DNA of 64,000 bases. It comes from Flavobacterium aquariorum. GTDB lineage: Bacteria > Bacteroidota > Bacteroidia > Flavobacteriales > Flavobacteriaceae. Shown one piece after another: positions 1 to 64,000 of this stretch. The stretch is taken from the NCBI RefSeq assembly GCF_003254745.1, contig NZ_QKXH01000011.1, positions 62,001-126,000 of the forward strand, written 5' to 3'. Below the pieces are notes generated by a model that had not been told where the DNA came from, did no database searches, and worked only from the letters and a program-made list of their open reading frames with translations. The position numbers and the translations under genes are program-made. The stretch's first letter is position 1; every line of letters begins with the position of its first letter.

Positions 1-242
1 AAACCCGATTCAGCACCTTCCATTTTACAAATTTTGTCTATAAATTCGTTGGTATTTGGATTACTGTATCTGCTATAAATATTACGATCTTTCTCCTCCG
101 CAAAAGAAGCTCGCATATCTTCAGCATCTTCAAATACAAAACTAGACGTTAAGTATAAAGGAACCGAATGTTCTTGAAATTGCGTTCTTTCTAATTGGGT
201 ACGTATGGCTTGAGTTTCAAAACCAAATTCTTGTTCGTTCAT
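1..242 (-). CDS. Trans-sulfuration PLP enzyme (MetZ/CGS-like), N-terminal part
   Basis: Only the first 80 codons are inside the window; the gene runs off the left edge. The start ATG is at 240-242, 45 nt after the stop of the upstream hydrolase. The translated start carries the YSRYSNPNTNEF segment near residues 56-67, which matches the conserved YxRxxNPT region of the Cys/Met-metabolism PLP-dependent family. This family joins an activated homoserine ester to sulfide or cysteine, or cleaves the products. As last visible gene of the SAM-I riboswitch operon, an O-acyl-homoserine sulfhydrylase role is likely, but gamma-synthase or lyase activity cannot be excluded because the catalytic lysine lies outside the window. 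Confidence 0.8.
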   Translation of the reverse strand, partial: MNEQEFGFETQAIRTQLERTQFQEHSVPLYLTSSFVFEDAEDMRASFAEEKDRNIYSRYSNPNTNEFIDKICKMEGAESG

Positions 243-287
243 TTTTCTAATGTATTTAATGCCTTTTGGATATACAATTTGTACATC

Positions 288-1196
288 TCAACTATAATTT
301 TTTATTTTTATCCCAATGTAATTCATTGCTTTAGCATAAGTTTCTATACCGTGACCTACATTTTCAAAGATTTCAATCTCTTTTAAAGTTCTAATGTGCT
401 TTTTTGCATTATCAATAGACTTTTGATATGGAAATAACAAATCGTTATCTCCTTGAAGCAAGTAAGTATCCACCATAATATCAGCCAATTGCTCGTTCAT
501 ATAATAAGGTTTTTGTGAATTATCCTTATATCTAGTCAAAGCAAATACTTCATAATCGACAATCAGTTTTTCAGAAATCGAAGATAATTTATGGTTCGGT
601 TTGCAAAAAATAGCTTTGTCCAAAAACTTAGAAACATTGCTTTCGCTTGGACTTATTATTGGCAACAAATTATAATATAAATTTTTAATAGAAAGCGAAA
701 AAGGCTGTAAACAACCTGCATTTAGCAAAAAAGCAGCTTTAATCAATTCTGGCTTAACAATTCCCAGCTTCATACAGATTAAACCGCCAAATGAAGCACC
801 TGCAACAAATGCTTTTTCAATTCCTAATTTCTCAAAAACCTCGGAAGCCCATATTCCATAATCCAATGATTTGATATCAGGTGTTAATCCATCACTCAAA
901 TTTGGCAGTCCATTGGTTTCAACCAAATAAATTCTCAGCTTATGGTTTAAATTATCCAAACCTTTATCAAAATCCCAAAAAAGAGAAGATGTACGTGCTC
1001 CGGGAAAAATAACCAATGTTTCGATGTTTTCTTCTTTGGTATTAATTCCCCAAATGTGGGTCTTCCCTAGTGAAGTTGTTACCTCAAACCTTTCATAAAC
1101 TCTTTCGTTATGCTTTTCTAGTTGATTAACCCAATTTTCAAAAATCGCCAAATCAATCTTAGCATCTTTAAAGCAAGATTTACTTTTGATTCTCAT
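288..1196 (-). CDS. Alpha/beta-hydrolase fold protein of the met operon
   Basis: A 302-residue alpha/beta hydrolase. The nucleophile elbow GASFGG puts the serine at residue 135; an acid candidate lies in QGDNDLLFP and the histidine in VGHGIE near the C terminus. There is no signal peptide, so it should be cytosolic. Its ATG begins one base after the stop of the OsmC gene, so the two are translationally close and part of the riboswitch-led operon with metX1, thrA and the PLP enzyme. The substrate is not evident. It is not a third MetX: the VNHxLTGNS segment shared by the two MetX proteins is absent. Confidence 0.8.
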   Translation of the reverse strand: MRIKSKSCFKDAKIDLAIFENWVNQLEKHNERVYERFEVTTSLGKTHIWGINTKEENIETLVIFPGARTSSLFWDFDKGLDNLNHKLRIYLVETNGLPNLSDGLTPDIKSLDYGIWASEVFEKLGIEKAFVAGASFGGLICMKLGIVKPELIKAAFLLNAGCLQPFSLSIKNLYYNLLPIISPSESNVSKFLDKAIFCKPNHKLSSISEKLIVDYEVFALTRYKDNSQKPYYMNEQLADIMVDTYLLQGDNDLLFPYQKSIDNAKKHIRTLKEIEIFENVGHGIETYAKAMNYIGIKIKNYS

Positions 1197-1197
1197 T

Positions 1198-1632
1198 TTA
1201 AATTTTGGCCAATTCTTCTCCGTTCAAAACTACTTTATAGTGTATGGTCGCATTTGGTTCCAATGTTTTGGAAACTGAACAATATTTCTCGAAAGAAAGT
1301 TGCGCCGCCCTGGCCGCTTTCTCTCCGACGATTGGACCTTCCAAATAAAACACTACATAAATATCCTTGAAAGGTTTTGCTTCTCCAACCTGTACGCGTT
1401 CGCCTTCTACTTCAGCTTTGAAAGAAGTGATTTCCTGGCGTTGTTTCTTTAGAATTGAAATCATATCAATCCCGCTGCAGCCTGCAACCCCCATTAATAC
1501 TAATTCCATTGGGCTTGGCCCCATATCATTTCCTCCAAATTCTGGGCGGGCATCAACATTTACAATGTGACCTCGTTCATTTTTTAATTCAAAATGAAAG
1601 TTTTCGTTTTTTCTTTCTAATGTTATTTTCAT
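1198..1632 (-). CDS. OsmC/Ohr family protein
   Basis: A 144-residue OsmC-family protein. The two family cysteines are visible at residue 52 (GVAGCSGIDM) and residue 118 (FEKYCSVSKT). In characterised OsmC/Ohr members these reduce organic hydroperoxides; other OsmC-like proteins have unknown roles. It sits in the methionine operon between thrA (80 nt upstream) and the hydrolase (1 nt downstream). A link to sulfur or thiol chemistry is therefore plausible but is inference. Length and fold signature are normal for the family. Confidence 0.85.
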   Translation of the reverse strand: MKITLERKNENFHFELKNERGHIVNVDARPEFGGNDMGPSPMELVLMGVAGCSGIDMISILKKQRQEITSFKAEVEGERVQVGEAKPFKDIYVVFYLEGPIVGEKAARAAQLSFEKYCSVSKTLEPNATIHYKVVLNGEELAKI

Positions 1633-1675
1633 CTTAGTATTTTTTTTTACATCTTAAATCTAAATCAGCAATCTT

Positions 1676-1725
1676 AAATCATTAAATTACCCTTTATCCG
1701 AAATCATTAAATTACCCTTTATCCG
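1676..1725. repeat. Perfect 25-bp tandem duplication over the thrA stop
   Basis: Positions 1676-1700 and 1701-1725 are identical 25-base units in direct tandem. The right copy contains the last codons and stop of thrA, and the left copy repeats the same bases just downstream of the stop. It looks like a slippage or short duplication event that did not change the protein. Confidence 0.9.
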
Positions 1726-4126
1726 ACAATCTCAAAATGTCACCAAAAACCCCTCTCGCTGTAACAGCAGATCCAGCTCCTGCTCCCTGAATCACGATTG
1801 GTCGGTCTCCGTAAGATTCTGTGTAAATCTCAAAGAACGAATCCGAACCTTTTAATCCGCCCAAAGCAGTTTCTTTTGGCACTGAAACCAATTTCACTTC
1901 CAGATTTCCTTTGTCATTTTGCAAATCACCTGATAATTCCCCAATGTATCGCAACACGTGATTAGGCTGTTGATCTGCTTTGATTTTAGCATAAACAGAA
2001 TCAAACTCTGTCAATTTGTTTAAGAAATCGGAAACATCACCTTCACGCAAATGCTCCGGAATTAAGTTCTGAATTGAAATCTCCTCAAACTCGTTTTGTA
2101 AATCTAATTCTCTCGCCAAAATCAATAATTTTCTGCCCACGTCATTTCCGCAAAGGTCTTCTCTTGGGTCTGGTTCGGTGTAACCGTTATCGATTGCTTC
2201 TTTTAATATTTCACTAAACGGAGCGTCTTTCGCAGAGAAATTATTGAACAAATAACTCAATGTTCCTGAGAAAACTCCTTTTATCTTGGTAATATTTTCA
2301 CCCGAAAGGTGCAATAATTTTATCGTATCTATCAATGGTAAACCAGCACCAACATTTGTTTCATAAAGATAGGTTTTTTGATTGTCTTCCAATACTTGTC
2401 TCAACTCTTTATAAAACGAATAGCTCAACGTATTAGCCACCTTATTTGAAGAAATCAAGTCAAAACTATTCTCTGCCAACTTGATATAATTTTCAACAAA
2501 ATTAGCACTTGCCGAATTGTCAATCGCAATCAAATTCTCCAAGTGATTATCATTAGCATAAGCAATAACATCATCAATAGTATACGAAGTTCCGTTGGTT
2601 TGGATTTCATTCCTCCAATTTGGCGAAACACCTTCTTTATTCAAAAGCACACTTTTGGAATTGGCAATTGCAAAAACATTCAATTTGATTCCTTTGCGCT
2701 TTTCGATAGCACCAGCCGATTCCAAAATTTGGTTAATCAACGTACCTCCTACCAAACCGTGACCAAAAATCGCAATATTGATTTTCTTGGAAACACCAAA
2801 AATCTCTCCGTGAATTACATTCAGCGCTTTGTTCAACTCTGATTTTCTAACCACCAAACTCACGTTTTTACCCGTAACCGTGTTGTTGAAAAGGATAGGA
2901 ACAATTTTATTTTTGATTAAAGCTGTGTACGGTTTGTGAAATGTGCTCAAATCCTGCCCAATTATAGAAATAACCGAAACATTGTCCGTAACCGTTATTT
3001 TATTTACGTCCTTAGAATAAAAGTCATTCTCAAATTCGCGCTCGAGTTCAATCATTGCACGAGTTGCTTTATCGGCATCAACCACGATTCCAATTCCTCT
3101 TTCGGATGAACCTTGCGAAATGATACTAACGCTAATTTCGTTATCTCCCATCACCTTGAAAATACGAGCATCAACACCCGTTTTTCCAAGCAATCCTCTA
3201 CCTTCCAAATTCACCAAGGCCACATTTTCAAGAACCGAAAGAGTTTTAATTCCTTCTTTATTTGCATTCGAAGTAATTAACGTTCCTTGATTTTCGTGAT
3301 TAAATGTGTTCAAAATACGAAGCGGAATATTTTTTTCCAACAAAGGTATAATAGTCTTTGCGTGCAAAATCGTTGCCCCAAAATTGGCCAACTCATTAGC
3401 CTCATTAAACGTCAAATGATCTATTTTTTTGGCATCCAAAACCAAATCAGGGTTGGCTGTATAAATTCCGTCAACGTGCGTATAATTTTGAAGTTCGATT
3501 GCATCGAGATAATTCGCAAGCAACGAAGCTGTATAATTACTGCCGTTTCTTCCTAGAGTGGTCGCTTCATTTTTACTATTGGAACCAATAAAACCAGTAA
3601 TAACATTCACTGTTTCCCCATTATGTTCCTTAAAATAAGCTATCACATTTTTCTTCGAAATCTGCTCCACTGGTTGTGCATCTCCATAATTCGAATCGGT
3701 TTTTATCAATTCTCTCGTGTCGGAAAAGTTGGCTTTTATGCCATTCTTAACTAAAATAGCAGTAAGCAATTTAGCCGAAATCAACTCTCCTTTAGACAGC
3801 ACTTCGTCCTTAATTTTCACACTATAATCACCAATCAAACTAACTCCTTCAAAGAGTTTTTCCAGTTTATTGAATTCTTCAGACAAATCCACATCATCGT
3901 AAACGTCTTGTTGGTAGTTTTTAAAATCCTCAAAAAGCGGTTTATAATTCCCGTTTTTGGAAGCCAAAGTCAATATATCCTGCAACTCGTCCGTAGCATT
4001 TCCACGAGCCGAAACCACAACTGCAATCTGTTCTCCATTATTCACTTTCCCAGCAATAATTGCCACCACCTTATTGATTCCGTCTCCATTTGACAAAGAC
4101 TTTCCTCCAAATTTTAATATTTTCAT
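1712..4126 (-). CDS. thrA: Bifunctional aspartokinase / homoserine dehydrogenase
   Basis: An 804-residue fusion enzyme for the first and third steps from aspartate to homoserine, the common precursor of Met and Thr. The kinase domain starts with KFGGKS (residues 5-10; most aspartokinases have KFGGTS). Regulatory ACT-type repeats follow at about 300-440. The dehydrogenase domain begins with the nucleotide-binding GHGLVGG at 455-461 and carries the GNDVGRKLLILARE signature. Its ATG overlaps the metX1 stop by four bases, which indicates coupled translation. Being placed behind metX1 and a SAM-I riboswitch, this copy is likely devoted to methionine supply. Confidence 0.95.
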   Translation of the reverse strand: MKILKFGGKSLSNGDGINKVVAIIAGKVNNGEQIAVVVSARGNATDELQDILTLASKNGNYKPLFEDFKNYQQDVYDDVDLSEEFNKLEKLFEGVSLIGDYSVKIKDEVLSKGELISAKLLTAILVKNGIKANFSDTRELIKTDSNYGDAQPVEQISKKNVIAYFKEHNGETVNVITGFIGSNSKNEATTLGRNGSNYTASLLANYLDAIELQNYTHVDGIYTANPDLVLDAKKIDHLTFNEANELANFGATILHAKTIIPLLEKNIPLRILNTFNHENQGTLITSNANKEGIKTLSVLENVALVNLEGRGLLGKTGVDARIFKVMGDNEISVSIISQGSSERGIGIVVDADKATRAMIELEREFENDFYSKDVNKITVTDNVSVISIIGQDLSTFHKPYTALIKNKIVPILFNNTVTGKNVSLVVRKSELNKALNVIHGEIFGVSKKINIAIFGHGLVGGTLINQILESAGAIEKRKGIKLNVFAIANSKSVLLNKEGVSPNWRNEIQTNGTSYTIDDVIAYANDNHLENLIAIDNSASANFVENYIKLAENSFDLISSNKVANTLSYSFYKELRQVLEDNQKTYLYETNVGAGLPLIDTIKLLHLSGENITKIKGVFSGTLSYLFNNFSAKDAPFSEILKEAIDNGYTEPDPREDLCGNDVGRKLLILARELDLQNEFEEISIQNLIPEHLREGDVSDFLNKLTEFDSVYAKIKADQQPNHVLRYIGELSGDLQNDKGNLEVKLVSVPKETALGGLKGSDSFFEIYTESYGDRPIVIQGAGAGSAVTARGVFGDILRLSDKG

Positions 4127-5115
4127 TTTGATATATTTTTTTCTAGCTTAAAAACTCCTCTAAGCAAATTATCCAGTTGTTTATATTCAATCAAGAAAGC
4201 ATCGTGCCCATGAATGGAATCAATCTCTTGAAACGTTACATTCGCTTTGTGCTTTTTCAATGTTTCGTATGTTTCCTTATTTTCGTTTACCGTAAAAAAC
4301 AAATCCGAATTGATTCCAATAATATGAATATCCGCTTCAATTTGTGACGCTACAGCAAGAAAAGATTCTCTGTTTCGAGTAATATCTATTGTTTTCAGTA
4401 ATTGATTCATTAGCTTGTACGCCGAAATCTGAAAACGTTTTTGCAATTTCTTTCCGTGATGATTCAGCCAACTTTCGATATTAAAAATAGCCAATTCTTC
4501 ATTAGTAGTTCGATCAAATTTTGCCTTAAAAGATTCTGGAGTTCTATAACACAACATTGCGTGAATGCGAGCATCTTCAATTGGCTTGGCCGAATTGTTC
4601 AAAATTTGTTCCTGCAAAAAACAATTCGCTATCAACCAATCAGTCGATTTCCAGTCGGTTGCAATCGGAATTAAGTGTTTGGTTATCTTTGGTGCCAATG
4701 CGGCAATTTCCCAAGCGATCCCGCCACCTACAGAACCTCCAATAATGGCAAACAATTGATTAATCTGAAGTGCTTTAATCCCTTCTATAAAAAGTCTTGC
4801 CACATCTCTGGCTGTAAAATCCAAATAGTTTTCGATAATGGTATCGTCAAATCCATTTCCCGGTACATTAAAAGCAAGTATGGTATATGTATTGGTGTCT
4901 ATTGTTCTGTTTTCACCTATAAGTACATTCCACCATCCCTTTATACCCACAACTTGTGAATTCCCAGTTAAAGCATGATTGACCAAAACGATTGGTGCAG
5001 TATGTAATGCTGGGCCAAAAAGATGATAACTCAAATTGATTGTAGCATAAAAAGCACCATTTTCGGTAGTGAAATCTTGTATAGTAATTGTTGTTGGTTT
5101 ATTTTCCAATTTCAA
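4123..5115 (-). CDS. metX: Homoserine O-acetyltransferase-like (MetX paralogue 1)
   Basis: A 330-residue alpha/beta-hydrolase-fold acyltransferase that should activate homoserine for sulfhydrylation. It has the family segment VNHALTGNS (residues 45-53), the nucleophile elbow GGSVGGG with Ser128, and a C-terminal SIHGHDAF histidine region. The frame has no ATG near the N terminus. The best start is TTG at 5115, and upstream in-frame codons read back toward the riboswitch without an ATG or GTG, so the exact start is uncertain. It is the first gene after the SAM-I riboswitch and overlaps thrA by 4 bp. A paralogue lies at 6786-7787. Confidence 0.85.
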   Translation of the reverse strand: MKLENKPTTITIQDFTTENGAFYATINLSYHLFGPALHTAPIVLVNHALTGNSQVVGIKGWWNVLIGENRTIDTNTYTILAFNVPGNGFDDTIIENYLDFTARDVARLFIEGIKALQINQLFAIIGGSVGGGIAWEIAALAPKITKHLIPIATDWKSTDWLIANCFLQEQILNNSAKPIEDARIHAMLCYRTPESFKAKFDRTTNEELAIFNIESWLNHHGKKLQKRFQISAYKLMNQLLKTIDITRNRESFLAVASQIEADIHIIGINSDLFFTVNENKETYETLKKHKANVTFQEIDSIHGHDAFLIEYKQLDNLLRGVFKLEKNISK

Positions 5116-5185
5116 ATCTTTTTTGATTTTTTGATTTGTACCTGGAAATATTATGAAGAAAGCTAGAAAAACTAGTTGAATTCTT

Positions 5186-5296
5186 AGTGTTATCTTTCCA
5201 CGTTTGGCGTGGTAGAATGCAGCACCTTCTTCGATAAATCGAAGGGTTGCTAAGGCTTCATCGGGTCTAATCCCTCTGCCTTTCTTTATAACATTT
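5186..5296 (-). promoter_or_regulatory. SAM-I (S-box) riboswitch
   Basis: On the minus strand the leader of metX1 carries the S-box hallmarks in order: a 5' GAAAGGCAGAGGGATTAGA segment, CCCGATGAAGCC, TTAGCAACCC, a small hairpin CTTCGATTTATCGAAG, AAGGTGCTGCATTC, then a P4-like hairpin and closing GATAACAC. Established S-box RNAs bind S-adenosylmethionine and switch off Met genes. No strong U-tailed terminator follows it, only a short AACTAG/CTAG stem near 5163-5176. Control might therefore act on translation of the TTG-started metX1. Confidence 0.88.
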
Positions 5297-5320
5297 CAAT
5301 ACGTTTCTGAACTTAAAGGT

Positions 5321-5328
5321 GCAAATTA
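5321..5328 (-). promoter_or_regulatory. Possible -7 element upstream of the SAM-I leader
   Basis: Minus strand TTAATTTG just upstream of the riboswitch is one base away from the Bacteroidota TAnnTTTG consensus. Its position, about 25 nt before the aptamer, fits a transcription start for the metX1-thrA operon. Confidence 0.3.
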
Positions 5329-5403
5329 ACTACAATTTTATGAAACAACCAAATTATTATTCAATTCATCTTTGAAACTATGATTGCTCAATCAATTAAA
5401 AAA

Positions 5404-5486
5404 TTGCCATGAAATGCACTAATTCTCACGAATTCCTTTTCTATTAAAAAAAGAATTTTGTGTTTTATTCCTGCATTTCATGGCAA
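5404..5486. repeat. Perfect 15-bp inverted repeat
   Basis: TTGCCATGAAATGCA at 5404-5418 is exactly complementary to TGCATTTCATGGCAA at 5472-5486, with 53 bases between. It lies between the small ORF at 5528 and the SAM-I leader, so it could be the 3' end structure of the upstream unit. The U-tract expected of a terminator is absent. Confidence 0.7.
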
Positions 5487-5527
5487 ATAATTTCTACCTA
5501 CACATTTCTTGAGGTACTCATTATTAC

Positions 5528-5737
5528 TCAAATGAAAAGAGTTTCGTTTTCTTTAGAGTACATATGAAACAATAAAGAACTTTTGCCTTTTCTAGCTTTC
5601 AAATCGAAGTTCGCATCTACATGAAATCTTGTATGATCCAACTCTTTAGTTGGGTCAACAGCTTCCACCTTTATTGCTTTTAAAATTCCTTTTTTTAGTA
5701 ACTCTACTCTACTTGTGATATATGTTATCGTTTTCAT
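5528..5737 (-). CDS. Small hypothetical protein (69 aa)
   Basis: A 69-codon ORF starting with ATG at 5737, lysine-rich at its N terminus (MKTITYITSRVELLKKGI). I recognise no family. It follows the metY remnant by 121 bases on the same strand. It may be a genuine small gene or leftover sequence from the decay of a metY-containing unit. No ribosome binding site stands out. Confidence 0.4.
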   Translation of the reverse strand: MKTITYITSRVELLKKGILKAIKVEAVDPTKELDHTRFHVDANFDLKARKGKSSLLFHMYSKENETLFI

Positions 5738-5858
5738 GACGCTTTATTTTTGTAATTAATTTTTGCTTTGTGGCATATAGTTTAAATGTTTTTACAACAT
5801 TCTCTTTCTTTTTTATAGCACAATGAGTTTCGTTTTCTAAAAAAAATCAATTGTGCTT

Positions 5859-6110
5859 TTATGCTTGTAATTCGGTAAAAACTCTTGGTAAACAACAGAC
5901 TTTTAAATTTTTCCGATTTTCTATTCCTATTGAGAGTCGAATCAAATCTTTCTTTATTCTCTTGACGACCTGCTCTATATTTGTCATGTGCTGACCTCGT
6001 ATACTGGCTGGATGCATAGTAAAGGATTTGGTATTTTTAATAGTCGCCGAAATAGAAAATAACTTTATATCGTCGGCCATATGTTTTCCGGTAAATTTTA
6101 TTGAACTCAT
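5859..6110 (-). pseudogene. metY remnant (C-terminal fragment only)
   Basis: This 83-codon ORF matches the C-terminal end of the intact MetY encoded at 7879-9171. The blocks KLFSISATIKNTKSF, MHPASIRGQH and KKDLIRLSIGIEN line up with KLFSLLANIGDTKSL, IHPASTTHQQ and TKDLIRLSVGLED. About 350 N-terminal residues, including the PLP lysine, are missing. The homologous part has no stop codon, so the fragment may still be translated. It lies directly behind a tandem pair of Met/Cys attenuators like those before the intact gene, which suggests it is the leftover of a duplicated metY unit. It cannot be a functional sulfhydrylase. Confidence 0.75.
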
Positions 6111-6199
6111 AATTTCTTCTTTTTATGATTATTTTAAACAAAGCTTGTTTGGCTTTATATTCACTTTTTTTATTCTTAACTCCATCTCCATTGAGGGCC

Positions 6200-6245
6200 G
6201 AAAAACAAAAAACCCTTTTAGACACATATCCAAAAGGGTTTTAAG
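6200..6245 (-). terminator. Attenuator terminator before the metY remnant (proximal)
   Basis: On the minus strand, AAAACCCTTTT and AAAAGGGTTTT (6209-6219 and 6232-6242) form an 11-bp stem with a 12-base loop, followed by a U-rich tail. The 5' arm contains CTTTTGGA (minus strand of 6229-6236). This is complementary to TCCAAAAG (minus strand of 6264-6271) just after the leader stop codon, giving an 8-bp competing anti-terminator. Confidence 0.85.
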
Positions 6246-6272
6246 TTGTATGATAAACTTATACTTTTGGAA

Positions 6273-6365
6273 TCAGTAGATACAAATACACATCATGGCG
6301 TAAATACACATCATCATCGTCTTTGCCTTGCAAATGGTAACCTTAATAGTGTCGAGTTGTTGCAT
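6273..6365 (-). CDS. Met/Cys-rich leader peptide (proximal, before metY remnant)
   Basis: A 30-codon ORF (ATG 6363-6365, TGA 6273-6275) whose second half is TMMMCIYAMMCICIY: three adjacent Met codons, a Met pair and three Cys within 14 codons. A shorter form could start at the internal ATG triplet, since AAGG lies about eight bases before it. The stop codon sits one base before the anti-terminator arm. By analogy with classical leader-peptide attenuation, ribosomes starved for Met-tRNA or Cys-tRNA would stall in the cluster and let the anti-terminator form. Sequence design is seen directly; function is inferred. Confidence 0.65.
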   Translation of the reverse strand: MQQLDTIKVTICKAKTMMMCIYAMMCICIY

Positions 6366-6419
6366 ATTTAATTATTGATTTACTTATTCTTATTGTTTTT
6401 TTAACCTTTAAATTTCAAA

Positions 6420-6452
6420 AAAAAACCTCCCAGTTTAATTGGGAGGTTTTTT
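6420..6452 (-). terminator. Attenuator terminator before the metY remnant (distal)
   Basis: Minus strand stem AAAACCTCCCA / TGGGAGGTTTT (6422-6432 with 6440-6450) followed by a run of U. The 5' arm ACCTCCC is complementary to GGGAGGT at the end of the upstream leader ORF (6488-6494), a 7-bp anti-terminator. Confidence 0.85.
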
Positions 6453-6479
6453 GCTATATATTTTTAATTTAAAATAAAG

Positions 6480-6551
6480 CTATATACACCTCCCCTTGCA
6501 GGTTTTCACCTGAATGGCTTTTTTTGACATATTGCATAGATTAAATTTCAT
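6480..6551 (-). CDS. Degenerate Met/Cys leader peptide (distal, before metY remnant)
   Basis: A 23-codon ORF (ATG 6549-6551, TAG 6480-6482). It begins MKFNLCNM, closely like MKLMMCNM of the distal leader before the intact metY, so the two are probably duplicates. Here only two Met and three Cys codons remain, and the cluster of the intact copy has been lost. The anti-terminator pairing is still present. This looks like a regulatory leader under relaxed selection. Confidence 0.5.
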   Translation of the reverse strand: MKFNLCNMSKKAIQVKTCKGRCI

Positions 6552-6785
6552 TTGTGTTTTTTTATTTCTGTTTAACAAATATCTAAACTTTTTTTCAATA
6601 ATCCAAATGCAAAACACAAAATTAATGATTAAGAAATAAATAATTAAAATCACAACGTCCTAAACATCAGATTATTATTTAATAATAAAAAACAAAATCT
6701 GACATATTCCTACATTTTTTTAACAAAAATTTCTCATTTCACTTCTTTTTAAAACTGCAAATTATCTAAATTAAGAACTCTTATT

Positions 6786-7787
6786 CTAAGCACTCACATA
6801 AGTTTGTTCTTTGTGATAGTTAAAAATAGGCTTCAAAATATCGGATAATTGATTGAACTCTATTAAATAGGCATCGTGCCCGTGAATCGATTGAATTTGG
6901 TGATAAAAAACATTGTGTTTCTTATTGGTCAACTCCCTATAGGTTTTACGAGTTTCCTCCGCGATAAACAAATAATCCGTATCAACAGTAATTAGATGAA
7001 TATTGGCCTCAATACCACTGGCAACTGTTAAAAAATCTAGCCTATTCCTAGTAATATCAATTGTTTTAAGCAAATGATTCATCAGCTTATAGGCCGCCAA
7101 TCGATACCTATTCTTTAATTTAAAACCATGATCCAATAGCCAGTTTTCTATCTGCAAAACGGACAATTCATCCAATTTACTTCTCTTAAATCTTTGATTT
7201 ACATATTCCGGTGTCCTATATAATAATGTGGCATGCAGGCGAGCATCCACAATCGGATCATCCGAATGATTTAGAATTTGATCTTGAATCAAAACATTGG
7301 CAATAACCCAGTCGGTGGCTTTCCAATCTGAAGCAATAGGAATCAAATTATCAATTTTATCGGGTTGTAAAGCAGCCATTTCCCATGCTATTGCACCACC
7401 TAAACTTCCACCAATAATGGCGTAAACATTTTCCACCTTTAAGAAAAACAATCCTTCCCAAAAGATTCTGGCAATGTCACGAATACTATAATCTCGGTAA
7501 TTATCAATTAAATTATCAATATTATCATCAAATCCATTTCCAGGAATATTAAAAGCGATAATCGTAAAATAATTAGTATCAACTGCCTTTTTTTCGCCTA
7601 CAATGCCACTCCACCAACCTTTTTCTCCTGTCACATTAGAATTTCCTGTCAAAGAATGATTCACCACTACAACAGGAGCACTGCCTAATGGTTGCCCAAA
7701 AACTTGATAAAACAAAGGAAGATAAGACTTCTGCTTTCCTATTTCTAAATCAAAATTAAAGAGATCTATTTTTTCTAAATTTTCCAT
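6786..7787 (-). CDS. metX: Homoserine O-acetyltransferase-like (MetX paralogue 2)
   Basis: A 333-residue paralogue of the protein at 4123-5115. It shares VNHSLTGNS (residues 43-51), GWWSGIVGEKKAVDTN, IPGNGFDD, the elbow GGSLGGAIAWE with Ser128, and the C-terminal SIHGHDAYLIEF. It should transfer an acyl group to homoserine. It lies 91 bases after metY on the same strand, so substrate supply and sulfhydrylation are paired. A hairpin with a T-rich tail (7814-7856) lies in the gap and may lower expression relative to metY. ATG at 7787 gives a start that aligns with the paralogue. Confidence 0.87.
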   Translation of the reverse strand: MENLEKIDLFNFDLEIGKQKSYLPLFYQVFGQPLGSAPVVVVNHSLTGNSNVTGEKGWWSGIVGEKKAVDTNYFTIIAFNIPGNGFDDNIDNLIDNYRDYSIRDIARIFWEGLFFLKVENVYAIIGGSLGGAIAWEMAALQPDKIDNLIPIASDWKATDWVIANVLIQDQILNHSDDPIVDARLHATLLYRTPEYVNQRFKRSKLDELSVLQIENWLLDHGFKLKNRYRLAAYKLMNHLLKTIDITRNRLDFLTVASGIEANIHLITVDTDYLFIAEETRKTYRELTNKKHNVFYHQIQSIHGHDAYLIEFNQLSDILKPIFNYHKEQTYVSA

Positions 7788-7813
7788 TTTGAATATTTTT
7801 TTAGTTATTTTTT

Positions 7814-7856
7814 AAAAAACTGCCTTAGACTATAATCAATAACTAAGACAGTTTTA
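7814..7856 (-). terminator. Hairpin between metY and metX2
   Basis: Minus strand AAAACTGTCTTAG / CTAAGGCAGTTTTTT, about 12 bp with a G-U pair and a loop of about 14 bases, ending in U residues. It may be a partial terminator or a processing site inside the operon. Confidence 0.6.
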
Positions 7857-7878
7857 CCTAACAAAAACTAACACTTTT

Positions 7879-9171
7879 CTATACCAATTGAGGCGTTTTG
7901 ATAGTTTCAAAAACAGCTTTTAAATCTGCTTTCAAATCCTCTATATCTTCTAATCCAACAGACAGTCGAATTAAATCTTTAGTTACTCCAGTTGCAATTT
8001 GCTCCTCTTCGGACAATTGCTGATGTGTTGTACTGGCAGGATGTATAATTAAGGATTTGGTATCCCCAATATTGGCCAACAAAGAAAACAACTTGGTATT
8101 GTCAGCTACTTTTTTGGCAGCGTCAAAGCCCGCTTTTAGTCCAAAAGTCACCACGCCACTTTGTCCCTTTGGCAAATATTTTTGCGCTAAAACATAATAC
8201 TTACTCGATTTAAGTCCCGGATAATTTACCCAAGCCACTTCCTCCTGAATTTCCAGCCATTGGGCTAACGCCAAAGCATTTTCACTGTGTCTTCGAATAC
8301 GAACTTCCAAAGTTTCTAATCCTTGAATGATTTGGAAAGCATTAAATGGACTCAAAGCTGCCCCAAAATCTCTCAAACCTTCAATTCTTACTTTTGCAAT
8401 AAAAGCTGCATTTCCTAAAGCTTCATGATAAACCAAACCGTGATACCCCACAGAAGGTTCCGTAAATTCAGGAAATTTTCCGTTACCCCAATCAAATTTC
8501 CCAGCATCTATGATGACCCCGCCCAAAGAAGTTCCGTTACCCGAAATGTATTTGGTCAGAGAGTGAATAACAATATCCGCTCCATGCTCAATTGGATTTA
8601 ATAAATAAGGCGACGCCACAGTATTATCGACAATTAAGGGAACTTTGAAAGCTTTGGCTTCATCCGAAATTGCCTTTAAATTTAGTACGTCTAACTTTGG
8701 ATTCCCTAAACTTTCTACAAAAAAAGCTCTGGTACTTTCTTTAGCGGCTTTGGTAAAATTTTCGAGATCTGATGGATCAACAAAAGTGGTTGTGATTCCT
8801 AACCTTGGGAGAGTCACTTTTAATAAATTATAAGTTCCTCCATATAAACTGTTGGAAGCCACGATATGATCACCAGCTTTTAGCAAGACCAATAATGCTG
8901 TAGAAATAGCCGACGCCCCTGAAGCGGTAACTACTGCTCCAATTCCTCCTTCCAGAGTTGCCAATCGTTGTTCCAGAATATCATTCGTTGGATTATTTAA
9001 TCTGGTGTAGATGAACCCCGCTTCGGCAAGACCAAATAAATTAGCCGCATGATCGGAATTATTAAATACATACGAAGTAGTTTGATAAATTGGAACAGCT
9101 CTGGTTCCTCCGTTTTTAGTTACGTCGTGCCCTGCATGTAATGCGTTTGTTGCGAATTTTTGTGTGCTCAT
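7879..9171 (-). CDS. metY: O-acetylhomoserine sulfhydrylase
   Basis: A 430-residue PLP-dependent enzyme that makes homocysteine from O-acetylhomoserine and sulfide. The PLP lysine is Lys207 in VIHSLTKYISGNG. The family motifs YTRLNNPTND (55-64), TASGASAI (82-89), SLYGGTYNLL (108-117) and DNTVASPYL (182-190) are all present, and the length of about 430 is typical of MetY rather than of the shorter gamma-synthases. Two tandem leader-peptide attenuators (9240-9531) precede it. A truncated relative lies at 5859-6110. metX2 follows. Confidence 0.95.
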   Translation of the reverse strand: MSTQKFATNALHAGHDVTKNGGTRAVPIYQTTSYVFNNSDHAANLFGLAEAGFIYTRLNNPTNDILEQRLATLEGGIGAVVTASGASAISTALLVLLKAGDHIVASNSLYGGTYNLLKVTLPRLGITTTFVDPSDLENFTKAAKESTRAFFVESLGNPKLDVLNLKAISDEAKAFKVPLIVDNTVASPYLLNPIEHGADIVIHSLTKYISGNGTSLGGVIIDAGKFDWGNGKFPEFTEPSVGYHGLVYHEALGNAAFIAKVRIEGLRDFGAALSPFNAFQIIQGLETLEVRIRRHSENALALAQWLEIQEEVAWVNYPGLKSSKYYVLAQKYLPKGQSGVVTFGLKAGFDAAKKVADNTKLFSLLANIGDTKSLIIHPASTTHQQLSEEEQIATGVTKDLIRLSVGLEDIEDLKADLKAVFETIKTPQLV

Positions 9172-9239
9172 AATTTTAAGTTTTAAATGTTTTATAATTA
9201 GTTTTACGATTTAGCTTTGAGTTTTGAAATGAATTCGGA

Positions 9240-9280
9240 AAACAAAAAAGCCCTTTTGGATGATTTACCAAAAGGGCTTA
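9240..9280 (-). terminator. Proximal attenuator terminator of metY
   Basis: Minus strand stem AGCCCTTTTGG / CCAAAAGGGCT (9249-9259 and 9268-9278), 11 perfect base pairs with an 8-base loop, followed by TTTTTTG. It lies between promoter-side leader and gene, about 70 bases before the metY ATG, so it must be read through for expression. The arm CTTTTGG (9268-9274) can pair instead with CCAAAAG at the end of the leader ORF (9313-9319). A small palindrome TATAGTT/AACTATA at 9279-9293 separates them. Confidence 0.9.
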
Positions 9281-9309
9281 TAGTTCAACTATAACAAGGA
9301 TTAATTCCT

Positions 9310-9378
9310 TTACTTTTGGCAATAGCAAATTGGGATGCACATACACATCATACAACACATTATCATTTTATTTACCAT
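9310..9378 (-). CDS. Met/Cys-rich leader peptide (proximal, metY)
   Basis: A 22-codon ORF (ATG 9376-9378, TAA 9310-9312) with six Met and six Cys codons, including the run MIMCCMMCMC. AAGGAG (9388-9393) lies nine bases before this ATG, a strong ribosome binding site, unusual in this AT-rich window. That favours real translation. An in-frame ATG at 9385-9387 abuts the AAGGAG and is a poorer start. The last codons contain the anti-terminator arm CCAAAAG. A ribosome that reaches the stop would mask this arm and allow termination, whereas stalling at Met or Cys codons would free it. Confidence 0.75.
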   Translation of the reverse strand: MVNKMIMCCMMCMCIPICYCQK

Positions 9379-9410
9379 TGTTTTCATCTCCTTATTTTTT
9401 TCTTACTTCT

Positions 9411-9441
9411 TCAAAAAAAAACCTCTGCTGTTGGCAGAGGT
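9411..9441 (-). terminator. Distal attenuator terminator of metY
   Basis: Minus strand ACCTCTGC / GCAGAGGT (9421-9428 and 9434-9441), 8 bp with a 5-base loop and eight U residues after it. The arm CTCTGC can pair with GCAGGG in the leader ORF (9478-9483; one G-U), giving the competing anti-terminator. Confidence 0.88.
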
Positions 9442-9462
9442 CTATATTGTTATATTTTACAA

Positions 9463-9531
9463 TTATACAATACTGCGCCCTGCGGAAGTTTTCCACATCA
9501 TATAACACATATTGCACATCATTAATTTCAT
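9463..9531 (-). CDS. Met-rich leader peptide (distal, metY)
   Basis: A 22-codon ORF (ATG 9529-9531, TAA 9463-9465) starting MKLMMCNMCYMMW: six Met and two Cys in the first 12 codons. It has the same length as the proximal leader and is followed by an attenuator. No clear ribosome binding site precedes it, as is common in Bacteroidota. Together with the proximal leader it gives two serial checks before metY. Confidence 0.65.
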   Translation of the reverse strand: MKLMMCNMCYMMWKTSAGRSIV

Positions 9532-9670
9532 TTTGTTTTTATTTGATGAGGCAAAAGTGCAAACTATTTTTTGATCCACCAAGGAAAAGTTTATTTATTT
9601 TTATAAATTCTATGTAATTAATAGAACTTGTTAAATTCCTCTTAATAAATTAAAAAAAACAAAAGAATAA

Positions 9671-9700
9671 TTTGCAATTCAAAATGGTTTCATACATTTG
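9671..9700 (+). promoter_or_regulatory. metK promoter
   Basis: TTTG at 9671-9674 and TACATTTG at 9693-9700 with 18 bases between match the Bacteroidota -33/-7 consensus. The predicted start of transcription falls just before the riboswitch at 9710. Confidence 0.65.
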
Positions 9701-9709
9701 CACCCGAAT

Positions 9710-9808
9710 ATAAGAGGAAAAATTTGAACTGATTGCAACCTCTTCATAATGAAATGGATTCATTATGGATGCTGAAAAATTTTCAGTAGAAAAAATGCTA
9801 AAGCAGAA
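9710..9808 (+). promoter_or_regulatory. SAM-II-type riboswitch with long loop (metK leader)
   Basis: AAGAGG (9712-9717) pairs with CCTCTT (9739-9744). The enclosed ATTTGAACTGATTGCAA resembles the SAM-II core between its P1 strands. After P1 comes an inserted hairpin CATAATGAA/TTCATTATG (9744-9764), then AAAAAATGCTAAAGCAG (9790-9806), which resembles the conserved 3' GCTAAA segment that closes the SAM-II pseudoknot. Long-loop SAM-II RNAs are known from Bacteroidota. SAM control of SAM synthetase makes sense. Assignment is by motif reading, not by a covariance search. Confidence 0.7.
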
Positions 9809-9871
9809 ACTCTTCTTTAGCCTTTCCAGCAATTATTTTTCCTCGATTAATTTTTAAAATTTATAATTATT

Positions 9872-11122
9872 ATGGCTTATTTATTTACGTCAGAATCTGT
9901 AAGTGAGGGACACCCAGACAAAGTTGCAGATCAAATTTCAGATGCATTAATTGATAACTTTTTGGCATTTGATGCTGACTCAAAAGTAGCTTGTGAAACC
10001 TTGGTTACTACTGGTCAAGTAATTTTGGCTGGTGAAGTAAAGTCAAATACCTACTTAGATGTACAACAAATTGCCCGCGAAGTGATTCGTAAAATTGGTT
10101 ATACAAAAAGCGAATACATGTTTGAAGCCAATTCTTGTGGTATTCTTTCAGCAATTCACGAACAATCTGCAGATATCAATCAAGGTGTTGACAGAGCAAG
10201 TAAAGAAGAGCAAGGAGCTGGAGACCAAGGAATGATGTTTGGTTACGCAACGAATGAAACTGAAAATTATATGCCATTGGCACTTGATTTATCTCATAAA
10301 TTATTACAGGAATTAGCTATTTTGAGACGTGAAAATAATGAAATCACTTATTTACGTCCTGATGCAAAATCTCAAGTTACATTAGAATACAGCGACGACA
10401 ACAAGCCAACACGTATTGATGCTATTGTAATTTCTACACAACATGATGATTTTGACGAGGAAGAAGCTATGCTTGCTAAAATCAAGAAAGACATCATCGA
10501 AATATTAATTCCAAGAATCATTGCAAAAAATCCTAAACAAGCGCATTTATTCAATGATAAAATTCAATACCACATCAATCCAACCGGTAAATTCGTAATT
10601 GGAGGACCACACGGAGATACTGGATTGACAGGAAGAAAAATTATTGTTGATACTTACGGTGGAAAAGGAGCTCACGGTGGTGGTGCTTTCTCTGGAAAAG
10701 ATCCAAGTAAAGTAGATAGAAGTGCTGCTTATGCTACACGTCATATCGCAAAAAACCTTGTTGCTGCTGGTGTTGCAGATGAGATTTTAGTACAGGTTTC
10801 GTATGCAATTGGAGTAGCAAAACCAATGGGTATTTTTATTGAGACTTACGGAACATCAAAAGTGAACTTAACTAATGGTGAAATCGCTAAAAAAGTAGAA
10901 GCTATTTTTGACATGCGTCCTTACTTCATCGAACAACGTTTGAAATTAAGAAACCCTATTTATAGTGAAACTGCTGCTTACGGTCATATGGGACGTACTC
11001 CAGAAACAGTGACAAAAACGTTCTCTGCTCCAGGTGGATTAACTAAAACGGTAACTGTTGACTTGTTTACTTGGGAAAAATTAGATTTTGTTGATCAAGT
11101 TAAAGCTGCTTTTGGATTGTAA
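9872..11122 (+). CDS. metK: S-adenosylmethionine synthetase
   Basis: A 416-residue cytosolic enzyme that makes SAM from methionine and ATP. Visible signatures are [15 protein letters not shown] near the N terminus, [12 protein letters not shown], and the glycine-rich [19 protein letters not shown] segment. It is transcribed divergently from metY, behind its own promoter and a SAM-II-like leader. Both the maker of the effector and the users of the signal are thus in one locus. A strong hairpin terminator follows. Confidence 0.97.
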
Positions 11123-11144
11123 AAAATCTAAAATTTATTATATA

Positions 11145-11179
11145 AAAAAAACCATTCGAAATCGAATGGTTTTTTTTTA
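11145..11179 (+). terminator. metK terminator
   Basis: ACCATTCGA / TCGAATGGT (11151-11159 and 11162-11170) with flanking A and T runs; the poly-T tail lies 3' of metK. Confidence 0.9.
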
Positions 11180-11323
11180 TATATAAAAATCAAATAATCC
11201 AAGTCCCAATTATACTTATTATCATTGGGTTGAAAGTACAGATAACTCAAAAGACAATCAAAAAATAAAAATTGATAAAAAGAAAGTTGATTATAAAGAA
11301 TGAATTTCTAACCAAAAAGATTA

Positions 11324-12559
11324 CTACCATTCATTTACTTTATTGGCATCCATTTTAATAAAAATGAACAATAAAATCGTAAATCCCCACAAGCCTGAAC
11401 CTCCATAAGAAAAGAAAGGCAACGGAACCCCTATAGTTGGAAAAACCCCCACAACCATGGCAATATTTACAAAAAAGTGAGTAAATAATATTCCTGCCAC
11501 ACAATAACCATATACTCTGCTAAATTTAGTTTTTTGTCTTTCTGCAAGGTAAATTATTCGAAGAAACAAACCTGTAAAAAGGCCAATTACCACCAAGGAT
11601 CCAACAAATCCCCATTCTTCACCAACTGTAGTAAAAATGTAATCGGTATGTTGTTCAGGCACAAAACCGCCTTTGGTTTGTGTTCCTTCAAGAAATCCTT
11701 TACCAAACCAGCCACCAGAACCTACAGCAATCTCAGATTGATTGGTATTATATCCGATACCTTTCATATCTACCTCTTTGCCTAACAATATATTAAAACG
11801 ATCACGGTGGTGTTGCTTGAAAACATTGGTGAAAACATAGTTCACAGATAAAACAAAACCTGATATAAGCGCAAAAAGCATGGCACTCAACACAATGTTC
11901 CGATCCCCTATTCTCGATTTGTAATGTACAAGGACAATAACCACCAAAGCCATTAAAATAACATACTGGGGCTCTAAAACCAGCGTTAACATAAAAAGCA
12001 CTATGGTTATAAAACCAGTCCAAACATACCAAGATGGTAATCCTTCTCTAAACAAAACAATAATAAAAATACTATAGATCATCGCACTTCCTGGATCGGG
12101 CTGTGGCAAGATTAGCATAACCGGCAAAAAGACAATAGCTAATGCCTGTACTTGTCGATTAACATCTTTTAGGTTTATCTGTGTGTCGCTTAAATATTTG
12201 GCCAATGCCAACGAAGTTGCCGCTTTTGCAAACTCGGAGGGCTGCAATGTAAAACTCCCAATTGCGTACCAACAACGTTGTCCTGCAATTGTTTTACCGA
12301 AGGCAAACAGACCTACAAGGGACAGTAAAGAAATTACAAAGATGATACTGGCATATTTTTCATAAAATTTGCCATCAATATACAAGAGAATAAAAATCAA
12401 AGGAACAGATAAAGCAATAAATATAGCTTGCTTTTCATAAGTCCCTTCAGTAGAAGACAATGAAGAAGAATAAATATTTAACCAACCTAAAAACACAAGT
12501 AAAATGTAGATAATGATACATATCCAATCAATATTGCTTGATAAACTTTGATTTTTCAT
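11324..12559 (-). CDS. rodA: Rod-shape glycosyltransferase RodA
   Basis: A 411-residue multi-pass membrane protein of the SEDS family, which polymerises peptidoglycan glycan strands with a class B PBP. The family features are visible: LQPSEFAKAATSLALAKYL, PQPDPGSAMIY, and the C-terminal GVPLPFFSYGGSGLW. It is the last gene of the mre cluster, 10 bases after the PBP2 gene. That pairing identifies it as RodA rather than FtsW. Confidence 0.95.
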   Translation of the reverse strand: MKNQSLSSNIDWICIIIYILLVFLGWLNIYSSSLSSTEGTYEKQAIFIALSVPLIFILLYIDGKFYEKYASIIFVISLLSLVGLFAFGKTIAGQRCWYAIGSFTLQPSEFAKAATSLALAKYLSDTQINLKDVNRQVQALAIVFLPVMLILPQPDPGSAMIYSIFIIVLFREGLPSWYVWTGFITIVLFMLTLVLEPQYVILMALVVIVLVHYKSRIGDRNIVLSAMLFALISGFVLSVNYVFTNVFKQHHRDRFNILLGKEVDMKGIGYNTNQSEIAVGSGGWFGKGFLEGTQTKGGFVPEQHTDYIFTTVGEEWGFVGSLVVIGLFTGLFLRIIYLAERQKTKFSRVYGYCVAGILFTHFFVNIAMVVGVFPTIGVPLPFFSYGGSGLWGFTILLFIFIKMDANKVNEW

Positions 12560-12569
12560 TTGATATGAA

Positions 12570-14507
12570 TTATTGTTTTTTGGTTTTTAAAGAATCTAAT
12601 TTTTGAGCTGCTTTTATTTTACTGTTTGTAATAGAATCTTGAATACGCAATTGTTTTTTCACTTCTTCTGAAAGACCTCCAAGTTTGGCGTAACGTCCTT
12701 GTAAACTGATATTCAAAACTCGAGTTTCTAAATCGGTCCTTGTGATTTTTTTTCTAAGGTATTTTTCAATCATTAAACTGGCAATTGGTCCAGCAATAGT
12801 AGCACCAAAACCTCCATTTTCAACCAAAACAGCTATAGCAATTTTCGGGTTATCTTTTGGAGCAAAAGCAACAAAAATAGAGTGATCTTGCATTTTGGTT
12901 CTTACTCCATCAATTTTGGCAAAATTTTCGGCTGTTCCTGTTTTTCCACAAATATCGATTCCTTCAACTCTTAAGGCATAGGCGGTCCCGTGGTTATAAA
13001 CATCAAACAAACCTTGAATCATAGGAGGAAAATATTTTTTGTCGATAGTTGTAACATGCTTTGTCGTAAATTTAGTATCGATTTTCTCTCCCTTTATTTT
13101 CTTAATAATATGAGGAGTGTAATAGTACCCCTCATTAGCAACAGCAGACATCATATTGGCCAATTGTATAGGAGTCATTAATACTTCTCCTTGACCGATG
13201 GCATTGGATATAATTGTTTTTCCACTATAGCCCCAACCAGGATACATTTTTTTATACGTTTTGGAAGTAGGGATCTTTCCTTTTCTACCAGTTGGCAGAT
13301 CGTAACCCATAAATTGACCTAATCCAAAACTCTTAACATGATTGCTCCATACATCCACAGCATATGGTGCCTTATATTTTCCAATAGTTCTCAAATACAC
13401 ATTCGAAAAATAAGCATTACAAGACTTGTAAATACCTACATTGAGACTTCTAGGTCCAAAAATACCACAGTGACATCCTTGAAATCGGCCTGGAGCATAA
13501 TAAAAACCATGATTACAGACAAAAGTAGTTTGCTCATCTATTACTCCTTCTTGCAGTCCAACTAGACCCGTCATAATTTTAAAAGGAGATCCTGGAGGAT
13601 ATTCTGCCAATAAACCTCTATCATAAAGTGGTTTTGCAATAGAGTCATGATATAATTTTGTATAGTTTTTAGAACGTTGTCTTCCGACCAGAATTCCAGG
13701 ATCATAGGATGGTGCAGTTACAAGTGCCAAAATCTCGCCCGTTTTGGGTTCAATAGCTACAATTCCTCCTCGTTTGTTCACCATTAATTGCTCGCCATAT
13801 TTTTGGATTTCTGCATCAATAGTTAGGTTTATATCCTCTCCTTGAACAGCAATAGTATCAAATTTACCTTCTTTATAGGAACCTATTTCTCGGTTGAACT
13901 TGTCTTTTTGGAAATATTTAACCCCTTTTATACCACGAAGAATTTTTTCATAACTTTCCTCAACCCCTTGTTTACCAATCAAATCACCACTTTTATAATA
14001 ATGGTTTTTTTCAATTAATTTATCGTTGACTTGTGTTATAAATCCAAAAATATTCGCTCCAAAATCAACTTCGTAATCACGCAAGGCACGTTTTTGAAAA
14101 TAAAAGCCTTCAAACTTTCTGATTTTTTCTTGAAAAGCAGCAAACTCATTTTTGTTCAATTGAGCCAAAAATACCGAAGGCAATCTTGGACTGTATACTT
14201 TGGCTTTTTCTATCCTTTTTATAAAATCGTCCTTCGTAATATTCAATAATTTACAAAACTCGAGAGTGTCAGTATTATTCAACTCTCTAGGAATTACCAT
14301 TATATCGTAAGAAGGCTGATTGGCAACTAATAACACGCCATTTCTATCATAAATATAACCTCTCTCTGGATAATCATATTTGATTTTAATTGCATTATTT
14401 TCTGATTTCAGCTTAAAAGAATCGTCAATAATTTGTAAGTAAAAAACACGTATGATTAACAAAGATGCACCAATAATAATTAAAGCTGGTAACAAGACTT
14501 TTCTCAT
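12570..14507 (-). CDS. mrdA: Penicillin-binding protein 2 (elongation transpeptidase)
   Basis: A 645-residue class B PBP with one N-terminal membrane anchor (about residues 4-24), a dimerisation domain containing PERGYIYDRNG (47-57), and a transpeptidase domain. The catalytic serine is Ser307 in SPFK, the second motif is SCN in YKSCNAYF, and the third is KTG in CGKTGTAEN. It cross-links lateral-wall peptidoglycan together with RodA under MreB guidance. The start codon overlaps the mreD stop by four bases. The C-terminal tail is charged and likely disordered. Confidence 0.95.
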   Translation of the reverse strand: MRKVLLPALIIIGASLLIIRVFYLQIIDDSFKLKSENNAIKIKYDYPERGYIYDRNGVLLVANQPSYDIMVIPRELNNTDTLEFCKLLNITKDDFIKRIEKAKVYSPRLPSVFLAQLNKNEFAAFQEKIRKFEGFYFQKRALRDYEVDFGANIFGFITQVNDKLIEKNHYYKSGDLIGKQGVEESYEKILRGIKGVKYFQKDKFNREIGSYKEGKFDTIAVQGEDINLTIDAEIQKYGEQLMVNKRGGIVAIEPKTGEILALVTAPSYDPGILVGRQRSKNYTKLYHDSIAKPLYDRGLLAEYPPGSPFKIMTGLVGLQEGVIDEQTTFVCNHGFYYAPGRFQGCHCGIFGPRSLNVGIYKSCNAYFSNVYLRTIGKYKAPYAVDVWSNHVKSFGLGQFMGYDLPTGRKGKIPTSKTYKKMYPGWGYSGKTIISNAIGQGEVLMTPIQLANMMSAVANEGYYYTPHIIKKIKGEKIDTKFTTKHVTTIDKKYFPPMIQGLFDVYNHGTAYALRVEGIDICGKTGTAENFAKIDGVRTKMQDHSIFVAFAPKDNPKIAIAVLVENGGFGATIAGPIASLMIEKYLRKKITRTDLETRVLNISLQGRYAKLGGLSEEVKKQLRIQDSITNSKIKAAQKLDSLKTKKQ

Positions 14508-15010
14508 CGTTTATTTGGCTTTATTAGATAAATAAGAATAATACAGGTTAAAATAGTAAACAATGTGCTTAGCAAAGTTCTGAGTAGAACATCTAAGATG
14601 AAAGTAATTTGAAAAGATTCCAATAAAAATAAAGCAACATGATGTGTAGTAACTGATAATAAAATAAACGTAAATCGCTCTGGAGTCAAAACATCATTCA
14701 ATTTGATTGTTTGATATTCATAACTTAGTCCGAATGAAAATTTAAAAAAGTAAGGCCTTAAATAAGCCAAAAGAACACATGCTGTAGCATGAACTCCCCC
14801 CGAATTAGAAAATAAATCCATGATTAAACCCAGAAAAAAACTAGCGATAAGCAGATTGGCCTTGTTCCCGTTTACAGGGTAAAGGATGATGAAAAGGATA
14901 TAGGGAAATGCACTTACATAACCTCCGAAATTCATATTATTAAAAACTAGAATTTGTAAAGCTAATAAGAGCACAAAACGAAAAATATTCACTAACAACG
15001 TGCTATTCAT
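14504..15010 (-). CDS. mreD: Rod-shape-determining protein MreD
   Basis: A 168-residue hydrophobic protein with about five membrane segments, beginning MNSTLLVNIFRFVLLLALQ. Sequence conservation of MreD is low, so the call rests on topology, length and position: it overlaps mreC by eight bases and PBP2 by four, the standard place for mreD. Confidence 0.88.
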   Translation of the reverse strand: MNSTLLVNIFRFVLLLALQILVFNNMNFGGYVSAFPYILFIILYPVNGNKANLLIASFFLGLIMDLFSNSGGVHATACVLLAYLRPYFFKFSFGLSYEYQTIKLNDVLTPERFTFILLSVTTHHVALFLLESFQITFILDVLLRTLLSTLFTILTCIILIYLIKPNKR

Positions 15011-15833
15011 CTTTTTTTCTTTGATTTTCTAAATTTTTAATTTCTTCGCTATTTTCGGATTTTATGATATAAACATGTCCTAAATTGGTCATATCATTAA
15101 ATAGTTTTACTCTGATAGTATAATAATGAGTTTTGTCACCAGGGATGAATATTTTGTCAATTGTTCCAATCCCAATGTTTTCCGGAAATATTACAGATTG
15201 ACCTCCTGTAACGATGGTGTCCCCTTTTCGAATACTTGCCAATCTTGGTACGTCGATCAATTGTACAAAACCTGCATTTTTACCATCCCAATTCAAGGTT
15301 CCAAAATGATCTGAATTCTTGATTTTGGCATTAATTTGAGATTTAGTATTCAATATACTAATTACAGTAGAATAATTTTCGGACACATTATCTATAATAC
15401 CTACAATTCCAAGACTATTGATAACCCCCATGTCAGGTTTTACACCCGATTTTGAACCAGAATTCAAAGTTAAAAAATTCTCGTACACATTATATGAGTT
15501 ATGAATCACTTTGGAAACAATAATATCTTTTGGCAGAACACCTTTTAGGCTGTCTAAATTAGGAATCTTGGCAGAATCTTGAGTTTTAAACAACAAACTT
15601 TTCAAATTGGCATTTTCCCGTGCAAGTTCATCATTTTGTTCTTTCAAGTGAAGGTATTCTTCCACAGAATTTATTTTTTCATAAACACCACCACTCAGAA
15701 AATTAGCTGAACTAATGACTTTACTTCTATGAAAAGAATGAGATTGTATGGTAAGGGATAACGAAATACCCAAAAGCAGCAAAAACAGTATTCTATTACT
15801 GTTTTTTATAATAAATGAAAATATTTGCTGCAT
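15003..15833 (-). CDS. mreC: Rod-shape-determining protein MreC
   Basis: A 276-residue bitopic inner-membrane protein. A membrane helix near residues 13-30 is followed by a coiled coil (about 55-90, EEYLHLKEQNDELARENANLK) and the periplasmic beta-rich MreC domain with NSGSKSGVKPDMGV and VTGGQSVIFPENIGIG. It links the MreB filament with the wall enzymes. It follows mreB by 53 bases and overlaps mreD. Confidence 0.94.
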   Translation of the reverse strand: MQQIFSFIIKNSNRILFLLLLGISLSLTIQSHSFHRSKVISSANFLSGGVYEKINSVEEYLHLKEQNDELARENANLKSLLFKTQDSAKIPNLDSLKGVLPKDIIVSKVIHNSYNVYENFLTLNSGSKSGVKPDMGVINSLGIVGIIDNVSENYSTVISILNTKSQINAKIKNSDHFGTLNWDGKNAGFVQLIDVPRLASIRKGDTIVTGGQSVIFPENIGIGTIDKIFIPGDKTHYYTIRVKLFNDMTNLGHVYIIKSENSEEIKNLENQRKKDE

Positions 15834-15886
15834 TTCTTAACGGTATATTGAATGTTAGATATAAAGTAACTTCAGTAAAAAAGGTA

Positions 15887-16915
15887 TTACTTAATCAAAA
15901 TGTTTTTAAACTTTGTAATATTCTTAAGGGCCATTCCAGTTCCTCTTACTACTGCTCTCAATGGATCTTCGGCAATATAAACCGGTAAATCTGTTTTTTG
16001 GGAGATTCTTTTATCAAGTCCTCTCAACATAGATCCACCACCTGCAAGATAGATACCTGTATTATAAATATCGGCTGCTAATTCAGGAGGAGTTTGTGAT
16101 AATGTTTCCATTACTGCATCTTCAATTCGTTGAATTGATTTATCCAATGCTTTTGCAATTTCTCTATAAGATACCTCAACCTGTTTTGGTTTTCCGGTTA
16201 ATAAATCTCTTCCTTGAACTGACATATCTTCTGGAGGAGTTTCTAAGTCTTCAATAGCAGCACCAATTTGAATTTTTATTTTTTCAGCTGTACTTTCTCC
16301 AACAAACAGGTTGTGTTGTGTACGCATGTAATAAACAATATCATTTGTAAAAACATCACCGGCAATTTTTACCGATTTATCACAAACAATTCCGCCTAAT
16401 GCAATTACCGCAATTTCAGTTGTTCCACCACCTATATCAACAATCATATTTCCTTTTGGTTGCATAATGTCGATTCCGATACCAATTGCTGCTGCCATTG
16501 GTTCGTGTATCAAGTATACCTCTTTACCATTTACTCTCTCACAAGATTCTTTAACCGCTCTCATCTCCACTTCGGTAATCCCTGATGGAATACAAACTAC
16601 CATTCTTAAGGCTGGTGTAAACATTCTTTTTTTCAATGCCGGTATGCTTTTGATAAACATACTGATCATTTTTTCTGATGCATCAAAATCAGCAATTACA
16701 CCATCTTTTAAAGGCCTTATTGTTTTAATATTTTCATGCGTCTTTCCTTGCATCATATTGGCTTCTTTACCAACTGCAATTATTTTGCCTGATATTCTAT
16801 CACGCGCAACAATAGACGGACTGTCAATTACGACTTTGTCATTGTGAATGATTAAAGTGTTTGCTGTACCAAGGTCTATCGCAATATCCTCGGTCATGAA
16901 ATCAAAAAATCCCAT
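15887..16915 (-). CDS. mreB: Rod-shape-determining actin homologue MreB
   Basis: A 342-residue actin-fold ATPase that forms membrane-bound filaments and directs lateral wall growth. Phosphate-binding motifs IDLGTANTL (near residue 13) and VDIGGGTTEIAVIALGG are present, as is YLAGGGSMLRGLD near the C terminus. It is the first gene of the mreBCD-PBP2-rodA cluster. A TAACTTTG -7-like element at 16956-16963 lies in the short gap after purH, so the cluster may have its own promoter. Confidence 0.97.
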   Translation of the reverse strand: MGFFDFMTEDIAIDLGTANTLIIHNDKVVIDSPSIVARDRISGKIIAVGKEANMMQGKTHENIKTIRPLKDGVIADFDASEKMISMFIKSIPALKKRMFTPALRMVVCIPSGITEVEMRAVKESCERVNGKEVYLIHEPMAAAIGIGIDIMQPKGNMIVDIGGGTTEIAVIALGGIVCDKSVKIAGDVFTNDIVYYMRTQHNLFVGESTAEKIKIQIGAAIEDLETPPEDMSVQGRDLLTGKPKQVEVSYREIAKALDKSIQRIEDAVMETLSQTPPELAADIYNTGIYLAGGGSMLRGLDKRISQKTDLPVYIAEDPLRAVVRGTGMALKNITKFKNILIK

Positions 16916-16955
16916 ATGCCTTTTAGGGGTTAAAAAGTTATAAATAAATTACGCA

Positions 16956-16963
16956 CAAAGTTA
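16956..16963 (-). promoter_or_regulatory. Candidate -7 element of the mre operon
   Basis: Minus strand TAACTTTG matches TAnnTTTG exactly and lies 41 bases before the mreB ATG. No clear TTG at the -33 position was found. Confidence 0.45.
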
Positions 16964-16969
16964 AACAAA

Positions 16970-18496
16970 TTAATGTTTAAAATGACGTGTTCCTGTAAAT
17001 ACCATCGCAAGATTATTTTCATTGCAATAATTAATGCTTAATTCGTCTTTTATAGATCCTCCAGGTTGAATCACGGCTGTTATCCCAGCTTTTTTTGCAA
17101 TTTCAACGCAATCTGGGAATGGAAAAAAAGCATCACTTGCCATAGAAGCACCTTCTAAACTAAATCCGAAAACTCTAGCTTTTTCAATAGCTTGCAATAA
17201 TGCATCCACTCTTGATGTTTGTCCAGTTCCCGAAGATATTAAAGTTCCGTTTTTAGCAAAAACAATTGTATTTGATTTAGTATTCTTACACACTTTAGAA
17301 GCAAAAATCAAATCTTTAATTTCTTGCTCTGTTGGTGCTGTTGTTGTAACGGTTTTCAAGTCTGCTTTAGTATCAGTGATGTTGTTTCTTTCTTGAATCA
17401 ACAACCCATTCAAACATGTTCTTACCTGTTTTTGAGGCAATTCGACATCATTTTGAATTAATATAATTCTGTTTTTCTTTTCTTGTAAAATAGCAATTGC
17501 TTCAGCATCATAAGATGGAGCAATAACTACTTCACAGAATAATTTATTAATCTCATTTGCGGTAGCCACATCAATTGTCGTATTAGCAATCAATACCCCT
17601 CCAAAAGCAGAGGTAGGATCACAAGCCAATGCCACATTGTAAGCTTCAGAAATAGTTTCTCTTGTAGCCAATCCACAAGCGTTGTTATGTTTTAAAATTG
17701 CAAATGTTGGTCCGTCAGTTTTAAACTCATGAATTAAGTTTACTGCAGCATCAACATCCAACAAATTGTTATATGATAATTCTTTACCATGAACTTTGGT
17801 GAACATAGCGTCGAAATCTCCGAAGAAAAATCCTTTTTGATGTGGATTTTCTCCATATCTCAATACTTGGCCATTTTCTATACTAGCTTTATAAATAGTT
17901 TCATCAGTATTGAAATAATTAAAGATAGCACCATCGTAATGCGAAGAAACATGAAAAGCTTTGGTAGCCAATAATTTTCTGTCTGCCAATGTTGTTCCTC
18001 CATTTTGGGTGGTAATCATGTCCAAAAACAAACTGTATTGATCCATAGACGGAACGATCACTGTATCTTTAAAGTTTTTTGCGGCAGCACGAATCAATGA
18101 AATACCACCAATATCTATTTTTTCGATAATATCTTCTTCACTAGCTCCTGAAGCAACTGTTTTTTCAAAAGGATATAAATCAACAATTACCAAATCAAGC
18201 TGCGGAATGTTGTATTCCTGCATTTGCTGCACATCACTTTCATTATCTTGACGGTTTAAGATACCTCCAAAAACCTTAGGATGCAATGTTTTTACACGTC
18301 CACCTAAAATTGAAGGATAAGAAGTAACATCTTCAACAGGTATAACAGGGATTCCTAAATTTTTAATGAATTCCTCGGTTCCTCCTGTAGAATAAAAAAT
18401 TACATTTTGCTCATGCAATTTTCTTACAATTGGTTCAAGGCCTTCTTTTGAAAAGACCGAAATTAATGCTGATTGGATTGTTTTTGTTGTGTTCAT
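16970..18496 (-). CDS. purH: Bifunctional AICAR formyltransferase / IMP cyclohydrolase
   Basis: A 508-residue enzyme for the last two steps of IMP synthesis. The N-terminal MGS-like cyclohydrolase domain has FYSTGGTEEFIKNLGIPV and GGRVKTLHPKVFGGIL. The transformylase domain has RYGENPHQKGFF and LKHNNACGLA, with the folate-site lysine-histidine pair in KHN, and SDAFFPFPDCVE near the C terminus. Its promoter is well formed (18520-18551). The mre operon follows on the same strand 54 bases later. Confidence 0.96.
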   Translation of the reverse strand: MNTTKTIQSALISVFSKEGLEPIVRKLHEQNVIFYSTGGTEEFIKNLGIPVIPVEDVTSYPSILGGRVKTLHPKVFGGILNRQDNESDVQQMQEYNIPQLDLVIVDLYPFEKTVASGASEEDIIEKIDIGGISLIRAAAKNFKDTVIVPSMDQYSLFLDMITTQNGGTTLADRKLLATKAFHVSSHYDGAIFNYFNTDETIYKASIENGQVLRYGENPHQKGFFFGDFDAMFTKVHGKELSYNNLLDVDAAVNLIHEFKTDGPTFAILKHNNACGLATRETISEAYNVALACDPTSAFGGVLIANTTIDVATANEINKLFCEVVIAPSYDAEAIAILQEKKNRIILIQNDVELPQKQVRTCLNGLLIQERNNITDTKADLKTVTTTAPTEQEIKDLIFASKVCKNTKSNTIVFAKNGTLISSGTGQTSRVDALLQAIEKARVFGFSLEGASMASDAFFPFPDCVEIAKKAGITAVIQPGGSIKDELSINYCNENNLAMVFTGTRHFKH

Positions 18497-18519
18497 TGAG
18501 TAGTTATGATTATAAAGTG

Positions 18520-18551
18520 CAAAAATAGTTTTTTTTGATAATATAATTCAA
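18520..18551 (-). promoter_or_regulatory. purH promoter
   Basis: Minus strand TTG (18551-18549), 21 bases, then TATTTTTG (18527-18520), matching the -33/-7 consensus 24 bases before the start codon. Confidence 0.6.
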
Positions 18552-18743
18552 TAAAAAATATGTAACAATGTCTTAAAATAACATACATATTGTTAAATGT
18601 ATTTTTTTTAAGTTTTTGAAACGGCTGTGATGAAATTTCATCCAAATTATAATGACAAAAGCGCTTTCTGAGAACCAAATTTTAAATACTTTTCCAAAGA
18701 AATAAAAAGATAGAATTTTATAGTAATACAAATTCAAAAAAAC

Positions 18744-19991
18744 ATGCTAGTTTACCTACGATTATTAAAAGAGAGTTTTGGCTTTGCCATGAATGCTTTG
18801 CGCAGTAATAAATTAAGAACATTACTTTCTTTATTGGGGGTTACTATTGGTATATTCTCCATAATAGCAGTTCTTGCAGCGGTAGATTCTTTGGACAGAA
18901 AAATTTCAAAAGAGTTAAGCAGTCTGGATAAAAACACTATTTACTTATTAAAATTTTCTTTTGGCCCGTCGGATATACCACAATGGAAAAGAGAACAATT
19001 CCCCAATGTAAAATACACTGAATATGTCTACCTAAAAAACGCAATGACCCATACAAAACAATTAGGATACCAAATTTTTACCAAAAGAGAATCAATAAAA
19101 TACGAATCCAAAACAGTCAGTGATGTAAATATTGTTCCTGTTTCCTATGAATTTATAGACATTCAAGGATTAGAATTTGAAAAAGGAAGATTTTACAATG
19201 AATCTGAAGCCAATTCAGGAACTCCAGTAATTGTAATTGGTAACGATATTGCAAAATCACTTTTTGATGAGTCAGAACCCTTAGGAAAAAATGTAAGATT
19301 GTATGGCCAGCGATTTACCGTAATAGGAGTTTTAAAGAAAGAAGGTTCTTCACTTGGCGACAGTAACGATACCGCAGCTTTTATTCCCGTTAATTTTGTT
19401 CGTAGGCTGTATGGCGACAATAATCCAAATTTAACGAATGTAATCATATTCAAACCCGAAAATGGGGTGGATATGGAAGAGTATAAAAGTGAGATAACAC
19501 AAAAATTAAGGAATTTTAGAGGGTTGAAAGCTGGGGAAATTGACAATTTCTTTATTAATGTTTTTGGCGGATTTCTCGATCTTATTAATGGCATAATAAG
19601 TTCTTTGCGCTTAGGCGGTATTTTTATAAGTTTTTTTTCTTTTCTAGTTGGAGGGTTTGGAGTTGCTAATATCATGTTTGTTTCAGTAAAAGAGCGAACG
19701 AATTTAATAGGAATTCAAAAATCTTTAGGCGCCAAAAATAGATTTATATTGTTCCAGTTTTTATTTGAAGCTATTATTCTTTGCGTTATTGGAGGCACAA
19801 TAGGTTTATCAATAGTATGGCTATTATCAATCTTATTGACTAGTTTATTAGATTTTGAGTTTGTTTTGAGCTTTTGGAATATCTTAATTGGGTCAGGATT
19901 ATCAATTATTGTTGGAGTAATTTCTGGAATTCTACCTGCTATTAGCGCATCCAAACTAGACCCAGTAGAAGCCATTAGAACTGGAATGTAG
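18744..19991 (+). CDS. ABC transporter permease (MacB/FtsX type)
   Basis: A 415-residue permease. An N-terminal membrane helix carries the LRTLLSLLGVTIGIFSIIAV signature typical of MacB-like proteins, followed by a periplasmic MacB-PCD domain (about 50-260) and three C-terminal helices with the GxGVANIMxVSVxERTxxIGIxKSLGA motif. The protein would move lipoproteins, peptides or drugs across or out of the envelope with a separate ATPase. No ATPase gene is adjacent, so the partner is encoded elsewhere. The start ATG at 18744 gives a normal N terminus. Confidence 0.9.
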   Translation: MLVYLRLLKESFGFAMNALRSNKLRTLLSLLGVTIGIFSIIAVLAAVDSLDRKISKELSSLDKNTIYLLKFSFGPSDIPQWKREQFPNVKYTEYVYLKNAMTHTKQLGYQIFTKRESIKYESKTVSDVNIVPVSYEFIDIQGLEFEKGRFYNESEANSGTPVIVIGNDIAKSLFDESEPLGKNVRLYGQRFTVIGVLKKEGSSLGDSNDTAAFIPVNFVRRLYGDNNPNLTNVIIFKPENGVDMEEYKSEITQKLRNFRGLKAGEIDNFFINVFGGFLDLINGIISSLRLGGIFISFFSFLVGGFGVANIMFVSVKERTNLIGIQKSLGAKNRFILFQFLFEAIILCVIGGTIGLSIVWLLSILLTSLLDFEFVLSFWNILIGSGLSIIVGVISGILPAISASKLDPVEAIRTGM

Positions 19992-20087
19992 TATATTGTG
20001 TTTTTGTTATTTAATTGTAAATTTTGATGGTTAAGAATAATTAGGTATTTTTGATAAGCAGATCTATTTAAATTAAAAAATAAATAA

Positions 20088-20972
20088 ATGAGCTTTATCC
20101 TAAACCCTGTTGACACTGTTGAGTCTATTTCTAAAGAAGATTTTAAAAAAAATTATTTAGATAAAAGAAAGCCATTAATCATAAAAGGGCTAACTAAGGA
20201 TTGGCCTGCAAGAGAAAAATGGTCAACCGATTATTTCAAGGAAATAGCGGGAGATATTGAAGTAAAATTAGTGGATAATTCCAAAGCTGATCCAACTAAA
20301 GTCATCAATGCCTCTATTGCCAGTATGAAATTTGGAGAATATCTGGATTTAATAAAAAGAGAACCTACCGAGTTGCGTATTTTTTTCTTTAATCTTTTCA
20401 AACACAAACCTGAATTACTTAATGATATAAAAGTTCCCAAAGAATTAATGGGTGGATTTATCGAAAGCATGCCTGCCATGTTTTTTGGAGGTTCCAGTGC
20501 TATTACTTTTTTGCATTACGATATTGACTTACCTCATCTTTTTCATACTCATTTTGGCGGAAGAAAACACATTATATTATTTGATTATAAATGGAAAAAA
20601 AGACTTTATTGCATTCCCAATACAACTTATGCCCTAGAAGATTATAACGTTGCGAACCCTGATTTCGAAAAATTTCCAGCATTAAAAGGAGTTGAAGGTT
20701 ATGAAGTTTTTCTAGAACACGGAGATACATTATTTATGCCAACCGGAATGTGGCACTGGATGCGCTATATAGACGGCTCTTTCTCCCTAACACTTCGTGC
20801 ATGGGATAGATCTATTACACGCAAAATGGCCAGTGTTTGGAGTTTATTCATGCATGGGGCTGTAGACAGTGCTATAAAAGTAACATTCAAAGGCCATTAT
20901 GCCAAATGGAGAGAAAAACTGGTATTTAAAATAGCTGAAAGAGAACTTAAAAAAGGAAGACCAAAAAATTAA
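20088..20972 (+). CDS. Cupin-like (JmjC-type) putative Fe(II)/2-oxoglutarate oxygenase
   Basis: A 294-residue cupin_8 protein. The predicted metal ligands are His143 and Asp145 in LHYDIDLPH and His223 in PTGMWHWMRY; a lysine/arginine region RKHIILF may bind 2-oxoglutarate. Related proteins hydroxylate amino-acid side chains, but the substrate here is unknown. It follows the ABC permease by 96 bases on the same strand and ends at a bidirectional terminator shared with accD. Confidence 0.85.
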   Translation: MSFILNPVDTVESISKEDFKKNYLDKRKPLIIKGLTKDWPAREKWSTDYFKEIAGDIEVKLVDNSKADPTKVINASIASMKFGEYLDLIKREPTELRIFFFNLFKHKPELLNDIKVPKELMGGFIESMPAMFFGGSSAITFLHYDIDLPHLFHTHFGGRKHIILFDYKWKKRLYCIPNTTYALEDYNVANPDFEKFPALKGVEGYEVFLEHGDTLFMPTGMWHWMRYIDGSFSLTLRAWDRSITRKMASVWSLFMHGAVDSAIKVTFKGHYAKWREKLVFKIAERELKKGRPKN

Positions 20973-20977
20973 TCATA

Positions 20978-21003
20978 AAAAAATCCCGATTTCTCGGGAT
21001 TTC
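20978..21003. terminator. Bidirectional terminator (cupin gene / accD)
   Basis: AAATCCCGA / TCGGGATTT with a TTTC loop (20981-21002), between convergent genes with A and T runs on both sides. Confidence 0.85.
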
Positions 21004-21006
21004 CAT

Positions 21007-21861
21007 TTATCTAATATCATTGTTTTGAATCAAATCGATGTATAAGTTAATCTTATCTTTCAATTCTTTTCTAGGCGTAATAAAATCCAAGAAACCATGT
21101 TCGAGAAGAAACTCGGCAGTTTGAAATCCTTCAGGTAAATCTTTACCTGTTGTATCTCTCACCACACGTGGGCCAGCAAAACCAATTAAGGCACCTGGCT
21201 CAGAAATATTGATATCTCCCAACATTGCATATGACGCAGTTGTTCCTCCAGTAGTTGGATCAGTACAAAGTGAGATATAAGGTAATTTAGCTTCAGCCAG
21301 TTGCGCCAATTTTACAGAAGTTTTTGCCAATTGCATTAAAGAATAAGCTGCTTCCATCATTCTGGCACCTCCTGATTTGGATATCATTACAAAAGGCAGT
21401 CTATTTTTGATAGCATGGTCAATTCCTCTTGCAATTTTTTCTCCAACAACTGCTCCCATAGATCCACCAATAAAGGCAAAATCCATACAGCATATTACTA
21501 ATTCTCTTCCCTTGGATTTTCCAACTCCAGTGCGCACTGCATCTTTAAGTTGTGTTTTTTCCATCACCTCTTTCAATCGATCTGCATATTTTTTGGTATC
21601 AACAAAATGCAGTGGATCTTTAGAAGTCATATTTTTATCTAATTCGACAAACTCATTGTTGTCAAATAATATATCAAAATAGGCCTCACTCCCAATTCTA
21701 ACATGGAAACCATCTTCGGGACTTACAAATAGATTACGCGCCAATTCTTCTGCATCGATAATTTTTCCTGTAGGTGATTTGTACCAAAGTCCTTTTGGAA
21801 TATCCATTTTGTCTTCGGTAGCCGTAGTGATTCCTTTTTCTTTTCTTTTAAACCAAGCCAT
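21007..21861 (-). CDS. accD: Acetyl-CoA carboxylase carboxyltransferase subunit beta
   Basis: A 284-residue carboxyltransferase subunit for malonyl-CoA synthesis. The crotonase-fold core has [20 protein letters not shown] and [11 protein letters not shown]. The N terminus is aligned with other AccD proteins ([29 protein letters not shown]) but the four cysteines of the classical zinc ribbon are all replaced, so no zinc site can form. The gene follows fba by 71 bases. The gap holds an 18-bp inverted repeat. Confidence 0.93.
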
Positions 21862-21877
21862 ATTTATTTAATTTTTA

Positions 21878-21922
21878 GTTTCAAGTTTAAAGTTTCAGGT
21901 TATAAAACTTTAAACTTGAAAC
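21878..21922. repeat. 18-bp perfect inverted repeat between fba and accD
   Basis: GTTTCAAGTTTAAAGTTT (21878-21895) and AAACTTTAAACTTGAAAC (21905-21922) are exact complements with a 9-base loop. No U-tract follows on the minus strand, so it may slow transcription or protect the mRNA rather than terminate. Confidence 0.75.
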
Positions 21923-21932
21923 TTGAAACAAT

Positions 21933-23000
21933 TTATAGTGTATTCACATTATTCAAATCAGCAAATGCTTGCTCAAGTCTTGCTATGAAAGTCAGTTCGC
22001 CTTCACGCAACCATTTTCTTGGGTCGTAATATTTTTTGTTTGGAGCATCGGCACCAGTTGGGTTACCAATTTGAGTTCTAAGGTAATCAATGTTGTTTAC
22101 CATAAAATCACGGATTCCCTCAGTAAATGCAAATTGCAAATCTGTGTCAATATTCATTTTTACAACACCGTAGCTGATTCCTTCTCTGATTTCTTCCAAT
22201 GTAGAACCTGATCCACCGTGGAAAACAAAATCAACTGGATTATGCCCTGTTTTAAATTTTTCCTGAACGTAATCTTGCGAATTTTTTAAGATTTTTGGAG
22301 TCAACTTTACGTTTCCTGGTTTATAAACACCGTGTACGTTTCCAAAAGAAGCAGCGATTGTAAATCTTGGGCTCACTTTTGATAATTCTTCGTAAGCATA
22401 AGATACTTCAGAAGGCTGCGTATATAATTTTGAGCTATCAACATCAGAGTTGTCTACACCGTCCTCTTCACCACCAGTGATTCCAAGTTCGATTTCCAGA
22501 GTCATTCCCATTTTGCTCATTCTTTCCAAATAACCTTTACAGATTTCAATGTTTTCTTCGATTGGCTCTTCAGATAAATCAATCATGTGAGAAGAAAACA
22601 ATGGTTTTCCAGTTGCTGCAAAATGTTCTTCTGAAGCATCCAACAATCCATCAATCCAAGGTAATAATTTTTTAGCACAGTGGTCAGTATGCAAAATAAC
22701 TGTTGCTCCGTAAGCTTCTGCTAATGTATGAATATGTTTTGCTCCAGCAATACCACCTGCGATAGCGGCTTTTTCTCCAGCATTAGAAAGTCCTTTTCCT
22801 GCATTAAATTGTGCTCCACCATTTGAAAATTGAATAATAACTGGTGCTTTTAATTTAGCTGCAGTTTCTAATACTCCGTTAATTGTGTCTGATCCAACAA
22901 CGTTTACAGCAGGAAGTGCAAATCCTTTTTCTTTTGCGTAATTGAAAATCGCTTGTACCTGATCTCCTGTAGCCACTCCGGGTTTGATATTGTGTGCCAT
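21933..23000 (-). CDS. fbaA: Class II fructose-bisphosphate aldolase
   Basis: A 355-residue zinc-dependent aldolase of glycolysis and gluconeogenesis. HTDHCAKK (residues 104-111) supplies the catalytic Asp106 and zinc ligand His107. The glycine-rich FHGGSGSTLEEI and the NIDTDLQFAFTEGIR segment are typical of the long class II-A form. It is followed by accD in the same direction. Identification is secure. Confidence 0.96.
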   Translation of the reverse strand: MAHNIKPGVATGDQVQAIFNYAKEKGFALPAVNVVGSDTINGVLETAAKLKAPVIIQFSNGGAQFNAGKGLSNAGEKAAIAGGIAGAKHIHTLAEAYGATVILHTDHCAKKLLPWIDGLLDASEEHFAATGKPLFSSHMIDLSEEPIEENIEICKGYLERMSKMGMTLEIELGITGGEEDGVDNSDVDSSKLYTQPSEVSYAYEELSKVSPRFTIAASFGNVHGVYKPGNVKLTPKILKNSQDYVQEKFKTGHNPVDFVFHGGSGSTLEEIREGISYGVVKMNIDTDLQFAFTEGIRDFMVNNIDYLRTQIGNPTGADAPNKKYYDPRKWLREGELTFIARLEQAFADLNNVNTL

Positions 23001-23070
23001 TGTAATTTTTCTTTTAATTGTTTTTTTAGTTTTTAGATTATAATTTGCAAAAATAAGAATTAATTAGCAC

Positions 23071-25701
23071 TTAGAAAGGGTAATTGATACCAAAATTAAA
23101 TACTGAATTCGCAAAATTATATTGTGTGAACCATCTATCGCCCATTTCTAAGGCAGGATTGTATGTTTTGAATCCCATATCTACTCGAACCGCAAAAAAG
23201 CCTAAATCATATCGTATACCAAATCCAGTACCCAAAGCCATTTCTTTTAAATCTTTTATTGAATTAAATTTTGCAGGTTCATAATTAACCACATCCAAAA
23301 CATTCCAAATATTTCCTGCATCAGCAAAAAGAGCCCCATTCCATTTTCCGGTTATTAGAAATCGGTATTCACCACTGATCGCAATTTTCATATTGGCTTC
23401 GTTAAAGTCATTAGAAAAAGAGCTGCTTCCCGGCCCCAAATTATAAGGTTGCCACGCTCTATTATCATTGGCTCCACCTGCATAATAACTCTTTGAGAAA
23501 GGAATCGAATTTGAGTTTCCATAAGGAATTGCAATGCCAAAAAAAGCTCTCATCGCAAATACATTTGCCTTATTTACATTCCAATGTTTGATATAATCAA
23601 ATTCCGTTTTTATGTATTCGGAATATTCCAAATTGAAAATTTCATAGTTCCCATTTCCGTTTTTAGGGATGTTGCTTACATTTGAAATCAAAGACAATAA
23701 AGTTCCCGCAGATTCTATTTTGGTCCTAAAAGTATAAAAGGTATTGTCTTGTAAATCTTTCTTACTTGTTTTGGTGAAATTAAAATTGGTTGCCAAAATA
23801 AAATCATTATCAGTAAGTCTTATTCTTTGTTGTTCAATATTACTTACATCTTGGTATTCTTGATCATCTGGTCTCAAAACTGTCTGTAACGTTAAAACTT
23901 CTTTTGTAAAAGTAGAGGTCCCGCTTTCAATAATCAAATTATTATCAACGTCAACATTAAGAGGATTGGTATTGTATGTTTTTCCAATAGTATTTAAAGC
24001 ATCATAAGAACTATTATAGACATTAAAATAATTTTCAGGATTAAGATTACGAACATACTGAAAATTGAATAGGTCAAACCTTGCAGTAGTGTTCTTTTTA
24101 GGTGTCCAGTTATAAGAAAGTGATCCTGTAAAATTTTCTTTATCCAATCCTATATTCGTTTGTTTTGAAAGACCTAAACTAACAACTGTGGACGGTATCA
24201 TACTTTTCGGAATTATTTTTTCCGTTTTAACGGGAAATAGAATTCGTGGGAAGTTCAGCTTGGCATCTAAACCATACTCTGATACATTAAAAAAACTATC
24301 ATTTGAATCAGCAATATCATTTGAAGCGCCTATATTTCCTCTTGCCGAAAGCTCTAAAGTCTCAGCTCCATTAAAAACATTTCGGATTGTTTCCGTAATA
24401 CTGCCCGTAATCCCAAAATCTTCTATATTCGAATGAGTAACATCCAAAGTATAACCAAAACTGTATTTTTTACGGGGAGTTAAATAAATCTTGGCAACCA
24501 AGGATTCACCTAAAGTGTCTTTAGGGTCAACCTGATATTGTATGGTTGGATAATTAAATATCTTTAAATTATTCAAATACCGAGTAGTCAAAACTGTTTT
24601 GTTGTCATTAAAGAGGTTTCCCTTAGTTAAAAAAACGGCGTCTGTTATAGCATGGGGACGGTATTTTATTTTTTCATATCCATACAAATTCATGTTGTTA
24701 TAAGTCACACTGTCTTTAATTGCCAGATCATGTCTTTCCGGCTTATAATCGGTGTAGATTTTAATCTCGCTGATTTTATATAATTTAAATGGCTCTGTTT
24801 TGGTCGAATCATTTTCCTGATAAGAATAATCTCCAACATTCAAGGTTACACTAGCCTTGTCTTTTTTATTTATGGTATCAATATCAAAAGTGACATAATT
24901 AGCTTGGAAACGGTAGGCCCCATGGTTTCTAAAAAGAGTAGTTATTCGATTTTTTTCACTTTCAAAATCTTCGGTTTTATATTGTTTACCAGGAACGATA
25001 AACGATTTTGAAGTTTTATAAATAGAGTCTAAAACAGGAGTTTCGATCGCCGTTCTTAAGGAATCAATAAAATAAGGATTTCCAGTTGTCAGATAGTATT
25101 TTAATTTCGCATTTTTAGGAGCTAAAGAATCTCGCTTATAGGTTGCATCAACATCAAAGTAACCATTGTTGAAATAATAACTTTTAAGTCTTGTTAATGA
25201 TTTTTTAGCTTTTAGGGTATCCAAAATTACTGGTGCTTCTCCTGTTTCTTTTAAAAACTTATGAAACCCTAGATACCAAAAAGATTTACGAAGTCCTTCA
25301 ATTTGTTTTGCCGAAAGCCATTTGACTTCTCTATCATATTTCTTTTTATTGTTTAAATATTTCAAATTGAATGTAGAATCAGGATTTGGATTGGCCAAAT
25401 TATACAAATTTAACAAAAATCGATATCCTATTATGGGCACTTTACTGTTTGGTTGCTGATACAACTGATCATATATGGTTTGATTCTTGAGCAATTTGCC
25501 ATTTTCAAAGATTTCATTTTTGACAAGAAGCTGTTTTCTGGCAGGAACCCTCTTTTCTGAATTACAAGCATAGAAAAAAACACTAATTAGGATAAATAAT
25601 GATATTTTTGCGAGATTATTTTTCTTCTCAAAAAGTATGAATTGCCCTAGATGCCAAGCAAACCGCTTTTTTGTTTTAAAGAAAGAAAAAAATTTATTCA
25701 T
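23071..25701 (-). CDS. BamA/TamA-family outer-membrane protein (TamL-like lipoprotein)
   Basis: An 876-residue protein with a hydrophobic segment followed by a lipobox-like FFYAC (cysteine near residue 46), POTRA-like repeats (to about residue 430) and a C-terminal beta barrel that ends in phenylalanine (NFGINYPF). Lipidated TamA relatives (TamL) are known in Bacteroidota and act in outer-membrane protein or lipid transport. Its position beside trmH, porT and menG supports the call. Oddly, about 30 charged residues precede the signal segment when the only ATG (25701) is used, and no later start codon is visible. A TACTTTTG element lies at 25732-25739. Confidence 0.8.
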   Translation of the reverse strand: MNKFFSFFKTKKRFAWHLGQFILFEKKNNLAKISLFILISVFFYACNSEKRVPARKQLLVKNEIFENGKLLKNQTIYDQLYQQPNSKVPIIGYRFLLNLYNLANPNPDSTFNLKYLNNKKKYDREVKWLSAKQIEGLRKSFWYLGFHKFLKETGEAPVILDTLKAKKSLTRLKSYYFNNGYFDVDATYKRDSLAPKNAKLKYYLTTGNPYFIDSLRTAIETPVLDSIYKTSKSFIVPGKQYKTEDFESEKNRITTLFRNHGAYRFQANYVTFDIDTINKKDKASVTLNVGDYSYQENDSTKTEPFKLYKISEIKIYTDYKPERHDLAIKDSVTYNNMNLYGYEKIKYRPHAITDAVFLTKGNLFNDNKTVLTTRYLNNLKIFNYPTIQYQVDPKDTLGESLVAKIYLTPRKKYSFGYTLDVTHSNIEDFGITGSITETIRNVFNGAETLELSARGNIGASNDIADSNDSFFNVSEYGLDAKLNFPRILFPVKTEKIIPKSMIPSTVVSLGLSKQTNIGLDKENFTGSLSYNWTPKKNTTARFDLFNFQYVRNLNPENYFNVYNSSYDALNTIGKTYNTNPLNVDVDNNLIIESGTSTFTKEVLTLQTVLRPDDQEYQDVSNIEQQRIRLTDNDFILATNFNFTKTSKKDLQDNTFYTFRTKIESAGTLLSLISNVSNIPKNGNGNYEIFNLEYSEYIKTEFDYIKHWNVNKANVFAMRAFFGIAIPYGNSNSIPFSKSYYAGGANDNRAWQPYNLGPGSSSFSNDFNEANMKIAISGEYRFLITGKWNGALFADAGNIWNVLDVVNYEPAKFNSIKDLKEMALGTGFGIRYDLGFFAVRVDMGFKTYNPALEMGDRWFTQYNFANSVFNFGINYPF

Positions 25702-25731
25702 GAGGGGACTCGTGTTATAGAATATTTAATT

Positions 25732-25739
25732 CAAAAGTA
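25732..25739 (-). promoter_or_regulatory. Candidate -7 element of the TamL-like gene
   Basis: Minus strand TACTTTTG matches TAnnTTTG and lies 30 bases before the ATG; this supports the upstream start at 25701. Confidence 0.45.
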
Positions 25740-25748
25740 CATTTTTTT

Positions 25749-26477
25749 ATGCTTAGTAAAAACCAAATAAAGCTTATATCGAGTTTGCAACAAAAAAAAC
25801 ATCGTTTTGCAAATCAATTGTTTTTTGCCGAGGGCGTAAAAGTAATTCAAGAATTAGTAAAATCAAATTTTGAATTAGAACATCTTTACACAACCAATGA
25901 GGATTTTACTGACATTGCTTCTAATAAAAGAAGTGTTATTTCAGAAAACGAATTAAACAAAATCAGCGCTTTGTCCACACCGAATACATGTTTAGCATTA
26001 TTCAAAATTCCTTTAGAGAGCAAAATTATCGAGTCTGGACTTGTTGTAGCCCTTGACTCTATTCGCGACCCTGGCAATTTAGGCACTATTCTAAGACTTT
26101 GTGATTGGTTTGGAATCCACCAATTGATATGCTCAAAAGAGACGGTTGATATTTACAATCCGAAAGTCGTTCAGGCCACAATGGGTTCGATTGCAAGGGT
26201 AAATGTCAATTATATTGACCTAGACGCCTTTCTAAAAAAAACTAAATTACCCGTTTTTGGAACCTTTATGGACAGTGAAAACATTTACAAAACAACTTTG
26301 CCTCAAGAAGGAATTATTGTTATGGGAAATGAAGCGAACGGGATTTCTGAAAATATAGAAAAACTAATTACCAAAAGACTTACCATTCCACGTTTTGGGG
26401 ATCTTCAAATCACCGAAAGTCTGAATGTGGCCACTGCTACCGCCATTATCCTAAGCGAATTCAGAAGGCAAAATTAA
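25749..26477 (+). CDS. TrmH/SpoU-family RNA 2'-O-methyltransferase
   Basis: A 242-residue SPOUT methyltransferase. The N-terminal substrate-binding part (KIISSLQQKKHRFANQLFFAEG-like) precedes the knotted catalytic domain with DSIRDPGNLGTILR, GNEANGIS and LTIPRFGDLQITESLNVATATAI. It should use SAM to methylate a ribose in rRNA or tRNA; the target cannot be told. It is transcribed divergently from the TamL-like gene and convergently with porT. Confidence 0.9.
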   Translation: MLSKNQIKLISSLQQKKHRFANQLFFAEGVKVIQELVKSNFELEHLYTTNEDFTDIASNKRSVISENELNKISALSTPNTCLALFKIPLESKIIESGLVVALDSIRDPGNLGTILRLCDWFGIHQLICSKETVDIYNPKVVQATMGSIARVNVNYIDLDAFLKKTKLPVFGTFMDSENIYKTTLPQEGIIVMGNEANGISENIEKLITKRLTIPRFGDLQITESLNVATATAIILSEFRRQN

Positions 26478-26490
26478 ATATAGCTTATTT

Positions 26491-27222
26491 CTAATGAAAG
26501 GTGAAATTAATCAAAAAGCCTCTCGATTTCATAGACTCAATATTACTTGTCCAAGGGCTGTTGGGGTCTTTGTCGCGTATTAATTCGTCAGAAATTCCAA
26601 ATTGCCCTCGAATCGATGGTGAAAATATAAAGTATTCCGAAAAGATATCAATCCCAAAACCCAACTCATAGTTAGTGGTCCAACTTTTTACTCTAAATCG
26701 TTCTTCAAGATTGTCGTCCAATGATTTTGCATTACTGGACAAATTTAAATTTGCTGACACTCCACCCAATAAATAGGGGCGAACATTTCCAGTTCGAAGA
26801 GAAGAGAATTTTAACAATAAAGGAAAATTGATATAAGTGCTATTTATGTCTCTGATTGCATCACTTGAACTATCAAAACCAACAGTTGGAGGATAATGTA
26901 GCGTTCTATTGGAATAATAAAGTCCCGGTTCAAAACGCAAATCCAAATATTCCATCAATCTTAAATTGGTCACTAATCCGACATTGAATCCTACTGTATT
27001 GTCGGTTTGGATATCTGATGAATATCTTGGATCTGTTTCCATTTTTTTATAATCTATTTTAAAATCATAACTGTTAAATCCTAAAAAAAAACCGAAATAG
27101 ATTTTTTTCTTTTGCCAATTTTCTAGATTTATAATAGGATCCTTACCGAAAATACTTTTTGAATTCTGAGCACTTCCTTTTATGGCTATAGTCAATAGAA
27201 TTAATACAATTATTTTTTTCAT
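26491..27222 (-). CDS. porT: PorT-family outer-membrane protein (type IX secretion)
   Basis: A 243-residue protein with an N-terminal signal peptide (MKKIIVLILLTIAIKGSAQ) and an eight-strand-barrel-like sequence (YFGFFLGFNSYDFKI, VGFNVGLVTNLRL, YLDLRFEPGLYYSNR). This pattern and its place directly after menG match PorT/SprT, needed for type IX protein secretion and gliding in Bacteroidota. General PorT-like barrels share the fold, so the specific T9SS role is a strong inference. Confidence 0.8.
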   Translation of the reverse strand: MKKIIVLILLTIAIKGSAQNSKSIFGKDPIINLENWQKKKIYFGFFLGFNSYDFKIDYKKMETDPRYSSDIQTDNTVGFNVGLVTNLRLMEYLDLRFEPGLYYSNRTLHYPPTVGFDSSSDAIRDINSTYINFPLLLKFSSLRTGNVRPYLLGGVSANLNLSSNAKSLDDNLEERFRVKSWTTNYELGFGIDIFSEYFIFSPSIRGQFGISDELIRDKDPNSPWTSNIESMKSRGFLINFTFH

Positions 27223-27245
27223 ATTTGTGCCGAATGTTTTCAGTA

Positions 27246-27977
27246 TTATTTTTTGGAAGCGCTATAAATAGTTGCAACTCCAAACGTTTGTGGCATAGCT
27301 TTCACATTTATAAACCCAGTTTTTCTTAAAATATTGTTTAATGCTTCTCCAAAAGGAAAAGAAGCAGCTGATTCGGATAAATAACCATAGGCAACATCAT
27401 CCTTTGAAAAGAGCTTCCCTATTAATGGTAAAATATTTTTGGTGTAGAAATTATATCCTTGTTTGTAAGGCGTTTTCTCCGGTACGGAAGTTTCCAGAAT
27501 AACAAAAATTCCACCTGGTTTTAGTACTCTCAAAATTTCGGCCAAGCCTTTTTCAAGGTGTTCAAAATTTCGAACGCCGAATGCCACTGTTATGGCATCA
27601 AAAAAATGATCTTCAAAAGGCATGTTCTCGGAATCTCCCAATACCATTTCAATTGTTTGAGACAATTTTCTTTCCTCAATTTTACTCTTCCCTATTTCGA
27701 GCATTCCAGCCGAAATATCAAGTCCTATAATTTTTTTTGCTTTGGTTTGCGCCATCAAAATAGCAAGATCACCAGTTCCTGTTGCAATATCCAAAACATT
27801 TTCTGGATTGGTCTGGGTAACCAATTGCAATACTTTTTTTCTCCATTTAACATCGATACCAAATGATATAACTCGATTAAGGCTGTCATAGTTACCTGAA
27901 ATGGTATCAAACATTTTGGCAACTTGTTCTTTTTTACTTAGTGAAGAATCTTTATAGGGTGTGATTTCTTTTGGCAT
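27246..27977 (-). CDS. menG: Demethylmenaquinone methyltransferase
   Basis: A class I SAM-dependent methyltransferase (UbiE/MenG family) for the last step of menaquinone synthesis. Motifs are DNYDSLNRV-like FDTISGNYDSLNRVISFG, LDIATGTGDLA and GVRNFEHLEKGLAEI. I chose the ATG at 27975-27977 (MPKEITPYKD, 243 residues, the family norm). A start nine codons earlier is possible, but it would place a TATATTTG promoter-like element (27992-27999) inside the gene. It is followed by porT after 23 bases. Confidence 0.93.
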   Translation of the reverse strand: MPKEITPYKDSSLSKKEQVAKMFDTISGNYDSLNRVISFGIDVKWRKKVLQLVTQTNPENVLDIATGTGDLAILMAQTKAKKIIGLDISAGMLEIGKSKIEERKLSQTIEMVLGDSENMPFEDHFFDAITVAFGVRNFEHLEKGLAEILRVLKPGGIFVILETSVPEKTPYKQGYNFYTKNILPLIGKLFSKDDVAYGYLSESAASFPFGEALNNILRKTGFINVKAMPQTFGVATIYSASKK

Positions 27978-28196
27978 TTTTTTAGTTTGTACAAATATAA
28001 ACAAACTGTATAAACTATAAATGTGTTTTTGGTTTTGGTTAAAATTTTATTTGAAAACTCATTTTTGTAGCAAATATCACACTTAAAACGAAAATAAAAA
28101 AAATGAAAAAAAATTGAAATATCACCAAAAGTGGGTATTGTGGAAACTGTTTTTATTACTGATGTTTGTACTTTAAAATTTAAATATTTTTTTTAA

Positions 28197-28514
28197 ATGA
28201 TTAGACGGGAATTAATGACCCAAATCAAATGGATGCTTCTTGCGCTATTTATCTCATTTGTTCTTGTATTATTTTTTGAAGGTACCGTCAGTAATGGCAG
28301 TATTATTTTAAAAGCGCAAAATACGTTCTTAGGATTAAATTTGTTTTTGGAAATTTTAATTTTCTTTGCCTTTAGTACCTTTGTGGTATTTGGTACTAAA
28401 GGCTTTTTTGAGTTGTACTCTCAAAGATTATCAAATTATATTGTCTTCATTTCGGGGATAATATTGATATTTGTGATTTGTATATTATGTTATCAAATCT
28501 TAGTACAAGAATGA
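28197..28514 (+). CDS. Small three-helix membrane protein, unknown
   Basis: A 105-residue protein with three predicted membrane helices (about 10-27, 45-67 and 80-100). No motif is recognised. It stands alone between menG and folA with a perfect terminator behind it, which supports it as a real gene. A second possible start is Met7. Confidence 0.6.
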   Translation: MIRRELMTQIKWMLLALFISFVLVLFFEGTVSNGSIILKAQNTFLGLNLFLEILIFFAFSTFVVFGTKGFFELYSQRLSNYIVFISGIILIFVICILCYQILVQE

Positions 28515-28532
28515 GTCATCCCGCTAATCATT

Positions 28533-28571
28533 AAAAAAAGCATCCTAAATATTTAGGATGCTTTTTTTTTG
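28533..28571 (+). terminator. Terminator of the small membrane protein / folA
   Basis: Long perfect palindrome AGCATCCTAAAT / ATTTAGGATGCT with A and T runs either side; it can serve both the plus gene and minus-strand folA. Confidence 0.9.
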
Positions 28572-28613
28572 AGTTTTATTTCAATATTACCAAGGAACCA
28601 AAACAACATACAT

Positions 28614-29096
28614 TTATACTTTGACGAATGTTTGATAGGTATAAGCAAATTGATGTTTTTCGTCTATAGGATTAAATTCTGATTGGATTTCTTTCCAATC
28701 ACCGGAATTGATTTCCGGGAAAAAAGCATCTGCATCAAAGCTATGATGCACTCTCGTGATTTCAAGCTGGTCTGCAAATTGAAGCCCCAAATTATAAATT
28801 TCTCCTCCTCCAATAATAAATGAAGTTTCGTTTTCCGGGCAAATTGAGATTGCTTTTTCAATACTATCAACTACAATGCAACCTTCTGGATTATAGTTTT
28901 TATTTCGTGTGATAACAACATGCGTTCTATTAGGAAGTGGCTTTGGAAAACTTTCAAAAGTTTTTCTTCCCATTATTATATGATGTCCTGTTGTTAAGAA
29001 TTTGAATCTTTTAAAATCATTGGGCAGATGCCAAACTAGCTCATTATTTTTCCCGAGAGCATTATTTTCCGCCACGGCAGCAATCATAATAATCAT
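28614..29096 (-). CDS. folA: Dihydrofolate reductase
   Basis: A 160-residue enzyme that makes tetrahydrofolate with NADPH. MIIMIAAVAENNALGKNNELVWHLPNDF gives the Met20-loop and the active-site acid region (WHLPND), followed by GRKTFESFPKPLPNR and FIIGGGEIY. The start at 29094-29096 fits the family; an earlier ATG at 29129 would overlap the upstream gene by 23 bases. The neighbouring 2TM gene is 10 bases upstream. thyA, which uses the same folate pool, lies nearby at 30009. Confidence 0.94.
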   Translation of the reverse strand: MIIMIAAVAENNALGKNNELVWHLPNDFKRFKFLTTGHHIIMGRKTFESFPKPLPNRTHVVITRNKNYNPEGCIVVDSIEKAISICPENETSFIIGGGEIYNLGLQFADQLEITRVHHSFDADAFFPEINSGDWKEIQSEFNPIDEKHQFAYTYQTFVKV

Positions 29097-29106
29097 ACGA
29101 ATGGTG

Positions 29107-29439
29107 TTATTTAGAATTATTTTCTTCAATTTTAGATTTCAATTGCTCTATTTTTTTTTGCTGTAAAGCAACTAATCGGTCAATTTGATCTCTCTCCCAA
29201 TTTTTATTCATAAAGCGATCTGTTATAAAAACTTTTATGAAATGCAAAACAAAAAAGAACAACCATAAAGTTATGCCCCAAATGCACCAATGTATATTAA
29301 ATCCCGTATCAAAAAAGTAAGTTGCTGCAATCAAAAAAATAGTGAACAACATCAAGAAAACAAAATGGTAGTATAATCTTTTCTTTTGTTTTATTCGGTT
29401 TCTGGCATACTCATATTGTTCGTGTAATTCTTTTTCCAT
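29107..29439 (-). CDS. 2TM-domain membrane protein
   Basis: A 110-residue protein with two membrane helices (about residues 24-43 and 50-72) and a charged C-terminal coiled-coil tail (DRLVALQQKKIEQLKSKIEE). It matches the small 2TM-domain proteins common in flavobacteria, whose function is unknown to me. It probably shares a transcript with folA. Confidence 0.75.
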   Translation of the reverse strand: MEKELHEQYEYARNRIKQKKRLYYHFVFLMLFTIFLIAATYFFDTGFNIHWCIWGITLWLFFFVLHFIKVFITDRFMNKNWERDQIDRLVALQQKKIEQLKSKIEENNSK

Positions 29440-29671
29440 GATTTAAATTTTGCTCATAAAGATAAAATTTATTTTTAAAAATCTCCATTATGATTATTGA
29501 ATCTTTAAAGAGAAAACGTTTTCTTTTTTCAAATTGGAATTTAAACGATTCAATTTCTTTTTAAAAGTAAAAAACTGAAAGCTTTTTTGCTTTTATGCTA
29601 AAAATGAGACAGCTTGTGCAAACTTAAAAATATTTCATTTACTTTGTTATAACTTTAAAAATGAAATAGTT

Positions 29672-29968
29672 ATGTCTATAAAAAAACAATTTATAAAAAC
29701 TAAGCCCGTTTGTAAGGTCACGTTTTCTGTAGAAGCGAAAGAAGCTAATCAAGTATCTGTAATTGGTGATTTCAATGATTGGAAAGTAGAAGAAGGAGCT
29801 TTAAGCAAATTAAAAAATGGAACTTTTAAAGGATCTTTTGACTTAACTAAAGATTCAGCATACGAGTTCAAATATGTAATTGACGGTACTTATGTAAATG
29901 AGCCAGAAGCTGATTCATTCAAGTGGAATGATTTCGCAGGAGCTGAAAACGGCGTATTGGTAGTATAA
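29672..29968 (+). CDS. Stand-alone glycogen-binding (CBM48/E-set) protein
   Basis: A 98-residue protein made of one early-set/CBM48 domain: KVTFSVEAKEANQVSVIGDFNDW, then a strand-rich part ending KYVIDGTYVNEPEAD. These domains bind alpha-glucans or adenylate-type ligands in branching enzymes and AMPK. There is no catalytic domain here and no sugar gene adjacent. It has its own terminator. A role in glycogen sensing is only a guess. Confidence 0.85.
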   Translation: MSIKKQFIKTKPVCKVTFSVEAKEANQVSVIGDFNDWKVEEGALSKLKNGTFKGSFDLTKDSAYEFKYVIDGTYVNEPEADSFKWNDFAGAENGVLVV

Positions 29969-29973
29969 CAATT

Positions 29974-30006
29974 AAAAAAAATCCGCTATTAAAGCGGATT
30001 TTTTTA
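29974..30006. terminator. Terminator between CBM48 gene and thyA
   Basis: AAATCCGC / GCGGATTT with a 7-base loop and A/T runs on both sides, between convergent genes. Confidence 0.85.
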
Positions 30007-30008
30007 AT

Positions 30009-30860
30009 CTATACAGCTACACTTCCCTTGATTAAGGCATGTGGCTCATATCCTTCTAGTGTAAAATCATCAAAATCAAAATCGAAGATGTTTTTTACAT
30101 TTGGATTTAAAATCATTTTTGGCAATGGTTTTGGCTCGCGGGTAAGTTGCAACTCAAGCTGCTCAAAATGGTTATTGTATATGTGTGCATCACCAAATGT
30201 GTGTATAAACTCCCCTACTTCAAGGTCACAAACTTGCGCAATCATCATAGTTAACAGTGCATAAGAAGCTATATTAAAAGGGACTCCCAAAAAGACATCA
30301 GCACTTCGTTGATACAACTGACAGGAAAGTTTTCCTTTAGTCTCTCCTTTGGATTCATCTGGAGAAGCAACATAAAACTGAAAAAAAGCATGACAAGGAG
30401 GCAAAGCTGCTTTATTATTAGCAACATTTTCCTCAAATGACTTTGTCGTATCCGGTAAAACTGACGGATTCCAGGCCGAAATCAACATTCTTCGGCTGTT
30501 TGGGTTTGTTTTTAATTCAACTATAAGTTGGCTAATTTGGTCAATTTCCTCACTGTTCCAATTGCGCCATTGGTGACCATAAACTGGACCTAAATCACCG
30601 TTACTATCTGCCCAGGCGTCCCATATTTTGACTCCGTTTTCTTGAAGATATTTGACATTGGTATCTCCTTTAAGAAACCAAAGTAATTCATATATAATCG
30701 ATTTAAGGTGCAATTTTTTGGTAGTTACCATTGGAAACCCTTCACTTAAATCAAATCGCATTTGATAACCAAATACGCTTTTTGTACCAGTTCCTGTGCG
30801 ATCTCCTTTTTGACAACCATTATGCATAATATGTTGTACTAAGTCTAGATATTGCTTCAT
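30009..30860 (-). CDS. thyA: Thymidylate synthase
   Basis: A 283-residue enzyme that converts dUMP to dTMP with methylenetetrahydrofolate. [28 protein letters not shown], the catalytic Cys156 in [11 protein letters not shown] and [20 protein letters not shown] are present. Relative to the short E. coli form there are small insertions before the catalytic cysteine and after FYV. The start at 30860 ([11 protein letters not shown]) is preferred to 30905 because the upstream region holds inverted repeats. Confidence 0.95.
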
Positions 30861-30879
30861 TTGTATTTGATTGTTAAAC

Positions 30880-30932
30880 TGTTTAATCGTCAATTTGTCT
30901 AACAAAAACGATTAAACAAATTACCGATTAAA
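30880..30932. repeat. Repeated GATTAAAC motifs upstream of thyA
   Basis: TGTTTAATCGT (30880-30890) and ACGATTAAACA (30908-30918) are exact complements, and a further CGATTAAAC occurs at 30924-30932. The three copies lie just before the thyA start and look like operator or hairpin sequence. Confidence 0.55.
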
Positions 30933-30942
30933 CTATTCTAAA

Positions 30943-31566
30943 TTACGATTCTCTTTTGGAAATTTCATCACGGATTTTAGCCGCTTTTTCATAATCTTCA
31001 TGCTCAACCGCCTGTTCAAGCAATTCATTTAATTCCTGTAAAGTATGATTAGAATAAGTACTACCCGATTCATTGCTTTCGGTACTTCCAAAAGTTTCAG
31101 GATTGGAAAGAATATCGTCCATTTCATTTGGCGTATCTGTTTCAAGAGGATTTGCTTTCAAGAAAATACCCGCTTTATCCAAAATGTTTTTATAGGTAAA
31201 AATAGGAGCATTAAATCGAATGGCTAAAGCAATGGCGTCCGAAGTTCTGGCATCAATTATTTCTTCGATTTTATCTCTTTCGCAAATAATGCTGGAGTAA
31301 AAAACACCATCTACCAGTTTATGAATAATCACTTGTTTTACCACAATATCAAATCGCTCAGCAAAATTTTTAAACAAATCATGAGTCAAAGGACGCGGTG
31401 GCTTAATTTCTTTCTCCAAAGCAATTGCAATAGACTGAGCCTCGAATGCTCCAATAACGATAGGCAATTTTCTTTCCCCATCAACCTCATTTAAGATTAA
31501 CGCATAAGCGCCATTTTGAGTTTGACTGTATGAAATTCCTTTTATAGATAATTTAACTAAGCTCAT
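30943..31566 (-). CDS. Bifunctional nuclease-family protein with UVR motif
   Basis: A 207-residue protein. The first 130 residues match the DUF151 bifunctional nuclease domain (LPIVIGAFEAQSIAIALE, DARTSDAIALAIRFNAPI). A linker is followed by a UVR-type helical hairpin (EQAVEHEDYEKAAKIRDEI) like that of UvrB/UvrC. The domain has been described as an RNase/DNase in plants and bacteria; the natural target is not known. It is a single-gene unit after the etf genes. Confidence 0.87.
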   Translation of the reverse strand: MSLVKLSIKGISYSQTQNGAYALILNEVDGERKLPIVIGAFEAQSIAIALEKEIKPPRPLTHDLFKNFAERFDIVVKQVIIHKLVDGVFYSSIICERDKIEEIIDARTSDAIALAIRFNAPIFTYKNILDKAGIFLKANPLETDTPNEMDDILSNPETFGSTESNESGSTYSNHTLQELNELLEQAVEHEDYEKAAKIRDEISKRES

Positions 31567-31655
31567 ATTGGTATAATGGAAAGCACTAAGTACTCTATTA
31601 ATTATGTCTTTTTTCTTGTTTTAAATAAAGTGCAATTTTAATCAAAATATATGGA

Positions 31656-31708
31656 ACAAAAAAGCTACCTAAAGCAAAGATACGATTATCTTATTTTTAG
31701 GTAGCTAA
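31656..31708 (-). terminator. etf operon terminator
   Basis: Minus strand AGCTACCTAAA / TTTAGGTAGCT, about 11 bp with a 20-base loop, followed by TTTTTTG, 21 bases after the etfA stop. Confidence 0.75.
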
Positions 31709-31728
31709 TTATAGTAGAAATTAAATAT

Positions 31729-32697
31729 CTATGATTGTTGCTCCTTGAAAGCTTTGAATTTTGTTATTAATTGTGGTACAATTTCGAACGCATCTCCTAC
31801 AATTCCGTAGTCGGCCACCTTAAAGAAAGGAGCTTCCGGATCACTATTGATAACCACTTTTACTTTAGAAGAGTTGATACCAGCAATATGCTGAATAGCT
31901 CCAGAGATTCCAATAGCAATATATAAATTGGTAGCAACTGGTTTTCCAGTTTGTCCTACGTGTTCTCCGTGAGGTCTCCATCCTAAATCGGACACTGGTT
32001 TTGAACAAGCAGTTGCAGCTCCGAGAACGGACGCTAACTCTTCAATCATTCCCCAGTTTTCTGGCCCTTTAAGACCACGTCCTGCAGAAACTACGATGTC
32101 AGCATCGGCAATAGAAACTTTACCTGAAACTTTTTCAACAGATACCACTTTTACACCAAAATCAGCGTCACCAATTGTTGGATTAAAATCCTCTTCTGTT
32201 AATGAGGAAGCACTTTCAAAAATACCATAAGAGTTTTTGGCAAGTGCCAAAACTTTTACATCGGTACTTATTTCAGTAATATTAAAAGCTTTGTTTGAAA
32301 AAGCCGTTCTTTTTACTTGAAAAGGAGAAGTACTTACCGGCAAACCAACAACATTTGAAGCATAACCAGCCTCCAATGCTACAGCTACCAATGAAGCTAA
32401 GTAAATACTGTCTGTTGTAGAAGACAATAAAACCACTTTTGCAGCTTCTTTCTGAGCTGCTTGTTTGATAACATCAGCGTAAGCTTTTGCAGTAAAACCA
32501 TCTAATTTATCATTGCTTACTTTTAAAACTTTGTCTACTCCGTATTTTGACAATTCAGAAACGTCTCCGGCATTTACAGTTACTGCCGTAACGGTTGTTC
32601 CCAATGATTCGGCTACTTTTTTAGCATAAGAAGCTAATTCTAAAGCTACTTTTTTAAATTTTCCTTCTGCAGATTCTGCATATATTAATATTGACAT
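31729..32697 (-). CDS. etfA: Electron transfer flavoprotein subunit alpha
   Basis: A 322-residue FAD-binding subunit. The C-terminal FAD domain is clear: SAGRGLKGPENW, CSKPVSDLGWRPHGEHVGQTG, and IAIGISGAIQHIAG. With EtfB it carries electrons from acyl-CoA dehydrogenases to the quinone pool. It follows etfB by 85 bases; the gap is AT-rich and contains imperfect inverted repeats. Confidence 0.95.
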   Translation of the reverse strand: MSILIYAESAEGKFKKVALELASYAKKVAESLGTTVTAVTVNAGDVSELSKYGVDKVLKVSNDKLDGFTAKAYADVIKQAAQKEAAKVVLLSSTTDSIYLASLVAVALEAGYASNVVGLPVSTSPFQVKRTAFSNKAFNITEISTDVKVLALAKNSYGIFESASSLTEEDFNPTIGDADFGVKVVSVEKVSGKVSIADADIVVSAGRGLKGPENWGMIEELASVLGAATACSKPVSDLGWRPHGEHVGQTGKPVATNLYIAIGISGAIQHIAGINSSKVKVVINSDPEAPFFKVADYGIVGDAFEIVPQLITKFKAFKEQQS

Positions 32698-32782
32698 ATT
32701 TTTTTTATTTTAAATGTTGAATTATAAATTTTAAATGTATTTGAGAATGTTAATTCACAACTTAAAAATTCATAATTTAAAA

Positions 32783-33529
32783 TTATATTACCTTAGCTTC
32801 GTTGTGCAATAAATTAATTAATTCATCCAAATTATCAGCTGAAATTAATTTAACCGCAGATTTAGGAGCTGGTTTTTCAAATTTCACTGCTTTGGTATTT
32901 ACGGCAGCATCAACTGGTTCAAGGATTGTTAACACTTTAGTTCTAGCAGTCATAATTCCTCTCATATTCGGGATACGCAAATCTTTCTCCTCTACAATTC
33001 CTTTTTGACCACCAATGATAACAGGTAATGAAGTGTTTACTGTTTCTTTCCCACCATCTATTTCACGAACAGCAGTTACATTAGTACCATCAACAGTGAT
33101 ACCTGTACAAGAGTTCAAAAAGTTATATCCTAAAATCCCAGCAATCATTCCAGGAACCATTCCGCCATTATAGTCCAATGATTCTTTCCCTGCGATTACA
33201 ACATCATACCCACCATTTTTAATTACTTCTGCCAATTGTTTTGCTACAAAAAAACCATCTGTAGGGTTTGCATTAACACGAATGGCTTCATTGGCACCAA
33301 TAGCCAATGCTTTTCTTAAAGTAGGTTCAGTATCTGGTCCTCCAACATTCACTACGGTAACTGTAGCGCCTTGTTGCTCCTGGAACCAAATAGCTCTGGT
33401 TAGACCAAATTCGTCATTTGGATTAATTACATATTGAACCCCATTGGTATCAAACTCAGCGTCTCCGTTAGTGAAGTTGATTTTTGAAGTAGTATCAGGA
33501 ACGTGGCTGATGCAAACTAATATTTTCAT
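32783..33529 (-). CDS. etfB: Electron transfer flavoprotein subunit beta
   Basis: A 248-residue adenine-nucleotide-binding subunit of ETF, partner of EtfA. The start at 33527-33529 (MKILVCISHVPDT) is the family start. Motifs ALAIGANEAIRV, AGKESLDYNGGMV and LPVIIGGQKGIVEEKDLRIPN are visible. A TAAATTTG element lies at 33563-33570, which would be inside the gene if an earlier start were used. Confidence 0.95.
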   Translation of the reverse strand: MKILVCISHVPDTTSKINFTNGDAEFDTNGVQYVINPNDEFGLTRAIWFQEQQGATVTVVNVGGPDTEPTLRKALAIGANEAIRVNANPTDGFFVAKQLAEVIKNGGYDVVIAGKESLDYNGGMVPGMIAGILGYNFLNSCTGITVDGTNVTAVREIDGGKETVNTSLPVIIGGQKGIVEEKDLRIPNMRGIMTARTKVLTILEPVDAAVNTKAVKFEKPAPKSAVKLISADNLDELINLLHNEAKVI

Positions 33530-33562
33530 AATAATATATATTAAATTCTTTTTTTTCTTTGA

Positions 33563-33570
33563 CAAATTTA
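33563..33570 (-). promoter_or_regulatory. Candidate -7 element of etfBA
   Basis: Minus strand TAAATTTG, exact match to TAnnTTTG, 34 bases before the etfB start. Confidence 0.45.
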
Positions 33571-33773
33571 AAATAATAAATCGAATAATATACTATGCAT
33601 GCATAATATTTTTTACAACTATTACGATTTCGCAAAACACAATAGTGCAATAAAGGTTTTAATCAGAATTATTATAAATAACTGAGCTAATTTTGTGATT
33701 TAAGCAACATATTCAGATCTCGGCATTCATCCAAATAAAATATTGATACCACAAATTTCCAATTCAGTAGCAA

Positions 33774-33868
33774 TTCCTAGCCCGGATAGCAGCGGCATCC
33801 TTCTTGTTGTCTCGTTTTTTTCTAACGAGACCACAAGAAGATATAGCGGATAGCTGGAAATAGCTCCT
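33774..33868 (+). ncRNA. Flavo-1-like structured RNA
   Basis: The element runs from CCTAGCCCGGATAGCAGCGG to GATATAGCGGATAGCTGG and AAATAGCTCC, with a long central hairpin (CTTCTTGT/ACAAGAAG and GTCTCGTT/AACGAGAC). This layout resembles the Flavo-1 RNA motif known from flavobacteria, as I recall it. It lies in a 448-base gap before pdhB, whose promoter-like TATTTTTG is about 80 bases further on. A protein-coding role is not seen. Confidence 0.6.
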
Positions 33869-33946
33869 AAAAAAAACAATAGCATAAAACCTTGTTATTT
33901 TAAAGTGATTTATGCTTTTAAGTAATTTAAAATAATTATTTTTGCA

Positions 33947-33954
33947 TTTCTAAA
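33947..33954 (+). promoter_or_regulatory. Candidate -7 element of pdhB
   Basis: TATTTTTG matches TAnnTTTG and lies 24 bases before the pdhB ATG; the -33 TTG is not clear. Confidence 0.45.
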
Positions 33955-33977
33955 AATTACACACAGACTATATAAAT

Positions 33978-34955
33978 ATGAGAACTATACAATTTAGAGA
34001 GGCCATTTGTGAAGCAATGAGCGAAGAAATGCGTCGCGATGAGTCCATATACTTAATGGGTGAAGAGGTAGCAGAGTACAATGGTGCCTACAAAGCATCT
34101 AAAGGAATGCTTGCCGAATTTGGTGAAAAAAGAGTAATTGACACACCAATCGCCGAACTTGGTTTTACTGGAATTGCAGTAGGATCAGCAATGAATGGAT
34201 GTCGCCCGATTGTTGAGTATATGACTTTCAACTTTTGTTTGGTTGGAATTGATCAAATTATAAATAATGCCGCCAAAATGCGTCAGATGACTGGTGGGCA
34301 GTTTAATGTGCCTATCGTTTTTCGTGGCCCTACTGCTTCGGCAGGACAATTAGGAGCAACTCACTCTCAAGCAATCGAGAACTGGTTTGCAAATACTCCA
34401 GGTCTTAAAGTTGTGGTTCCATCAAATGTTTATGATGCTAAAGGTTTATTGAAATCGGCTATTCGTGATAATGACCCAGTTATTTTCATGGAATCAGAAC
34501 AAATGTATGGTGATAAAGGCGAAGTTCCAGATGGTGAATACACTATTCCTATTGGAGTTGCCGATATCAAACGTGAAGGAACAGATGTAACTATCGTTTC
34601 TTTCGGAAAAATCATCAAAGAAGCTTATATCGCTGCTGATGAATTGGCAAAAGAAGGTATTTCATGTGAAATTATTGACTTGAGAACTGTTCGTCCAATG
34701 GATAAGGATGCGATTTTAACTTCGGTAAAAAAAACAAATAGATTGGTTATTCTTGAGGAAGCTTGGCCTTTTGCAAGTGTATCATCTGAGATTGCTTTCT
34801 TGGTTCAAGAACAAGCTTTTGATTTCCTTGATGCGCCAATACAACGTATTACAACTGCTGATACTCCAGCGCCATATTCTCCAGTACTTTTGAAAGAATG
34901 GTTGCCAAATTCTGCAGATGTTGTGAAAGCGGTTAAGAAAGTATTATACAAATAA
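33978..34955 (+). CDS. pdhB: Pyruvate dehydrogenase E1 component subunit beta
   Basis: A 325-residue thiamine-diphosphate enzyme subunit. MGEEVAEYNGAYKASKGML, DTPIAELGFTGIAVGSAMNG and FRGPTASAGQLGATHSQA are typical of the PDH E1-beta chain. It works with an E1-alpha not present in this window to make acetyl-CoA. It has its own terminator. A branched-chain dehydrogenase beta chain is the alternative but the sequence fits PDH better. Confidence 0.93.
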   Translation: MRTIQFREAICEAMSEEMRRDESIYLMGEEVAEYNGAYKASKGMLAEFGEKRVIDTPIAELGFTGIAVGSAMNGCRPIVEYMTFNFCLVGIDQIINNAAKMRQMTGGQFNVPIVFRGPTASAGQLGATHSQAIENWFANTPGLKVVVPSNVYDAKGLLKSAIRDNDPVIFMESEQMYGDKGEVPDGEYTIPIGVADIKREGTDVTIVSFGKIIKEAYIAADELAKEGISCEIIDLRTVRPMDKDAILTSVKKTNRLVILEEAWPFASVSSEIAFLVQEQAFDFLDAPIQRITTADTPAPYSPVLLKEWLPNSADVVKAVKKVLYK

Positions 34956-34971
34956 TTGCATATAACTATTT

Positions 34972-35014
34972 AAAAAGCTTCATCAAGTCTTCAATCTGAT
35001 GAAGCTTTTTTTTA
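34972..35014 (+). terminator. pdhB terminator
   Basis: AAAAGCTTCATCA / TGATGAAGCTTTT with an 11-base loop and a poly-T tail; it ends six bases before the next gene starts. Confidence 0.9.
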
Positions 35015-35020
35015 TATATC

Positions 35021-37522
35021 ATGAAGAAAATCCTAACGGTTATTATCATGTTTTTATTTGCAGCCGCAATCCCAATTTTTGGTCAAACAAAAGTGAGTGG
35101 TATTGTTGTTGACAAATCCAAACAGCCTGTCCCATTTGCCAATGTAGTCTTTAAAAACTCAAGTATTGGAACTGTCACAAACGAAGATGGGCGGTTTTAT
35201 ATGGAATCCCCAAACACCTATACAACCTTAGTAATAAGCTCAGTTGGTTTTTCTGAAAAAGAAATAACCCTTACCAAATCGGTAAATTATAATTTTACAA
35301 TTGAACTAAGTGAACAGGAAAGCCTAAAAGAAGTTGTCGTCTATACTGGTAAAACCTCCAAAAAAAATAACCCGGCACTTGATATTCTGAGAAAAATTTG
35401 GGCGAAAAAGCGCAAAAATGGTCTATATCAATTTGACCAATACCAAATGGAGAAATATGAAAAAGTAGAATTTGACATTAATTCTATTGACAGTGCCTAT
35501 AGAAAGCAAAAAATTTTTAAAGGCATGGAATTCATTTTCGACCATGTGGATACTTCAAAAGTAACAGGAAAAACCTATTTACCTATTTTTGTTAATGAAG
35601 CACTGATAGATGTATATGGAGATAATAAAATTCCCAAAGTAAAAGAGATTACCAAAGCCAATAAAACTTCAGGCTTTGAAGGAAACCAGCAAATTTTGTC
35701 TTTTATAAAAGATTTGTATTCGGATTATAATATCTACAATAATTATATTGCCTTATTTGACAAATCTTTTACCAGCCCTCTTTCAACAACTGGAATTGAC
35801 GTCTACAATTATGTATTGAGAGACAGCGCCTATATTGATAAAAAGTGGTGCTACAATATTGTTTTTTACCCAAGGCGAAAAAATGAACTGACTTTCAAAG
35901 GAGATTTTTGGGTTAATGACACCACATTTGCCATCAAAAAAATCAATATGGCCGTTACCAAAAGTGCCAACATCAACTGGGTAAAGGATATTTATGTAGA
36001 ACAAGAATTTGATGTCTTGAACGATTCCATTTTTCTGTTAACCAAAGACTATTTGATGTCTGATTTTGCTTTAAACAAAAAAGAAAAATCAAAAGGAATC
36101 TACGGAAAGCGAACAACCTATTATCAGAATCACAAATTCAATATCGAGAAACCCGCTAAATTCTACAAGGAAGAAGTGAACTTTGTCGACAATGAAGTGT
36201 ATAAAAAGAGTGATGAATATTGGGAACAAAACCGATTCGAAAAATTAACCAAAGACGAAGAGGGTGTTTATAAAATGCTCGACACACTCCAAACAGTCAA
36301 GGCCTTTAAGCGACTTACTGATGTGGTAACAATACTCGCCAGTGGGTACATAAATTATGAAGGATTTGATTTTGGCCCTATTTTCTCCATCTTTGGATAC
36401 AATGAGGTTGAGGGCTTCAGGACACAATTGGGAGGCCGAACCTATTTTGGCCCCAACGATATATGGCGTGTACAGGGATTTACGGCCTATGGATTTCAAG
36501 ATCAAAAATTCAAATATGGTTTTGCTGGAAAATGGATGATTGAAAAGAAAAACCGAATAATCATTTCTGCTGGAAACAGGCGCGACATTGAACAGCTGGG
36601 AGCCAGTCTGACTACAACCAATGATATATTGGCCAGGAATTTTGGTTCTTCGACCTTTTTCACTACTGGATCCAATGGCAAATTAACCAATATAGGACTG
36701 ACCAATGCTTACATTGCGATGGAACCAATAAAAAACTTGACATTTCAAACGGGCGTAACCTACAAAACCCTGGAATCAGCATCGCCTATTTTTAGTTTGG
36801 ATTATTACACCACTTTGCCTTCTGCTGCAAATCCAGCGGGTGTGGTAAAAAGCAACACAACCCAATCGGAGTTCAACATTCAGGCTGAATATACACCCAA
36901 CCGAAGAACTATTGCTTATGGAGTCGAAAGAAGCATAGCCAGCAGTCCCTACACTACCCTTTTTGTCAATTACAGTCAGGGATACAAAGGAATTATCAAT
37001 AGCGATTTTAATTATAAAAAAATCGAAATATACTATAAACAACCCATCATCATTGGCCCTCTAGGGCGTACCAATCTAATATTGGAACTTGGAAAAACTT
37101 TCGGCACAGTTCCTTTGGGCTTGTTGAGTATTGTACCGGGGAACCAGACGTTTTTTACTATTGAAAACACATTCAGCAATCTTAATTATTACGAATTCAT
37201 CACCGATAAGTATGCTACATTCCAGTGGAATCATGATTTTAACGGAAGGTTATTTGCCAGAGTTCCTTTTATGCGAAAACTCAATTGGAGAGAATTTGTA
37301 GGAGTGAAAGCAGCTTACGGAACCGTTTCGGACGCCAATAGAGCCATAAATGCTTCGGGAGTTGTCTATACGGCGCCCGAAAATGTGTATTGGGAATACA
37401 ATGCCGGAATTGGAAATATCTTCAAAGTATTCCGTTTGGATTTTGCTTGGAGAGGTAGTTATCTCGACACTCCAAACACCAATAGATTTACCGTAAAAGG
37501 ATCTTTTGGATTCTATTTCTAG
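35021..37522 (+). CDS. DUF5686 / carboxypeptidase-regulatory-like outer-membrane protein
   Basis: An 833-residue exported protein. A signal peptide (cleaved near GQT at residue 22) is followed by a carboxypeptidase-regulatory-like beta domain (about 24-110, VSGIVVDKSKQPVPFANVVFKNSSIGTVTNEDG), a DUF5686 region and a C-terminal barrel ending in aromatic residues (KGSFGFYF). This architecture is common in Bacteroidota; it resembles TonB-dependent-receptor-related proteins but lacks a plug domain. Function unknown, outer membrane likely. Confidence 0.87.
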   Translation: MKKILTVIIMFLFAAAIPIFGQTKVSGIVVDKSKQPVPFANVVFKNSSIGTVTNEDGRFYMESPNTYTTLVISSVGFSEKEITLTKSVNYNFTIELSEQESLKEVVVYTGKTSKKNNPALDILRKIWAKKRKNGLYQFDQYQMEKYEKVEFDINSIDSAYRKQKIFKGMEFIFDHVDTSKVTGKTYLPIFVNEALIDVYGDNKIPKVKEITKANKTSGFEGNQQILSFIKDLYSDYNIYNNYIALFDKSFTSPLSTTGIDVYNYVLRDSAYIDKKWCYNIVFYPRRKNELTFKGDFWVNDTTFAIKKINMAVTKSANINWVKDIYVEQEFDVLNDSIFLLTKDYLMSDFALNKKEKSKGIYGKRTTYYQNHKFNIEKPAKFYKEEVNFVDNEVYKKSDEYWEQNRFEKLTKDEEGVYKMLDTLQTVKAFKRLTDVVTILASGYINYEGFDFGPIFSIFGYNEVEGFRTQLGGRTYFGPNDIWRVQGFTAYGFQDQKFKYGFAGKWMIEKKNRIIISAGNRRDIEQLGASLTTTNDILARNFGSSTFFTTGSNGKLTNIGLTNAYIAMEPIKNLTFQTGVTYKTLESASPIFSLDYYTTLPSAANPAGVVKSNTTQSEFNIQAEYTPNRRTIAYGVERSIASSPYTTLFVNYSQGYKGIINSDFNYKKIEIYYKQPIIIGPLGRTNLILELGKTFGTVPLGLLSIVPGNQTFFTIENTFSNLNYYEFITDKYATFQWNHDFNGRLFARVPFMRKLNWREFVGVKAAYGTVSDANRAINASGVVYTAPENVYWEYNAGIGNIFKVFRLDFAWRGSYLDTPNTNRFTVKGSFGFYF

Positions 37523-37556
37523 AAGCTTTATCCAGCTATCCATTACAAGCTTACTC

Positions 37557-37637
37557 AAAAACTGCTATTTTTGTAAAAAAGTAAAAAGAGCTTCCTTTGG
37601 TCGCTTTTTTACTTTCACAAAAATTAGCAGTTTTTTT
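37557..37637 (+). terminator. Large nested hairpin after the DUF5686 gene
   Basis: An outer stem AAAACTGCTA...TAGCAGTTTT encloses an inner stem AGTAAAAAGAGC / GCTTTTTTACT, ending in poly-T. It is an unusually long terminator-like structure. Confidence 0.75.
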
Positions 37638-37678
37638 CATAAGGCTTTTCATTTCCATCTAGGCTAAAAAACACAACC

Positions 37679-38278
37679 ATGCAACAAGCTATTGAGCATC
37701 TTTTTCAAAAAGATTCCATATTCAAACACATTATAGACACCTACGGATTACCAACAATCCCAAAAAGGCCTCAAGGATTTGAGACTTTAGTACTATTGAT
37801 TTTAGAACAACAAGTTTCCATAGATTCGGCGAAAGCCACATTTATAAAAATCAAAGCACATACAACCTGTGATCCCATAACGCTGTCGGTTTTGCCCGAC
37901 GAAGAGTTTAGAGCTTTGGGAGTTAGCCGCCAAAAAACGAATTATATAAAAATATTAGCCCAAGCTGTTCTAAATAAAGAGCTTGATATTGAAGGTTTAG
38001 CCACAAAATCAGCTCAGCAAGTTCGAGAAGAATTAATCAAATTAAAGGGAATCGGAAATTGGACCATCGATATTTATCTGATGTTTTGTCTTCAAGAACC
38101 AGATTTAATTCCTTTAGGCGACATTGCAGTCATCAATACAATCAAAGAATTACTTGACATTCATGACAAACAAGAAATGGAAATTCATACTGAACAATGG
38201 AGTCCATATCGCTCTTATGCGACATTTTTACTTTGGCATTATTATCTAAAAAAACGTAAACGCACAATAGTTTACTAA
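37679..38278 (+). CDS. DNA-3-methyladenine glycosylase family (HhH-GPD)
   Basis: A 199-residue helix-hairpin-helix base-excision glycosylase, AlkA-like but without AlkA's N-terminal domain. FETLVLLILEQQVSIDSAKA opens the core. LKGIGNWTIDIYLMFCL is the HhH, and the aspartate in IPLGDIAVIN is the expected catalytic residue. It should remove alkylated purines from DNA. The next gene is pyrophosphatase, with a separate promoter. Confidence 0.9.
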   Translation: MQQAIEHLFQKDSIFKHIIDTYGLPTIPKRPQGFETLVLLILEQQVSIDSAKATFIKIKAHTTCDPITLSVLPDEEFRALGVSRQKTNYIKILAQAVLNKELDIEGLATKSAQQVREELIKLKGIGNWTIDIYLMFCLQEPDLIPLGDIAVINTIKELLDIHDKQEMEIHTEQWSPYRSYATFLLWHYYLKKRKRTIVY

Positions 38279-38325
38279 ACACATATTTTAACGAAAACGT
38301 TATAGTTATATATTGTGTTTTTTTA

Positions 38326-38355
38326 TTGCTAAAAAGTATAGTTTGATTACTTTTG
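38326..38355 (+). promoter_or_regulatory. ppa promoter
   Basis: TTG at 38326-38328, 19 bases, then TACTTTTG at 38348-38355: an almost ideal Bacteroidota promoter 36 bases before the start codon. It rules out the earlier ORF start at 38313. Confidence 0.75.
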
Positions 38356-38390
38356 CAATCGTTAATAAATTAAGAAAAGATAAAAGAATA

Positions 38391-38921
38391 ATGACTGCAG
38401 ACAAATTAAAAACTTTTGATGTATTAATTGAAATACCAAGAGGAAGTAGAAATAAATATGAGTATGATTTTTCAATAAAAAGAATGCGTTTTGATAGAAT
38501 GTTATTCTCTTCTATGATGTACCCAGCTGATTATGGTTTCATTCCTGAAACTTTGGCTTTAGATGGTGACCCATTAGACGTTTTGGTATTGGTAAATGAG
38601 CCTACTTTCCCTGGTTGTGTAATGGAAGTAAAACCTATTGGTGTTTTCCACATGGCAGATGATAAAGGACCAGATGAAAAAGTAATCTGTGTACCAGTTT
38701 CAGACCCAATTTGGAATTCATTAGAAAACCTTTCTGACATCAATCCACACTTATTGAAAGAAATCGAGCATTTTTTCCAAGTATACAAAGATCTTGAAAA
38801 CAAACAAGTAGATGTTGAAGGTTGGGGTGATGTAAATGAAGCGTACGCCATTATTAAAGAATGTACAGAACGTTTCGATCAAATAGAAAATAAACCAGCT
38901 GGATTATTTAGTATTAAATAA
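38391..38921 (+). CDS. ppa: Inorganic pyrophosphatase (soluble, family I)
   Basis: A 176-residue cytosolic enzyme that hydrolyses pyrophosphate. The signature DGDPLDVLVLV lies after MMYPADYGFIPETLAL; IEIPRGSRNKYEYD is the N-terminal active-site strand. The start at 38391 follows from the promoter position and the family length. It is followed by its own terminator and then by the membrane pyrophosphatase, so two PPi-consuming enzymes are neighbours. Confidence 0.95.
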   Translation: MTADKLKTFDVLIEIPRGSRNKYEYDFSIKRMRFDRMLFSSMMYPADYGFIPETLALDGDPLDVLVLVNEPTFPGCVMEVKPIGVFHMADDKGPDEKVICVPVSDPIWNSLENLSDINPHLLKEIEHFFQVYKDLENKQVDVEGWGDVNEAYAIIKECTERFDQIENKPAGLFSIK

Positions 38922-38941
38922 TTTTAGCCTCCAAATTTTAT

Positions 38942-38979
38942 AAAAAAAGCAATACTCTTCAATGAGTGTTGCTTTTTTT
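38942..38979 (+). terminator. ppa terminator
   Basis: AAAAAAAGCAATACTC / GAGTGTTGCTTTTTTT with a 6-base loop (one G-U pair) and a poly-T tail. Confidence 0.9.
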
Positions 38980-39033
38980 GTTTAAATTGCTATCGATTAA
39001 AATTTTATACTAACAAACCAAAAAGAATATTTT

Positions 39034-41619
39034 ATGAATTCAATTATGATTTATGTGCCAATTTTTATGGCAATAATAGGGCTTATTTTTATGGCTATCA
39101 AAAGATCGTGGGTTTTAAAGCAGGATTCTGGAGATGGTAAAATGAAAGAGATATCAGATCACATATATGAAGGAGCTTTAGCTTTCTTAAAGGCAGAATA
39201 TCGATTATTGGCTGTCTTTGTATTAATAGCGAGTGTTGTATTAGCAAGTATTACTTTTATCCCTGGAGTTAAAACAAATATATTAATAGTAGTTGCATTT
39301 GTGTTCGGAGCATTTTTTTCAGCATTGGCAGGAAATATGGGAATGAAAATCGCAACAAAAACCAATGTAAGAACTACTCAAGCTGCTCGTACGAGCTTAC
39401 CACAAGCTTTGAAAGTTTCTTTTGGTGGTGGAACTGTAATGGGATTAGGCGTAGCCGGTTTAGCTGTTTTAGGGTTGACCGGTTTTTTTATTGTTTTCTT
39501 CCAAATCTTTATGAAAGGACAATGGACTTCCACAGAAGATATGACGGTTGTCCTAGAAACATTGGCAGGTTTCTCTCTTGGAGCTGAATCTATCGCTTTA
39601 TTTGCTCGTGTGGGTGGAGGAATTTACACCAAAGCAGCCGATGTAGGTGCTGATTTAGTTGGTAAAGTAGAAGCCGGTATTCCAGAAGATGACCCTCGTA
39701 ATCCTGCTACAATTGCAGATAACGTGGGTGATAATGTAGGTGACGTTGCAGGAATGGGTGCAGATTTATTTGGATCTTATGTAGCAACAGTTTTGGCAGC
39801 TATGGTTCTTGGTAATTATGTTATCAAAGATATGGGTGGAAACATTCAAGATGCTTTTGGTGGAATAGGACCTATTTTATTACCCATGGCAATTGCAGGT
39901 TTTGGAATTTTGTTTTCTATAATTGGAACAATGTTAGTTAAAATTACAGATGAGAATGCAAAAGAAGCACAAGTTCAAAAAGCATTAAATATCGGAAACT
40001 GGGTTTCTATAGTTTTAACAGCAATCGCCTGTTTCTTCTTAGTTCAATATATGCTTCCAGAAACGATGAGTATGACTTTCTTTGGTGAAGGATCAATGGA
40101 TATTTCATCGATGCGTGTTTTTTATGCTACCCTTATCGGATTAGTTGTAGGTGGAGCTATTTCATCCGTAACCGAATATTATACAGGTTTAGGAACAAAA
40201 CCAGTAATGGCGATTGTTCAAAAATCAAGTACTGGTGCAGGAACAAATGTAATTGCAGGTCTTGCTACAGGGATGATTTCTACTTTCCCAACCGTATTGT
40301 TATTTGCAGCAGCAATTTGGTCTTCTTACGCTTTAGCAGGATTTTATGGAGTAGCATTAGCAGCTTCTGCAATGATGGCAACTACAGCAATGCAATTGGC
40401 TATCGATGCATTCGGACCTATATCTGACAATGCAGGTGGAATCGCCGAAATGAGCGAATTACCAAAAGAAGTTCGTACTAGAACCGATATTTTGGATTCT
40501 GTTGGAAATACAACAGCTGCTACAGGTAAAGGTTTCGCCATTGCTTCGGCGGCTCTAACTTCCTTGGCTTTATTTGCAGCCTATGTAACTTTTACAGGAA
40601 TTGACGGAATTAATATTTTTAAAGCTCCAGTTTTAGCGATGCTTTTTGTTGGCGGAATGATACCAGTCGTTTTCTCGGCTTTGGCGATGAATTCAGTAGG
40701 AAAAGCAGCGATGGACATGGTATACGAAGTACGTCGTCAATTCAAAGAAATTCCGGGAATTATGGAAGGAACCGGAAAACCCGAATATGCCAAATGTGTT
40801 GACATTTCGACTAAAGCAGCTTTACGCGAGATGATGTTACCCGGTATTTTAACTATTGGTTTCCCAATTGCGATTGTGCTTTTAGGAAAATTAGTATACG
40901 GAGATAACAATCAATTAATTGCTGAAATGCTAGGTGGTTATATGGCTGGAGTTACTGTTTCAGGAGTGCTTTGGGCAGTTTTCCAAAACAATGCCGGCGG
41001 TGCTTGGGATAATGCCAAAAAATCATTTGAGGCAGGTGTTATGATTAATGGCGAAATGACCTACAAAGGATCTGATGCTCATAAAGCTGCTGTTACGGGA
41101 GATACTGTTGGAGATCCATTCAAAGATACTTCTGGACCATCAATGAACATTTTAATTAAATTAACTTGTTTAATTGGTCTAGTTATGGCACCTATTTTAG
41201 GAAATGGAAGCAGTACTATTGACGCAAAAGGTTCTTGTCCTGAAAAGAAAGAAATTTGGATGAAGAAATGCACAATGGGAAAAGGAGATATGATGATGGG
41301 GAAATGCGACATGTCTAAATGCGCAAAAATGACCAAAGAAGAATGTGCAAAAATGTGCGACAGTCTAAAATGTACTCCTAAACAAAAAGAAATGTGTTTG
41401 TCTCATTATGATAAAGACGGAAAATTTATTGAACCAAAAGGGAAAGCTTGTTGTGCTAAAAAGCCAATGTCAATGAAAGATGAAATTAGAATTGAAAAAA
41501 CAAATCTTAACGGAAAAGTAAATGCTACAGTTACAACGACAGTAAATGGAACTATAGTCGTGAAGCAATTTCAAGGTACAGATGCTGAAGTTCAAGCACA
41601 GATTGATGCTGTCAAATAA
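39034..41619 (+). CDS. hppA: Membrane-bound ion-pumping pyrophosphatase with Cys-rich tail
   Basis: An 861-residue integral membrane pump that uses PPi hydrolysis to move H+ and/or Na+. Signatures: [44 protein letters not shown]-region (acidic PPi/Mg site, near 210-245) and [10 protein letters not shown]; alanine in the latter place marks K+-dependent enzymes in the family literature. The core ends near residue 723. Then comes a 138-residue tail with ten cysteines and about eleven methionines (735-807), followed by a lysine/threonine-rich stretch; I know of no such extension as standard in this family. mPPase C termini face outside the cytoplasm, so the tail may be periplasmic. Confidence 0.93.
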
Positions 41620-41642
41620 GAGCATCCGAATATATTAAACAA

Positions 41643-41671
41643 AAAATGCCTCGAAGTTTCGAGGCATTTTT
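41643..41671. terminator. Terminator between hppA and dNK gene
   Basis: AAAATGCCTCGAA / TTCGAGGCATTTT, nearly perfect, with A and T runs on both sides; the genes are convergent. Confidence 0.9.
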
Positions 41672-41700
41672 ATTATCTGAATAAAGTCAAATAGTTTTTT

Positions 41701-42315
41701 TTAAAATAATCCATTCAACTCGGCATCAATTCGATTAATGATATTCCCTAAGTCTTCCGGATTATCAACAAAATTGATATTATCAACATCAATAATCATA
41801 ATCTTCCCTTTGTTATAAGTATGCACCCAAGCTTCATAACGCTCGTTAAGACGACTTAAATAGTCAATAGAGATTGTGTTTTCGTATTCGCGACCACGCT
41901 TGTGAATTTGCCCCACTAAATTTGGAATAGAGCTTCTTAAATAGATCAACAAATCAGGTGCCTTGACAAGAGATTCCATCAATTCAAAAAGAGAAGAATA
42001 ATTTTCAAAATCACGATGAGTCATTAACCCCATAGCATAAAGATTGGGAGCAAAAATATGGGCATCTTCATAAATAGTTCTATCCTGAATTATTTTTTTT
42101 CCACTTTCTCGGATTTGCATTACCTGACGAAAACGACTATTCAAGAAATAAATTTGCAAATTAAACGACCAACGTTCCATCTGATGGTAAAAATCATCTA
42201 GGTATGGATTGTCAACTACTTCTTCAAAATGAGGTTCCCATTTAAAATGTTTGGCTAACAAACGGGTTAATGTCGTCTTTCCTGATCCTATGTTTCCTGC
42301 TATAGCTATGTGCAT
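41701..42315 (-). CDS. Deoxynucleoside kinase
   Basis: A 204-residue dNK-family kinase. The P-loop GNIGSGKTT is at residues 7-15, followed by EEVVDNPYLDDFYHQMERWSFNLQIYFLNSRF, QDRTIYEDAHIFA (the DRS-like motif) and the LID arginines in HKRGREYE. It phosphorylates deoxynucleosides for salvage; which base it prefers cannot be seen. It has its own ATG just after a 283-base gap with two hairpins. Confidence 0.92.
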   Translation of the reverse strand: MHIAIAGNIGSGKTTLTRLLAKHFKWEPHFEEVVDNPYLDDFYHQMERWSFNLQIYFLNSRFRQVMQIRESGKKIIQDRTIYEDAHIFAPNLYAMGLMTHRDFENYSSLFELMESLVKAPDLLIYLRSSIPNLVGQIHKRGREYENTISIDYLSRLNERYEAWVHTYNKGKIMIIDVDNINFVDNPEDLGNIINRIDAELNGLF

Positions 42316-42468
42316 TATAGTATTGAGATTTTAGTTTTGGTATATTTGAGGTTGTAAAAATAGATAAAATTTAGTCTTAGCAATAGTATTTCAACAATGA
42401 TTTTTCAAAAATTAAATCTACATTTAACAAACGCAACCATTAAGGATTTATTCCTCCATGCAGTGCTT

Positions 42469-42502
42469 TTATTCAAAAAAATAAGTAGTGTTTTTTGAAT
42501 AA
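42469..42502. repeat. 12-bp inverted repeat upstream of dNK gene
   Basis: TTATTCAAAAAA (42469-42480) and TTTTTTGAATAA (42491-42502) are exact complements with a 10-base loop; possibly a second terminator behind the protease gene. Confidence 0.6.
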
Positions 42503-42540
42503 ACGACAACCGAAAATTTCAAGCAGATGACCAATAAATC

Positions 42541-42580
42541 AAAAAAGCAGAATATCACAACGTAGATAATCTGCTTTTTT
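42541..42580 (-). terminator. Terminator of tail-specific protease 1
   Basis: AAAAAAGCAGAATAT...ATAATCTGCTTTTTT forms a long stem whose minus-strand side ends in a U-run, 19 bases after the protease stop. Confidence 0.85.
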
Positions 42581-42598
42581 AATTTCAAATTTGCGTTT

Positions 42599-44755
42599 TT
42601 ATGATTTAACTAGCTTTCCTTTTTTATCAATAGGAATGTTCGTTTTTACAATTGATTTTAGCTGTAAATCGTCCAAAACATTTAATGCTTCCTCAACATA
42701 AATATCTTTCGATAAACTTTCGTGCCACCTTTCTCTTTTTTCTTTTAGGATCGGGTCTTTACTGATTCCTTCTAATTCATAAGGCAGAGAAGTAAATTTC
42801 AAATTATTTTTATAATCAACAATTGGCTTAAATTTTTTGGAAGCCTCTTCAATTTGATTCTGTTCCGATTTAAATTTATCTAGGTTTAAGCTATAATTAT
42901 TTTCAGCACTTCTGCTATCCATCCATTTAGCATTTTCTTCAATTAATTTAAATTGAACATTATTTTCAATCCTCTTTTTGCTCTTAATAATTGCTTGGTC
43001 AAATTTTGAAGTATTATTCCAAACCGTATAAAGAGCTGGATCAATTTTATCCCATGCCAATGCATGCACTTGATCACGTTCTCCCATTTTTAAATAAGCA
43101 TAACGATCTGGCATAACCACATCACTGCTTACTCCTTCTAATTGGGTTGAACCACCATTAATTCTGTAAAATTTTTGAATAGTAGTTTTCAAGGCTCCAA
43201 AATCTCCATATGCACTATTCTTAATATATTGATTCAGGTCAATTACTCTTTGAACAGTTCCTTTACCATAGGTTTGTTTACTGCCAACTATTATCCCTCT
43301 TTTATAATCCTGCATAGCAGCTGCTAGAATCTCTGATGCTGATGCTGAAAATTCATTTACCATAATTACCAATGGACCATCCCATTCAATTTTTTTATCG
43401 GTATCATACAGAATTTCTTTTTTTACTGCTGATCTAACCTGAACAATAGGGCCTTCTTCTATAAACAAACCAGCAATATTTATAACTGCCTCCAAAGAAC
43501 CTCCCCCATCATCACGTATATCAAGAACAATACCTTTCACGTCAGCTTTTTTCAAACGATCCACTTCTTGAGCCATATCTTTAGCCGCATCTCTTCCTTT
43601 TCCGTCTTTGTTTTCAAAATCAATATAAAATTTAGGCAAATAAATAACCCCATATTTTAAACCATTTTTCTCAACAACACTTGATTTTACATACGTTTCT
43701 TCAATCTCAACAATATCTCTAATGATCGGAATAATTTGTATAGTACCATCTGTTTTTTTTACTGTAAGACGAACCTCAGAACCTTTTGGTCCTTTTATTT
43801 TTTTTATAACATCTGCCAAACGCATTCCTACTATATCTACAGGAGCACCATTAGATTGAGCTACTTTAATAATTAAATCTCCTTTTTCCAGTTGTTTCCC
43901 TCTCCACGCTGGTCCTCCAGAAATAAGTTCTAAGACTTCAATGTAATCGTTTTTCTTTTGTAACTGAGCGCCAATGCCTTCAAATTTACCACTTATGCTT
44001 ACATCAAATTTTTCTTTTTCATCTGGGGCGAAATAAGAAGTATGTGGGTCAAATTGAACCATAATAGAATTGATATACAATGTAAACCAATCTTCTCTTT
44101 TTAATTCATTCATAGCTCCAAAAGACTCATACAATGACTTCATTGAGGTTTCTCTTGTTTCTTTTTCCAATACAGCTTCTGATTTTACAACATAAGCAGG
44201 ATTTTTATTTTTTTTATCTTCTTCTAATTTCTGTTTTTCGGTTAAAGAAGAAAGCGTAGATAACTTAATTTGTTTTCTCCATTTGTCTTTCAGTTCAGTA
44301 TTATTTTTAGCATACGGAGCTTTTTCATAGTCAACATTGAAATTTTCTTCAATTTTATAATCAAAAGGAGTGCTTAAAATCTCTTTGACCATTTTATTCT
44401 TCTCTTCCGTACGAAGCATCAAACGATCGTAAGTAAGATTAAAGAAAGTCAAATCTTTAGTCGTTAACTGATCATCCAACTCAAATTCGTATTTGGAAAA
44501 CTCATTTATATCCGACTGCAGGAAAAACCGTTTGGAAGGATCCAAAGCTTCTATATACTCTTTGTATACTCCTTTTGAAAAATTATCATCAACTGCTATA
44601 GGACTATAATGTCCTTTCTTTATTACGAACATCAATAATTCCAATAGCAATTTGTCTTTATCCGGATCAACTATTTTTTTTGAATTTATACTAAAGGCAA
44701 ATAAGGTAGCCGAAAGGCATACTACAGCTATGAGTTTTATATAATTTCTTTTCAT
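42599..44755 (-). CDS. C-terminal (tail-specific) processing protease, paralogue 1
   Basis: A 718-residue Prc/CtpA-family periplasmic protease. It has a signal peptide (start at 44755, MKRNYIKLIAVVCLSATLFAFS), an N-terminal helical region, a PDZ domain (FEGIGAQLQKKNDYIEVLELISGGPAWRG region) and the S41 core with LDIRDDGGGSLEAV. The Ser-Lys dyad is Ser472 in SASASEI and Lys498 in TYGKGTVQ. A long C-terminal domain follows. It cleaves tagged or misfolded envelope proteins. A close paralogue lies at 45077-47230, 321 bases upstream. An earlier ATG at 44809 is possible but would spoil the signal peptide. Confidence 0.93.
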   Translation of the reverse strand: MKRNYIKLIAVVCLSATLFAFSINSKKIVDPDKDKLLLELLMFVIKKGHYSPIAVDDNFSKGVYKEYIEALDPSKRFFLQSDINEFSKYEFELDDQLTTKDLTFFNLTYDRLMLRTEEKNKMVKEILSTPFDYKIEENFNVDYEKAPYAKNNTELKDKWRKQIKLSTLSSLTEKQKLEEDKKNKNPAYVVKSEAVLEKETRETSMKSLYESFGAMNELKREDWFTLYINSIMVQFDPHTSYFAPDEKEKFDVSISGKFEGIGAQLQKKNDYIEVLELISGGPAWRGKQLEKGDLIIKVAQSNGAPVDIVGMRLADVIKKIKGPKGSEVRLTVKKTDGTIQIIPIIRDIVEIEETYVKSSVVEKNGLKYGVIYLPKFYIDFENKDGKGRDAAKDMAQEVDRLKKADVKGIVLDIRDDGGGSLEAVINIAGLFIEEGPIVQVRSAVKKEILYDTDKKIEWDGPLVIMVNEFSASASEILAAAMQDYKRGIIVGSKQTYGKGTVQRVIDLNQYIKNSAYGDFGALKTTIQKFYRINGGSTQLEGVSSDVVMPDRYAYLKMGERDQVHALAWDKIDPALYTVWNNTSKFDQAIIKSKKRIENNVQFKLIEENAKWMDSRSAENNYSLNLDKFKSEQNQIEEASKKFKPIVDYKNNLKFTSLPYELEGISKDPILKEKRERWHESLSKDIYVEEALNVLDDLQLKSIVKTNIPIDKKGKLVKS

Positions 44756-45018
44756 ATGTAACATGTTATTTTTGATTTCCCGATAGCACTCGGGACGGGA
44801 TAAATTCACTTCTACGTGTTTGCATTTGCGACCTTTTTTTTTGATCTTATTCTTTGCATGAAGCTAAAGTATTTTCTAAAATACATTAAAAACTATGCCA
44901 AATATATTGACTGCTAGCTAATATTTTGTTAAAGATATAAATTAGTTTTTTCAACTTAAACAAATCAACAGAATGAAAAGCTGTTTATTCCATTATTTAA
45001 CATTTTATGTTTTTATCC

Positions 45019-45051
45019 ATAAAAAAAACGCTTCAAAAATTGAAGCGTTTC
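45019..45051 (-). terminator. Terminator of tail-specific protease 2
   Basis: AAACGCTTCAA / TTGAAGCGTTT with a 3-base loop, followed on the minus strand by eight U; 26 bases after the stop. Confidence 0.9.
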
Positions 45052-45076
45052 TTATTGCTATAGCAATATTTGAAAT

Positions 45077-47230
45077 TTATGATTTAACCAGTTTTCCTTT
45101 TTTATCACCCGGAATACTGGCTTTTACGATTGCTTTTGGTTGTAAATCATCCAAAACATTTAAAGCTTCTTCGACATAAATGTCTTTTGACAAACTTTCA
45201 TGCCATCTCTCTCTTTTTTCTTTCAAAACAGGATCTTTGGTGATTCCTTCTAATTCGTAAGGCAATGAAGTGAACTTCAAATTATTTTTATAATCAACAA
45301 TTGGCTTAAACTTTTTAGCAGTTTCTTCAATTTGATTTTGGGCCACTTTGAATTTATCTATATTCAAGCTATAATTATTTTCAGCACTTCTGCTGTCAAT
45401 CCATTTGGCATTTTCTTCGATTAATTTAAATTGAACATTATTTTCAATCCTTTTTTTACTGTTGATAATAGCTTGGTCAAATTTCGAAGTGTTAGTCCAA
45501 ACAGAATAAGGAGCTGGGTCGATTTTATCCCATGGCATTGCATTTTCTTCATCACGCTCTCCCATTTTTAAATAAGCATAACGATCCGGCATAACCACGT
45601 CGCTGCTTACTCCTTCTAATTGCGTTGAGCCACCATTAATTCTATAAAATTTCTGAGTGGTTGTTTTTAGTGCACCTAAATCACCAGCCGAACTATTACG
45701 AACAAATTGGTTCAAGTCAATTACATTTTGAACAGTTCCTTTTCCGTAGGTTTGTTTGCTTCCAATTATAATTCCTCTTTTGTAATCTTGGATAGCAGCT
45801 GCCAAAATCTCAGAAGCAGAAGCCGAAAATTCATTTACCATAATTACCAACGGTCCGTCCCATTCAATTTTTTTATCGGTATCGTATAATATTTCTTTTT
45901 TCTTACCCGCCGATTTTATTTGAACGATAGGTCCTTGCTCAATAAACAAACCTGCGATATCTACAACAGTTGACAAAGATCCACCACCATCATCACGGAC
46001 ATCAAGAACAATACCTTTCACCCCTGCTTTTTTCAAACGATCTACTTCTAGAGCAATATCCTTACCGGCATCTCTTCCGTCTTTATTTTCAAAGTCGATA
46101 TAAAATTTAGGCAGATATATAACCCCATATTTTAAACCATTTTTATCGACAACACTTGACTTGGCATAAGTTTCTTCTATCTCTACAATGTCTCTTATGA
46201 TCGAAATCACTTGAATAGTTCCATCTACTTTTTTCACGGTAAGACGAACTTCAGAACCTTTCGGCCCTTTGATTTTTTTAACTACATCATCCAAACGCAT
46301 CCCAACAACATCAACAGGAACACCATTCCCTTGAGCCACTTTCATCACCAAATCCCCTGCTTCCAATTGCTTTCCTCTCCAAGCCGGTCCACCTGAGATT
46401 AATTCTGAAATTTCAGTATAATCATTTTTCTTTTGCAATCTTGCTCCAATTCCTTCAAGCTTACCACTCATACTCACATCAAATCTTTCTTTTTCTTCAG
46501 GAGCAAAATAAGTGGTGTGCGGGTCAAATCGGGACATAATGGAATTAATGTACAATGTAAACCAATCATCTCTTTTTAAATCATTCATAAATCCAAAGGA
46601 CTCATTTAACGAATTCAAGGAACTTTCTCTAGTTTCTTTTTCTAAAACCGCATCCGATTTAGGAACATAGTTAGGCTCTTTTAATTTTTTATCCTCTTCC
46701 AATTTTTGCTTGTCCGTAAAAGACGATAATGTAGATAACTTTATTTGTTTTCTCCATTTTTCCTTTAGCTCTGTACTATTTTTAGCATAGGGAGCTTTGT
46801 CATAATCCACATTAAAATCCTCATCAGCACTATAGTCAAACGGTTTACTTAAAATGTCTTTAAATATTTTTTTACTTTCCTCCATACGAAGCATCAAACG
46901 ATCGTAAGTAAGATTAAAAAAAGTCAAATCTTTGTTATTCAATTGATCATCCAATTCCAATTCGAATTTAGAGAATTCATTAATATCCGACTGCAAGAAG
47001 AAACGTTTAGAAGGATCTAATGCAGCTATATAATCTTTGTAAACCCCTTTGGAAAAGCTATCATCAATAACGGCAGGATTATAATGTCCTTTTTCAATTA
47101 CAAATGTCAATATCTCCAAAAGCAGTTTGTCTCTCTCTGGATCAATCGATTTTTTTGAATTAATATTAAAGGCGAACAAGGTAGCCGAAAGGCATACCAC
47201 AGCTATGAGTATTTTATAATTTCTTTTCAT
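45077..47230 (-). CDS. C-terminal (tail-specific) processing protease, paralogue 2
   Basis: A 717-residue protein closely similar, over its full length, to the one at 42599-44755. It shares the signal peptide core (IAVVCLSATLFAF), the PDZ region, LDVRDDGGGSLSTV, the SASASEI serine and TYGKGTVQ lysine, and a C terminus ending DKKGKLVKS in both. Both copies keep the catalytic dyad. Differences are scattered substitutions and small indels, which points to an older tandem duplication. The start at 47230 is chosen for the signal peptide. Confidence 0.93.
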   Translation of the reverse strand: MKRNYKILIAVVCLSATLFAFNINSKKSIDPERDKLLLEILTFVIEKGHYNPAVIDDSFSKGVYKDYIAALDPSKRFFLQSDINEFSKFELELDDQLNNKDLTFFNLTYDRLMLRMEESKKIFKDILSKPFDYSADEDFNVDYDKAPYAKNSTELKEKWRKQIKLSTLSSFTDKQKLEEDKKLKEPNYVPKSDAVLEKETRESSLNSLNESFGFMNDLKRDDWFTLYINSIMSRFDPHTTYFAPEEKERFDVSMSGKLEGIGARLQKKNDYTEISELISGGPAWRGKQLEAGDLVMKVAQGNGVPVDVVGMRLDDVVKKIKGPKGSEVRLTVKKVDGTIQVISIIRDIVEIEETYAKSSVVDKNGLKYGVIYLPKFYIDFENKDGRDAGKDIALEVDRLKKAGVKGIVLDVRDDGGGSLSTVVDIAGLFIEQGPIVQIKSAGKKKEILYDTDKKIEWDGPLVIMVNEFSASASEILAAAIQDYKRGIIIGSKQTYGKGTVQNVIDLNQFVRNSSAGDLGALKTTTQKFYRINGGSTQLEGVSSDVVMPDRYAYLKMGERDEENAMPWDKIDPAPYSVWTNTSKFDQAIINSKKRIENNVQFKLIEENAKWIDSRSAENNYSLNIDKFKVAQNQIEETAKKFKPIVDYKNNLKFTSLPYELEGITKDPVLKEKRERWHESLSKDIYVEEALNVLDDLQPKAIVKASIPGDKKGKLVKS

Positions 47231-47404
47231 AAAGCTAATAATAGAATTCATCAATTTTTTTATCTAAGTTACATTAAAAACTATGCCACCCCCCTAGATA
47301 CCTGCATAATTTTTTGTTAAAGGTATAAAATTGATTTTTTAAGTTTCAAAAATTAAACCCAAAAAATATATTTTATTTGTTCGCAATATAAGATTTTGTG
47401 TTAG

Positions 47405-47412
47405 TACATTTG
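47405..47412 (+). promoter_or_regulatory. Candidate -7 element of surE
   Basis: TACATTTG, an exact TAnnTTTG match 51 bases before the ATG; a TTTG lies 25 bases upstream. Confidence 0.5.
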
Positions 47413-47462
47413 TTTTCGAAGTCAAAATTTATGAAAAATTATATATTTTTAACAGCAATTAA

Positions 47463-48242
47463 ATGAAAAATGAAAGGCCTTTAATACTAATTACAAATGA
47501 CGATGGTGTCTCTGCTCCGGGCATAAGAGCTTTGATCGAAGTAATGGCAACAATAGGCGATGTTGTTATTGTCGCACCAGATAAACCACAAAGTGCCATG
47601 GGTCATGCCATTACCATAAACGACACTTTATATCTCAATAAAATTTCAAAAGACACAGATGCAATCACAGAATACAGCTGTTCAGGAACTCCTGTAGATT
47701 GTGTTAAAATAGCCGTACACGAAATTTTAAAACGAAAACCGGATCTTTGTGTATCTGGTATTAATCATGGTTCCAACTCATCCATAAATGTCATCTATTC
47801 CGGAACAATGAGTGCCGCTGTAGAAGCTGGAATCGAAGGTATTCAAGCAATTGGTTTCTCTTTATTGGATTATGATTGGAATGCCGATTTTGAACAAATC
47901 AAATCGTTTATCAAAACAATCACACTCGAAGTTTTGAAAAACAAACTGCCGGAAGGCGTTATTTTGAATGTAAATTTTCCCAAATTAAAGGAAAAAGAGA
48001 TCAAAGGAATTAAAATTTGCCGTCAAGCAAATGCCCTTTGGACGGAAAAATTTGACAAACGACAAACCCCTCAAGGCAAAGATTACTACTGGCTTACCGG
48101 AGAATTTGTTAATCAGGACAAAGGAGAAGACACAGATGAATGGGCATTACATAATGGATTTATTTCGATAGTCCCTGTACAATTTGACCTAACCGCACAT
48201 CATGCAATACAAAACTTAACCAAAAGAGATTGGAATGAATAA
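47463..48242 (+). CDS. surE: 5'/3'-nucleotidase SurE
   Basis: A 259-residue metal-dependent phosphatase. The motif ITNDDGVSAPG (metal ligands Asp13-Asp14) is followed by VVIVAPDKPQSAMGHAIT and SGINHGSNSSINVIYSGTMSAAVEA. It dephosphorylates nucleoside monophosphates. Its 3' end overlaps the next ORF by eight bases. Confidence 0.95.
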   Translation: MKNERPLILITNDDGVSAPGIRALIEVMATIGDVVIVAPDKPQSAMGHAITINDTLYLNKISKDTDAITEYSCSGTPVDCVKIAVHEILKRKPDLCVSGINHGSNSSINVIYSGTMSAAVEAGIEGIQAIGFSLLDYDWNADFEQIKSFIKTITLEVLKNKLPEGVILNVNFPKLKEKEIKGIKICRQANALWTEKFDKRQTPQGKDYYWLTGEFVNQDKGEDTDEWALHNGFISIVPVQFDLTAHHAIQNLTKRDWNE

Positions 48243-48507
48243 AACAGACTTACTCATCGGATTCATAATAGGAATTTTAGCTTCCCTCTTGGGAATGTTT
48301 TTGTACATTACACTTGTTGTTCACTCTGGTTTTATGGCCGGAATCCAATCCATGAAAAACGAAGGACATCTTGGTAAAATTGTCACCCTAGGATCAATAA
48401 TGGATTTAATTGCTTTCGGAATTTTACTAAAAATGAATAAAGAAATTATGGCAAGAGGTGTCGTTTTGGCAGTTATCATGCTCACTATTGTTACTTTGTT
48501 TTTATAG
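48235..48507 (+). CDS. Small membrane protein after surE, unknown
   Basis: A 90-residue protein with three likely membrane helices (about 6-28, 44-62 and 68-88). It overlaps surE by eight bases and is probably co-translated with it. I recognise no family. A hairpin with weak terminator character follows. Confidence 0.7.
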   Translation: MNKTDLLIGFIIGILASLLGMFLYITLVVHSGFMAGIQSMKNEGHLGKIVTLGSIMDLIAFGILLKMNKEIMARGVVLAVIMLTIVTLFL

Positions 48508-48525
48508 CAACTAAGACTCTAAGTT

Positions 48526-48584
48526 ACTGAGATTCTAAGTTTTTTTAAATTGTCTGTTAAGTCTTAGCAACTTAGAATCTTAGT
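48526..48584. repeat. 16-bp imperfect inverted repeat, surE-lpxB gap
   Basis: ACTGAGATTCTAAGTT (48526-48541) and AACTTAGAATCTTAGT (48569-48584) pair with one G-U; T runs follow both arms. A partial third copy of the CTAAG..CTAAG pattern is at 48511-48525. Confidence 0.65.
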
Positions 48585-48602
48585 TTTTTAGCATCTAAAT
48601 AT

Positions 48603-48610
48603 TATCTTTG
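48603..48610 (+). promoter_or_regulatory. Candidate -7 element of lpxB
   Basis: TATCTTTG matches TAnnTTTG exactly, 23 bases before the lpxB ATG. Confidence 0.5.
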
Positions 48611-48632
48611 TTCATCCAAAAAAAACACAAAA

Positions 48633-49745
48633 ATGAAATACTATATTATTGCAGGAGAAGCTTCTGGAGACTTACATGGTTCCAATTTGATGAAAGCACT
48701 CTATGAAGAAGACCCAAATGCCGACATCCGTTTTTGGGGCGGCGATTTGATGCAAAATGTAGGTGGCACTTTAGTAAAACACTATCGCGAATTGGCATTC
48801 ATGGGGTTTATCGAGGTGGCGTTCAACTTGAAAACTATTTTGAATAACATCACTATTTGCAAAAACGACATTACGCAATTCAAACCGGATGTGATTATTT
48901 ACATCGATTATCCCGGTTTCAACATGCGAATTGCCAAATGGGCGAAACAAGTCGGATATAAAAACCATTATTATATTTCCCCACAAATTTGGGCTTGGAA
49001 AGAAAACCGAATCACGGCCATCAAGCATGACATTGACAAAATGTATGTGATCTTGCCATTCGAAAAAGACTTTTACGAAGTCAAACATAAATTCCCAGTT
49101 GAATTTGTCGGTCATCCGTTGATTGATGCCATCCACAACCAATCGGGTGTTGATGCTAATACGTTCAGAAGCGAAAACCAATTGTCCGATAAACCTATTA
49201 TCGCCATTTTACCCGGAAGCCGAAAACAGGAAATCAGCAAAATGCTGTCGGTGATGCTGAGCGTTGTCAAAGATTTTCCCGATTATCAATTTGTAATTGC
49301 AGGAGCGCCAAGCCAGGAATTATCATTTTATCAGCAGTTCATTTCTGGTGAAAACATAAAATTCGTTTCAAATAAAACCTATGCTTTATTGCGCAACGCT
49401 ACCGCCGCACTAGTGACCTCAGGAACGGCCACACTCGAAACAGCTCTTTTCAAAGTTCCAGAAGTCGTTTGCTACAAAGGCAGTTGGGTTTCCTATCAAA
49501 TAGCCAAACGCATCATCACCCTAAAATACATTTCGCTCGTTAACCTAATCATGGACAGGGAAGTTGTCACCGAATTGATTCAGGACCATTGCTCCACCAA
49601 GCGAATTAAGGAAGAATTGACTAAAATCCTGGAACCTAATTACCGCAAAAAATTACTCGAAAACTACGATTTGCTCCAAGAGAAACTAGGCGGAATAGGC
49701 GCCAGCAAAAAAACAGCGCATCTAATTGTTACCTCCATAAAATAA
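48633..49745 (+). CDS. lpxB: Lipid-A-disaccharide synthase
   Basis: A 370-residue glycosyltransferase (GT19) that joins UDP-diacylglucosamine and lipid X, a step of lipid A synthesis on the inner membrane. YYIIAGEASGDLHGSNLMKAL, FVGHPLIDAI and LPGSRKQEISKML are diagnostic, as is LVTSGTATLETAL near residue 265. It confirms a Gram-negative envelope. Confidence 0.96.
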   Translation: MKYYIIAGEASGDLHGSNLMKALYEEDPNADIRFWGGDLMQNVGGTLVKHYRELAFMGFIEVAFNLKTILNNITICKNDITQFKPDVIIYIDYPGFNMRIAKWAKQVGYKNHYYISPQIWAWKENRITAIKHDIDKMYVILPFEKDFYEVKHKFPVEFVGHPLIDAIHNQSGVDANTFRSENQLSDKPIIAILPGSRKQEISKMLSVMLSVVKDFPDYQFVIAGAPSQELSFYQQFISGENIKFVSNKTYALLRNATAALVTSGTATLETALFKVPEVVCYKGSWVSYQIAKRIITLKYISLVNLIMDREVVTELIQDHCSTKRIKEELTKILEPNYRKKLLENYDLLQEKLGGIGASKKTAHLIVTSIK

Positions 49746-49766
49746 TTTTAAAATATTTTGGAGGTG

Positions 49767-49880
49767 CCCCCGTTAAAAAAATGGGTTTACTCATCGCGTC
49801 GCTTATAGAGCCCATTTTCTTAACGGGGTCAGGCTATCCGCGCTACTTCGGTAGCTTGCTTCTATCCTTCACCCATGAAA
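49767..49880 (+). repeat. Structured intergenic element with UUCG hairpin
   Basis: CCCCGTTAAAAAAATGGG (49768-49785) pairs with CCCATTTTCTTAACGGGG (49811-49828) in an almost perfect 18-bp stem over a 25-base loop. It is followed by TCAGGCTATCCG and a tight hairpin GCTAC-TTCG-GTAGC (49842-49855). It is GC-richer than its surroundings. Its look is that of a dispersed flavobacterial repeat or a small structured RNA. It lies between lpxB and comEC and has no coding function that I can see. Confidence 0.65.
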
Positions 49881-49949
49881 AACGGACAATCCTAAGGAGA
49901 TTCTCTGTAAAAGAACTTATTTCTTACAAAATATTTGTATTTTGGCATT

Positions 49950-51983
49950 ATGAAAGTAATGCAATTCCCACTCGCCAGAATCACGATAGCCTTTATTGCA
50001 GGCATACTGCTCGCCTATTTCGTAAAGCCAAACCCTCCGGTAGTTTTTACTTTTCTAGCTATAAGCACTATTATTTTTATCGGAACGTACTATTCAAGTA
50101 TGACAAACGTAAGATCCAAAGCGCTTTTTGGAATGGCAACCTCTTTGCTTGCCTTTACCATAGGTTTCACCACACAAACAGTCCACACCGATTCCATTCG
50201 ACAAAACAACTATACTCATTACAAAAATATCTTTGATAAAAATCACACTTTCAAACTGACATTAAGGGAGAAATTAAAATCGACCACTTTCAATGAACGT
50301 TATATTGCCATACTAAATTCGATTGACCAAGAAAAAGCATCAGGTCGAATCCTGCTCAACGTCAACAAAGACCTATCACATTCTTTTGTCATTGGCAATC
50401 AATTAAAAATCAATGCGCTCTTATACAAAAACACAGGCCAAAAAAATCCAAACCAATTTGATTACCGACAATACCTCGAAAACAAACAAATCTATGCCCA
50501 GCTCTATGCTGAACCAAATGAAATAAAGCTTAATCCTGAAATAACAAAAGACATTTGGTATTACACCGCACAATTAAGAACCCGAATTATCCAAAATTTA
50601 GAAAAAAAGAAATTCAACAATAAAGAATTGAACGTTGCTGTGGCACTGATAATGGGGCAACAGCAAGACATCGATTCCGAAATTATTCAGGATTATCAAT
50701 ATGCGGGAGCTGTCCATATCTTATCAGTTTCGGGATTGCACATTGGGTTTATATTGCTGTTTGTCACTTTCCTGCTAAAACCTTTTCCGAACACCAAAAA
50801 AGGTGCTTTTATCAAGCTGTTAATTTCACTTGCAATCTTGTTCCTTTTTGGAATCTTGGCTGGACTGGCTCCTTCGGTGGTTCGTTCCGTGACTATGTTT
50901 TCGTTTATGGCGATTGGTCAATACTTACGAAGAAGCATCAATATCTATCACACACTGCTTGTTTCCATTTTACTCATTTTACTGTTTCAGCCTTCCTTTT
51001 TATTCGACGTTGGTTTTCAGTTGAGTTATGTTGCGCTGTTTTTTATCGTTTGGCTACAGCCTTTATTCGCAAACCTTTGGCAACCAAAAAATAAAATCAT
51101 AAACTACTTTTGGGACATATTAACCGTTTCGTTTGCTGCCCAGATCGGCACTTTGCCTCTCAGTATTTATTACTTCCATCAATTTCCGGGATTGTTTTTT
51201 GTCACAAACATCATCGTCATTCCATTCCTAAGTATTATTATGGCCATTGGATGTCTGGTAATGGTCTTTGCTGCTTTTAATTGGATTCCATTATATCCTG
51301 CAAAAATTTTAGAAATAAGCATCTTTTGTTTGGACAAAATAATTGGCTTCATTGCTTCATTGGAACAATTCATCGTCAAAGACATTCCGTTAAACACCCC
51401 GCTCTTAATCAGCAGTTATCTGGTGATTATCACGGTAATCATTGTTTTTCAACAGAAACATTTTAAAAATCTAGTTTGGGTATTCATCGCGGTTATAATC
51501 TTTCAATCATCAGCAATTGCGACAAAATGGAAAGTTCAAAATCAATCAGAATTAGTTATTCTAAATACCTCAAAAAACACCCAACTCCTAGAACGTAATG
51601 GCGCTAATGCAAAATTATACGCTAATGACAGCTTTTTAAAGAATTCCAAAACCAACAAAGTGCTGTCTTCTTATCTCACAGGCAATTTCAGCAGATTAAA
51701 AGAAAAACATAAATTGAAGAACCTGATTTATTTTAAAGGAAATAAAATACTGCTAATAGACAGTTCAAAAGTATATCCAAAAAACATACACCCTGACATT
51801 TTAATAATCATACAATCACCAAAAATTAATTTTGACAGATTATTGCAAAACACAAATCCTAAACTGGTTGTGGTCGATGCATCCAATTACAAATCTTTTC
51901 TAAAAAGATGGAAAACAACTTGTTCCCAACAAAAAATCCCTTTTCACGCAACAAGTGAAAAGGGATTCTATAAAATTAATTAA
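49950..51983 (+). CDS. comEC: ComEC/Rec2-family competence membrane protein
   Basis: A 677-residue polytopic protein predicted to be the inner-membrane channel for DNA uptake. The N-terminal DUF4131 region precedes the competence domain (ALIMGQQQDIDSEIIQDYQYAGAVHILSVSGLHIGF). The C-terminal metallo-lactamase-like domain is reduced here: no HxHxDH is seen. The start at 49950 (MKVMQFPLAR) is preferred to the ATG at 49935. The last codons coincide with a terminator of the opposite-strand gene. Confidence 0.9.
   Translation: MKVMQFPLARITIAFIAGILLAYFVKPNPPVVFTFLAISTIIFIGTYYSSMTNVRSKALFGMATSLLAFTIGFTTQTVHTDSIRQNNYTHYKNIFDKNHTFKLTLREKLKSTTFNERYIAILNSIDQEKASGRILLNVNKDLSHSFVIGNQLKINALLYKNTGQKNPNQFDYRQYLENKQIYAQLYAEPNEIKLNPEITKDIWYYTAQLRTRIIQNLEKKKFNNKELNVAVALIMGQQQDIDSEIIQDYQYAGAVHILSVSGLHIGFILLFVTFLLKPFPNTKKGAFIKLLISLAILFLFGILAGLAPSVVRSVTMFSFMAIGQYLRRSINIYHTLLVSILLILLFQPSFLFDVGFQLSYVALFFIVWLQPLFANLWQPKNKIINYFWDILTVSFAAQIGTLPLSIYYFHQFPGLFFVTNIIVIPFLSIIMAIGCLVMVFAAFNWIPLYPAKILEISIFCLDKIIGFIASLEQFIVKDIPLNTPLLISSYLVIITVIIVFQQKHFKNLVWVFIAVIIFQSSAIATKWKVQNQSELVILNTSKNTQLLERNGANAKLYANDSFLKNSKTNKVLSSYLTGNFSRLKEKHKLKNLIYFKGNKILLIDSSKVYPKNIHPDILIIIQSPKINFDRLLQNTNPKLVVVDASNYKSFLKRWKTTCSQQKIPFHATSEKGFYKIN
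51930..51968 (-). terminator. Thioredoxin-gene terminator inside the comEC 3' end
   Basis: AATCCCTTTTCAC / GTGAAAAGGGATT (51935-51947 and 51955-51967), 13 perfect pairs with a 7-base loop and, on the minus strand, a U-run after it. It lies within the last codons of comEC, 25 bases past the thioredoxin-like gene's stop. Confidence 0.85.
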
Positions 51984-51992
51984 TTGTAATTC

Positions 51993-52529
51993 TTATGCTT
52001 TTTTAGATTTTTTTGCTTTTGTTGGTTCGGCACTCAATGCCGGTTTTTTCACAAATGGATCGGCTACTGCTAACCATGCAGTTGGCCCGCCAGCTACATA
52101 ACCTGTACTTCCCAAACCTTCAAAATTCACTTTCCCTTCTTTACTTACGGTTGCATTTGCAAAATAAACAGTTGGAAACCCCTGAATTCCAAACGCTTGC
52201 TGCAATTCGTTATTCTGTTTTTTAATTTCATCTGATTGAGCCGTTCTTCTAGGATAATCCAACTCCACAAGAATAACACTTTCTTTGGCCCATTTATTGA
52301 ATTCAGGTGTTTTGAGTACTTCATTTTGCAAACGAATACACCATCCACACCAATCACTTCCTGTAAAGAACAACATTAATGGTTTCTTCTCTTTATTGGA
52401 AACTGTTATAGCCTCTTTTACATCTGTGTACCATTTTAATTGCTTCGCCTGTTCGCTATCGCTCGAGCCTTGAGCCTGAGTTGCAACAGTTCCGATTAAA
52501 AACAATGTTATCAAAAATACTTTTTTCAT
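51993..52529 (-). CDS. Periplasmic thioredoxin-fold protein (CxxC)
   Basis: A 178-residue protein with a signal peptide (MKKVFLITLFLIGTVATQAQ) and a thioredoxin fold of the Thioredoxin_7/DUF255 kind. The redox motif is Cys61-Gly-Trp-Cys64 in TGSDWCGWCIRL, and the cis-proline region is FGIQGFPTVYFAN. It probably reduces or isomerises disulfides in the periplasm. The C-terminal tail is lysine-rich. Confidence 0.87.
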   Translation of the reverse strand: MKKVFLITLFLIGTVATQAQGSSDSEQAKQLKWYTDVKEAITVSNKEKKPLMLFFTGSDWCGWCIRLQNEVLKTPEFNKWAKESVILVELDYPRRTAQSDEIKKQNNELQQAFGIQGFPTVYFANATVSKEGKVNFEGLGSTGYVAGGPTAWLAVADPFVKKPALSAEPTKAKKSKKA

Positions 52530-52609
52530 TTGCTCTATTTATTATTTTTTACTTCCTAACTAATTTCTTATTTACAAATTTAAATAAAAATAATACCAAA
52601 ATTTGTCTG

Positions 52610-54121
52610 CTACTTTACTTCTTGCATTAATTTTTTTACCAATGGGGAAATAAGGATTAAAATTACGCCCGCAATCAAAGCATATATACCTAATTGTTTA
52701 TATCCGTCGGCATACACATTTAACTTTTCAAGATTGGTCGCATGTTCTGACGCTTCTGCAATATTGGCACCTAATAATCCAGCAAAATACTGACCATAAG
52801 CACTAGCCAAAAACCACATTCCCATGATTACCGCTTGCGTTTTTAACGGTGATAATTTGGTCATGGCAGACATGCCAATTGGTGACAAACAAAGTTCTCC
52901 AAAAGTGATGATGAACCAACCGAAAGTAAACAATCCCAAAGAAGTTCTTCCATCAGCTCCCGCAAAGAATTTGGTATAATAAAAAATCCAGAAACCTGCC
53001 GCCAAAAATAAAAATGCCAACCCAAATTTGATAACGGTATTGGGTTCAATTTTTCTTTTGGCCATCCATAACCAAACCAATCCCACCAAGGCAGCAAACC
53101 CAATAACGAAGAATGAATTAGCAGAATTGTTTACTCCATTTGGACTTAATTTCACTCCAAGAATAGTGTTGTTTAAATTATTCACTGCAAAAAGGCTAAG
53201 AGAACCTCCACTTTGTTCGAAAAATGCCCAAAAGAAAATGGAAAATATGATGAATATCAATGCAGCAAATAATTTCTTGTTTTCGGCAGCCGAGAAGTTT
53301 TTCATCTCATAAAGCAAATACAAAATAGAAGCCGGCCCAATGAACATCATAAAATAGTCCGTGTAAACTGTATTGGCAACCATGACAATAATTACCGGAA
53401 TAATCAATAATGAACCAACATAAGTAAGTGTTTCCATTCTTTTCCTTTTGGAACTTTCAATTTCCAACAAAGGTGAAATTCCAATAGTTCCAAGCTTTTT
53501 TTGAGTTTGCGTAAATGTCAAGAGACTAATAATCATTACAATTGCAGCAAAGCCAAAACCTACGTTCCAACGAAGATGTTCAGGAACCAAAGATTGCCAC
53601 ATCGAACCCTCGGCAACAGCAATACAAATATATCCTCCAATTAATGCTCCAAGGTTCACTCCCATATAAAAGAATGAAAAACCGGCATCCCTTCTCGGAT
53701 CACCATCTTGATAAAGTTGTCCCACCATTGATGAAATATTGGGTTTAAAAAATCCGGTTCCGACAATGGTAAATCCAATCCCAATAAAAAAGAAGTTTTT
53801 CGGGTCTATCGAAAGAATGACACTTCCAATAATCATCAATATTCCACCCCAAAACAAAGATTTTCGCAGACCCAAAATTTTGTCAGCGAACAATCCTCCA
53901 ATGAATGTAAATGCATACACCCAAGCTTGGGTAGCACCATATTGCAAATTGGCAATCCTGTCGTTCATCCCCAACTGACCTACCATAAACACAACCAACA
54001 TCCCACGCATTCCATAGAAACAAAAACGCTCCCACATTTCACTAAAAAACAAATACCACAATTGCCTAGGGTACTTCCCTTTAAAATTTTGTATTTGTTC
54101 TAAACTTAAGTTTTGTTCCAT
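52610..54121 (-). CDS. POT-family proton-coupled peptide transporter 1
   Basis: A 503-residue MFS transporter of the POT/PTR family, which imports di- and tripeptides with protons. It starts with LWYLFFSEMWERFCFYGMRGMLVVF (the ExxERFxYYG motif) and has GTGFFKPNISSMVGQLY (PTR2 signature) near residue 140. About 12-14 membrane helices are expected. A related transporter is encoded just upstream; the gap has a terminator, so each has its own transcript. Confidence 0.93.
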   Translation of the reverse strand: MEQNLSLEQIQNFKGKYPRQLWYLFFSEMWERFCFYGMRGMLVVFMVGQLGMNDRIANLQYGATQAWVYAFTFIGGLFADKILGLRKSLFWGGILMIIGSVILSIDPKNFFFIGIGFTIVGTGFFKPNISSMVGQLYQDGDPRRDAGFSFFYMGVNLGALIGGYICIAVAEGSMWQSLVPEHLRWNVGFGFAAIVMIISLLTFTQTQKKLGTIGISPLLEIESSKRKRMETLTYVGSLLIIPVIIVMVANTVYTDYFMMFIGPASILYLLYEMKNFSAAENKKLFAALIFIIFSIFFWAFFEQSGGSLSLFAVNNLNNTILGVKLSPNGVNNSANSFFVIGFAALVGLVWLWMAKRKIEPNTVIKFGLAFLFLAAGFWIFYYTKFFAGADGRTSLGLFTFGWFIITFGELCLSPIGMSAMTKLSPLKTQAVIMGMWFLASAYGQYFAGLLGANIAEASEHATNLEKLNVYADGYKQLGIYALIAGVILILISPLVKKLMQEVK

Positions 54122-54150
54122 TATAAAATATATTAAAAAGAGTTTAAATA

Positions 54151-54195
54151 AAAAAACATCATCTCCTTGACTGAATCAAAAAGATGATGTTTTTA
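54151..54195 (-). terminator. Terminator between the two peptide transporters
   Basis: AAAACATCATCT / AGATGATGTTTT with a 17-base loop and a U-rich tail on the minus strand. Confidence 0.8.
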
Positions 54196-54215
54196 GTTTA
54201 TTTTATTTTAGTAAA

Positions 54216-55892
54216 TTATCTAACACCGTGCATCATTTTTTTCAAAAATGGAGTTAGTGCAAATAAAACAATTGCTGCAATCCCAGTTAACACAACAAAT
54301 ACCATAAAAAATTCATATAAATTGTGAATTTCGAAACCAACGAAAATTGGATTATGATCCATGATTTGGTTAGCGTCTAATAATTGAGCTTGTTCTGTCG
54401 TAAGTACAATTTTCTTATCCAATACGGCCTGTAAATCAATACCTAGTTCTTTTGCTTTATTAAATTTGTCACCAGTAGCCGGCAAAATAGAACCTAATGT
54501 TCCACCTAAAGCATAACCTGATGCATTTGATAGAAAAAACACACCATATAGTAAAGATGCGAAACGTTTTGGAGATAGCTTACCAACTAATGATAATCCT
54601 ATAGGAGACAAGCACAACTCTGCACAAGTGTTTAAAAAGTATAACAAGATAAGCCACTTTACCAATAATAAACCAGAAGTTCCGATATATGAAACTTGAG
54701 TAGCAATCATAAAAAAGCTTACAGTAATCAGTACTAAGCCCATCGCTAATTTTACTGGTGATATTGGTTCTTTATCTTTTGATCTCAAATAATCCCATAA
54801 TACACTAAACGGAACGGCAAGAAAAACAACAAACATTCCATTGAAAATCTGAACCATCGAAGGCGGCATTTGCCATCCAAAGAAATTTCTGTCGGTTTGG
54901 TTATTGGCAATAAAAGTCAACGATGAACCTGCCTGCTCAAAAGCAGCCCAGAAGAAAATTATAAAAAATGAAACAATATAGATTACAATAATCCTGTCTC
55001 TTTCAATTTTAGTTAAAGACGAATCTGAAATAATTAAACCAGCCAATGCCAATCCACTTGAATAGATTAGAGTATAAATTAAATTTTGATCAAAAACATA
55101 ATGAACGACTGCACCTAAAACCAAAAATGAAATAGCTGCAGTAATTAAAGCTTTTTTAGAAAAACTCGCCGTTTGAGCTTCTCCTTCTTCAAAATCAGAT
55201 GCAATATTTTTAGATGGTAAACCACCTAATGGTCTTCCCTCTGGAGATACAACATATTTATTTTTTAAAACATAAAAAAGAATTGTTCCTAAAAGCATTG
55301 CAATCGAAGCTGCCAAGAATCCCCATTTAAAAGCATGAACATCTCTCACTCCTCCTGTATCAACAACATCTCCCAACAATGGGCAAATTGATTGACCTAA
55401 AAAAGCTCCAATATTAATCCCCATATAAAAAATAGTAAATGCCGTATCCAGTTTTGTTTTTTCTTGTTTAGGATACAAACTTCCCACCATACTTGAAATA
55501 TTTGGCTTGAAAAATCCGTTACCAAAAACAATAACTGCCAATCCGCAATACATTACGGATTTTGCTAAACCCAAATTAGCGTCAAAAATACTTCCGCTGG
55601 TAAACAATAGCAATTGTCCAATTGCCATTAATAACCCTCCTAATAAAATACAATTTCTGTTGCCTAAAAAACGATCGGCTACAAAGCCACCAAGCATGGG
55701 AGTTAAATAACAAAGACCAAGAAAACCTCCATAGATTAATGAAGCTTCTTCCTCTTTCATTAGCAAAGAGTTTACTAAAAATAAGGTTAATAAAGCCCGC
55801 ATTCCATAAAAGTTGAAACGTTCCCACATTTCGGTTCCAAATAACACCCAAAGTCCTTTTGGATGTGCTGTTTTCGATTGAGTTTCTGTCAT
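54216..55892 (-). CDS. POT-family proton-coupled peptide transporter 2
   Basis: A 558-residue relative of the transporter at 52610-54121, with LWVLFGTEMWERFNFYGMRALLTLF at the N terminus and GNGFFKPNISSMVGSLYP. It is longer than its neighbour because of an extra insertion in the middle (about residues 200-260) and near the C terminus (KAKELGIDLQAVLDKK). It begins 32 bases after the DPP-IV-type peptidase stop, so peptide release and uptake genes are together. Confidence 0.92.
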   Translation of the reverse strand: MTETQSKTAHPKGLWVLFGTEMWERFNFYGMRALLTLFLVNSLLMKEEEASLIYGGFLGLCYLTPMLGGFVADRFLGNRNCILLGGLLMAIGQLLLFTSGSIFDANLGLAKSVMYCGLAVIVFGNGFFKPNISSMVGSLYPKQEKTKLDTAFTIFYMGINIGAFLGQSICPLLGDVVDTGGVRDVHAFKWGFLAASIAMLLGTILFYVLKNKYVVSPEGRPLGGLPSKNIASDFEEGEAQTASFSKKALITAAISFLVLGAVVHYVFDQNLIYTLIYSSGLALAGLIISDSSLTKIERDRIIVIYIVSFFIIFFWAAFEQAGSSLTFIANNQTDRNFFGWQMPPSMVQIFNGMFVVFLAVPFSVLWDYLRSKDKEPISPVKLAMGLVLITVSFFMIATQVSYIGTSGLLLVKWLILLYFLNTCAELCLSPIGLSLVGKLSPKRFASLLYGVFFLSNASGYALGGTLGSILPATGDKFNKAKELGIDLQAVLDKKIVLTTEQAQLLDANQIMDHNPIFVGFEIHNLYEFFMVFVVLTGIAAIVLFALTPFLKKMMHGVR

Positions 55893-55924
55893 TTTTGTTT
55901 TTGGTATTTGTTTTGTGATTTGGT

Positions 55925-58102
55925 TTATAAATTTTCCTTGATAAAATTAGTCATTTTGGTATACAGCTGAATTCTAGTTTTTCCTCCGTAAATACCGTGA
56001 TTTTTATCTGGATATATCTGAGAATCAAATTGTTTATTGGCCTGAATTAAAGCTTCCATCATTTGCATAGAATTCTGCACATGCACATTATCGTCCCCAG
56101 AACCGTGAATCAAAAGGAATTTTCCTTTTAATTTCTCAACATGATTAATTGGTGAATTAGTATCATATCCGCTTGCATTTTCTTGTGGAGTTTGCATATA
56201 TCTTTCTGTGTAAATACTATCATAAAAACGCCAATTTGTTACCGGTGCCACTGCAATTGCCATTTTGAAAACATCGGCTCCTTGAAAAATACAGTTAGAT
56301 GCCATAAACCCTCCATAAGACCAACCAAAAATTCCAATTCTTGAAGCATCTACATAAGGATAAGACCCTATAACTTTTGCAGCATCGATTTGATCTTCAA
56401 CTTCGTATTTTCCTAATTCTTTTTGAGTTACTTTTTTGAAATCGGCACCTTTAAAACCAGTTCCTCTTCCATCGATACAAGCTACAATGTATCCTTGTTG
56501 TGCTAACATCATAAACCAATAATCATCGGCTCCGTTCCAATCGTTATTAACTTGTTGAGATCCTGGACCTGAATATTGGTACATAAAAACAGGATATTTT
56601 TTTGAAGCATCAAAATCTTTTGGTTTAATCATCCAAGCATTCAATTCGTTTCCTTTAGCGGTTTTTAAAACAAAAAACTCTTTAGACGGCAAATTGTAAC
56701 CTCCTAATTTTGCTGCAAGAGCCTGATTATTTTCGATAACCTGAATTTCTTTCCCTGTTTTTGACTCGTTTAGAGTATAGATAGTAGGCTGAGAAGCACT
56801 TGAAAAAGTATTAATGAAGAATTGGAAATTAGGACTAAAAGTCGCCGCATTTGTTCCAGTGTTTTTAGACAAACGAACTTTGTTTTTTCCGTCTAATCCT
56901 ATACGATAAACATCTCTGTTAATAGATCCATTTTCAGTAGATTGGTAAAAAATGGTTTTTGTTTTTTCGTCGAAACCGTAATATGAAGTAACCTCCCAGT
57001 TTCCTTTTGTAATTTGAGTTTTCAGTTTTCCGGTTTTATCATAAAGGTAAATATGGTTGAAACCGTCTTTTTCACTTGTCCAAATAAAACTATTATCTTT
57101 CAGGAAAGTTAGATTATCTGTGTCAATATAATCGATATATCCTTTTTCTGTTTCATTAAAAACAACTTTGGCAGCGCCAGTAGTTCCATCAACGAATAAT
57201 AAATCCAGATTATCCTGATGACGATTTACAACTTTTGCAGATAAAACATTGGCATCATTTGTCCATTCTATTCTAGGGATATAAAAATCATTATATTTTC
57301 CTAAATCCACATTTATTAAAGCTTTAGAATCTACATTATACAAATGCAATGAAACCAAAGAATTTTTTTCTCCTGCTTTAGGGTATTTAAAAGTCTCAAC
57401 TGTTGGATATAAACTTTTTTGAAAAATCGACATTGAAAATTCCGGCACTGCACTTTCATCAAAACGGATATAGGCTAATTTTTTGCTGTCTTTACTCCAG
57501 TCGAAAGCACGAACAAAAGCAAATTCTTCTTCATAAACCCAATCCGTTATTCCATTAATTATAGCATTCTTTTTTCCATCGGTAGTAACTGCAGTTGATT
57601 TTTTTGAAGCTATGTCATAAACATATAAATTGTTTTCTTTAGCATAAGCTATTTTTGTCCCATCTGGAGAAAAAGTCGGCTCTTGAACCTGGAAATCAAA
57701 AAGTTTTGTTAGGGTTTTGGCAGCTATATCATATAAAAAATAATCCGCTGTAAAAGAGTGGCGGAAAATTTTGTTTGAATGACATGCAATTAATATCTCT
57801 TTTTCTGAATCATCAAAAGTATAACTATCAATTCCGTCTGCAAGTTCTTTATAATTCTTAGTATCGATAAGGTTAGACACTTTTTTTAGGGTTGCAAAAT
57901 CATAAAGGTCGATTTGCATGCTTTTAGTTGCTCTGTCAGAATTTAATACCGTGTATTGATTGGTATTTTTCATTGATTGCAATTCGTCCATTCCTTTGGC
58001 ACGAAAAGCGCCTGTATAAATTTCATCAACGGTTATTTTTTGTTGTCCAAATACAGTAACACACAAAAAGAAAAGTAAGGCAGTAATCTTATTCGAATTC
58101 AT
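55925..58102 (-). CDS. Dipeptidyl-peptidase IV-type S9 peptidase
   Basis: A 725-residue exported serine peptidase. A signal peptide (MNSNKITALLFFLCVTVFGQ) is followed by a beta-propeller domain (to about residue 460) and an alpha/beta-hydrolase domain. The catalytic triad motifs are GWSYGGFM (Ser), GSGDDNVHVQN (Asp) and DKNHGIYGG (His). DPP-IV enzymes release Xaa-Pro dipeptides from polypeptides. The adjacent POT transporters could import the products. Confidence 0.94.
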   Translation of the reverse strand: MNSNKITALLFFLCVTVFGQQKITVDEIYTGAFRAKGMDELQSMKNTNQYTVLNSDRATKSMQIDLYDFATLKKVSNLIDTKNYKELADGIDSYTFDDSEKEILIACHSNKIFRHSFTADYFLYDIAAKTLTKLFDFQVQEPTFSPDGTKIAYAKENNLYVYDIASKKSTAVTTDGKKNAIINGITDWVYEEEFAFVRAFDWSKDSKKLAYIRFDESAVPEFSMSIFQKSLYPTVETFKYPKAGEKNSLVSLHLYNVDSKALINVDLGKYNDFYIPRIEWTNDANVLSAKVVNRHQDNLDLLFVDGTTGAAKVVFNETEKGYIDYIDTDNLTFLKDNSFIWTSEKDGFNHIYLYDKTGKLKTQITKGNWEVTSYYGFDEKTKTIFYQSTENGSINRDVYRIGLDGKNKVRLSKNTGTNAATFSPNFQFFINTFSSASQPTIYTLNESKTGKEIQVIENNQALAAKLGGYNLPSKEFFVLKTAKGNELNAWMIKPKDFDASKKYPVFMYQYSGPGSQQVNNDWNGADDYWFMMLAQQGYIVACIDGRGTGFKGADFKKVTQKELGKYEVEDQIDAAKVIGSYPYVDASRIGIFGWSYGGFMASNCIFQGADVFKMAIAVAPVTNWRFYDSIYTERYMQTPQENASGYDTNSPINHVEKLKGKFLLIHGSGDDNVHVQNSMQMMEALIQANKQFDSQIYPDKNHGIYGGKTRIQLYTKMTNFIKENL

Positions 58103-58462
58103 ATTTAGGTAAATTTATTTCCTTTTGGAACATGTAATTTATATATCATAATTAGTATTTCTACTAATTTAATGTCATACCCGTTACATAATATGGATTA
58201 AGTTATAAAAGCGACAATTTTAGTGAAAATTTTATAAATAAAACACTTTTGCCTTGTTAAATGTTATAAAAAATTATTTTTAACAATTTTATTGAATATT
58301 TTTACAGTAATCAAGCAAAGCACAATCATTCTTTCCATTGATTTTGTAGTATTTAATACTTTACAACAAATACAAAATTTCTTATTGTATAACTCCATTC
58401 TATATTAAATCTCAAAAAGTCAATTCTCTATAAATGAATCGAATTCGAAATACAGACTCATT

Positions 58463-58497
58463 TTGAAAAAAGCAATAAAATGGAATGTGTATCTTTG
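58463..58497 (+). promoter_or_regulatory. Promoter of the mevalonate genes
   Basis: TTG at 58463-58465 and TATCTTTG at 58490-58497 with 24 bases between; the -7 matches well, the spacing is a little long. It lies in the 416-base gap between divergent genes; nothing else stands out in that gap. Confidence 0.5.
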
Positions 58498-58518
58498 CGA
58501 CAATTATAATTTATACCT

Positions 58519-59835
58519 ATGAACAACGCTGTTGCTGGATTTTCTAAATTATCCAAAGAAGAAAAAATAAACTGGATTGCCAATCACTATTTTTCAACTC
58601 CAAGTGAAGCCATAGCACTGCTTAAAAACTACTGGAATTCTGACGAAAAAATTCAAAAGCTACATGATGAATTCATAGAAAATACAATTTCAAATTTTTA
58701 TATTCCCCTGGGTGTTGCCCCCAATTTCCTTATTAATGGCAAATATAGCACCATTCCAATGGCCATTGAAGAAAGCTCTGTTGTTGCAGCAGCATCGAAA
58801 GCGGCTAAATTTTGGTCCACGCGAGGCGGATTTAAGACAACTGTTATCAATACAGAAAAAATTGGACAGGTACATTTTATCTACAAAGGCGATGAATCCA
58901 AACTGACTTCATTCTTTGCTCAATTAAAATCCAAATTGTTTACAATAACAGAACATTTGACCAAAAATATGCAGAAAAGAGGTGGGGGAATTTTGGATAT
59001 AGTTCTAAAAGACAAAACCGATTTACTCCCGAACTACCATCAGCTCCACGTTACTTTTGAAACGGTCGACAGTATGGGCGCTAATTTCATTAACTCCTGC
59101 CTGGAACAATTTGCACAAACACTGCAGGAAGAGGCGCTATCCTGTGCATTATTTTCGGAAGAAGAAAAAAACTTGCAGGTGGTGATGAGTATTCTTTCCA
59201 ATTATGTCCCAAATTGTATCGTAAGAGCAGAAGTTTCCTGCCCAATAGAAGATTTGGCTGAGAAACATATTGAAAATCCACACGAGTTTACCGCCAAATT
59301 TATACAGGCTGTTCAAATTGCCGAAGTGGAGCCTTTCCGTGCTGTGACCCATAACAAAGGAATCATGAACGGAATCGATGCTGTTGTTCTCGCAACAGGA
59401 AACGATTTTAGAGCCGTAGAAGCAGGTGTTCATGCCTATGCTTCGCGAGACGGACAATATTCGAGTTTATCTCATGCCAAAACAGAAAACGGAGTCTTTA
59501 GTTTTTGGTTGGAAATTCCTTTGGCTTTAGGGACGGTTGGTGGATTGACATCACTTCATCCTTTGGTGAAATTATCATTGGAAATGCTTGAAAAACCATC
59601 AGCCAAAGAATTAATGCAAATTGTCGCGGTTGCCGGATTGGCACAGAATTTTGCCGCATTGCGATCATTGACTACAACCGGAATTCAGGAAGGGCACATG
59701 AAAATGCATTTGAACAACATCCTGAATCAGTTTGAAGCCAATGATGAAGAACGTCATTTGATCAAAAAACACTTTAAGCACCATGTTGTTTCTCATAGCG
59801 CTGTAGTTGATTTTATTGAATATTTAAGAAAATAA
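58519..59835 (+). CDS. Hydroxymethylglutaryl-CoA reductase (class II)
   Basis: A 438-residue enzyme that interconverts HMG-CoA and mevalonate. Visible are KLSKEEKINWI at the start, the substrate motif PLGVAPNFLINGKYSTIPMAIEESSVVAAAS (catalytic glutamate in EESS), DSMGANFINSC and ATGNDFRAVEAG (catalytic aspartate). The class II, so-called degradative, form is used for isoprenoid synthesis in many bacteria. The GHMP kinase gene follows after 26 bases, and the two form an operon. Confidence 0.94.
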   Translation: MNNAVAGFSKLSKEEKINWIANHYFSTPSEAIALLKNYWNSDEKIQKLHDEFIENTISNFYIPLGVAPNFLINGKYSTIPMAIEESSVVAAASKAAKFWSTRGGFKTTVINTEKIGQVHFIYKGDESKLTSFFAQLKSKLFTITEHLTKNMQKRGGGILDIVLKDKTDLLPNYHQLHVTFETVDSMGANFINSCLEQFAQTLQEEALSCALFSEEEKNLQVVMSILSNYVPNCIVRAEVSCPIEDLAEKHIENPHEFTAKFIQAVQIAEVEPFRAVTHNKGIMNGIDAVVLATGNDFRAVEAGVHAYASRDGQYSSLSHAKTENGVFSFWLEIPLALGTVGGLTSLHPLVKLSLEMLEKPSAKELMQIVAVAGLAQNFAALRSLTTTGIQEGHMKMHLNNILNQFEANDEERHLIKKHFKHHVVSHSAVVDFIEYLRK

Positions 59836-59861
59836 TTCGCCTTAAACTTTGACAAAGTTAT

Positions 59862-60788
59862 ATGAGCCAAGAAACAATGAAAAAAACTTTTTACAGCAAC
59901 GGAAAACTTTTGTTAACAGCGGAGTATCTCGTTCTTGATGGTGCAAAAGCATTGGCCTTACCCACAAAATTTGGACAAAACCTTATTGTGGAAAAAACTG
60001 ATAACCAAGAAATAAAATGGAAAAGTCATGATGCAGATGAAAGTGTTTGGTTTGAAGACATCATTCCGTTTTCGGCAATTATTTCTAACACTCCTTTTGA
60101 AAAAGAATCTGTAAAAAATACTTTAATTACCATTTTGCGATCTGCCTATCAATTAAATCCAAATACAATTATAAATTCGGAGGGATATACTGTTTCTACA
60201 CAATTGGATTTTCCAAAAAAATGGGGATTAGGAACCTCTTCAACATTAATAAATAATATTGCTCAGTGGTTTAATATTAATGCCTTCACGTTGCTTAAAA
60301 ACAGTTTTGGAGGCAGTGGTTATGATATTGCCTGTGCACAAAACGATTGCCCTATTCTATATCATCTTGAACAAGGCAAACCAATTGTTGAAAAAGTAAA
60401 GTTTAAACCAGCATTCTCAGAAAATCTATACTTTGTCTACCTCAACCAAAAACAAAATAGCAAAAACGCCATTGCTTCTTATAAAGAGAAAAAAAACAAT
60501 TTAGAAGACACCAAAAAAATTATCAATCAACTTACCGAAATCGTTTTGAACGCAAAAGACGAAAACACTTTTGCACAAGCGTTGGAAAATCATGAAAAAG
60601 AGCTGAGTTCCATTCTTGAAACAAAAACCGTAAAAGAATCCTTGTTCCCCGATTTTAACGGAACCATAAAAAGTCTTGGAGCATGGGGAGGTGATTTTGT
60701 AATGGTCATTTCAAAAGAAAATCCTAGTTCTTATTTTATAGACAAAGGATTTGAGACTATTATTCCTTATAGTGAAATGATATTATAA
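59862..60788 (+). CDS. GYDIA-type GHMP kinase (mevalonate pathway)
   Basis: A 308-residue GHMP-fold kinase. FYSNGKLLLTAEYLVLDGAKALALPT opens the fold, KWGLGTSSTLI is the ATP-binding loop, and FGGSGYDIACAQ carries the GYDIA motif for which this flavobacterial family is named. Being next to HMG-CoA reductase, it probably phosphorylates mevalonate or a downstream intermediate. The substrate is not proven by sequence. The ATG at 59877 is an alternative start. Confidence 0.87.
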   Translation: MSQETMKKTFYSNGKLLLTAEYLVLDGAKALALPTKFGQNLIVEKTDNQEIKWKSHDADESVWFEDIIPFSAIISNTPFEKESVKNTLITILRSAYQLNPNTIINSEGYTVSTQLDFPKKWGLGTSSTLINNIAQWFNINAFTLLKNSFGGSGYDIACAQNDCPILYHLEQGKPIVEKVKFKPAFSENLYFVYLNQKQNSKNAIASYKEKKNNLEDTKKIINQLTEIVLNAKDENTFAQALENHEKELSSILETKTVKESLFPDFNGTIKSLGAWGGDFVMVISKENPSSYFIDKGFETIIPYSEMIL

Positions 60789-60849
60789 TATTTGACTAAA
60801 ATTCAGCATTAGAAATCAACTACCAATTCTAAGCCAAAAATCCATAAAA

Positions 60850-60892
60850 CAAAAAACCCGATACTTGCAGTTTATAAGTATCGGGTTTTTTA
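60850..60892. terminator. Bidirectional terminator (GHMP kinase / PpiD)
   Basis: AAAACCCGATACTT / AAGTATCGGGTTTT with a loop of about nine bases and A/T runs on both sides between convergent genes. Confidence 0.9.
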
Positions 60893-60909
60893 TGTTTGAA
60901 AATTACTTC

Positions 60910-63009
60910 TTAGTAATTAAAATCTTTTCTGTTGTCTTTAATATCAGCACCTTCTTTTAAAGCAGGTAATACTCTGTTTATTTCAGAAGCACTTTGAGCT
61001 TTTAATTTATTTACATTGTCAGCGTAGCTTTTTAAAGCTGGCGCTTTAACAGTGCTTATGTTTTTCACTACATAAACTCCAGTAACTCCTTCAATTGGAG
61101 CTGATACTTTATTAGCAGCCAATGCAAATGCATTTCCTACCACCTTTGGCTCTTGACCAACACCACCTGTTAAAACTGGATTTTCCAAAGTAACATCAGT
61201 AGCTTGCTGTACAGTTGTACCAATAGCTTTTGCGATAGCTTCCAATGAACTTCCGCTCATTTTAGCTTTTAATAATTCCGCTTTTTTCTTGTTTTTAAGA
61301 ATTTGCTCTACATAAGGTCTAGCTTGATCAACTGGAACTAATCCAGAATTATCAATAGTTTTAACTTTTGCAATTACGTGTCCTAAATTAGCTACTTCAA
61401 ATCTTTTTACAGCACCCTCTTTAGTATCTTTTTCAAAAGCCCATCTAACGATCGTTCTTTGGTTTCCTAAAGGACCAAAATTCTCATCCATTGCTTTCAC
61501 TGAAACAGCTGGTGACACAGTAAGAGCCATCTCTTTTGCTACTTTATTAAAATCTTTATCAGCAACATCCATTTCAAATTTAGTTGCCTGTGTAAACACT
61601 TTGTCAGAAGTAGCTTCAGAGGCTTCAATTTTTTGAGCTACAGTCGCCAAACGAATTCCGTCCTGTTTGTCAGTGATTTTAATGATATGGTAACCAAATG
61701 GAGTTTCTACCAAACCTACTTTTCCGATACCATTATTGAAAACGAAATCATTGAAAGGTTTTACCATTTGACCTTGTCCAAAATATCCTAAATCTCCACC
61801 TTGTTGAGCAGATGAATCATCTGAACTAGTGAAAGCCAACATCAAGAAACTATCTGGATTTGCAGTTACTTGAGCTAAAATTTCTTCAGCTTTAGCTTTA
61901 GCTTCTTCTTTAGTTCTTTTCTCTCTTTTATTAGGAACTTGAGTTCCTTCATAACTAATAAGGATATGACTAGCTTTTGCATTTACTCCAGCTTTTCTTC
62001 CTAAAGACTTAGAAATACAGTAGTATTTTCCAAAAACATAAGGTCCGTAAACTTCTCCTGGAGCTAAGTTGTACAATTTATCAGCATCAACTGCAGGAAG
62101 ATCTTTTTTGGCAACATATGAAGAATCGTAAGGAACATCAGAATTTGAATTTACAAATTCAATCACATTTTTAGTATTTTTAAAACCAGCTAAAGTATCA
62201 TTTTTACCAGTTGCTTGATTGTAAACCACACTTCCTGTCAATAATGAATTAACTTTTGTTTTAACTTCATTCACATCTGCTGGAGATGCTTTATCTTCAA
62301 TTAGAACATATTCTACTTTACGAGTTTCTTCAGATTTGAATTTTTTTGGACTCGCTTTCATGTAATCCAAAATATCAGCATCAGTAACTTTTACTTCACT
62401 ATCTTTTATTGTAGAAAACAAACCGGCAACATAAGCAAAGTTTACTTTGTTAGCTCCCATTTCGTAATTGAATTTTCCTTCACTTTCAGTAGTATAAATA
62501 CCTGCTTTAACTAAGGTATTATAGATTTGAAATTTAGCATTCAATTCAGCGCTTTTCTCTCTTTCTTTTAAATATTGTGCTTGCTCTGGATTTGACTTGA
62601 AATATTCTTTAAATTTCACAACATCAAACATACCGGCAGCATTCAAAAACATTGGGTTTTTACCAATATTTTGATCTGCTTTAAGGATATCCAGAATATG
62701 TTTCTCACCTACTCTTAATCCTAATTTATCAAATTCGGCAGAAAGCAAAGCGACAGTCACTTCTTGATCCCACACTTGTTTAGACGCTTCTGTTGAAGAA
62801 ATTCCTTGCCCACTTTTTTCTACATTGCTTACTTTTACTCTAAAGTCTTCAAATGCGATATCCTTTCCATTGATGCTTCCAACATCCTTTGAACTCTTAC
62901 CAAAATTTCCTTTCGTAAAAAGATCTTGGATTATAAATGAGAATAATGCTAGAGCAATAACTCCAATCATTATCGCGGAATGTTGTCTAATTTTTGATAA
63001 AACTGCCAT
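60910..63009 (-). CDS. PpiD/SurA-type peptidylprolyl isomerase
   Basis: A 699-residue membrane-anchored foldase. A single membrane helix (about 14-32) is followed by a SurA-like N-terminal chaperone region and a parvulin domain around residues 340-450 (KASHILISYEGTQVP, SSDDSSAQQGGDLGYFGQGQMVKPFNDFVF, VETPFGYHIIKI). It assists folding of exported proteins at the inner membrane. It probably lies in the same unit as the CNNM protein gene upstream, 110 bases away. Confidence 0.93.
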   Translation of the reverse strand: MAVLSKIRQHSAIMIGVIALALFSFIIQDLFTKGNFGKSSKDVGSINGKDIAFEDFRVKVSNVEKSGQGISSTEASKQVWDQEVTVALLSAEFDKLGLRVGEKHILDILKADQNIGKNPMFLNAAGMFDVVKFKEYFKSNPEQAQYLKEREKSAELNAKFQIYNTLVKAGIYTTESEGKFNYEMGANKVNFAYVAGLFSTIKDSEVKVTDADILDYMKASPKKFKSEETRKVEYVLIEDKASPADVNEVKTKVNSLLTGSVVYNQATGKNDTLAGFKNTKNVIEFVNSNSDVPYDSSYVAKKDLPAVDADKLYNLAPGEVYGPYVFGKYYCISKSLGRKAGVNAKASHILISYEGTQVPNKREKRTKEEAKAKAEEILAQVTANPDSFLMLAFTSSDDSSAQQGGDLGYFGQGQMVKPFNDFVFNNGIGKVGLVETPFGYHIIKITDKQDGIRLATVAQKIEASEATSDKVFTQATKFEMDVADKDFNKVAKEMALTVSPAVSVKAMDENFGPLGNQRTIVRWAFEKDTKEGAVKRFEVANLGHVIAKVKTIDNSGLVPVDQARPYVEQILKNKKKAELLKAKMSGSSLEAIAKAIGTTVQQATDVTLENPVLTGGVGQEPKVVGNAFALAANKVSAPIEGVTGVYVVKNISTVKAPALKSYADNVNKLKAQSASEINRVLPALKEGADIKDNRKDFNY

Positions 63010-63119
63010 TGTATATTATTGTTTATTTTAAAATTTTGTTTGCGAAAATACAATTATCTAATTAATAATTATAGAACTACTGTTTTTTTTTTGTTTTTTT
63101 TTAAATTAAAAAAAAAATC

Positions 63120-64000
63120 TCAGTCTTTGATAGTCATTTTAACCAATTCAATCTTCTTATTTGTGGCTTCCTCTATTACAAAATGATAGTTTTCGATGGT
63201 AATCTCATCTCCTTTTTCAGGAATTTCCTTAGTAAAATTGACAATGAATCCCCCAAGCGTACCATAGGAATCACTTTCTGGGATGGCCAGTTTGTAAGTC
63301 TGGTTCAAATATTCGACATCAAAACGGGCAGAGAATAAAAAAACACCTTCTTCAAGCTCTTTTTCTGTCAATTCTTCATCCAAATCATGCTCATCCTCTA
63401 TCTCACCAAATAGCTCTTCCACTATATCTTCAATAGTCAGAATTCCTGATGTACCGCCATACTCATCCAAAACCACCGCAACGCTTTTTCGTTTTTTGGT
63501 CAGCAAACTCATAGCATCTTTTACATAGATAGCTTCTGGAATAAACTCTACTGGAATAACAATCTCCTTAATACTTGAAGGTTTTTTGAACAAATCAAAA
63601 GAATGAACATAACCAATGATATCGTCAAGTGAATTTTGATAAATTACCATTTTTGAATACCCCGTTTCTATAAACAATTCTTTGAGATTCTCCAGCGATT
63701 CATCCACCTCTAGCGCGGCAATTTCGGTTCTTGGCGTCATAACATCCCGAGCCTTTACTCCCGAAAAATCCAGCGCATTACGAAATATCTGTATTTCTGA
63801 ATCTACTTCTTCGTGGTCCTCAACCGTACTCATTTGTTCGTTGATATAGTTTCCCAATTCTACTTTACTAAAATAAAGCTGTACTTGGTCTCCATCCGTT
63901 TTAAAAAATCTTTTTAAAACAAAATCGGAAATCCATATCAAAAAAGTAGAAATAAAATAGAACAATCTATAGAAAACATAGGCCGGAATCGCGAAAAACT
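63120..64000 (-). CDS. CNNM/CBS-domain (CorC/HlyC family) protein, C-terminal part
   Basis: The reading frame is open to the right window edge, so the true start lies outside. The internal TTG at 63965 is not a start. Visible are the end of the membrane CNNM (DUF21) domain (FFAIPAYVFYRLFYFISTFLI), two CBS domains (VMTPRTEIAALE, VKDAMSLLTKKRKSVAVVLDEYGGTSGILTIEDIVEELFGEIEDE) and the C-terminal CorC/HlyC transporter-associated domain (YGTLGGFIVN). The family is linked to magnesium or cobalt efflux; the gliding protein GldE is a relative, so the exact role is open. Confidence 0.92.
   Translation of the reverse strand, partial: FFAIPAYVFYRLFYFISTFLIWISDFVLKRFFKTDGDQVQLYFSKVELGNYINEQMSTVEDHEEVDSEIQIFRNALDFSGVKARDVMTPRTEIAALEVDESLENLKELFIETGYSKMVIYQNSLDDIIGYVHSFDLFKKPSSIKEIVIPVEFIPEAIYVKDAMSLLTKKRKSVAVVLDEYGGTSGILTIEDIVEELFGEIEDEHDLDEELTEKELEEGVFLFSARFDVEYLNQTYKLAIPESDSYGTLGGFIVNFTKEIPEKGDEITIENYHFVIEEATNKKIELVKMTIKD

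Follow-up and report, generated by a model that had tools for sequence, protein, structure and literature searches.

Ribosome-mediated transcription attenuation is classically known from the trp, his, phe, thr and ilv leaders of amino-acid operons, and in the known attenuators the choice between terminator and antiterminator is kinetic. Methionine control is usually described in terms of riboswitches, T-boxes and transcription factors. Among these, the SAM-I and SAM-II riboswitches sense SAM directly via an aptamer, without translation. The mRNAs of Bacteroidota are largely without Shine-Dalgarno (SD) sites.

Leader peptides with Cys codons have been predicted before the cys operons of Actinobacteria; the accessible portion of that report describes runs of Cys codons near the stop codon, no conserved terminator hairpin and, before Met operons, no conserved RNA structure (PMC1262725). 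Transcriptome clues to leader-peptide attenuation were obtained before amino-acid operons of Flavobacterium psychrophilum, with the pheA and hisG 5′ elements among the conserved ones (PMC9723704); the main text of that paper, in the portion available, contains no Met, Cys or metY element and 0 mentions of methionine or metY, an entry in its supplement being possible. As far as their available portions go, PMC7366714 describes Bacteroides sORFs reminiscent of leader peptides, PMC4833913 is concerned with reinitiation at leader genes and refers to an attenuation survey of 2010, and PMC2965389 states that leader peptides were then unknown outside Proteobacteria and Actinobacteria before its own Firmicutes case. 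The first-pass annotation of the DNA analyzed here regarded a dual Met/Cys leader in a flavobacterium as little or not described, in agreement with the literature searched, the available main texts of which (supplements not covered) contained no Met or Met/Cys leader attenuator.

Leaders and terminators upstream of metY

The window, i.e., the whole 64,000-nt stretch of Flavobacterium aquariorum DNA that was analyzed, contains metY with a leader-peptide attenuator proposed directly before it in the first-pass annotation. This element, leader 2, proved to be the second of a tandem pair; its partner, leader 1, lies outside the segment that had been annotated. In the order of transcription, the features are:

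9551..9584, minus strand: Bacteroidota-type promoter-like pair before leader 1, TTGG (9582-9579) and TTTTG (9556-9552)
9463..9531, minus strand: leader peptide 1, MKLMMCNMCYMMWKTSAGRSIV, 22 codons, conserved in relatives
9481..9497, minus strand: predicted protector-type (1:2) hairpin of leader 1, TGTGGAA/TTCCGCA, taking in the first bases of the leader's antiterminator arm
9478..9483, minus strand: antiterminator arm of leader 1, GCAGGG, pairing with CTCTGC (6 bp, one G-U)
9413..9441, minus strand: terminator 1 and its U-tract
9310..9387, minus strand: leader peptide 2, MKTMVNKMIMCCMMCMCIPICYCQK, 25 codons with 7 Met and 6 Cys, stop codon at 9312-9310
9320..9380, minus strand: leader-2 5′/3′ helix, CAATGGTAAAT (9380-9370) with ATTTGCTATTG (9330-9320), a proposed pause/synchronisation hairpin
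9313..9322, minus strand: antiterminator arm of leader 2, TTGCCAAAAG, 10-bp pairing with CTTTTGGTAA, one G-U
9278..9310, minus strand: hairpins A (9310-9296) and B (9294-9278), predicted to be nested inside the antiterminator loop
9244..9278, minus strand: terminator 2, 11 bp (stem 9278-9249) and U-tract to about 9244
7879..9171, minus strand: metY, O-acetylhomoserine sulfhydrylase (TIGR01326, 639 bits against a 495-bit cut-off)

Leader 2 had been read as 22 codons with six Met and six Cys, which is correct from an internal ATG at 9378; comparison with relatives places the shared start at an in-frame ATG at 9387, three codons further upstream, and gives the composition listed above. The strong AAGGAG site that had been placed nine bases before the ATG is present, but it abuts the conserved ATG at 9387 and is itself not conserved, GGAG, AGGA or GAGG occurring within 20 nt 5′ of the ORF in 3 of 68 leader-2 and 0 of 66 leader-1 ORFs. 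The start and upstream sequence of relatives thus rule out the internal start and its SD site as conserved features. The 11-bp, U-tailed terminator, put at about 70 bases from metY, was located 72 bases before the gene, and the complementarity of CCAAAAG in the last leader codons to the terminator 5′ arm CTTTTGG is present as described and extends to 10 bp.

The two strands of the window together contain 703 ATG ORFs of 8-45 codons; ranked by Met beyond the start plus Cys, the top three were leader 2 (12), a leader 2b described below (9) and leader 1 (7). The best count in 5000 dinucleotide shuffles of positions 9172-9600 was 8, against 12 in leader 2; an ORF with a count of at least 7 arose in 22 of the 5000 shuffles and two such ORFs in 0 of 5000. 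The window's own leader-1 antiterminator was not better than that of shuffled leaders (p=0.29). With patterns that were picked after inspection of the sequences, a promoter-like TTGG-N14..26-TTTG[CTA] was found 5′ of 42 of 62 leader-1 ORFs, at 18-22 nt before the ATG in 39 of the 42 (shuffled rate 0.004), and leaders 2 at 370-480 nt from metY had a promoter-like pair of their own in 40 of 51 cases (shuffled rate 0.007).

A second leader pair, diverged from the metY pair, precedes a decayed metY copy:

6480..6551, minus strand: leader 1b, MKFNLCNMSKKAIQVKTCKGRCI, before the metY relic (model R1, E=2.9e-8, whole genome)
6417..6449, minus strand: terminator 1b
6273..6365, minus strand: leader 2b, MQQLDTIKVTICKAKTMMMCIYAMMCICIY (model R2, E=1.1e-10), with the second-highest Met plus Cys count of the window
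6207..6271, minus strand: antiterminator arm TCCAAAAG (6271-6264), just 3′ of the leader 2b stop codon, and terminator 2b (6241-6207)
5859..6110, minus strand: relic of a second metY, C-terminal part (Pfam Cys_Met_Meta_PP, matched only over positions 311-373 of the 381-position profile)

The covariance models were built from relatives, R1 from leader 1 and R2 from leader 2, and their two best matches in the 4.4-Mb genome were the metY pair and this second pair, both in the same cluster. Leader 1b has a 7-bp antiterminator, GGGAGGT/ACCTCCC (p=0.026 against shuffled leaders), and leader 2b an 8-bp pairing, TCCAAAAG/CTTTTGGA (p=0.028). Weaker matches in the same genome (L198, L199, L200, L204, L207 and the best of them, L206, R2, E=6.8e-5) have terminators and no Met/Cys leader; partial-model matches (L197, L201, L202, L208) were left out of inspection.

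A small protein of 69 aa ending in SLLFHMYSKENETLFI is encoded at 5528-5737 on the minus strand of the window and had no Pfam or NCBIfam match. In the F. johnsoniae-like clade, similar ORFs of ~50-60 aa separate leader 2 from metY; L008, L012, L033 and others have such ORFs upstream of metY, and several genomes have similar ORFs of 66-69 aa before metX-like genes.

The leader ORFs are candidate translated peptides, rich, on the evidence of their sequence, in codons for the pathway's amino acid. We consider it highly probable that the two units before metY are serial ribosome-mediated transcription attenuators that sense the charging of Met-tRNA, usually together with that of Cys-tRNA.

Leader codons in relatives and before other genes

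We gathered 194 metY upstreams, mostly from Flavobacteriaceae (30 loci from a first genus search, 80 from a named-genome set and 84 fetched for genomes of the genus search), of which 178 are distinct in the last 500 nt. Of the 199 genus genomes searched, 112 with a close metY were used; the others were without a close full-length metY match, apart from G168, which was left out (match at a contig edge). Leaders rich in Met and Cys, or in Met, were found in 156 of the 178 distinct upstreams. HMMs made from nine leader-1 and nine leader-2 seeds matched leader ORFs in 125 of them at E<1, with 102 below 1e-3 and 10, accepted by eye, at 0.01 to 1; both leaders were matched in 41, leader 1 only in 36 and leader 2 only in 48, L103 being picked up by the leader-2 model though its ORF resembles leader 1. 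Inspection of the other 53 upstreams revealed, in 31 of them, an obvious ORF rich in Met/Cys or in Met with a T-run after it. Neither leader nor riboswitch was found in 7 of the 178, namely in the 1000-nt upstreams of L148, L151, L157, L158 and L176 and in those of L178 and L194, which are cut by contig ends. Conservation of the leader ORF and of the CCAAAAG/CTTTTGG pairing, on which the first-pass annotation had staked its reading, was looked for in related genomes, and both are kept there. One leader-bearing contig, L051 (CALPIE020000196.1), is titled as a Bifidobacterium breve MAG; its metY groups with Flavobacterium, and the contig is probably mislabelled or contaminated.

In the 63 best-matching rows of each leader, a selection that favours conservation, leader 2 has Cys at columns 17, 18 and 25 in 63, 62 and 63 rows and Met at column 21 in 63, and leader 1 has Met at columns 9 and 14 in 63 and 62 rows. 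Synonymous changes were in excess in leader 2 (76 against 50.2 expected; 0 of 2000 simulations) and not significantly so in leader 1 (44 against 37.2 expected; 220 of 2000 simulations), which fits leader peptides in which only some codons matter. The leaders before metY in L181-L185 are Met-only or nearly so (e.g., MNTVYTMMMTMMMWRNPQGLLFA) and point to a possible change of specificity within the genus. Met is thus the constant of the leaders, most of which also contain Cys, whereas one clade has no or almost no Cys; the specificity for Met and Cys that was first proposed is amended accordingly.

Similar leaders also precede other genes. In L216-L219, L222, L224 and L226, a leader-1-type element is followed after 65-71 nt by a gene for a TonB-dependent receptor; the receptor Plug domain was confirmed in L216, L217 and L218 and the receptors of L219, L222, L224 and L226 were recognized by similar N-termini; in L216 (G063) this leader is ~3.5 kb upstream of metY. 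Other examples precede cysE and cysK (L220, L221; gene identity tested on L220), genes like osmC with homoserine dehydrogenase or metX (L215, L225) and, in another family of the order, DUF2061 and cysH (L231/L269). One Flavobacterium cysH group, consisting of L289 and the loci of 6 close relatives found among 150 genus genomes (L293-L298), carries one or more Met/Cys leaders at each of its loci (7 of 7). Several non-metY arms are unlike the metY arms (e.g., CAAGAGGC/GCCTCTTG and CAGAGGCTT/AAGCCTCTG), and antiterminator pairing reached p<0.05 against shuffled leaders in 8 of 15 non-metY leaders outside the window.

A survey of 30 cysE and 24 cysH loci yielded convincing leaders within 1500 nt in 4 of 54 (L240, L263, L289 and L269, the last being the source locus family of the cysH query), and leaders are therefore far from universal before these genes; L243 and L286 were judged to be chance. 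At the level of the order, R1 matched 30 of 246 genomes at E<=1e-4, in 8 of 81 genera, a count that is an upper bound, since L233, L235 and L238 have no Met/Cys ORF and were judged false. These matches comprised 29 loci and L195; 27 were inspected (L195, L210 and L214 left out), and L232 and L237, cut by contig ends, could not be displayed. Searches for more examples around G451 (1 genome) and G221 (2 genomes) found only these genomes themselves. Leader composition follows gene context, the leader before cysE in L263 having 8 Cys and 3 Met and the second leader of L269 having 9 Cys and 3 Met. A sulfur amino-acid leader regulon is probable.

These compositions bear on whether the attenuators might respond mainly or only to Met, with the Cys codons being slow or rare ones that set pausing or report general sulfur stress. 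Such a response would suit the (nearly) Met-only leaders of L181-L185, the recurrence of Met codons at the same columns and the function of MetY in making a Met precursor; the Cys codons at leader-2 columns 17, 18 and 25, kept in 62-63 of the 63 best-matching rows, and the Cys-dominated leaders before cysE (L263) and cysH (L269, L293) argue against it, and we regard it as rather unlikely. The sensed event might also be a nascent-peptide or small-molecule (SAM-like) ribosome arrest within the leader instead of tRNA charging. The CCMM-like motif that recurs at about mid-length in both leaders is in keeping with arrest, but the residues around the motif vary, and leaders exist in Met-only, Met/Cys and Cys-dominated versions, as codon counting explains more readily than a single arrest motif does; we regard this explanation as improbable. 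Sensing of Met-tRNA charging, usually with Cys-tRNA charging, is the reading we retain.

Paired elements and SAM riboswitches before metY

Paired elements were compared in sets without L103, L160 and ORFs of at least 34 codons. Both terminators covary strongly: in 25 non-redundant leader-2 elements, 100% of the cells of terminator 2 were paired and 5 of its 11 pairs had double changes, and in 38 leader-1 elements terminator 1 reached 99.7%, 6 of its 8 pairs having double changes. For the antiterminator, the share of paired cells was 98.2% in leader 1 (38 sequences), where double changes were rare but affected 5 of 6 pairs, and 89.8% in leader 2 (25 sequences), where 2 of 10 pairs had them, covariation in the latter being limited because the sequence is conserved. 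Natural antiterminator variants include GCAGCG/CGCTGC in Christiangramia and Salegentibacter, GGGAG/CTCCC in L192 and TTTCCAAAAG/CTTTTGGAAA in L153. When arms were swapped in from elements with different terminators, the own arm beat the mean of the swapped arms in 52 of 68 leader-1 and 70 of 80 leader-2 elements; the pairing exceeded the 95th percentile of shuffled leaders in only 19 of 68 and 43 of 80, respectively, because the arms are short. In a few elements, e.g., leader 1 of L027 and leader 2 of L035 and L068, the best pairing is not with the expected arm. Translation-coupled attenuation by a mutually exclusive fold, as first proposed for leader 2, is supported by this conservation of leader ORF, terminator and antiterminator.

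The reading frame of the leader-1 arm, usually CCGCAGAG, differs between species: 35 of 64 rows translate it as SAE and 29 as PQR (5 of 69 leader-1 rows, L005, L088, L155, L173 and L192, are without a recognised arm), so that the nucleotide sequence is conserved and the peptide is not. The leader-2 arm nucleotides are likewise kept in L064 and L081, where the peptide differs, and L068 and L070 have the arm 3′ of the stop codon. The hairpin of leader 1 (YGGA/TCCG type) ends in the arm and had a mean energy of -5.3 against -2.5 when shuffled (53 distinct segments, L005 skipped; mean z -1.61; p<0.05 in 20 of 53), with a stem of at least 5 bp in 38 of 64 elements. A column covariation test did not support this protector, whose share of paired cells (82.6%) hardly differed from that of shuffles (82.4%), perhaps because the change of frame in leader 1 shifts the alignment. 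A spacer helix proposed between the leader-1 arm and the terminator had only 43.9% and 30.6% of its cells paired. In leader 2, 5′ codons are complementary to 3′ codons (CAATAGCAAA/TTTGCTATTG type); this helix was paired in 72.7% of cells, had a covariation score above all 500 shuffles (although one slid control exceeded it in double-changed cells, 18 to 15) and beat 95% of its own shuffles in 43 of 78 elements (L057 and L139 left out). For hairpins A and B of the leader-2 elements, the paired cells amounted to 72.1% and 73.2%, and double changes affected 4 of the 5 pairs of A and 4 of the 6 of B.

The paired elements also weigh on the idea that the short ORFs are small Met/Cys-rich proteins acting in trans, for example by binding metals or thiols, with the terminators incidental. 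Many thiols in a short peptide and the retention of the ORFs over many species would be expected of such proteins, but the C-terminal part changes frame while the arm nucleotides are kept, the arms of L068, L070 and leader 2b stand beyond the stop codon, and the N-terminal codons of leader 2 are complementary to its C-terminal ones. Together with the shift of composition to Met-only or Cys-rich by clade and gene and the lack of a Pfam match for leaders 1 and 2, this makes a protein acting in trans very improbable. The attenuator reading also bears comparison with the other devices found at this position. The window has all three of them, SAM-I, SAM-II and the leaders, within 5 kb:

5187-5294, minus strand: SAM-I riboswitch, before a metX-like gene (match below the family cut-off) and an aspartokinase/homoserine dehydrogenase gene
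9708-9811, plus strand: SAM-II riboswitch, before metK, on the strand opposite to metY

In the named-genome set, each of the 15 leaderless metY loci carries a riboswitch immediately 5′ of the gene and on its strand (14 SAM-I and, in L105, 1 SAM-II), and a riboswitch stands directly before metY in 0 of the 38 leader-bearing loci scanned, where the SAM-II matches are on the opposite strand and the SAM-I matches downstream of metY. In a FastTree phylogeny of 81 MetY proteins (66 with leaders and 15 with riboswitches), the label changes 4 times, and at least 3 of these changes are forced by starred branches. Leaders and SAM riboswitches have thus been exchanged before the same gene.

Rfam searches found no SAM aptamer before metY on the metY strand and no T-box, in either the window or positions 9170-9640, and no match at gathering thresholds for the window elements on the metY strand or for those of 20 further leader-bearing loci. 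At E<=1, the leader region of the window gave six weak matches far below the cut-offs and from no SAM family; Phe_leader (RF01859) scored 20.9 bits there against a 55-bit cut-off. Two Flavo-1 RNA matches lie elsewhere in the window (33775-33864, plus strand, and 37525-37669, minus strand). An unrecognised SAM or other riboswitch in the leader region, with the ORFs as passengers, would echo the use of SAM-I or SAM-II at the same position by relatives of metY, but it is scarcely credible given these Rfam results and paired elements that involve the ORF itself.

Stall modelling, proposed mechanism and known attenuators

Under serial attenuation, RNA polymerase would start just 5′ of leader 1. With charged Met-tRNA (and Cys-tRNA) plentiful, the ribosome would reach the leader stop codon and cover the arm in the last codons, the terminator would fold and metY would be off. 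When charging is low, the ribosome would stall in the MCCMM block and leave the arm free, which could then pair with the terminator 5′ arm before the 3′ arm is made, so that transcription would continue. As both leaders need passing, the response of metY should be multiplicative. What the sequences show is the conservation of leaders, Met/Cys codons, terminators and antiterminator arms and the exchange with SAM riboswitches; stalling, kinetic choice, read-through and the relative weight of Met and Cys are inferred from them.

We modelled folding with the ribosome stalled and the terminator 3′ arm not yet made. In leader 2 of the window, the antiterminator formed for every stall tried, with A-site codons 3-19, and was lost from codon 20; in leader 1, it was clearest with the A-site at codons 9-12. 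Across relatives, a stall at Met or Cys left at least 4 antiterminator bp in 68 of 68 leader-1 and 76 of 76 leader-2 elements, the leader-2 set of 80 having been reduced by 4 that lack a CC where one is expected. Placing the ribosome at the stop codon left them in 0, a zero that is partly geometry because the arm is under the ribosome there. With no ribosome, the antiterminator was still formed in 35 of 68 leader-1 and 74 of 76 leader-2 elements in the model. At equilibrium, the terminator wins at every stall position in the two leaders of the window (P 0.95-1.00), and the choice made by the switch must therefore be kinetic.

Taken as a whole, the observation and the core interpretation of the first-pass annotation hold and are supported at the level of sequence, Met/Cys regulation being a prediction, and the system is larger than had been noted: the attenuators are serial, they exchange with SAM riboswitches, and a sulfur regulon is probable. 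The Met/Cys sensor would be translation itself, used twice in series, and the exchange at one gene amounts to a natural experiment in which an end-product aptamer would be replaced by a sensor of tRNA charging; membership in the regulon would also predict the set of genes that these bacteria handle as sulfur amino-acid genes. More tentatively, a Flavobacteriaceae sulfur amino-acid leader regulon comprising metY, cysH, cysE-cysK, TonB-receptor and metX-type operons may exchange with SAM riboswitches, with the tandem leaders providing a two-stage logic: leader 1 would read through chiefly on a stall and leader 2 also without initiation, the pair could separate shortage of elongator from that of initiator Met-tRNA, and the Met:Cys codon ratio would be tuned per gene. 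We offer this extension as possible, and as somewhat doubtful in its entirety.

Like the classical attenuators, the metY system has a short leader ORF rich in codons for the pathway product, an intrinsic terminator before the first gene, a predicted 1:2-type hairpin and an antiterminator arm in the 3′ part of the leader. It differs from them in using Met and Cys codons, in having two complete attenuators in series, in its occurrence in another phylum, in the extra hairpins inside the leader-2 antiterminator loop and in having an SD-like sequence in only a few cases. With the Actinobacteria leaders, as described in the available part of PMC1262725, it shares runs of Cys codons before sulfur-assimilation genes, and unlike them it has intrinsic terminators, Met codons and tandem copies. 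The F. psychrophilum cases, as far as they are given in the accessible text of PMC9723704, come from the same family and likewise concern attenuation before amino-acid operons. In other Flavobacteriaceae genera, the position that the leaders occupy before metY is taken by SAM-I (RF00162) or SAM-II (RF01726).
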